From a virus, in the IMG/VR virus record IMGVR_UViG_3300034159_000005, positions 1-27,391 of that record: 27,391 nucleotides of DNA; one strand, 5' to 3'. A program made the position numbers and the translations under genes. Each line of letters starts with the position of its first letter. The stretch's first letter is position 1. Under the pieces are notes generated by a model. That model had not been told where the DNA came from. It made no database searches and saw nothing but the letters and a program-made list of their open reading frames with translations. Positions 1 through 27,391 of the stretch are shown here, in pieces.

Positions 1-252
1 ACGCGGCGCGATTTGGTGCGCCGTGCCAACAAAGCGCAAGCCGTTGTGCATCGGGCTTTCGACCCAGCGGCAGACTTCGCGACCGACCTTGAACGGCGCG
101 CCGATGGCCGGGCCTTGGAAGAACGACGCGTAGCCCGCGCATGACGCCTTTCCGGCGGCGATTGTGGCGCGTGCCTTCGCAATCGCACGGGCTGGATTGG
201 CGCGCCCTTGGCGCTCGCGTTTGTATTCATTGAGTAGTGTGGGGTTGATCAT
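1..252 (-). CDS. Unrecognised protein, divergent gene, 3' end outside window
   Basis: An open frame of 84 codons runs from an ATG at 252 down to the left edge with no stop, so the gene is partial. A GGAG Shine-Dalgarno (plus-strand ctcc at 261-264) sits 8 bases before the ATG. The frame is also open upstream to a GTG at 294, which would add 14 residues, but the ATG has the better ribosome site. The visible product starts MINPTLLNEYKRERQG and is rich in Ala, Arg and Lys in its first 40 residues; two Cys follow. No domain is recognised. It points away from the structural operon, so it may belong to an early, regulatory or accessory block. The plus-strand frame that overlaps it (164-517) has no ribosome site and is taken as a shadow. 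Confidence 0.6.
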   Translation of the reverse strand, partial: MINPTLLNEYKRERQGRANPARAIAKARATIAAGKASCAGYASFFQGPAIGAPFKVGREVCRWVESPMHNGLRFVGTAHQIAPR

Positions 253-415
253 GGGGCGCACTCCAATGCCGGACCGTCCGGCGGCATCCGTCACTAACGC
301 CCCGTTTCAGCGCGCGTCAATTGCCTTCAACGGATCACGACGGGCCGAATCCGCCGCGAAGGCGCTTCAACCCCGCGAAACACGCCCCCTCAACGCTCTA
401 GCGCCATTTCATACG

Positions 416-522
416 CAATATCAGTTAGTTACGCGAACGCCCGCGACGCTTTGCGCGTTTGGAAAGCGCGTGAAAACCGCTCAAAATATCAAAATCGATC
501 GAAGCGCAAAGGATTGATATTG
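416..522. promoter_or_regulatory. Cluster of CAATATCA-type half sites, possible operator region
   Basis: Three copies of one short word lie within 107 bases: CAATATCAG at 416-424, AAATATCAA at 484-492, and its reverse complement TTGATATTG at 514-522. The last two form a perfect 8-base inverted repeat (AATATCAA 485-492 and TTGATATT 514-521) with centres about three helical turns apart. This lies in the AT-richer part of the divergent gap, upstream of the minus-strand gene. Spaced half sites of this kind are usual for dimeric repressors, but no matching regulator is visible, so binding is inference. Confidence 0.35.
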
Positions 523-878
523 CTGACTTTTTTGACAATCTCAGGGGGGGGGCGGGCCGCGGCGTGGCGTCCGTCGCCGTCCGCCGGTGCGATGGCGGCG
601 CACTCGGAAAACCAGCGAGATTGATCGTTTTATGCTATCAAACGGCTTTCTTTAGCATTTTCTTCTACCTTTCGGCCTTGACAAAGGAAAAAAGGTACTT
701 TGAGCGGGGTGGGGGCTGCGGGTGACGCGCGACCCCGACCCTCTCGCAGATATGAAAAATTGAAGGTTGGTTTCTGTTCCCGCTCTGAGAAGGGGTGGTT
801 TGGCATCCCTACCCGGCTCATCGCGTTTCGCTCCGAAAACCTCGACTTTCCGGCCTTACACCGGATTACGGCCGGGGC

Positions 879-891
879 TACCGGAACGATC
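879..891 (+). promoter_or_regulatory. Recurrent intergenic dyad motif, copy 1
   Basis: Reads TACCGGAACGATC, preceded by GGC and followed by TCGG. It is one of five related copies in this window (consensus CTAYCGRARCGRTCYCG). Dyad pairing in this copy is imperfect at one position (ACCG against CGAT). It lies 55 bases before the ATG of the first gene of the plus-strand operon. A TAATAC at 904-909 lies 17 bases after CCGGAA (881-886), so this copy could act as the -35 side of a promoter, but that spacing and -10 are not kept in the other copies. Confidence 0.6.
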
Positions 892-908
892 TCGGAGAGA
901 AAGTAATA

Positions 909-921
909 CGGTTTTAAACCG
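909..921. promoter_or_regulatory. Perfect dyad CGGTTT-T-AAACCG in the leader
   Basis: A 13-base odd-centred palindrome lies between motif copy 1 and the start of the kinase gene (26 bases before its ATG). Its size and position suit an operator or a short RNA hairpin. Function is unknown. Confidence 0.3.
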
Positions 922-946
922 GACGCTCACCATCGGAGCGCCATCT

Positions 947-1507
947 ATGATCGTCGTCGGCATCAAGGGCCTGATCGGGTCCGGCAAGTCCACCGTCGCC
1001 AGATATCTCGTCGAGCAGCACGGTTTCACGCCCGGCCGCTGGGCCGGCGCGCTGAAGGCGATGCTGAGCGCCCTTCTGACCTATCGCGGATGTCCGCCCG
1101 AGATCATCGAGCGCATGGTCGAGGGTGATCTGAAGGAAATCCCGACCGAATGGCTCGACGGCCGGTCGCCTCGGTACGCCATGGAAGGGCTCGGCAACGG
1201 ATGGGGCCGGGAATGGATGGGGAAAGGCTTCTGGATCGCGACCGAGACCGACCGTATCGCCGTCAGCCAGCCCGAGCGCGTCGTCTTCGAGGACTGCCGG
1301 CATCCCAATGAGGCCAAAGCGATCGAGCGCATGGGTGGTCGTGTTTGGGAGATCATCCGCCCCGGCCTGACGCCGCAGGATCACCACACTGAACGGTCGC
1401 AGCGCGCGATCATCCCGCACCACCAGGTCGTGAACGTGGATGGCGATCTCTTCAAGACGTTCGACAAGGTCGATGCCCTCGTTGCGAAGCTGGGAGCGCC
1501 CCGATGA
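947..1507 (+). CDS. P-loop deoxynucleoside monophosphate kinase-like protein
   Basis: A 186-residue protein with a textbook Walker A loop, GLIGSGKS, at residues 8-15. It later has a segment reading VVFEDCRHPNEAKAIERMGG, which matches the pattern of phage dNMP kinases, where an Asp-Arg pair and an (N)EA(D/K)AI helix close the nucleotide site. Known family members phosphorylate dNMPs with ATP to feed phage DNA synthesis; the substrate here is not readable from sequence. The ATG at 947 has a GGAG at 935-938 spaced 8 bases. A longer frame from a TTG at 767 has no ribosome site and would add 60 low-complexity residues, so I reject it. It is the first gene of the plus-strand operon and overlaps the next gene by ATGA. 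Confidence 0.75.
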   Translation: MIVVGIKGLIGSGKSTVARYLVEQHGFTPGRWAGALKAMLSALLTYRGCPPEIIERMVEGDLKEIPTEWLDGRSPRYAMEGLGNGWGREWMGKGFWIATETDRIAVSQPERVVFEDCRHPNEAKAIERMGGRVWEIIRPGLTPQDHHTERSQRAIIPHHQVVNVDGDLFKTFDKVDALVAKLGAPR

Positions 1508-1737
1508 AGCTGTCACAGGCATACGAGTTCGAGCGGCTTCTGAAGAAGCGCGACGAGTTACGCGCATCACGGCTTGTCGCGACCGGCGGCGTTGGGCTCG
1601 GTGTGACGATCAGGGGGACCTACCAAGATGCAGCGATGATTGAGGCGGTCAGGGTCGCTGTTGTGGCCGAGTTCGACCGTCGTATCGCGCTGATCGACGC
1701 CGAGTTCGTCGAGATGGGCGTAGAGATCGACGAATAG
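1504..1737 (+). CDS. Small phage protein, unknown function
   Basis: A 77-residue acidic protein starting MKLSQAYEF. It is mostly helical in appearance, with an N-terminal charged helix (ELRAS, LLKKRDEL) and a C-terminal helix rich in Val, Glu and Asp, and a Gly-rich turn (TGGVGLGV) between them. It overlaps the kinase gene by ATGA (1504-1507) and ends one base before the terminase small subunit gene, so it is translated within the packaging operon. I recognise no family. Short proteins of this shape often sit upstream of terminase genes in phages of alphaproteobacteria, which gives context but no function. Confidence 0.6.
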   Translation: MKLSQAYEFERLLKKRDELRASRLVATGGVGLGVTIRGTYQDAAMIEAVRVAVVAEFDRRIALIDAEFVEMGVEIDE

Positions 1738-1738
1738 C

Positions 1739-2278
1739 ATGGGCAAGATCGTCAACCGACAAGAGTTGGCCGACCTGTTCGGCTACTCGCTCCCGACCAT
1801 CACGTCATGGATCGAGTCGGGAATGCCCGTCGAGACGCATGGGAGCCGAGGGAAGCAGTTCGAGTTCGACACCGAGAACGTCTTGAAGTGGCTTCTCGCC
1901 CGCGAGCGCGCGCTGCGCAAGGCCGAAGTCGCCAAGGCTTCCGCTGATGGCGACGGCGAAGTGATCACTATCGATAAGGCGAAGCTTCGATACGAGATCG
2001 CACGCGCGAAGACCGCAGAAATCGAACTCGCGCAAAAGATGGGCCTCCTGCGGCCCGTCGCGATGATCGCCCGAGTGATGTCAAACGAGATCGCCAACTG
2101 CCGAGCGCGGTTGCTCGGCATTCCGTCGAAGATGCGACCTGCAATCCATCTGGCGGTCGGCACTGGTGAGGCGACGCAGAAGCTTATCAACGAAGTCGAG
2201 CGGCTGATCCGAGAGGCGCTGACTGAAATCAAGTCGTTCGCTGACGAAACTGAAAAGACTGAAGTGCATGTCGAGTGA
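1739..2278 (+). CDS. terS: Terminase small subunit, Nu1-like
   Basis: A 179-residue protein. Residues about 4-53 form a winged helix-turn-helix of the kind found in lambda Nu1: NRQELADLFGYS, then TITSWIESGMPV, then a basic wing, then FEFDTENVLKWL. The rest is helical and charged (residues about 60-175), typical of the oligomerisation and large-subunit contact part. In this family the small subunit binds the cos or pac site and loads DNA onto the large subunit. The spacing to the upstream stop is one base, and the gene overlaps the next small gene by 11 bases. It lies two genes before the terminase large subunit, as expected. The packaging site itself is not identified. Confidence 0.85.
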   Translation: MGKIVNRQELADLFGYSLPTITSWIESGMPVETHGSRGKQFEFDTENVLKWLLARERALRKAEVAKASADGDGEVITIDKAKLRYEIARAKTAEIELAQKMGLLRPVAMIARVMSNEIANCRARLLGIPSKMRPAIHLAVGTGEATQKLINEVERLIREALTEIKSFADETEKTEVHVE

Positions 2279-2456
2279 AGCCGCTGTCCGCGTCCCGTCC
2301 TGGCTCCGCTGGCCCCCGAATTGCTGCGAGACTTGTACCGGGTGGGATCAAAAGCATCAATATGAGGGCCGCTGCCTGCGAGATGCGTCGCGTCACAGCG
2401 GCGATCTGACCGATGCACGGCAGCGATGTCCCGAGTTCAAGCGCAAGCCCGACTAA
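2268..2456 (+). CDS. Small Cys-rich, possible zinc-binding protein
   Basis: A 62-residue protein with five Cys. The CCETC segment near residue 20 and single Cys near residues 36 and 54 (GRC and RCPEF) give a C-x2-C ... C ... C pattern that could bind one zinc. The protein is basic and lacks a membrane segment. It starts inside the end of the small terminase gene (11-base overlap) and ends four bases before the chosen start of the large terminase gene, so it looks like a genuine coupled gene. No family is recognised. A role as a small packaging or DNA-binding accessory protein is a guess from position. Confidence 0.55.
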   Translation: MSSEAAVRVPSWLRWPPNCCETCTGWDQKHQYEGRCLRDASRHSGDLTDARQRCPEFKRKPD

Positions 2457-2460
2457 TCAC

Positions 2461-4407
2461 ATGGAAATCGACGTTCTCGGCGAATATGACACCGATCCGA
2501 CGCATGAAGAACGCCTTCGTGCGCAGGTATTGGAGATCATTGCGCAGAGCTTCGGCCCGCCGCCCAAACTGACGGTCTCGGAATGGGCGGACGAGCATCG
2601 AATCCTCTCGCCCGAGGCGTCCAGTGAGCCCGGCAAGTGGTCAACGGCGCGCGTCGAGCCGTCGCGCGGCATTATGGATGTATTCTCTGATCCTGATATC
2701 GAGATCATTACTTGCATGGTCGCGGCGCAGACCGTCAAGACTGAGGTCATCAACAACGTCGCCGGTTATCACGTCCATCTCGACCCCTGCCCGATGCTCA
2801 TCCTGCAACCGACGTTGCAGATGGCCGAGGCGTACTCGAAGGACCGCCTCGCGCCAATGATCCGCGACACGCCGCCTCTCGCGGCGAAGCTCGGCAACCA
2901 TGCGCGCGACTCCGAAGACACTATCCTTCACAAGAAGTACCCCGGCGGCCACATCACGATGGCCGGCGCGAACTCCCCCGCGTCGCTCGCGTCGCGCCCG
3001 ATCCGCATTCTGCTCTGCGACGAAGTTGATAGGTATGAGGCCAGCGTCGGCAAGGAAGGCGACCCCGTCTCGCTTGCGATCGAGCGAACGACGACCTTCT
3101 GGAACCGAAAGATCGTTCTCGTCTCAACGCCGACCATCAAGGGCGCGTCGCGCATCGAGTCCTCCTACGAGGAAAGCGATCAGCGGCGCTTCTTCGTTCC
3201 GTGCTCGAAATGCGGTCACTATCAGCACTTGCAGTGGAAGCAAGTTCGCTGGCCCGAGGGCAAGCCGCTGGAAGCGAAGTATCATTGCGAGCACATCGAC
3301 TCCGAGACCGGCGAAGTCTGCGACCATGGATGGAGTGAGGCGGAACGACTGCAATCTATCGCCAGAGGCGTGTGGATCGCCACCCGTCCCGAGGTCAAGG
3401 GCCACGCGGGCTTCCATCTCAACCGCATCGCCTCGCCATGGCGCGGCCTCGGAGAGATGGCGCGCGACTTTGTGCTGGTCAGGAAGCACCCCGAGCGCCT
3501 GAAGACTTGGGTCAACACCCGGCTTGCTGAGACCTGGGAGGATCGTGGTGAGCGCGCGAACCCTGAATCGATCTACGGCCGCCGCGAAGAATATGACGCC
3601 AGCGAGTTGCTTCCGAGCCAGGTCGGCGCGGTGACGGCGGCTGTCGATATTCAGGATGACCGCGCTGAAATCGAGTGGTGTGGCTGGGGTCAGGACGACG
3701 AGTCATGGTCGCTTGACTACAAGGTCCACTACGGCGATCCCAACTCGCCCGGCTTTTGGGAGGTTGTCGACCACGCGTTGCTGCGGACCTTCAAACATCC
3801 GGCAGGCGTCGAGATGCGCGTTGAGGCGTCGTGCATCGACTCCGGCGGTCACTTCACGCAACAGGTCTACAACTTCGTCCGGACGCGCCAAGGTCGCAAG
3901 GTTTATGCGATCAAAGGCATGGGCGGTCCCGGCCGACCGCTCTGGCCGGCGAAGGGCACCGTCAACAAAGCCAAGCAGGTCACGGTGTTTGTGCTCGGCG
4001 TTGATCAAGGCAAAGACACGCACTACAAGAGGTTGGGCATCAAGGAGCCCGGTCCCGGCTATTGCCACTTCCCCAACATCGAACCGCCCTACGACAAGAA
4101 GCACTTCGAGGGGCTGACGGCTGAGAAGGCAATCCTGAAGACCGACAAGAAGGGCTTCACCACCAAGGAGTGGCACAAGGTCCATCAGCGCAACGAGCCG
4201 CTTGACGTTCGGGTCTACAACATGGCTGCTCGCCTCTCACTCGGCATCAACATGGAACGACGGCTGGCCGCCCTCCGCGCTGCGGCGTCTGCCACGCTAA
4301 ACCGGGCCCCGGCGACGGCTTACAACCCGGCGTCGTCCAACGACAATGAGAGATCGCCGGTCGCGCAAGGCCGCAGGCGCGTCCGCAGTCGCGGCGTTGA
4401 ATCTTGA
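2461..4407 (+). CDS. terL: Terminase large subunit, GpA family
   Basis: A 648-residue protein of the lambda gpA family, the ATP-driven motor and nuclease that packages DNA into the prohead. The N-terminal ATPase has a Walker A-like segment AAQTVKTE with Lys93, the adjoining PTLQMAEAYSKD, and Walker B LLCDEVDRYE with Asp187 and Glu188. A Cys pair (CSKCG), then a CEH and a later VCDHGW segment, suggests a zinc site between ATPase and nuclease. The nuclease domain has VDIQDDRAEIEW (Asp396) and CIDSGG. The Walker A lacks the Gly normally before the Lys (SAQ-x-GKTE in relatives). The start at 2461 leaves 4 bases after the previous gene; an in-frame ATG at 2413 would overlap it by 44 bases. Neither has a clear ribosome site, so coupling is likely. 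Confidence 0.93.
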   Translation: MEIDVLGEYDTDPTHEERLRAQVLEIIAQSFGPPPKLTVSEWADEHRILSPEASSEPGKWSTARVEPSRGIMDVFSDPDIEIITCMVAAQTVKTEVINNVAGYHVHLDPCPMLILQPTLQMAEAYSKDRLAPMIRDTPPLAAKLGNHARDSEDTILHKKYPGGHITMAGANSPASLASRPIRILLCDEVDRYEASVGKEGDPVSLAIERTTTFWNRKIVLVSTPTIKGASRIESSYEESDQRRFFVPCSKCGHYQHLQWKQVRWPEGKPLEAKYHCEHIDSETGEVCDHGWSEAERLQSIARGVWIATRPEVKGHAGFHLNRIASPWRGLGEMARDFVLVRKHPERLKTWVNTRLAETWEDRGERANPESIYGRREEYDASELLPSQVGAVTAAVDIQDDRAEIEWCGWGQDDESWSLDYKVHYGDPNSPGFWEVVDHALLRTFKHPAGVEMRVEASCIDSGGHFTQQVYNFVRTRQGRKVYAIKGMGGPGRPLWPAKGTVNKAKQVTVFVLGVDQGKDTHYKRLGIKEPGPGYCHFPNIEPPYDKKHFEGLTAEKAILKTDKKGFTTKEWHKVHQRNEPLDVRVYNMAARLSLGINMERRLAALRAAASATLNRAPATAYNPASSNDNERSPVAQGRRRVRSRGVES

Positions 4408-4431
4408 CTCATCGCGCGCTAGATCAAGAGC

Positions 4432-4701
4432 ATGATGAAGGGCGCTGACATCAAGGCGGCTCGGGTGGAACTCGGGCGCGCATGGAAGGCTGGCGGCGCC
4501 CCACTGACGGCCCAAGAGCTTGTGCGAGCCCTCGGCCTTTCCGAAAAGCATGGCACCGATCACGTCTACAGCATGGAAGCCGAGAAATCGGCTGTGTCAG
4601 GCACGATCGAGATGTTGCTGCGCATCTATCTTGCCGGAGCCGTCCCGCCCGACGACGTGGTGATCTTTGGACCCGCCGAACCCCGGAAGAAGTCCCGCTA
4701 A
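4432..4701 (+). CDS. Small helix-turn-helix (XRE-like) protein
   Basis: An 89-residue protein (88 if the second of two adjacent ATGs is used). The order DIKAARVELGRAW, then LTAQELVRALGLS, then DHVYSMEAEKSAV, then EMLLRIYL resembles XRE/Cro domains that read ADIRAARERLG...LARALGLS...VRRWE...LLRLL. This suggests a DNA-binding protein. It is inserted between the terminase large subunit and the gpW-like gene, 24 bases after the former. Immediately after its stop comes copy 2 of the recurrent intergenic dyad motif (4706-4718). It is therefore a candidate to bind that motif, but this is inference from proximity only. An AAGAG just upstream may serve as ribosome site. Confidence 0.6.
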   Translation: MMKGADIKAARVELGRAWKAGGAPLTAQELVRALGLSEKHGTDHVYSMEAEKSAVSGTIEMLLRIYLAGAVPPDDVVIFGPAEPRKKSR

Positions 4702-4705
4702 AGGC

Positions 4706-4718
4706 GATCGGAACGATC
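4706..4718 (+). promoter_or_regulatory. Recurrent intergenic dyad motif, copy 2
   Basis: Reads GATCGGAACGATC, a perfect 5+3+5 inverted repeat (GATCG, GAA, CGATC). It begins 5 bases after the stop of the helix-turn-helix gene and ends 35 bases before the gpW-like start. It is the most symmetrical of the five copies. Confidence 0.65.
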
Positions 4719-4753
4719 TCTCGCGACTGTGCCGTCTCCCGTAGCTTCGGGGC

Positions 4754-4960
4754 ATGGCAAAGAGCGTCGAAGAACAACTCGAAGAAACCCTCGAATCGAT
4801 CCGTCAGGTCGAGAAGAGCGGCCAGCGCTACACGATCAAGGATCGTGAGCTTTGGCGCGGTGATCTGAAGGTTCTCGACCAGCGGGCGCAGCGCCTTGAG
4901 AAGGCGGCGGGCCGCGCCAAGAACGGCGGCGTCAAGATTCAGCGGATTGTCCCGCTGTGA
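4754..4960 (+). CDS. gpW-like head-tail joining protein
   Basis: A 68-residue protein, the same length as lambda gpW. It has an N-terminal helix (EEQLEETLESIRQVEKS), a short beta pair around GQRYTIKDRELWR and a second helix (DLKVLDQRAQRLEKAAG), which is the gpW arrangement. The GQxYTIxxRxLxRxDL pattern is common in gpW-like phage proteins encoded directly before the portal. In lambda, gpW binds the portal after packaging and prepares the head for tail attachment. Its stop TGA (4958-4960) overlaps the portal ATG by one base. The gap before it holds motif copy 2; only a weak CGGGG precedes the ATG. Confidence 0.7.
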   Translation: MAKSVEEQLEETLESIRQVEKSGQRYTIKDRELWRGDLKVLDQRAQRLEKAAGRAKNGGVKIQRIVPL

Positions 4961-6573
4961 TGAAGCCCCTCGCTCCCACCTTCACCGACCGCCTCTTGGC
5001 AAGCGTCGCGCCGGCCTATGCCGCGCGCCGCTACCACGCGCGCCTGTCGTTCAACATGATGGGCCAGTATGCCGGCGCGCGCTCGAACCGCGCCGCGCTG
5101 AAGACCTGGCGCACCAACCCCGGCTCGGCCGACGCGGACACGCTCGGCGATCTGCCGACGCTTCGCGCCCGCTCGCGCGATCTCGGCCGCAACAATCCCA
5201 TCGCGGTCGGCGCGCGCCAGACCTCGAAAAGCAACGTCGTCGGCACCGGCCTGCGTGTGCGAGCGAAGCTCAACCACAAGCTCGTCGGTCTTTCCGAGGA
5301 AGCCGCCGAGATTTGGGAGCGGAACACCGAAACGTTGTTCGACCTTTGGGCTCAATCCAAGGCGGCCGACATCACCCTGACGCAGAATTTCTACGAGCTT
5401 CAGGGTCTCGTCTTCAACGCAGCCTTCGAGTCCGGAGACGCGTTCGTTCTGCGCCGGGCGCCGAAGCGTCGGGGTATCGTGCCGCTCGCCCTCAATGTTC
5501 TTGAGGCCGACCGGGTTGCGACGCCGCAATCGTTGCAAGGCGACTACTACATTCGAGACGGCGTCAAGATCGACGAAGACGGCGCGCCGGTCAGTTACTT
5601 CGTGCTGAATGACCACCCCGGTGACTCACCGACCTATGCGCAGTACGGCTACCGGGAAATCCCGGCGTTCGGAGCGAAGTCCGGCGAGCAGATGGTGCTC
5701 CACGTCTTCGAGCGCCTTCGGCCCGAGTTGAATCGTGGCATCCCCGCCCTCGCGCCCGTCGTGGAAATCCTGAAGCAACTCGACCGCTACAGCGAGGCCG
5801 AGTTGATGAAGGCCGTCGTGTCGTCGTTCTTCACGGTCTTCCTAAAGACTGACGGCGATGACGGCTTTGCCGGCGCAGTTCCGCAAGGTGCGTATCCCGG
5901 ATTTGGTGCGAACGAGATCGCAATGGGACCGGGCACTGTCGTTGACATCGGCATCAACGAGGAAATCCAGACCGCGCAGCCGGCGAACACGTCGAACTTC
6001 GATCCCTTCTTCAAGTCAGTCGTTCAACAGATCGGCGTTGCGCTGTCGATCCCGTTTGAACTGCTCATGATGCACTTCGAGGCGAGCTATAGCGCGTCAC
6101 GGGCGGCTCTGGAAATGGCGGCGCAGTTCTTCAAGGACCGTCGTACCTGGCTTGTCCGCACCTTCTGCGCGCCGGTGTACGAGTGGTTCTTGGTCGATGC
6201 GATCAACAGCGGCCTGATCAGCGCGCCGGGCTTCTTCAACGATCCCGTTCGCCGCGCCGCGTGGCTCGGCTCGCAGTGGATTGGCCCTGCCCGCATCATT
6301 CTCGACCCCCTCAAGGAATGGAAGGCCGAGCACGCCGCCGTCGATCTTGGCGCGCGTACCATCGAGCAAGTCATCATGGAGCGTGGCGGCGACGACTTCG
6401 AGCAGACCACCAAGCAGCGCGCTCGCGAGCACAAGGCTCGCGCGGAAGCGAAGCTCGAACCGGAAACTCTCGCGCCCGAAGGTCAGTCGGCTCCGCCGCC
6501 GGCTGATGAGAAGGGTGGCGACAAGGGCGTCAAAGGCAAGAAGCCGGTGGCGCGCAATGGGAACGACAAATGA
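4960..6573 (+). CDS. Portal protein, lambda gpB family
   Basis: A 537-residue protein, close to lambda gpB (533). Family features include the N-terminal ARSNRAALKTWRT, then RARSRDLGRNNPIAVGARQT, the VVGTGLRVRAK segment, LVFNAAFESGDAFVLRRA, and the C-terminal SYSASRAALEMAAQFFKDRR followed by a charged tail. The portal dodecamer forms the DNA entry vertex and binds terminase and head-completion proteins. The ATG at 4960 overlaps the preceding stop by one base (TGATG); a GTG one codon earlier is also possible. The end overlaps the protease start as ATGA. The last 60 residues are rich in Lys, Glu, Gly and Pro and are likely disordered. Confidence 0.93.
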   Translation: MKPLAPTFTDRLLASVAPAYAARRYHARLSFNMMGQYAGARSNRAALKTWRTNPGSADADTLGDLPTLRARSRDLGRNNPIAVGARQTSKSNVVGTGLRVRAKLNHKLVGLSEEAAEIWERNTETLFDLWAQSKAADITLTQNFYELQGLVFNAAFESGDAFVLRRAPKRRGIVPLALNVLEADRVATPQSLQGDYYIRDGVKIDEDGAPVSYFVLNDHPGDSPTYAQYGYREIPAFGAKSGEQMVLHVFERLRPELNRGIPALAPVVEILKQLDRYSEAELMKAVVSSFFTVFLKTDGDDGFAGAVPQGAYPGFGANEIAMGPGTVVDIGINEEIQTAQPANTSNFDPFFKSVVQQIGVALSIPFELLMMHFEASYSASRAALEMAAQFFKDRRTWLVRTFCAPVYEWFLVDAINSGLISAPGFFNDPVRRAAWLGSQWIGPARIILDPLKEWKAEHAAVDLGARTIEQVIMERGGDDFEQTTKQRAREHKARAEAKLEPETLAPEGQSAPPPADEKGGDKGVKGKKPVARNGNDK

Positions 6574-7898
6574 CCATCCGCAGCATGCGCAATCCGCTGA
6601 TCTTCGACGCGGCGATCACGTCGAATTGGGCGATGGACGAGTCCGCCCTTCAGACTGTGATCGAGATCGCGGCGCGAGAGCATCAGATCACGCCGGAAGC
6701 CCTCGAAGCCTACCGGGCCGGGGAGCTTGATCGCGCCGAGCGCGCGACGGTGCGCGACGGCGTGGCGATCCTCAACGTCGATGGTCCGCTGTTCAAGCGC
6801 GCCAACCTGATGACCATGTTCTGCGGCGCGACCTCCTACGACGTGCTGCGGCGTGACCTTCAGGCCGCCCTCGATAACGCCTCCGTGCGCGCGATCCTGC
6901 TCAACATCCATTCGCCCGGCGGCGAAGCGGCCGGCACGTCCGAGCTTGCGCAGGCGATCTTCGACAATCGCGGAAAGAAACCGATCCATGCCTACGCAGG
7001 CGATCAGGCTGCATCTGCCGCTTACTGGATCGGGTCGGCCGCCGAGAAGTTCTGGATCGGTCCGGCGGCTGCGCTCGGCTCCATCGGTGTCCGCGCCGGC
7101 ATTCAGGACACGTCGGGCCGCGACGAAGCGCGCGGCGTCAAGAACTACGAGTTCGTGTCGTCGCAGTCGCCATTCAAGAAGATGGACCTGAGCAGCAAGC
7201 AGGGTCGCGACCGTGTGCAAGCGCGCGTCGATGCGATGGCCGCTGTGTTCGTCGAGACCGTCGCGAAGAACCGTGGCGTGTCGGTGGCGCATGTCCTCGA
7301 AGCATTCGGCAAGGGCGATGTCCTGATCGGCAAGGCGGCGATCGACGCCGGCATGGCCGATGGCTTCGGCACCTTCGAGTCCGTTCTCGCGAGCTTGGCT
7401 CGCGGCGAAGAGCCTGTGTCCCTGATGGGATACGTCAACCCGGCCGCAACCGGCCAACAAGAAGAGGTCGAAATGACTGACGAAGAGAAGGCCGCGTTCG
7501 AGGCGAAGATTCGCGCCGACGTGAAGGCGGAAACCGAAGCTGCGGCGAAGGCGGAAGCCGATGCCAGAGCGAAGGCCGAAGCGGAAGCGGCTGAAGCCGC
7601 CGCGTCCGATCCGCTCGCCGTCGAGCGCAAGCGCGTCGCCGACATCTTCGCCCTGACGCTGCCGGGATACGAAGAGGCTGCGCAGAAGGCGATCGAAACG
7701 GGCTCTTCGGCGCACGACTTCTCGGCGATGATCATCAGCACTGAGAAAGCGAAGCGTACCGAGCACGCCTCCGCTGTGAAGGAAGACACCGAAGCGAACG
7801 CGGAAGTGGCTCCCTCGACCGGCGCGGACAAGGCCACGGGCGACGACGCCGCAGTCACCGCAATTCTCGGCGCGTACAAGCTCGCGACCGGCAACTAA
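6570..7898 (+). CDS. S49 prohead protease with C-terminal scaffold region
   Basis: A 442-residue protein like lambda gpC. The N-terminal part (about 1-285) is an S49/SppA-type serine protease: LLNIHSPGGEAAG, catalytic Ser149 in DQAASAAYWIG, GSIGV, and Lys203 or Lys204 in SPFKKMDL as the expected general base. Residues about 302-442 are a charged, Ala/Glu/Lys-rich helix region expected to be the scaffold. The protein would guide capsid assembly and then process portal and scaffold inside the prohead. It overlaps the portal gene by ATGA. A nested start for the scaffold part lies at 7473 (separate entry). Confidence 0.92.
   Translation: MTIRSMRNPLIFDAAITSNWAMDESALQTVIEIAAREHQITPEALEAYRAGELDRAERATVRDGVAILNVDGPLFKRANLMTMFCGATSYDVLRRDLQAALDNASVRAILLNIHSPGGEAAGTSELAQAIFDNRGKKPIHAYAGDQAASAAYWIGSAAEKFWIGPAAALGSIGVRAGIQDTSGRDEARGVKNYEFVSSQSPFKKMDLSSKQGRDRVQARVDAMAAVFVETVAKNRGVSVAHVLEAFGKGDVLIGKAAIDAGMADGFGTFESVLASLARGEEPVSLMGYVNPAATGQQEEVEMTDEEKAAFEAKIRADVKAETEAAAKAEADARAKAEAEAAEAAASDPLAVERKRVADIFALTLPGYEEAAQKAIETGSSAHDFSAMIISTEKAKRTEHASAVKEDTEANAEVAPSTGADKATGDDAAVTAILGAYKLATGN
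7473..7898 (+). CDS. Nested scaffold protein, Nu3-like, in frame within the protease gene
   Basis: An in-frame ATG at 7473 (codon 302 of the protease gene) is preceded by AGAGG at 7463-7467 with 5-base spacing, a good internal ribosome site. Translation from it would give a 141-residue acidic, Ala/Glu-rich helical protein starting MTDEEKAAFEAKIRA. This matches the lambda C/Nu3 arrangement, in which the scaffold is made separately from the 3' part of the protease gene. The gene structure is seen; its use is inferred from the lambda family. Confidence 0.6.
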   Translation: MTDEEKAAFEAKIRADVKAETEAAAKAEADARAKAEAEAAEAAASDPLAVERKRVADIFALTLPGYEEAAQKAIETGSSAHDFSAMIISTEKAKRTEHASAVKEDTEANAEVAPSTGADKATGDDAAVTAILGAYKLATGN

Positions 7899-7908
7899 GG
7901 AGCCAACA

Positions 7909-8271
7909 GTGGCACACTTCAAGGACGAGGGCGCGTTCACGCCGAAGCAGTTCGTGCTGGGCCATCACCGCGCGCGCAAGGTCACGATCAAGTCCGGCGC
8001 CGGCAAGCTCGATGCCGCAACCGTGCTCGGCCAGATCACGGCCGACAAGAAGTACATCAAGTCGCTCGCCGCCGCGACCGATGGTTCGCAGGTCGTGGAT
8101 GCCATCCTGGCGGAAGATGTCGATGCGACTTCGGCGGATGTCGAAGCCATCGTCTACATCGCCGGCGAGTTCGATCAGGATGCGCTGATCCTCGGCGCCG
8201 GTCACACCCTCGGATCGATCGACGCGGCCTGCCGCGACAAGTCGATCTGGCTCGTCAAGCCGATGGGCTAG
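7909..8271 (+). CDS. Head decoration protein, lambda gpD family
   Basis: A 120-residue protein, close to lambda gpD (110). Typical pieces are a disordered N-terminus with DEGAFTPKQFV, then HHRARKVTIKSGAG, a GTVLGxIT-like VLGQITADKKY, and DVDATSADVEAIVYIAGEFDQDAL. Trimers of this family bind the threefold sites of the expanded capsid and stabilise it. The start is GTG at 7909 with a strong AAGGAG (7897-7902) spaced 6 bases, overlapping the protease stop. It sits between the protease and the major capsid gene, as in lambda. Confidence 0.88.
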   Translation: MAHFKDEGAFTPKQFVLGHHRARKVTIKSGAGKLDAATVLGQITADKKYIKSLAAATDGSQVVDAILAEDVDATSADVEAIVYIAGEFDQDALILGAGHTLGSIDAACRDKSIWLVKPMG

Positions 8272-8309
8272 CCGACACAACAACGCATCAACACGGAAAG
8301 CCCCATACC

Positions 8310-9368
8310 ATGGACTTGTTTAGCACCACCGCACTCAATCGTGTTGTCGAGGAAATGCCGCTCAACCCGGCGTTCTTCCTCAACACGTTCTTCACCACCG
8401 TCGAGACCTCGACCACCGAAGACGTGAAGTTCGACAAGGTCAAGGGCCGTCGCCTGATCACGCCGTTCGTCAGCCCCATCGTGGCCGGCAAGGTGATCCG
8501 TGAAGCCGGCTACGAGACCAAGTCGCTCGCGCCGGCCTACCTGAAGGACAAGCGCGTCTTCAAGCCGAGCGCGCAGTTCAAGCGCCGCGCCGGTGAGAAG
8601 ATCGGCGGCTCCCTGACCCCGGATCAGCGCCTCGCAGCGTCGGTCGCGTTCTCCATTTCCGAGCAGTTGCAGATGTGGACCCGGCGACTCGAAGTGATGT
8701 CCACTGAAGTCCTGCGTACCGGCAAGGCCATCCTCGAAGGCGACGACTATCCGCGCCAGGAGGTGGACTTCGGCCGCGACGCAGAACTGACCGTCGTCCT
8801 GACCGGCGCGGATCGGTGGGACAACGCCGCGATCAACCCGCTCAACGACATCGAAGAGTGGGGCCAGGCGATCTTCGACCATTCGAGCCTCGTCTGCCGC
8901 GACGTGTTCATGGCGAGCGATGTGTGGAAGACCATCCGTGCCAAGATGGCCGGTCCGGACAGCGACGCGGTCGCCAAGTCGATGCGCCTTCAGATCGACC
9001 GCACTGCGAACGCCCTGACCATCGCGCGCGCGGAACTCGGCCCGATCGTCGTCACGCCCGGCGTGCGGCTGGTCGCGGTGTTCGGCGAGTACCGTCTGTG
9101 GGTCCATGCCGACAAGTACACCGACCCGCTGACGGGCCTCGATACCGACGTGCTCCCGGCCGGTGAGGTCGTCATGGCGTCGCGCGAGATCGAGGGGGTC
9201 CGGCACTTCGGTGCGATCCTCGACCTGAAGGCCGGCATTCAGGCCCGCGACTTCTTCGTGAAGTCCTGGGAAGAGGAAGACCCGAGCGTTCGCTACATCC
9301 TCGGTCAGTCGGCTCCGCTGATCGCGCCGTATCGCGCGAACGGCACGCTGGGCGCGAAGGTGCGCTGA
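8310..9368 (+). CDS. Major capsid protein, lambda gpE family
   Basis: A 352-residue protein of the gpE family (lambda gpE is 341). Recognisable segments are NPAFFLNTFF, the DVKFDKVKGRRLITPFV block, RREAGYETKSLAPAYLK-like REAGYETKSLAPAYLK, the internal YPRQEVDFGRDAEL, and the C-terminal AGEVVMASREIEGVRHFGA. It builds the icosahedral shell with the HK97 fold. The 38-base gap before it has a GGAAAG (8295-8300) spaced 9 bases and is one of the few gaps without the recurrent dyad motif, so it is probably co-transcribed with the decoration gene. Its stop overlaps the next ATG by one base. Confidence 0.92.
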   Translation: MDLFSTTALNRVVEEMPLNPAFFLNTFFTTVETSTTEDVKFDKVKGRRLITPFVSPIVAGKVIREAGYETKSLAPAYLKDKRVFKPSAQFKRRAGEKIGGSLTPDQRLAASVAFSISEQLQMWTRRLEVMSTEVLRTGKAILEGDDYPRQEVDFGRDAELTVVLTGADRWDNAAINPLNDIEEWGQAIFDHSSLVCRDVFMASDVWKTIRAKMAGPDSDAVAKSMRLQIDRTANALTIARAELGPIVVTPGVRLVAVFGEYRLWVHADKYTDPLTGLDTDVLPAGEVVMASREIEGVRHFGAILDLKAGIQARDFFVKSWEEEDPSVRYILGQSAPLIAPYRANGTLGAKVR

Positions 9369-9838
9369 TGCCCATCTATAAGGGCCTCGTAACGATCAAG
9401 CGTGACGGGCGGTATCACCCGCCCGGCTCGCTGCACGATCTGAGCGAAGATGAAGCGAAGGGTCTCGGCCCTTCGCGCATCGTCCTCGCGCCGGATCAGG
9501 TTGCGGCCACCGCCGCGATTGCTCTCGAGTCCGTCTGCCTTCCGGTCGGCGAGACCAACGCCGGCATGCCCGCCGGCTCCGAGTCCGCTGGGGACGCCCC
9601 CAGCGACGCGCCGCCCTCTGTCGTTGTTTCTCCCGACGACGAACAGAAGGGCGGCGCGAGTGATCGTATCGCGGACATCAAGGCCGCATTCGATCTGCTC
9701 GACGCGGAGAGGGACTACTTCAAGTCCGGCAAGCGCGCGGGCAAGCCGAAGCAGAAGCCGGTCGAAGAGATTGTTGGCTTCGACGTGAGCGACGGCGATA
9801 TCGACGCGGCGCTCGCGCTGCGCGACGCGGGTCTGTAA
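9368..9838 (+). CDS. Head connector-type protein with DUF7210-like N-terminus
   Basis: A 156-residue protein. The N-terminal 40 residues (GLVTIKRDGRYHPPG, then HDLSEDEAKGL) match a short domain common downstream of capsid genes in Mu-like and related phages (DUF7210, Mu gp35 type). The middle, about 60-95, is rich in Pro, Ala, Ser and Gly and looks like a flexible linker. The C-terminus has a helix (ADIKAAFDLLDAERDYF) and a basic stretch (KRAGKPKQKP), then an acidic end. In relatives this position is filled by head completion factors. The start overlaps the capsid stop by one base. An 8-bp inverted repeat (9455-9476) lies in the coding region. Confidence 0.6.
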   Translation: MPIYKGLVTIKRDGRYHPPGSLHDLSEDEAKGLGPSRIVLAPDQVAATAAIALESVCLPVGETNAGMPAGSESAGDAPSDAPPSVVVSPDDEQKGGASDRIADIKAAFDLLDAERDYFKSGKRAGKPKQKPVEEIVGFDVSDGDIDAALALRDAGL

Positions 9839-10194
9839 TGCCGGTCGAGACCGAGCAAGACAGGCTGACCTTCCTCAACCCCGACGAGTTCGGGGTTGAG
9901 GCCATCTACGTCTCCCGCAAGCCGGGAGCGGAGCCGACGCCAATCCCCGGCGTGTTCGATGATCAGGGTCACGACTTCAATCCGAACCGCTGGAACGGCA
10001 CCGAGTATCAGATGCAGAACGGCGCTCACATCGTGTCGACCGCGCCGACATTCACTTGCCGCACGTCCGACCTCGTTGATGGCGGCCGGAAGAACGAACG
10101 ACTGACTATCAACGGCACCCTCTACAAGATTCATGAAAAATTGCCGGACGGCACTGGCTTCACCAAGCTCGTCCTGATGGCGGACGACGAATAA
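9838..10194 (+). CDS. Head-tail joining protein, lambda gpFII-like
   Basis: A 118-residue beta-rich protein, close in size to lambda gpFII (117). The order FLNPDEFGVEAIYV, then PIPGVFDDQGHDF, then STAPTFTCRTSDL, then GTLYKIHEKLPDGTGFTKLVL, fits the Phage_attach family. In that family it forms the ring between head and tail; expected partners are gpW and the tail terminator. The gene overlaps its neighbour by one base. A perfect 12-bp inverted repeat with a 5-base loop lies 35 bases into the gene (9873-9901), which is unusual (separate entry). Confidence 0.72.
   Translation: MPVETEQDRLTFLNPDEFGVEAIYVSRKPGAEPTPIPGVFDDQGHDFNPNRWNGTEYQMQNGAHIVSTAPTFTCRTSDLVDGGRKNERLTINGTLYKIHEKLPDGTGFTKLVLMADDE
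9873..9901 (+). other. Perfect 12-bp hairpin inside the gpFII-like gene
   Basis: The arms CCTCAACCCCGA (9873-9884) and TCGGGGTTGAGG (9890-9901) are exact reverse complements with a 5-base loop, CGAGT. The stem has 8 GC pairs of 12, so the mRNA hairpin should be very stable. It lies within codons 12-22, just after the start region. No T tract follows, so it is not a standard terminator. It may slow ribosomes, protect upstream capsid mRNA, or be a chance consequence of the encoded peptide. Confidence 0.5.
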
Positions 10195-10195
10195 T

Positions 10196-10726
10196 ATGGC
10201 GCATCCCCGCAAGGTCATCCGGCAGGCGGTCAGAGACCGGCTTGCTCAAACGGTTGCACCCGGCGTGTACCGCACTGCCGCGCAGAACCGCGTGTATGCA
10301 AGCCGGCTTGCGCCCGTCTCTGAGGAAGAACTGCGAGAGGATGGTCCGGCGATCCTCATCTATGCGCGCATGGAGAAGTCGCACGCCGAGAAGGACTATG
10401 GCATTCAAGGCGATGCTACGACCGTTGAGCGCGAACTGTTACTCGTCACGGAGGCCATGCTACTCGGCGGCGACACCGTCGATGACCGACTCGACGACAT
10501 CGCGGAAGAAATGGAGGCCGCATTCAACGATTTCGTGATTCCGGGCTGCGAGTCGGCGCGCATCCGCCTGATCGAATCCGACATCGATCTCGTCACCGAG
10601 AACGTGAAACGGCCCATCGGCTGTATCGGTCTCGTCTGGCAGATCAACTATCGCACCGAGTGGCGCGCGCGCTCCAATATCGACAATTTTGACCAGAGCA
10701 TGGCTGACTTCTTGGCGGGGCGCTAG
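10196..10726 (+). CDS. Probable tail terminator or tail completion protein
   Basis: A 176-residue protein. Its order is an N-terminal helix (RKVIRQAVRDRLAQ), a YAS/IYARME strand region, ERELLLVTEAML, a helical GDTVDDRLDDIAEEMEAAF, then strands ending in CIGLVWQINYRTEWRA. This alternation, with an L-x2-I-x2-x-ME helix between strands, is common to gpU-like tail terminators that cap the tube. I recognise no exact family, so the name rests on fold pattern and on the position between the head-joining gene and the spike gene. Only one base separates it from the previous stop and two from the next start. Confidence 0.55.
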   Translation: MAHPRKVIRQAVRDRLAQTVAPGVYRTAAQNRVYASRLAPVSEEELREDGPAILIYARMEKSHAEKDYGIQGDATTVERELLLVTEAMLLGGDTVDDRLDDIAEEMEAAFNDFVIPGCESARIRLIESDIDLVTENVKRPIGCIGLVWQINYRTEWRARSNIDNFDQSMADFLAGR

Positions 10727-10728
10727 GC

Positions 10729-11439
10729 ATGGTGAAGTTCCTGCGCAACCCCGCCGGCACCGGCGGCGTGAGCGACCCTGAAGCGGCCGACATCGACCGC
10801 CGCGCACAGGACGTTGTGAAATTCGGCCGCATCAAGAAGGTCGACTACAAGCGGAAGCCGCCAGCCTATCGCGTCGAGATCGGCGACGAAAAGGACGAGG
10901 ACAACTACATCCTGACTGACTGGCTCCCGGCGACCGGCGCGCGCGCCAAGGGCGACCGCGAGACGCACTACCTCGAAGAAGGCGAAAAGGTCGCACTTCT
11001 TTGCGAGGGCGGCGAACTTGCGACGGCCTATGTCATGCCCGCAGGACAGTACACCGAAGAGGACGAAGAGAAGGAAACGACCGACAAGGCCGGCGTATGG
11101 CGGAAGGTGTTCAAGGACAAGGGTGAAATCTCCTACGACCGGGAGAATCACGCCTGGACGATTGACGGCACCAAGGACGGCAATGTCACGATCAAAGCTG
11201 GTGGGTGCGAGATCATCATGAAGGACGGCAAGATCACGCTGAAGGGCAAGGTCGTGCTCGTCGATGCGAGTGAGAAGTTCGAGTCGAAGACCGACAAATC
11301 GCACCACACGGTCAACACCGAGTTCAAGACGGCTGGTGATGGCAAGACCTACCTCGGGCTCGACGACGTGTCTGAGAAGGTGGACATCAAGGTAACGACC
11401 GAAGCCGGTCCGGCAAAGAAGGTCTTCGCGAAGGCGTAG
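10729..11439 (+). CDS. Baseplate spike protein, P2 gpV-like
   Basis: A 236-residue protein. The N-terminal OB-fold has VKFGRIKKVDYKRKPPAYRVEIG, then TDWLPATGARAKGDRETHYLEEGEKVALLCEGGELATAYVMPA in the order seen in P2 gpV. The C-terminal half has short repeated beta units (GNVTIKAGGCEIIMKDGKITLKG), as expected for a trimeric beta-helix needle, with an SHH near the tip that could recall the metal-binding HxH of P2 gpV, though the spacing differs. In P2 this protein is the membrane-piercing spike. It opens the baseplate block. The next gap holds motif copy 3. Confidence 0.88.
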   Translation: MVKFLRNPAGTGGVSDPEAADIDRRAQDVVKFGRIKKVDYKRKPPAYRVEIGDEKDEDNYILTDWLPATGARAKGDRETHYLEEGEKVALLCEGGELATAYVMPAGQYTEEDEEKETTDKAGVWRKVFKDKGEISYDRENHAWTIDGTKDGNVTIKAGGCEIIMKDGKITLKGKVVLVDASEKFESKTDKSHHTVNTEFKTAGDGKTYLGLDDVSEKVDIKVTTEAGPAKKVFAKA

Positions 11440-11448
11440 CTAAAGGGC

Positions 11449-11461
11449 TATCGAAGCGGTC
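11449..11461 (+). promoter_or_regulatory. Recurrent intergenic dyad motif, copy 3
   Basis: Reads TATCGAAGCGGTC, followed by TGTC. It lies 9 bases after the stop of the spike gene and 36 bases before the ATG of the gp25-like gene. ATCG and CGGT pair with one G-U if read as RNA. Confidence 0.6.
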
Positions 11462-11497
11462 TGTCACTGTCTCGCTTGACGCGGCACGGTGCGCCTT

Positions 11498-11914
11498 ATG
11501 GCGACTATCAACCGATTCACCGGCGCGACGATCGAAGGCATCGACGATGTCTGGCAATCGATTGGCACCATTCTGAGCACGGCTGTGGCGTCGTTGGTGA
11601 TGGCGCGCGACCTCGGATCGGTCATGCCGCGCTTGGTTGATCGCGCCGTGTCGCAGATCACCGTGATCGAGTTCTATGCCGCTGTGCCGGAAGCAATCAA
11701 TCGCATCAACCCCGAGACGTTGATGGCGGAAGAGCCGCGCTTCCGCATCGTCCAAATGACGATCGGCGATATGACCTCGGAGGGCCATCTGACCCTCGAT
11801 GTCGAGGGCATCTACTATCCTCGCGGTCATCTCGGCGACTATTCCGAAGCGCGCGACGCGCGTGGCAGCGTCGTTATTTCGAACAACAATGTCGTCACCG
11901 GGAGCTATGTCTGA
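11498..11914 (+). CDS. Baseplate wedge protein, P2 gpW / gp25 family
   Basis: A 138-residue protein. Family features are the N-terminal GATIEGIDDVWQSIGTILST, the key RDLGSVMPRLVD segment (matching R-x-FGS-x-LP in the family) and IEFYAAVPEAINRINPE. In contractile tails gp25-like proteins join the sheath to the baseplate wedge. The ATG at 11498 is chosen; a GTG three codons earlier gives a poorer start. The preceding 58-base gap carries motif copy 3 and no clear Shine-Dalgarno. The stop overlaps the next ATG by one base. Confidence 0.9.
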   Translation: MATINRFTGATIEGIDDVWQSIGTILSTAVASLVMARDLGSVMPRLVDRAVSQITVIEFYAAVPEAINRINPETLMAEEPRFRIVQMTIGDMTSEGHLTLDVEGIYYPRGHLGDYSEARDARGSVVISNNNVVTGSYV

Positions 11915-12768
11915 TGGACGCCCCGCTTCCGAAACTCTCCCTCCCCGTCATCGAGCGCGAGGATGATTTCCAGCCCCTTTTCGACGCTCGTTTGACGCAG
12001 ATGCGCGGTCTCATGGAGACGGCCGGCTTCGATTGGGATACGTGGATGTTGCGTTCGGACCCGATCAACAACATCTGCCGCCACGCGGCCTACGGCGACC
12101 TGCTGTATGCACAGTCGCTCAACGACACGTTCCGCGCGACGCTGCTCGATTTTGGTCAAGGCGCGGACTTGGTCGCGCAGGGCTCCGATTGGGATTTGGC
12201 GCCGTTCGCAGGCGAGTCGATGGATGACTTTCGCCGTCGCCTGCGCGAGCGCAAGAAGGGTCAGGGCGGCTTCACCGACAACTGGTACAAGCGCCACGCT
12301 TTCAATGCCGATCCGCGCGTGGCAGATGTTGGCGTGGCCGGCGACGGCCGGGGCGGCGTCAACGTCTCGATCCTTTCGACGGAGGATGGCGGCGTTGCGA
12401 GCGACGATCTGCTCGCAGTGGTCGCATCTGCTCTGAATGATCCGCTCGTCCTGGGCGACAACGATCACGTCAATGTCGTTCGCGCTGTGATCCGCGTCGT
12501 CAACGTCGAGGCCGATCTGTGGCTTCTGCCCGAAGCACCCGACGATGAATACCAGAAGGCGGAAGATCGCCTGAAGACCGAGTTCGCCGCAGCGCGTCGG
12601 CTCGGATGGGACTTTACCGGCGACTTCGTCATCGCGGCCCTTCGCACTTCCGGCGTTCGGCGCATCAAGATGCTCACGCCGGCCGCTGATGATCATGAGG
12701 CCGTTGCGGCGAATGAGGCTGTGGCGCTCGGAACGATCAGGATCAATCGCAAGGGTCGGGCTTACTGA
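11914..12768 (+). CDS. Baseplate wedge protein, P2 gpJ family
   Basis: A 284-residue protein, slightly shorter than P2 gpJ (302). It shows the family's N-terminal LSLPVIEREDDFQPLFDARL, then WDTWMLRSDPINNICRHAAYGDLLYAQSLND, the QGADLVAQGSDWDLAPF block followed by the DDFRRRLRERKKGQ helix, and the C-terminal RRLGWDFTGDFVIAAL. It forms part of the baseplate wedge and controls contraction. It is coupled to both neighbours by one-base stop/start overlaps. Near its 3' end, CTCGGAACGATC (12727-12738) resembles the recurrent dyad motif, 29 bases before the next start. Confidence 0.9.
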   Translation: MDAPLPKLSLPVIEREDDFQPLFDARLTQMRGLMETAGFDWDTWMLRSDPINNICRHAAYGDLLYAQSLNDTFRATLLDFGQGADLVAQGSDWDLAPFAGESMDDFRRRLRERKKGQGGFTDNWYKRHAFNADPRVADVGVAGDGRGGVNVSILSTEDGGVASDDLLAVVASALNDPLVLGDNDHVNVVRAVIRVVNVEADLWLLPEAPDDEYQKAEDRLKTEFAAARRLGWDFTGDFVIAALRTSGVRRIKMLTPAADDHEAVAANEAVALGTIRINRKGRAY

Positions 12769-13619
12769 TGGCCGACCTGATTGATATCGTACCGCGCAAT
12801 CAAACGCCGCTGGGCCGCGCAGCCGTGCAGGTGGCGGACTCGCGGGCTCGCCATCGCGAGTTTGTGCAGTCGATTGTCGATGTGCGCTATCTCGATGTGA
12901 TCCCGGCCAACATCCTGCCGTGGTTGCTGCGCCATTGGGGCCTTGAGGACGCGGCGGCGTTCATGCCCGACCATCAGCGCCTCTATCGCGATGGAAAGCG
13001 CTGGCAGACCGCCCGTGGGCGCGTGGATGCCTACCAGATCATTTTCGACTGGCTGGCCCTCAATGGCGTTTATGAACGCGGCGACCACGGCGACGAACGC
13101 TGGGGGCTGTTCCAAGTCGGCCTCGACGCTGAGCCGACGTTCGATGAACTGTTCAACCTGATTGGTCTCACCGACCTCTCCAAGCGCGCGTCAAGCGTAT
13201 TGGGACGCGTCTACGGCGGATACGACATCCGGCCGATGCGCCTCGATATGATGCGCCTTGATGGAGCCCTGCTCGACGATTGGTCGGGCGTCTACCTCGA
13301 TGGCATCGCGCCGAAACTCTCGTTCGGACGGCAGCACGGCCAAGAGATCGACTTCGGCACGCACATTGCCGGTGGCAGCGTCGGAATGATCTCAGGCACC
13401 GCTCGCTTCGAGGAAGGCTTCGTCCTCGATCGCTCGCCGCTCGATGGCGAAACCCTTGAGCCGTCAGTGGTTGCAATCCAGGCGTCTCTCTCTGGCGAAA
13501 CCATCGACCTCGCCGACGATGTTCTGATGCCGTGGCCGAACGGCCGCTGGCCGTCCGTTTCTTGGTCAGACTTTGAACCTTTCACCATCTATGGAGGCCC
13601 CAATGGCACTTCTGGTTAA
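12768..13619 (+). CDS. Baseplate/tail protein, P2 gpI-like, extended
   Basis: A 283-residue protein. The N-terminal half fits the Tail_P2_I family: RHREFVQSIVDVRYLDVIPANILPWLLRHWGLED, then the KRWQTARGRVDAYQIIFDWL helix. P2 gpI is 176 residues, so about 100 residues are extra; these include KRASSVLGRVYGGYDIRPMRLD, a beta-like block with FGTHIAGGSV, and an aromatic C-terminus. In P2 gpI links baseplate and tail fibres, so the extension may fit this phage's own fibre cassette, which follows directly. The end overlaps the next gene by 17 bases. Confidence 0.82.
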   Translation: MADLIDIVPRNQTPLGRAAVQVADSRARHREFVQSIVDVRYLDVIPANILPWLLRHWGLEDAAAFMPDHQRLYRDGKRWQTARGRVDAYQIIFDWLALNGVYERGDHGDERWGLFQVGLDAEPTFDELFNLIGLTDLSKRASSVLGRVYGGYDIRPMRLDMMRLDGALLDDWSGVYLDGIAPKLSFGRQHGQEIDFGTHIAGGSVGMISGTARFEEGFVLDRSPLDGETLEPSVVAIQASLSGETIDLADDVLMPWPNGRWPSVSWSDFEPFTIYGGPNGTSG

Positions 13620-14301
13620 TAGCGGGCGCGCCGGCATGGCATCCGCACTCAAGGCCCGTGCGATGTACTTCGCGTGGGGACGTGGCGCTGCGTGGTGGGG
13701 CCAGACGGATGTCAAAAACAAGACGTTCGCTGGATCGCCGGAACGCTTCACGCTGGATCATTCGCCGGTCGAGTTGCTGACCGTTTCCGACCCGAATAGT
13801 TCGCAGGTCTACCAAGCGCCGACTGACTACGTGTTCGATCCCAATTCCGGCGTCGTGACGCGCGTGAACGGTGGCGGAATTGCACCCGGCTCGACCGTGC
13901 AGGCGCAGGCTGTCTATGGCACCACGGCGCTCGGCTCTGCCGAGACCACTCTGGTGAGTGAGGTAGGCCGTCGCGTCGCGTCGAGCGTCGAGTTCGTAGT
14001 GCCCGACCCGAACGGAAACATCTACACGCCCGGCGGCGAGCGTTGGACTGTCTCGATCACGCCGACGCGCCATCTCTATGTCGCTGTGCAATTCGATTTC
14101 CTCGAAGCCGCAGACGAGACGATTCGCGAAGTCGGCATCTTCGTCGATGCCGTTCGCGCCGAAGGCGTGCCTGAAGGGCAACTGTACTTGACTCCCGAAG
14201 AGGTCGCCGAACCCGGATACTTGCTCTTGCTCGATCGCTTCGCCGGCATCCCTCGGTCCCCGAGTTCTCGGCAGGGCTTCTCTTACGTTTTGGTGATCTA
14301 A
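13603..14301 (+). CDS. Tail-associated structural protein, unknown family
   Basis: A 232-residue protein, mainly beta-like. It starts at ATG 13603 with GGAGG at 13593-13597 spaced 5 bases, inside the end of the gpI-like gene; an upstream TTG at 13573 is rejected. The N-terminus has MYFAWGRGAAWWG, followed by VYQAPTDYVFDPNSGVV and a later ETIREVGIFVDA with YLLLLDRFAGIPRS. The last pieces resemble the 'EVGIF...G.LL...F.......Q' pattern of phage tail-collar and fibre-attachment proteins, but I do not name a family. It lies between gpI and the DUF4815 gene, so a role in joining the baseplate to the fibre cassette is likely. Confidence 0.55.
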   Translation: MALLVNSGRAGMASALKARAMYFAWGRGAAWWGQTDVKNKTFAGSPERFTLDHSPVELLTVSDPNSSQVYQAPTDYVFDPNSGVVTRVNGGGIAPGSTVQAQAVYGTTALGSAETTLVSEVGRRVASSVEFVVPDPNGNIYTPGGERWTVSITPTRHLYVAVQFDFLEAADETIREVGIFVDAVRAEGVPEGQLYLTPEEVAEPGYLLLLDRFAGIPRSPSSRQGFSYVLVI

Positions 14302-17300
14302 ATGGCCGACGCTCGCGACCAACTGCCCTCCTATCAGAACACGTTCAATCGGGAGAAGGGCTTTCAGCGTCTCGCGTTCCACTATGATCGCTTCCTGACC
14401 GCGAACGAGATGAACGTGGTGCAGGACATCGACGGCGACCGCGTGAAGCAGATCGCCGACGCATTCTGGCGCGATGGCTCGCTCGTCAGCGGCGGTTCGA
14501 TCAATCTTGGTCCCATCGTCGATGCAACGGTCACCGCGAAGCTGGCTGCGGCGAAGGTCTACATTCGCGGCGCGGTGCATGACATCGAAGCTCGCGACCT
14601 TGTCGTTTCGGCCATCGGCACCGTCGTCATCGGAATCCGTCTGCGCACCTTCACCGTGAGCTACGAAGACGATTCGACCCTCCGAGGCATGGCTCCCGGC
14701 ACCCGTGCACAAGGCGAGCCCGGCGCGTCGGCTCTCGTCATGAAGGGGCGCTGGGGCTTTGAGGGCGATGGCGAAGAAGGCGACTTCTTCCCGATCCATA
14801 CGATCAAGGACGGCACGATCGAGACCCCCGGCGAGGCAGGCATCGACGACGCTTGGGCGCACTTGCTGGCGCGATATGACCGCGAGGCTCACGGCGGCTA
14901 CGTCGTGGAAGGCTTCAAGGTGCAGGCTCTCGGGCTCGACAACGGCAAGCAGGTTTTCACCGTCTCGGAAGGAACGATCAACGTCTACGGCTACAAGCGG
15001 ACGCGCCCCGCCTCGTATCGCCTGCGCGTGGATGAAGAGCCGGAAGTCATGCTGCTCGACGACGAGCCGCACGCCGTCAACGCTGGCCTTCAGACTATCG
15101 TCGTGCGCTTCGCGCCCATCGCCGAGATCGTCGAGGTTACGATCATCGCTGAGAAGACTGTGACGCTGACGCACGGTTCGTACACTGGCGTGTCCGACGC
15201 GCTGCCCGATCCGACCGTCCTCTCGATCCGCGAAGTCAAGCAGGGCGGCACCGTCTACGCGCCGACGACCAGCTACAAGCTGACCGGCGCATCGGTCGAT
15301 TGGTCGCCGGCCGGTCCCGAACTCGCGCCGGGCTCGACCTATCAGGTCACGTACCGCTACCTGACCAACGTCACCCCGACCAACATCCGGCGCGACCGCT
15401 TCGACATCACGGGCGCGGCCGACGACACGACTGCGTTTGTGAAGTACCGGACGAAGCTGCCGCGCTTCGATGCGGTTGTGGCCGACCAGAACGGCGCGAT
15501 CTCCTATCTGAAGGGTATCTCGTCCCTGTACGCACCGCAGGTCGTCGTTGTTCCGCCGACTTTGCATAAGCTGGCCGATGTAGAAAATCAGTGGGGTCTC
15601 GTCCCGAATGTGCGCCAGGTCGCGACCATTCGCATGCCTTTCAACGACCTCCGCAGCCTCGAAGGCATGGTCGGCGATCTTTACGCCCTCGTGGCCGAAG
15701 AGCGCCTTCAGCGTGACGTGGACCGCAAGGAGGTGACGGCAAAACGCGGCGTGTTCGTGGACCCGCTGCTCGACGACGACATGCGCGATCAGGGCATCGC
15801 GCAGTCCGGCTCGATCTTCAGCGGCAAGCTGTGGCTCCCCGTCGTGCCGACCGTCACGACCCTGCCGGTCGCCGCAACGACGCTGGATCACGTCAGCGAG
15901 AACATCTTCGAGCAGCGCCAGATCACGGGCGAAACCAAGATCAATCCCTATCAGGTTTTCGGTCCGCCCGCGACGGATGTCACGCTGAATCCGTCCGTCG
16001 ATCTTTGGACCGATACGCAGGACGTTTGGACCTCGATCAATACGTCTCGAACCGTGAAGGCATACTTCGGCACGCACGTCACCGGCACGTTCATGGGAAC
16101 GAGCCAAGATGTCGTGGATCGCATCACGTCGTCGAACACCGTCGCGCAGGAAACCATCCGCACGCGCTCGGTGACGTTCACCGTCAACAAGTGGGGCTAC
16201 AACGAGCTTCTGAAGTCGGTCAAGTTCGACGACATCGACGTGACCCCGGTCGAGCAGGTCCGCGCCGACGCGAACGGCACCCTCACGTCTTCCTTCAATA
16301 TCCCGGCCGGTGTTCCGGTTGGTGTGAAGCACGTCGCTTTCGAAGGCAGCGGCGGATCGAAGGCGAACGCTCTCTACACCGCCTACGGGTGGACGACGAC
16401 CGTGATGAACGAGCGCGCCGTCATCACGACCTACTGGTACGAGTCGGACCCGATTGCGCAGACCTATCGGTTGCCGCAGCCGCGGCAAGCCATCGGCGTG
16501 GACGTGAAATTCACGAAGGTCGGTGATCGCGACAAGCCGGTCCGGATTCAGCTTCGTGAAGTCGAGCTTGGAGTGCCGACCGAACGCGTCGTGGCCGAGT
16601 CGATCATCGACATGCGCAACGTCACCGTGATCGATCCCCTGTCAGTCGCGCCGCGCACCGAAGCCGATTGGACGGCAGCGAATTTCGATCGACCCGTCAC
16701 GCTCCGCGAAGACCGCAGCTACTCGATCACGGCGCTGACCGAAGACGGCACTCACTCGGTCGCAATCGCCGATCTCGGCGGCTTCGACCAGATCAACGGC
16801 TGGGTGACGAGCAACGCATTCAGCGGAGGCACTTTCCTCGACGGCTCCGACGCGCGTACTTGGGTTGCGAAGCCCGGCCGTTCGTTGACGTTCCGTCTGC
16901 GCGTTGCCAAGTATCCGCTCGCCACCCGCACTATTGAGGTCGGCGAGATCGCGGTCGTGAACTGCTCGGACCTGATGCCGCTGATTGTCTCCGAACGGCC
17001 CGAGAACACGGCCATCGAGGTCGAGTTCGAAGCCCCGAACGGCGCAAAGTACATCACCGGCCCGGCCGTCAACATCCAGCTTCCGTCTGCCATCACCGGG
17101 GCGCTGAAGGTTCGCATCCGCATGACCGGCTCCGCAACTCTGGCGCCGCTGATGTTGCCGTACATTCAGGTCGTGGCCGGCTCGATCCAGGCGGAGGGCG
17201 ACTACATCAGCCGGGCCTTCGACGCGGGCGCCGACTCCAAGGTGCGCCTGATTGTCGATGCGTACCTGCCCTCGACCGCGACCTTCGCCGCCAACATTCA

Positions 17301-17526
17301 GACCGCAGTCGGCGGCGACGGGTTGCCGATCTGGTCGGCGGAGAACGCGCTGACGCTGGAAAAGGCGACGCCGCTCGGCGACGGCTGGGAAGAGCGCCAG
17401 TACGTTCTCGACCACGTCGGCTCCGCAATCACGCGTGCGAAGGTCAAGCTCACTGGCGGCCCCGGCGCACGGCCCAACGTCAGCAATATCCGCTGCATGG
17501 CTGTCAAGTCCACCACGGGAGCGTAA
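14302..17526 (+). CDS. Large tail protein with N-terminal DUF4815
   Basis: A 1074-residue protein, the largest in the window. The first 350 residues match the DUF4815 pattern: DQLPSYQNTFNREKGFQRLAF, then FLTANEMNVVQDID, then a beta-rich body with VYIRGAVHDIEARDL and RLRTFTVSYEDDSTL. Further on is a QITGETKINPYQVFG ... DLWTDTQDVWTS region that recurs in such fibre proteins, then repeated beta-sandwich-like parts rich in Thr, Val and Asp. There is no membrane segment. It occupies the place of P2 H/G. I infer a baseplate-anchored fibre or side protein; enzymatic activity is not visible. Confidence 0.78.
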   Translation: MADARDQLPSYQNTFNREKGFQRLAFHYDRFLTANEMNVVQDIDGDRVKQIADAFWRDGSLVSGGSINLGPIVDATVTAKLAAAKVYIRGAVHDIEARDLVVSAIGTVVIGIRLRTFTVSYEDDSTLRGMAPGTRAQGEPGASALVMKGRWGFEGDGEEGDFFPIHTIKDGTIETPGEAGIDDAWAHLLARYDREAHGGYVVEGFKVQALGLDNGKQVFTVSEGTINVYGYKRTRPASYRLRVDEEPEVMLLDDEPHAVNAGLQTIVVRFAPIAEIVEVTIIAEKTVTLTHGSYTGVSDALPDPTVLSIREVKQGGTVYAPTTSYKLTGASVDWSPAGPELAPGSTYQVTYRYLTNVTPTNIRRDRFDITGAADDTTAFVKYRTKLPRFDAVVADQNGAISYLKGISSLYAPQVVVVPPTLHKLADVENQWGLVPNVRQVATIRMPFNDLRSLEGMVGDLYALVAEERLQRDVDRKEVTAKRGVFVDPLLDDDMRDQGIAQSGSIFSGKLWLPVVPTVTTLPVAATTLDHVSENIFEQRQITGETKINPYQVFGPPATDVTLNPSVDLWTDTQDVWTSINTSRTVKAYFGTHVTGTFMGTSQDVVDRITSSNTVAQETIRTRSVTFTVNKWGYNELLKSVKFDDIDVTPVEQVRADANGTLTSSFNIPAGVPVGVKHVAFEGSGGSKANALYTAYGWTTTVMNERAVITTYWYESDPIAQTYRLPQPRQAIGVDVKFTKVGDRDKPVRIQLREVELGVPTERVVAESIIDMRNVTVIDPLSVAPRTEADWTAANFDRPVTLREDRSYSITALTEDGTHSVAIADLGGFDQINGWVTSNAFSGGTFLDGSDARTWVAKPGRSLTFRLRVAKYPLATRTIEVGEIAVVNCSDLMPLIVSERPENTAIEVEFEAPNGAKYITGPAVNIQLPSAITGALKVRIRMTGSATLAPLMLPYIQVVAGSIQAEGDYISRAFDAGADSKVRLIVDAYLPSTATFAANIQTAVGGDGLPIWSAENALTLEKATPLGDGWEERQYVLDHVGSAITRAKVKLTGGPGARPNVSNIRCMAVKSTTGA

Positions 17527-17529
17527 GCA

Positions 17530-18684
17530 ATGACCGATCAATCCTTGCGCGGATTTCCGCTCCCGCATCCGGACAACATCGCCCGAGAAGACGCCGCTCG
17601 CATCCGTGATGCGATTGTGGGGATCGACGCGGCCCTGACCGATCTCGACGCAAAGGAAACCCCCGTCGCGACCGAAAGCGTCAGCGGTCGGGTGCGCCTC
17701 GCCACTGCGGAAGAGGCCACGGAAGGGACGGCGGACAGCGCTGTTCCCTCGGTCGAGCGCGTGATGACCATGATTGCGGAGAAGCTTGTTGCGATTGTCG
17801 GCAGCGACTCCGCGTTTTGGCGGGCGATCACTGACGCACTCGCGAGCAAACAACCGCTTGACGCCGATCTCACCGAAATCGCCAAGCTTCAAACTGCCGA
17901 GTTCGGCCGCCAGCTTTTGACGGCCACGAGCGCCGCAGCCGCACGGAGCTTGGTGCAGGCGCAGCAGGCCCTCGGCTACACCCCCCTCAACAAGGCGGGC
18001 GACACGACGACCGGCGCATTCGGAGTTACCGGAAACCTCGCAGTAACTGGAAATGCTAGCTTCGGCAATGCCTCGATCAGCACTGAAGGCAATCTCTATA
18101 TGCCGTGGTGCGCTGCGTATACGCACTCGAAGATCATCCACAACACTGCGCAGTGGTACACCACTGCGGAAGGTTGGGGACGGCTCATGTACGACTACGG
18201 TGGAACGTCGTGGTATCGCGGCGGCGCGAGCGCCGGTTGGAGTCACGGATTCCAAATCCAAGAAGGCACGACCCGATGGCTCATGAACGGCAATGGTGAC
18301 TTCTACTCGCAGGGCAATATCGTTGCGTACTGGTCTGACGCGCGCCTGAAGGAAGGCATCGAGACCGTCGATCCTAACGAGGGCTTGGATCGCGTGATGC
18401 GCTACCGAGTTGTCGATTATTCGTGGAACGAAAAAGGGCGAGAACTGAACAGCCGGCCTGAAGGCGCTCGCGAGCGCGGTTTGATCGCGCAGGAAGCGCG
18501 GGCCGTCAACGTCGAGACGGTTTGCGACAACATCCTTGGTTCTGACGAGGATGGTGCCCCCTATCTTTCGCTGAAGGAAGAGAAGATCATCTTCGATCTG
18601 ATTGGAGCAATTCAGGCGCAACAAAACGCCATCAATGATCTGCGTTCCCAGCTTGCGGGGGGCCGACATGGCAATGCAGGGTAG
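17530..18684 (+). CDS. Tail fibre with C-terminal S74 self-cleaving chaperone
   Basis: A 384-residue protein. The N-terminus starts with FPLPHPDNIAREDAARIRDAI and contains a fibre-type RVRLATAEEATEGTADSAVPS repeat, then DAD-LTEIAKLQ and YTPLNKAGDTTTGAFGVTG units typical of trimeric fibres. A Gly/Trp/Tyr-rich head follows. Ser269-Asp270 begin SDARLKEGIETVD, the S74 peptidase motif; in this family the C-terminal domain (here about 115 residues) assists trimer folding and cuts itself off. The ending (IIFDLIGAIQAQQNAINDLRSQL) is the usual helix. The receptor-binding part is likely the region just before Ser269. Confidence 0.85.
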   Translation: MTDQSLRGFPLPHPDNIAREDAARIRDAIVGIDAALTDLDAKETPVATESVSGRVRLATAEEATEGTADSAVPSVERVMTMIAEKLVAIVGSDSAFWRAITDALASKQPLDADLTEIAKLQTAEFGRQLLTATSAAAARSLVQAQQALGYTPLNKAGDTTTGAFGVTGNLAVTGNASFGNASISTEGNLYMPWCAAYTHSKIIHNTAQWYTTAEGWGRLMYDYGGTSWYRGGASAGWSHGFQIQEGTTRWLMNGNGDFYSQGNIVAYWSDARLKEGIETVDPNEGLDRVMRYRVVDYSWNEKGRELNSRPEGARERGLIAQEARAVNVETVCDNILGSDEDGAPYLSLKEEKIIFDLIGAIQAQQNAINDLRSQLAGGRHGNAG

Positions 18685-19060
18685 CGGCCAGATCACGTTT
18701 CAAGACATCATTGCGACGTTCGGTGGTGCAGGCGCGGACAGGCCGATCAGTGCGTACTATCGCGGCGGCGCTTACGTTCCGGTGAACGTCAATTTCCCCT
18801 ATCAGTACGTGAACGTGTGGTACTGCGACGTGCAGGGGGGTGGGATCGGCGGCATTGTCGGGGGGGGCGCGCCCGGCGGCTATTATTCTTGGAGCGATCT
18901 CGGGAACGGCTATCTTCGGTATTACTACACGTCCAATTCGGAGAACCGTTGCTCACCCTATTCGACGGCATGGGCCGACAACTGGCAGCCGCGCAATACG
19001 ATGGTCCCGACCGGCGGACAGATCGCCTTCAGCAACTTTTACGGCAGTCACGACTACTAA
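18668..19060 (+). CDS. Small tail-tip/adhesin-type protein with poly-Gly loop
   Basis: A 130-residue protein. It begins MAMQGSGQITFQDIIATFGG, continues ISAYYRGGAYVP, and ends PTGGQIAFSNFYGSHDY. This pattern (x-ISLxDIxxEFG ... YYRGG ... G-x-ISFSxFYG) is shared by short structural proteins found next to tail fibres in many phages. Between these parts lies a Gly-, Tyr- and Trp-rich insert encoded by G runs. It overlaps the S74 fibre gene by 17 bases, so production is probably coupled. A role at the fibre tip is inference from location and composition. A longer frame from 18602 has no good start. Confidence 0.65.
   Translation: MAMQGSGQITFQDIIATFGGAGADRPISAYYRGGAYVPVNVNFPYQYVNVWYCDVQGGGIGGIVGGGAPGGYYSWSDLGNGYLRYYYTSNSENRCSPYSTAWADNWQPRNTMVPTGGQIAFSNFYGSHDY
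18835..18867 (+). repeat. Poly-G tracts (G6 and G8) in the tail-tip gene
   Basis: A run of six G (18835-18840), TGGG, and a run of eight G (18860-18867) encode Gly-rich loops. Runs of this length in a receptor-binding gene could slip during replication and switch the frame, but no evidence of variation can be seen in a single sequence. Confidence 0.4.
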
Positions 19061-19072
19061 GGAGAGATCAGA

Positions 19073-19699
19073 ATGTATATCGAAGGCGCGACGCGATCCG
19101 GGCAAACGCTCTATGCGACGCTGGCAATCGAGAATCCGTCAAACCCCGATACGCCTTACCGGACTCCGTTCATGATGGCGCTTTCGGGAACGGCGAAGTT
19201 GCCGGTCCGGGGAGACACCACGCAGGGCGACCTTGTCCTCGATTGGTTTGACGGCTTGCCCGAAGACCGCAAGGCTGCGTTTCTCTTCGATCCTGTGGAG
19301 GGTTCGACGCCGACGCCGAGCGTAAGCCTGCCGGACTACACGATGCGAGTGCGGGACATTCTGATCGATGCCGGCTTCGTGTTCGAGGGGGTCACCTACC
19401 AGAGCCGGGCGACCGACCGCGAGAACATCATGGGCGCGGCGCTGATGGCGTCGCTGGCGATCACCGACGGTGCGCAGCCCGGCGACTACCGATGGTCCGC
19501 CCCTGCGGCTGATTTCGAGTGGATCGCGCTCGACAACAGCAAAGTGAAGATGGACGCTCAGACCGTACTCAAACTCGGCATGGCGCAGGCCGCGCGAAAG
19601 CAGCAGTTGATCTTCGCGGCGCGCGCGATCAAGGACCAGATCGACACCGGGAATATCACCACTGTTGCGGAGATCGACGCGGCGTTCGCAGCGATCTAA
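19073..19699 (+). CDS. DUF4376-containing tail fibre-associated protein
   Basis: A 208-residue protein. Residues about 105-205 match the DUF4376 pattern: FEGVTYQSRATDRENIMGAALMASLAI, then GDYRWSAPAADFEWIALDNSKVKMDAQTVLKLG, then a helical end. In other phages this domain is found in proteins encoded beside fibres, often in place of or fused to fibre assembly chaperones. The N-terminal 100 residues, with SGQTLYATLAIENP, are not recognised. A strong AAGGAG (19059-19064) overlaps the previous stop, 8 bases before the ATG. The following 81-base gap holds motif copy 4 and the sheath hairpin, so this gene appears to end a transcriptional or translational unit. Confidence 0.72.
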   Translation: MYIEGATRSGQTLYATLAIENPSNPDTPYRTPFMMALSGTAKLPVRGDTTQGDLVLDWFDGLPEDRKAAFLFDPVEGSTPTPSVSLPDYTMRVRDILIDAGFVFEGVTYQSRATDRENIMGAALMASLAITDGAQPGDYRWSAPAADFEWIALDNSKVKMDAQTVLKLGMAQAARKQQLIFAARAIKDQIDTGNITTVAEIDAAFAAI

Positions 19700-19703
19700 G
19701 AGA

Positions 19704-19716
19704 TACCGAAACGGTC
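19704..19716 (+). promoter_or_regulatory. Recurrent intergenic dyad motif, copy 4
   Basis: Reads TACCGAAACGGTC, with ACCG and CGGT around AAA as a perfect 4+3+4 dyad, followed by CCGAC. It starts 4 bases after a stop codon and lies 64 bases before the sheath ATG, upstream of the sheath leader hairpin. Confidence 0.65.
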
Positions 19717-19742
19717 CCGACACGTAGTTCGACGGTCAATAG

Positions 19743-19778
19743 GTTTCTCTCAATCCCAAATCGAGGATTGAGAGAAAC
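19743..19778 (+). promoter_or_regulatory. Perfect 14-bp hairpin over the sheath ribosome binding site
   Basis: The arms GTTTCTCTCAATCC (19743-19756) and GGATTGAGAGAAAC (19765-19778) are exact reverse complements around the 8-base loop CAAATCGA. The stem ends two bases before the sheath ATG at 19781. Its right arm contains the purine-rich GAGAG that would serve as Shine-Dalgarno, so folding would hide the start. No T run follows, which argues against a Rho-independent terminator. A translational switch, an mRNA-stabilising 5' hairpin or a cleavage site are all possible. Confidence 0.65.
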
Positions 19779-19780
19779 AA

Positions 19781-21193
19781 ATGTCCCTGACCGATTTCCT
19801 TCACGGCGTCGAGACTGTCGTCGTCGACCGTGGCCCCCGGCCCATTCAGACCGTTCGATCGTCCGTCATTGGCCTGATCGGCACTGCGGACGAGGCTGAC
19901 GCCGTCGCGTTCCCCTACGACAAATGCGTTCTCGTCAACCGCCGTCAGGCGGCGGCGCTGACCGGGTCGACCGGCAGCTTGCCCAAGGCGATCGACGCAA
20001 TCTTCGACCAGGGCGGCGCGGTCGTCGTGGTAGTTCGCGTGCCCGAACTCGCCGACGAAAACGAGCAGATGAGCCGCATCATCGGCGGCGTCGACGCCGC
20101 GACCGGCGAGTTCACCGGCATTCACGCCTTCCGCTCGGCTGAGACCGAGTGCGGCGTCTCTCCGATGATCCTGATCGCTCCCGGCTTCACCCATCAGCGA
20201 CCGATCGGCGTGATCGATCACCGCGTCACCAATCAGGGTACGGCCGACTACACGACCGCGACTGTCGAGTTCTCGGGTGGCGGCGAAGGCGCAGTTCTGC
20301 CGGTGGCTACCGTGATCCGGGTGAATGGCAAGGTCACCGGCTTGGAGTTCTCGTCTATCGGCTACGGCATCACCGCGCCCATCACCGCCACCATCCACGG
20401 CGACGGTGCGGGCGCGACCGTCACCGTCACGACCGGCCCCTCCGCCAACCCGGTAGTCGGCGAGATGAAGTCGCTGGCGGATGGTCTGAAGGCGCACATC
20501 ATCGCTGATGGTCCCTCGACCACCGACGCTGCCGCGTTCGCCTACCGCAACGACCATGGCACGCGCCGTGTCTATGTCGTCGATCCGACCGTATCTGGCT
20601 GGTCGGTGAAGTCCTCGACCTATTCGCTCGAACGCGGCTCGGCGCGCGTCGCCGGCCTGATCTCCCGTGTCGACAACGAGTACGGCTTTTGGGAGTCGCC
20701 CTCGAACAAGGAGGTGTATGGCATCGGTGGCCTCGGCCGGCCGATCGACTACGCATACGGCGACAAGAACAGCCGCGCGAACATCCTCAACGAAAACCAG
20801 ATCGCTACGTTCATCCGCGACGACGGCTGGTATCTGTGGGGCAACCGCACCTGCTCGGCTGACGAGAAATTCGCCTTTCTCTGCGTGTCGCGCACCTCCG
20901 ACATGATCGACATCTCCATCGCCAAGGCGCACCGCTGGGCTGTGGACCGCTCGATCACGAAGAACTACTTCGACGACGTGACCGCGTCTGTTCGCGCCTA
21001 CCTGCGGCAACTGAAGACGCGCGGCGCCATCCTCGGCGGTGACTGCTGGGTCGACCCCGAGTTCAACACCGAAGCCGACATCACGAAGGGGAACGCGACG
21101 TTCTCCTACGACTTCACTCCGCCGTATCCGGCCGAGCGCGTGACCTTCAGGTCGCATCTCGTTTCCGACTACATCCGCAACCTCTTCGCATAA
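19781..21193 (+). CDS. Contractile tail sheath protein, P2 FI-like
   Basis: A 470-residue protein. It has the family's early TVRSSVIGLIGTADEAD, FDQGGAVVVVVRVPE, the VYVVDPTV...SPSNKEVYGIGGLGRPIDYAY region and the conserved C-terminal ENQIATFIRDDGWYLWGNRTCSADEKFAFLCVSRTSDMID and LRQLKTRGAILGGDCWVDPE. P2 FI is 396 residues; the extra length is a beta-rich insert at about residues 145-220 with GGGEGAVLPVATV. Sheath subunits surround the tube and contract on infection. Translation is probably governed by the hairpin just upstream. The next gene follows after 11 bases. Confidence 0.93.
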   Translation: MSLTDFLHGVETVVVDRGPRPIQTVRSSVIGLIGTADEADAVAFPYDKCVLVNRRQAAALTGSTGSLPKAIDAIFDQGGAVVVVVRVPELADENEQMSRIIGGVDAATGEFTGIHAFRSAETECGVSPMILIAPGFTHQRPIGVIDHRVTNQGTADYTTATVEFSGGGEGAVLPVATVIRVNGKVTGLEFSSIGYGITAPITATIHGDGAGATVTVTTGPSANPVVGEMKSLADGLKAHIIADGPSTTDAAAFAYRNDHGTRRVYVVDPTVSGWSVKSSTYSLERGSARVAGLISRVDNEYGFWESPSNKEVYGIGGLGRPIDYAYGDKNSRANILNENQIATFIRDDGWYLWGNRTCSADEKFAFLCVSRTSDMIDISIAKAHRWAVDRSITKNYFDDVTASVRAYLRQLKTRGAILGGDCWVDPEFNTEADITKGNATFSYDFTPPYPAERVTFRSHLVSDYIRNLFA

Positions 21194-21204
21194 CGGGGAA
21201 GACC

Positions 21205-21696
21205 ATGCTTCCGCGCGTACTTCGCAACTTCAATACCTTCGTGAATGGGTTCGGCTACGCCGGAATCATTTCAGAAGCCGAGCTTCCCGAAGTGGCCCTC
21301 AAGACGGAAGAGCATCGTGGCGGCGGCTCCGATACTCCCGTCGAGTTGGACATGGGTACGGAGCTGATGACGGCCAAGATCACGGCGGCGGAATACAACA
21401 CGACGCTGATGAGTCTGGTCGGAACCGTCGCCCGCGTGCAGCTTCGCGGCGCTCTCGTTCGCGATAGCGAGGCCGCCGTTCCGATGACCGTTGAGATGCA
21501 CGGCCTGTTCAAGAAGAGCGCGCTCGGCAACTGGAAGGCTGGCGATCTCTCGACGAACGAACTCGAAGTGTCGCTCCGCTACATCAAGATCACCATCGCC
21601 GACGCGGTTATCACCGAGATCGATGCCGAGAACACCGTCCGCATCATGGGCGGCGTGGATCAGCTTTCGTCGATCCGGGCCGCGATGGGCATGTAA
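21205..21696 (+). CDS. Major tail tube protein, P2 FII-like
   Basis: A 163-residue protein, close to P2 FII (172). Family features are MLPRVLRNFNTFVNGFGYAG, then EVALKTEEHRGGGSDTPVELDMG, then VARVQLRGALVRDSEAAVPMTVEMHGLFK, then ELEVSLRYIKITIADAVITEIDAEN. Hexamers stack to form the inner tube through which DNA passes. GGGGAAG precedes the ATG. Its stop is followed by a 62-base gap with a degenerate copy of the recurrent dyad motif. Confidence 0.92.
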   Translation: MLPRVLRNFNTFVNGFGYAGIISEAELPEVALKTEEHRGGGSDTPVELDMGTELMTAKITAAEYNTTLMSLVGTVARVQLRGALVRDSEAAVPMTVEMHGLFKKSALGNWKAGDLSTNELEVSLRYIKITIADAVITEIDAENTVRIMGGVDQLSSIRAAMGM

Positions 21697-21713
21697 CGCC
21701 CCTCGCCGCTCGC

Positions 21714-21733
21714 AATCGCAAGCGCTCTCTCAC
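21714..21733 (+). promoter_or_regulatory. Degenerate copy of the recurrent intergenic motif
   Basis: AATCGCAAGCGCTCTCTCAC aligns with copy 3 (ATCGAAGCGGTCTGTCAC) if one base is inserted in the loop; ATCG, AAGCG, TCT and TCAC match. It lies in the tube-to-chaperone gap, 25 bases before the GTG start. It could be a decayed or variant copy, or chance. Confidence 0.3.
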
Positions 21734-21758
21734 CATCACAATCATTAGGAGCTTCAAC

Positions 21759-22043
21759 GTGGATACCATTGCTGATTTCGATCGTCGCACGAAGGCGGAT
21801 GTCGAACTGGACTATCCGGTCACCGTGAGCGCGGTCGAATACACCAAGCTGACGATGCGCCGGCCGAAGACCAAGGACTCGCTGAAGGCTGCGAAGGCGC
21901 GCGGCACCGAGGCCGAGAAGGGCATCTTGCTCTTGGCGGACCTCTGCGACGTTGCGCCCGACGTGATCGGCGAACTCGATGAGATCGATGCGAAGAAGCT
22001 CGGCGCCCAACTCGATGCTTTTCGTGGGGGTCAGTCGGACTAA
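21759..22043 (+). CDS. Tail assembly chaperone, P2 gpE-like
   Basis: A 94-residue protein (P2 gpE is 91). It starts at GTG with AGGAG at 21747-21751. Typical pieces are the N-terminal VELDYPVTVSAVEYTKLTMRRPKTKD, then KGILLLADLCDVAPDVIGELDEIDAKKLGAQLDAF. In P2 gpE and its frameshift form E+E' coat the tape measure during tail assembly. It sits between tube and tape measure, as in P2. The reading frame is left near the 3' end in the extended form (next entry). Confidence 0.82.
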   Translation: MDTIADFDRRTKADVELDYPVTVSAVEYTKLTMRRPKTKDSLKAAKARGTEAEKGILLLADLCDVAPDVIGELDEIDAKKLGAQLDAFRGGQSD

Positions 22044-22201
22044 CCGATCTCCGGAAGGCCGCACTGACCCTAATGCGTTTCTCGGAGGGAGGCATCTCTC
22101 TCTCCGAGATCGAAGAGATGGACTTCGATGATTTCATGGGGTGGCTCGGAGACGCAAGCGCGCTCCAAGCTGACATCAATAAGGCGATGAAGGGCAAGTA
22201 A
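22022..22201 (+). CDS. gpE' extension reached by -1 frameshift from the chaperone gene
   Basis: The -1 frame relative to gpE is open from 21983 to a TAA at 22199-22201 and encodes LTDLRKAALTLMRFSEGG, ISLSEIEEMDFDDFMGWLGD and a short helical tail. DFDDFMGWL resembles the hydrophobic-acidic motif of E'-type segments. There is no good independent start (ATG at 22073 lacks a ribosome site). Slip points could be TTTT at 22019-22022 or GGGGG at 22026-22030; neither is a classical X-XXY-YYZ heptamer in this frame. Either gives a 147-residue fusion, close to the 142 of P2 E+E'. The segment fills the otherwise empty gap before the tape measure gene. Confidence 0.7.
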   Translation, partial: SWGSVGLTDLRKAALTLMRFSEGGISLSEIEEMDFDDFMGWLGDASALQADINKAMKGK

Positions 22202-22202
22202 T

Positions 22203-24737
22203 ATGGCGACCGGCTTCTCCGTTTTCGTGAATATCGGAGGCAAGGTCGATAGCTCCCTCGCCACTGCCGTGAACGCAACGAAGTCGCAGGTCAAGGGCCT
22301 CGCGTCCTCGCTTGCCGGCATTGGCGCGCGTTTGAACGCCCCCTTCATCGCCGCAAACAAGCACCTCGATAGGACTGCCAAGCACCTGTCCGAGTTGCAG
22401 CGCAAGGGGCGCAATGCCTCGCTCGGGTTCTCGACGCCGGCCACCTGGTTTGGCGCAAATCTGATCAAGGATGCTGCCGAGTTCGCCAAGGCCGGTAACA
22501 TGGTCGAGGCCCTTGGTGAGGCGACCACCGAGCAGCGCAATCAACTGTCGTCCCTCTCGCAAGATTTGGCGAAGCGCTACGATGCGGGCGGCGCTGCCGG
22601 CATCCTCAAGTCCGCGACCGAGCTTCTGAAGGCCGGCTTCACGTTCGAGCAAGCGCGTGGCGCTTTGGAGCAGGTCTTGGCGGCGTCGGCGCTGGCGGGT
22701 GACATGACGCCAGCCGATGTCGGCGCGTCATTGAGTAAGACCGTCACTCAATTCCAGATGCCGATGAAGACCTTCGAGGACGCGATGAAGTCCTCGAAGA
22801 CTGTGACGGATCGAATGGTCTACGCGGCCGTGTCAACCGTGGCGTCCATGAAGGATGTTGCGGAGACGATGAAGTACGCCGGTGGCGTCGCCGCGTCCAC
22901 GGGCAACTCGCTCGACCAGGTCACCGCCATCATGATGAGCTTCGCCAAGGCCGGCGTGCTTGGCTCTGAGGCGGGTGTCGCGCTTCGATCTGCGATCGTT
23001 CGCATGGTCAAGATGCCCAAAGGTGGCTTGGCCGCCTTGAGCCGCATCGGCATGAATTTGAGTGACTACGTGCAGGCGCGTCCTGTCACGGCTGATGGCG
23101 TCATCGGAAGCCTGAAGGCTGATGGTATCGACGCGTCGAAGGCGAAGAAGCAGATTGAAGGAATCCTGAAGAATCGCGGAAACAAGGATCAGGCGACCGT
23201 CACCGCCGAAATCACCAAGGCTGTACAAGGTGCCTTGGGTAGCTCGTCTGCGGTCGACGCGGCCAAGATCGCTGAGACGATCAGTGAGGCTGTCAACGCG
23301 GCAGGGTCGAAGATCGACATCACCAAGTTCTTCACCGACCTGAAGGCGAAATTTGATGCGGGGATTGCCACCACCGGCGACATTGCGCAGATCCTCGAAG
23401 CGCGGCACATCTCGCGCTACATGGCTATCCTGAAGTCCGATCTCAACAAGCTCGTAGAGCAAATCGGCAAGGAAGCTGAGGGCTACTCCGAGAGGCAGTA
23501 TCTGCTCGCCAACAAGGGATTGCCGGCTGCGTTGGTGCGGCTCAATGCAACTTGGGCGCAGTTGAAGAACACGATCGCCGAGTCTGTCGGCGAAGAACTC
23601 ACCGATACGTTCGCCAACATCTCCGACAAGATGGAACGACTCTCGAAGTCGAGTCCGAAGACGTTCAAGCTCGGTGTCGCGCTCGCCGCTGCGGCGGTCG
23701 CCGCCGGGCCGCTGTTGTTTGCGTTGAGCGCAATTGGACGGATTTTGATCGTGGCATTCAAGGGGGTCAGCCTGGCGGTGATGGGGCTCAACCTGCTCTC
23801 GCTTGCGCTTCTGGCGCCGATTGCTCGCATCGGCGCGATGATCCTCGGGCTGAAGATGCTCTTCGCATTGGGGGCGAGGACGGCACTGGCGGTGCTTGCA
23901 GGCAGCCTTCTCTCCCTTGGCAAGGCGATCTTGCTGTTTCCGCTTGTCGCCCTACGCGGCATCGCTGTTGCGATGGCGGCGCTTATGCTGAACCCGGTCG
24001 GACTGGTCTTCACGGGCATCGTTGCCGCGCTGGCCGCGCTCGGCGTTTGGGTTGCCAACAATTGGGAGGGCCTGAAGAGCTTCTTTGCTGGTTTCGGCGA
24101 CGGGTTCATGAAGGGGCTTGGGCCGGCGAGCGGAGCGATCAAGAGCATCAGCGACGGGCTTGGGTCGGCCTTCAATTGGCTGGGCAAGCTGCTTGGCCCG
24201 TTGGACGAGTCCGGCGCCAAATGGAAGTCGTGGGGCGAGACCATGGGCGGTGCCGTCGCTCAAGGCGTCAACGCGGTGATCAACGGGATCAAGAGCCTGA
24301 TCGGCTTTTTCGGCACGGTCATCGAAAAGGCTGTGGCGCTTGGTGGTGCCATCCGCAATCTGTGGTCTGGCGGTGGTGGCCCTCGACCCGCCGCCCCGCC
24401 GCCCATTGCCGGCGCTCGCGCGCTTGGCGGCCCCGTGACCTATGGCAAGCCGTACCTGGTCGGCGAGCGCGGCCCCGAACTGTTCGTGCCCGGCGCGACC
24501 GGCCGCATTGAGACGAACGGGGCGCTGCGGCAAATGACCGAGAACGGTACGGCCGCCGCCGCCACCACCGCCTCCTACGCGTCGTCAAAGTCGACGGTCA
24601 ACAACGCAAAGATCGACATCCATGTCCGCGACGGCGGCAACAGCGATCCCCGCGCCATCGGAAGAGAAGCTGAAGCTGCTGTCTATCGCGTATTTGCACG
24701 GCTCGAGTCCGAGCAGCGCGGCCTCTTGAGTGATTGA
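22203..24737 (+). CDS. Tail tape measure protein, P2 gpT-like
   Basis: An 844-residue protein (P2 gpT is 815), so a tail of about P2 length is expected. The N-terminal part has VFVNIGGKVDSSLATAVNATKSQVKGL and coiled helices. Residues about 85-290 are the TP901-type minor tail domain (AEFAKAGNMVEALG, GVAASTGNSLDQVTAIMMSFAKAGVLGSEAGVALRSAI). A hydrophobic stretch, about 490-620, contains several possible membrane helices and may insert into the host membrane. Near the C-terminus GGPVTYGKPYLVGERGPELF is the usual end motif of such proteins. It is one base after the E' stop. Confidence 0.92.
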   Translation: MATGFSVFVNIGGKVDSSLATAVNATKSQVKGLASSLAGIGARLNAPFIAANKHLDRTAKHLSELQRKGRNASLGFSTPATWFGANLIKDAAEFAKAGNMVEALGEATTEQRNQLSSLSQDLAKRYDAGGAAGILKSATELLKAGFTFEQARGALEQVLAASALAGDMTPADVGASLSKTVTQFQMPMKTFEDAMKSSKTVTDRMVYAAVSTVASMKDVAETMKYAGGVAASTGNSLDQVTAIMMSFAKAGVLGSEAGVALRSAIVRMVKMPKGGLAALSRIGMNLSDYVQARPVTADGVIGSLKADGIDASKAKKQIEGILKNRGNKDQATVTAEITKAVQGALGSSSAVDAAKIAETISEAVNAAGSKIDITKFFTDLKAKFDAGIATTGDIAQILEARHISRYMAILKSDLNKLVEQIGKEAEGYSERQYLLANKGLPAALVRLNATWAQLKNTIAESVGEELTDTFANISDKMERLSKSSPKTFKLGVALAAAAVAAGPLLFALSAIGRILIVAFKGVSLAVMGLNLLSLALLAPIARIGAMILGLKMLFALGARTALAVLAGSLLSLGKAILLFPLVALRGIAVAMAALMLNPVGLVFTGIVAALAALGVWVANNWEGLKSFFAGFGDGFMKGLGPASGAIKSISDGLGSAFNWLGKLLGPLDESGAKWKSWGETMGGAVAQGVNAVINGIKSLIGFFGTVIEKAVALGGAIRNLWSGGGGPRPAAPPPIAGARALGGPVTYGKPYLVGERGPELFVPGATGRIETNGALRQMTENGTAAAATTASYASSKSTVNNAKIDIHVRDGGNSDPRAIGREAEAAVYRVFARLESEQRGLLSD

Positions 24738-24739
24738 TC

Positions 24740-25126
24740 ATGCAAAGCTCTGTCCTACTTGCTCTTGGCAACTATCGGTTCTCGATCGCGAACGGCGCAT
24801 ATCAGAAGCTGAAGCGTAAGACCGAGTGGCGGCATCCGAGCACGGAACGCATCGGCATGCCGCCCGGCTCTCAGTTCGTCGGCCCCGGCGACGACACGAT
24901 CTCGATCGATGGCGTGATCTATCCGCACTATCGCGGCGGCCTGCGCCAAATCGACCAGATGCGGGCGCAGGCCGGTATGGGGCGAGCGCTGGCGTTGACG
25001 ACGGGATATGGCCGCTACCTCGGGACGTTCTTGATTCTGTCCGTCGAAGAGACTCAAGACGCCCCTATGTCGGACGGCGCACCGCGCAAGATCGAGTTCA
25101 ATATCGAACTGAAGGCACCGGGCTAA
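24740..25126 (+). CDS. Tail protein, P2 gpU-like
   Basis: A 128-residue protein. It matches the P2 GpU family: LALGNYRFSIANGAYQKLKRKTEWRH, then GPGDDTISIDGVIYPHYRGG, then GRALALTTGYGRYLGTFLILSVEETQ. In P2-like tails gpU is a tail completion protein at the tail end or hub. The ATG at 24740 follows the tape measure stop by two bases; a TTG two codons earlier is less likely. The stop TAA shares its last base with the next ATG (TAATG). Confidence 0.9.
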   Translation: MQSSVLLALGNYRFSIANGAYQKLKRKTEWRHPSTERIGMPPGSQFVGPGDDTISIDGVIYPHYRGGLRQIDQMRAQAGMGRALALTTGYGRYLGTFLILSVEETQDAPMSDGAPRKIEFNIELKAPG

Positions 25127-25329
25127 TGGAACCGTACACGACGATGGATGGTGACACCGCTGATCTGATTGCGCTTCGTCACTATGGCGAAACGCACGGC
25201 GCAACGGAGGCTGTTCTGCGCGCCAACCCCGGCCTCGCTGCCGCAGGAACGCTACTCCCCCCCGGCATGAAGATCATTTTGCCGGTGTGGTCGAAGAAGT
25301 CCACGGTCGCGGCGAGGATTTGGTCGTGA
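25126..25329 (+). CDS. Tail protein X, LysM-like (P2 gpX)
   Basis: A 67-residue protein, exactly the length of P2 gpX. It has the LysM-like pattern of that family: YTTMDGDTADLIALRHYG, then EAVLRANPGLAAAG, then LPPGMKIILPV. The domain links the tube end to the spike hub. It overlaps gpU by one base and the gpD gene by GTGA, so the three are translationally coupled. Confidence 0.9.
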   Translation: MEPYTTMDGDTADLIALRHYGETHGATEAVLRANPGLAAAGTLLPPGMKIILPVWSKKSTVAARIWS

Positions 25330-26399
25330 CGCCCGCGTGCCGCATCAAGCTCAACGGGATCGACATCACGGCCAACCTTCTGCCGGAACCGTTCGGGCTT
25401 CCGCTCGAAGGTGGTGGCCGCGTGATTGCCGGCGGTGGCCTTGGCTTTGGTCGGGGCGTGCTGCTCTCGATCACCGTACAGGACAACGAGGGCAAGAAGT
25501 CCGACTCGTGCGAGCTTGAACTTGATGCCCGCGAGTACATCCCGTCGCCCGGCAAGGGCGCGAAGATGCAGGTCTGGCTCGGCTTCGTCGAGACGGGCGT
25601 CAACTACATGGGCACCTATCTGATCGAGTCGTGGACGAAGAAGGGGCGGCCGAAGATCATGAGCGTTTCGGCGAAGGCCGCCGGCCTCACGACCGACATC
25701 AAGGCCCCGAAGTCGCGATCCTACCATGAGACGACTGTCGGCGAGATCATCAACAAGATTGCCGGCAAATACGGCCTTGGCGTCGTCGTGTCTGGCGAGG
25801 TGGCTGGCATCAAGATCGGGCATATCGATCAGTCAAACGAATCGGACATCAACTTCATGACGCGCCTCGCCGGCCGTGTCGGTGCGAACTTCAAGCTGGC
25901 GGATGAGAAGATCATCTTCAACAAGGCTGGCTCGGGTCAACTTCCCGGCGGTGGCGCCGCGCCGACCTTCGTCCTGACCGAGACGGGATGCGCCGATTGG
26001 GATTGCACCGGATCGACGCGTGGCGACTACGGGTCGGTCGAGGCCGCTTGGCACAACGTCAAGAAGGGCGAGCGCGAATGGGCGAAATCCGGCGGTGGCA
26101 AAAAGGGCGCGGTCCATCGCAGTCGCAAGCTCTTCAAGACGAAGGAAGAGGCCGAAGCGCAGGCGAAGGCAACCAAGTCATCGCTCGCGCGCGGGAGCAA
26201 GGTATTCGGTGCCAACTTCCCCGGCCGCACCGAGATGTTCGCGGGTGCCGGACTGATGGCCGTTGACTTCGATCCCGACGTTGACGACGCCTACACGATC
26301 AAGTCGGCGACGCACAGTCTCAACGGTCAGGGCCTCACTACGCGCATCTCATGCGAGCAGGGCGGCGACGGCGACGACAACTCTTGGGGAGGCCAGTAA
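25326..26399 (+). CDS. Tail hub protein, P2 gpD-like
   Basis: A 357-residue protein of the late control gene D family (P2 gpD is 387), a gp27-like hub that connects tube and spike. Segments include CRIKLNGIDIT, then ITVQDNEGKKSDSCELELDAREYIPSPGKGAKMQVWLGF, SWTKKGRPKIMSVSAKAAGL, the TTVGEIINKIAGKYG region and SNESDINFMTRLAGRVGANFKLADEKIIF. The C-terminal GMTRTEMFAG-like GRTEMFAGAGLMAVDFDPDVDDAYTIKSATHSLNGQGLTT is typical. The start is GTG at 25326, overlapping the gpX stop as GTGA, with GAGG at 25314-25317. The longer frame from 25287 is rejected. Confidence 0.9.
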   Translation: MTPACRIKLNGIDITANLLPEPFGLPLEGGGRVIAGGGLGFGRGVLLSITVQDNEGKKSDSCELELDAREYIPSPGKGAKMQVWLGFVETGVNYMGTYLIESWTKKGRPKIMSVSAKAAGLTTDIKAPKSRSYHETTVGEIINKIAGKYGLGVVVSGEVAGIKIGHIDQSNESDINFMTRLAGRVGANFKLADEKIIFNKAGSGQLPGGGAAPTFVLTETGCADWDCTGSTRGDYGSVEAAWHNVKKGEREWAKSGGGKKGAVHRSRKLFKTKEEAEAQAKATKSSLARGSKVFGANFPGRTEMFAGAGLMAVDFDPDVDDAYTIKSATHSLNGQGLTTRISCEQGGDGDDNSWGGQ

Positions 26400-26403
26400 C
26401 GGC

Positions 26404-26416
26404 TACCGGAACGGTC
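26404..26416 (+). promoter_or_regulatory. Recurrent intergenic dyad motif, copy 5
   Basis: Reads TACCGGAACGGTC (ACCG-GAA-CGGT dyad), preceded by GGC and followed by CCGCC. It starts four bases after the stop of the gpD-like gene and lies 55 bases before the amidase ATG, the same distance as copy 1 to its gene. Confidence 0.65.
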
Positions 26417-26471
26417 CCGCCAAGCGGATCGCGTTCGGCAATCATGACTCCATCATTCGTTGGAGCACGAT

Positions 26472-27377
26472 ATGTCGATCACGATCAGCAAGGACTTCGG
26501 CTGGAAGGACGGGAAGAGGTTTCCGTTCGTCAAGAGCCCGAACACCGGCGGCAAGCTCAACCCGATCTACATTGTGATCCACGACACCGCGTCGGGCCTC
26601 AAGGACGACGGCGATATTTCGTGGTTGACCAACCCGGCCAGCAAGGTTTCGGCGCATATCGTCGTCAGCCGCGACGGCAAGATCACGCAGCTTGTTCCGT
26701 TCAACAAGGTCGCGTGGCACGCTGGGCAGTCGCAGTGGAATGGGCGCAAGTTCCTCAACAGCTACGCCATCGGCATCGAGATCGACAATCCCGGCAAGAT
26801 GGAGAAGGTGTCGCCGGGCGTCTACAAGAACGATGTCGTTACCATCGACACGAACAAGAATCCGAACCTGAAGGTCGAGTATGCCAAGACCTCGGCGCAC
26901 GGCGCCGGGTATTGGCTCGCCTACAGTCGCGAGCAGATCGCCGCCGTCGAGGAACTGTGCCGGGCAATCAAGGCCGTTTATCCGATCGAGGACATCCTGA
27001 CCCACTGGATGATCTCGCCGGGGCGGAAGATCGACACCAACCCGCTGTACCCGCTCGCCGACCTGCGTTCGGCAGTGATCCCGTTCAAGCCGGTCGGTCT
27101 GATCAGCGGGGCGGCGGAAGGCGACCGGCAAGACACCAACGAGGACGCCGAGGACATCGTCCTGGCTCGGGTGGAGACGCTTCGTGACGAGAGCGCCACG
27201 AAGCCGGGCAAGCTGAAGGCGTTCATCAAGAGCAAGTTCACGGCCGCGTCGGGGCTCTTCACCGGGCTCTCGGTGTCGTCCATCACCGGCCTGCTCACCG
27301 ACTGGAAGGTCATCACCGCGCTCGGCGTCTTCATCCTGATCGGCCTCGCGATTTGGATGTGGAGCGAAAGGGAATGA
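26472..27377 (+). CDS. Endolysin: N-acetylmuramoyl-L-alanine amidase with C-terminal membrane helix
   Basis: A 301-residue protein. The N-terminal Amidase_2 domain has zinc ligands His37 (YIVIHDTAS), His178 (THWMISPGRKID) and probably Asp188, with Lys186 as in the PGRKxD motif of T7 lysozyme-like enzymes; WHAG (His83) is also present. It cuts the amide bond between MurNAc and the peptide of the cell wall. Residues about 200-270 are a charged linker, and a hydrophobic helix (VITALGVFILIGLAIWMW) lies 5 residues from the end. There is no N-terminal signal. GGAG at 26462-26465 is spaced 6 bases from ATG 26472; an upstream TTG at 26460 is less likely. The stop overlaps the next start as ATGA. Confidence 0.88.
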   Translation: MSITISKDFGWKDGKRFPFVKSPNTGGKLNPIYIVIHDTASGLKDDGDISWLTNPASKVSAHIVVSRDGKITQLVPFNKVAWHAGQSQWNGRKFLNSYAIGIEIDNPGKMEKVSPGVYKNDVVTIDTNKNPNLKVEYAKTSAHGAGYWLAYSREQIAAVEELCRAIKAVYPIEDILTHWMISPGRKIDTNPLYPLADLRSAVIPFKPVGLISGAAEGDRQDTNEDAEDIVLARVETLRDESATKPGKLKAFIKSKFTAASGLFTGLSVSSITGLLTDWKVITALGVFILIGLAIWMWSERE

Positions 27378-27391
27378 TCGCGAAGTTCTTC
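27374..27391 (+). CDS. Start of a further gene, cut by the window edge
   Basis: An ATG overlapping the amidase stop (ATGA) begins a frame reading MIAKFF up to the edge. A gene coupled to an endolysin is often a holin or spanin, but six codons do not allow a call. Confidence 0.4.

Follow-up and report, generated by a model that had tools for sequence, protein, structure and literature searches.

What does a long and perfect hairpin do when it covers the ribosome-binding region of a phage tail sheath gene? The question is raised by a DNA stretch of 27,391 nt (IMG/VR record IMGVR_UViG_3300034159_000005, positions 1 to 27,391, one strand; hereafter the window), in which the sheath leader contains an inverted repeat of 14 perfect pairs and an 8-nt loop (19743-19778), made up of the following parts.

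19743 to 19756, plus strand: 5′ arm of the hairpin, GTTTCTCTCAATCC, its first 9 nt upstream of the predicted transcription start (+1)
19757 to 19764, plus strand: hairpin loop, 8 nt in the window and 8 or 9 nt in close relatives
19765 to 19778, plus strand: 3′ arm of the hairpin, GGATTGAGAGAAAC, including the Shine-Dalgarno (SD)-like TGAGAG (19769-19774)
19781 to 21193, plus strand: tail sheath gene (Pfam and PHROG 23 tail sheath, E 2.7e-111)

An earlier note on this DNA had described a perfect 14-bp hairpin before the sheath gene, and the arms are indeed 100% complementary. It was right that the stem ends two bases before the ATG at 19781 and wrong in extending the feature to 19781 itself, which is the A of the ATG and not stem. 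Its placement of the stem over the likely SD also stands, since TGAGAG, a weak SD, lies in the 3′ arm. The sheath gene is followed by the tail tube gene. The hairpin is the longest 100% stem of the 27 kb window (spacing within 60 nt) and is predicted to fold at −22.4 kcal/mol, as against −5.4 ± 2.25 kcal/mol in shuffles (z −7.5; 0 of 200 shuffles as good), and no further copies of the stem sequence above chance were found in the window. Opening the SD zone costs 19.9 kcal/mol at the sheath start and at most 13.5 kcal/mol at the other 26 gene starts examined in the window, and the folding prediction for read-through RNA of the window has the SD paired, with an opening energy of 19.1 kcal/mol. 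An intrinsic terminator is ruled out, as the earlier note had anticipated: the hairpin has no T run, its tail reads AAATGTCC and there is no terminator-like site.

We propose that the hairpin blocks translation of read-through RNA and that its 5′ arm forms part of the sheath promoter, a reading that the layout of the leader makes likely. The elements of the putative promoter are as follows.

19704 to 19719, plus strand: promoter motif TACCGAAACGGTCCCG, 16 nt, present in every sheath leader of the relatives
19740 to 19745, plus strand: −10-like hexamer TAGGTT, exactly 20 nt past the motif; T1, A2 and T6 are shared by all 12 distinct leaders
19752, plus strand: predicted transcription start, 6 nt past the hexamer, with an A in each of the 12 distinct leaders

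The order of motif (16 nt), 20 nt, TANNNT, 6 nt and A shows no length variation in 20 sheath leaders (the window and 19 relatives), and the distance from the predicted +1 A to the ATG varies among them from 19 to 31 nt. It follows from the invariant spacing that the predicted start, A19752, falls inside the 5′ arm with 9 of the arm's 14 nt upstream, and hence the sheath's own mRNA would be without most of the stem. The suggestion in the earlier note that the hairpin works together with a motif copy just upstream, most likely the one at 19704-19719, is supported by this fixed layout. Conservation points to the same elements, with T−12, A−11, T−7 and A+1 invariant across the 12 distinct sheath leaders and A−11 and T−7 invariant across 15 distinct leaders of the lysis gene (see below). 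T−12, A−11 and T−7 are the positions that matter most in a −10 element of the sigma-70 type, and the hexamer TAGGTT agrees with the sigma-70 consensus at three positions and no more. Other copies of the motif lie at 879, 4706, 11449 and 26404 in the window, and the syntenic operon heads of relatives have the motif too, while four contigs returned by a motif scan (L131-L134) are without the sheath layout and were judged to be chance matches.

The motif at 19704-19719 contains a dyad, ACCG-AAA-CGGT (GATCG-GAA-CGATC at 4706), centered about −42 from the predicted start. This is where class II activators sit, and the dyad looks like a candidate activator site. In phage P2 the late operons are transcribed from P_P, P_O, P_V and P_F with Ogr, and the motif center is at about −55. 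The window resembles P2 in having a repeated late motif before several operons, one of them directly ahead of the sheath gene, and differs from it in the motif sequence, in the motif center (about −42 vs. about −55) and in having no Ogr_Delta protein: PF04606 was absent from the 12 related records examined, a set that includes fragments, and present in the E. coli control. An Ogr-type activator was rejected on this result.

The mechanism that we envisage begins with polymerase coming from the upstream baseplate/fiber operon, which would encounter no terminator on the way and would copy the whole inverted repeat. The resulting read-through RNA would form the 14-bp stem beside the AUG with the SD buried, and the sheath would not be translated. 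When the late motif at 19704 is used, the RNA would begin at about A19752, within the 5′ arm, and this own-promoter mRNA could form AAUCC/GGAUU only, leaving the start site open. Probably, then, only RNA begun at the sheath's own promoter is translatable, and it is most likely the starting point of the RNA and not a bound factor that decides whether the hairpin forms. The start sites, the read-through and the effect on translation are all predictions. In folding, RNA started upstream has the full hairpin and RNA from the predicted A19752 has five pairs left. This AAUCC/GGAUU remnant is worth about −3.4 kcal/mol in the local RNA of the window and is present in all close relatives (−3.0 to −4.4 kcal/mol). 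The predicted cost of opening the region from SD to AUG is 14.4 kcal/mol in read-through RNA vs. 3.5 kcal/mol in local RNA for the sheath gene (same direction in 12 of 12 distinct leaders) and 13.4 vs. 3.8 kcal/mol for the lysis gene (15 of 15), or about 14 vs. 3.6 kcal/mol when all 27 distinct leaders are pooled.

These results also bear on the suggestion that the hairpin belongs to the leader of the sheath mRNA itself and times sheath synthesis, either by switching its fold or by binding a translational regulator. The stem does hide the SD, the 5-bp remnant persists in the local RNA and most close relatives keep the inner core CTCAATCC/GGATTGAG unchanged, as would be expected of a binding site. 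However, the predicted start falls within the 5′ arm in all leaders, which makes the outer stem impossible in local RNA, and the same layout is built from unrelated stem sequences at the lysis gene and in two relatives (L021 and L153). The whole window also has no match to Rfam riboswitch or leader families at the gathering score. We consider such a switch unlikely, and for the ligand- or protein-driven version put forward in the earlier note the sequence offers no evidence. A role in RNA processing or stability, whether through cleavage of read-through RNA by a double-strand RNase or through a 5′ stem-loop that protects the sheath mRNA, would accord with the long perfect stem and with a 5′-terminal AAUCC/GGAUU in all close relatives, but it is very improbable indeed, as the remnant stem is weak and neither the constant inclusion of the SD in the 3′ arm at both operons nor the leaderless operon heads described below would be explained by it.

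Comparison with relatives, drawn from Bradyrhizobium genomes and viral contigs, provides evidence for the pairing on which the translational block would depend. Most of the sheath protein relatives show 80-87% identity, with 71% in L021 and more distant ones via alignment, and in the collection searched no isolated phage exceeds 54% sheath identity. The records behind L001 and L003 are those of Bradyrhizobium elkanii WSM2783 and B. retamae Ro19. A pattern scan of viral contigs for CTCAATCC..GGATTGAG gave 103 stretches, already known sheath relatives among them. The earlier note had called for a search for covariation in the leaders of related phages, and compensatory changes were found: complementarity is conserved or compensated, the exceptions being L002, L003 and L008 (outer stem) and L138. 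The inner core varies hardly at all (one change in L003), and the outer stem is compensated in some relatives (GCTTCT/AGAAGC, TTGTT/AACAA and GGTTCT/AGAACC) and broken in L002, the commonest leader type, L003 and L008, in which a 7-8 bp core and scattered pairs remain. The stem of L138 is weak, and L153 has the same layout with an unrelated stem sequence. Among the more distant relatives L155-L165 the hairpin is absent and there is no terminator either, and hence the design is not universal. Pairing alone does not fully explain the invariant inner core, which may tune the local RNA in the manner of the small sigG hairpin discussed below. As a separate observation, in L021 and L138 (around 3001) the 5′ arm contains CATG that pairs with the CATG of the start codon, with 10 pairs in L021 and a weak structure in L138.

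Among nine distinct sheath leaders, 89.7% of the pair cells are formed vs. 30-50% when the partners are slid. Both sides have changed in 8 cells representing three pairs, and the covariation score was reached by 0 of 500 shuffles, although 8 of the 14 stem pairs are constant or nearly so and hence give little information either way. In swap tests the pairing of the segment from −12 to −1 is stronger with the native leader than with leaders taken from relatives (z −4.7 for the sheath gene and −5.7 for the lysis gene; p at or below 5e-5), with a comparison to neighboring segments as the sole correction for phylogeny. None of the five neighboring 12-nt segments further upstream prefers its own leader, and shared ancestry alone is therefore insufficient for the signal at −12 to −1. 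Shuffled −12 to −1 segments pair even worse than swapped ones, and for the 9-nt segments of the lysis gene the values are −9.4 kcal/mol for native vs. −3.1 kcal/mol for shuffled sequences.

The same comparisons bear on two further explanations. Spurious pairing, arising where a pyrimidine-rich initiation region adjoins a purine-rich SD, might be suspected from the CTC/GAG at the core of many of the pairs and from the near-constancy of 8 of the 14, but native segments outdo both shuffled and swapped ones, the fold has a z of −7.5 and the leaderless heads have no CTC tract, which leaves this explanation scarcely credible. The inverted repeat might instead be a DNA operator at which a repressor dimer over the start site blocks the late promoter. 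The dyad overlaps −10 and +1 and its inner half-sites are nearly invariant, yet a half-site spacing of 8 or 9 nt would be unusual for a rigid dimer site, complementarity is kept even though sheath and lysis promoters, and different clades, have different stem sequences, and the arms are positioned by the SD/AUG, their center not being constant within the promoter. We therefore judge an operator to be very unlikely.

The translational block appears to recur at other operon heads in the window, where the relevant features are as follows.

26404 to 26419, plus strand: motif before the amidase/endolysin (lysis) gene, with hexamer AATCAT at 26440-26445 and predicted +1 at A26452
26448 to 26465, plus strand: SD-hiding lysis hairpin, CTCCA (26448-26452)/TGGAG (26461-26465), its 5′ arm ending at the predicted +1
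4706 to 4756, plus strand: motif copy of leaderless design, with hexamer TAGCTT at 4742-4747 and an ATG at 4754, exactly at the predicted +1
11449 to 11500, plus strand: motif copy of leaderless design before a gpW-like baseplate gene, with hexamer CACGGT at 11485-11490 and an ATG at 11498, one base past the predicted +1
879 to 949, plus strand: motif copy before a nucleotide-kinase-like gene (ATG 947), with a short hairpin, CGCTC (924-928)/GAGCG (936-940), over the SD

The lysis hairpin of the window is short and most relatives have a longer one. In each case the segment from −10 to +1 pairs with the SD/AUG region in a sequence that differs by relative (GATGTCT/AGACATC, TGCGCTC/GAGCGCA and ACTCTCCAA/TTGGAGAGT are examples), and the lysis gene would follow the same rule in the same phages. 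The earlier note had reasoned from the demand for sheath protein, but a design shared with the lysis gene is not tied to sheath stoichiometry in particular. The two leaderless heads, with the ATG at the start site, would be expected to give the same result by another route. At the 4706 head and its homologs, 6 nt separate the hexamer from ATGGC in all distinct motif-carrying leaders. The ATG at +1 in this case and one base past +1 at the 11449 head provide independent support for the start assignment and imply leaderless mRNAs. Hairpin, fixed promoter spacing, covariation and recurrence together make up the case at the level of sequence.

Two of these heads have additional symmetry. Relatives have an extra dyad (CGGTCTGAGACCG or ACCGATTGAGACCGT), possibly an operator, in the region where the kinase operon begins (879-949). 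At 4736-4756 the −10 region before the leaderless ATG is flanked in relatives by a dyad, GTCYCG-TAGCTT-CGRGRC, in which the window has CTCCCG, and read-through RNA would form a hairpin directly against the AUG. The swap test at the 4754 head indicates weak covariation (p 0.09) and is not significant because the arms there hardly vary.

Known systems provide precedents for a start-site hairpin that depends on where the RNA begins. In T4, an inhibitory hairpin covers the ribosome-binding site in the long RNA of genes e, soc, 49 and I-TevI, and in the case of e the RNA from late promoters is without the 5′ portion of a structure that cuts lysozyme synthesis about 100-fold (PMC3014915, PMC2988022). 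In Bacillus subtilis sigG, read-through RNA is predicted to be blocked by a large hairpin that is unable to form in own-promoter RNA, in which a small 5-bp hairpin at the ribosome-binding site is still present (PMC5942855). By analogy, the sheath and lysis arrangement would work like T4 e, soc and I-TevI and like sigG, in an unrelated group of temperate phages. With T4 it shares the inclusion of a lysis gene and similar hairpins in related phages, and it would also share a 5′ arm encoded by promoter DNA ahead of the start, so that the long RNA folds and the short one does not. It differs in belonging to a temperate P2-type myophage group of Bradyrhizobium and a sheath gene, in placing several operon heads under one rule, two of them through leaderless starts, and in the source of the blocked RNA, which is early or middle in T4 and here would come from the neighboring late operon or the host chromosome. 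The promoter is also of another type, a 16-nt motif plus TANNNT, and assignment to the T4 late class (TATAAATA, read by gp55) was rejected, as the window has TAGGTT with the 16-nt motif upstream. The likeness to sigG would be the blocked read-through from an upstream operon, with the small remaining hairpin paralleled here by AAUCC/GGAUU, and the difference is that sigG is a host developmental gene, a single case with a sigma F/G promoter. A literature search of open-licence papers for the same arrangement in temperate phages returned nothing relevant.

While no terminator-like sites were found on the plus strand at the operon boundaries of the window, a strong intrinsic terminator stands about 100 nt ahead of the sheath gene, between the fiber and sheath genes, in distant phages that encode a related sheath. 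These phages include Serratia phage MQ-4, Burkholderia phage Mica and Pseudomonas phage Persinger (L135, L136 and L137), as well as L181, L187 and L190. The gene boundary is the same and the sheath gene is likewise insulated from upstream transcription, but there the insulation works at the level of transcription, through a stem with a T run that sits about 100 nt upstream. It would fit that insulation is transcriptional in the terminator-bearing lineage and translational in the hairpin lineage. For the clade as a whole, we suggest that translational insulation replaces terminators and that each late operon head permits translation of own-promoter RNA only. The sheath and lysis genes, and probably the first operon, would do so with an arm that hides the SD and sits between −10 and +1, and the 4754 and gpW-like genes with a leaderless ATG placed at +1. 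We regard the chances of this generalization being right or wrong as evenly balanced. T4 and sigG are usually told as single genes, and here a related logic would extend to several operon heads across a phage clade. If this is true, operons could be packed end to end without terminators while the lysis and sheath genes stay silent in read-through RNA, and an SD-complementary arm placed between −10 and +1 would be a signature with which to search other genomes for promoter-gated translation. The analysis also yields precise start-site predictions for an unstudied late promoter.

Two minor observations concern neighboring parts of these genomes. The region at 21759-22203, before the tape measure gene, encodes a small tail protein with an overlapping region and is probably a frameshifted chaperone pair (cf. 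the annotation of phage Mica). One related record, IMGVR_UViG_3300046665_000229 (L024 and L150), has two different sheath loci at opposite ends of the contig, perhaps from adjacent prophages.
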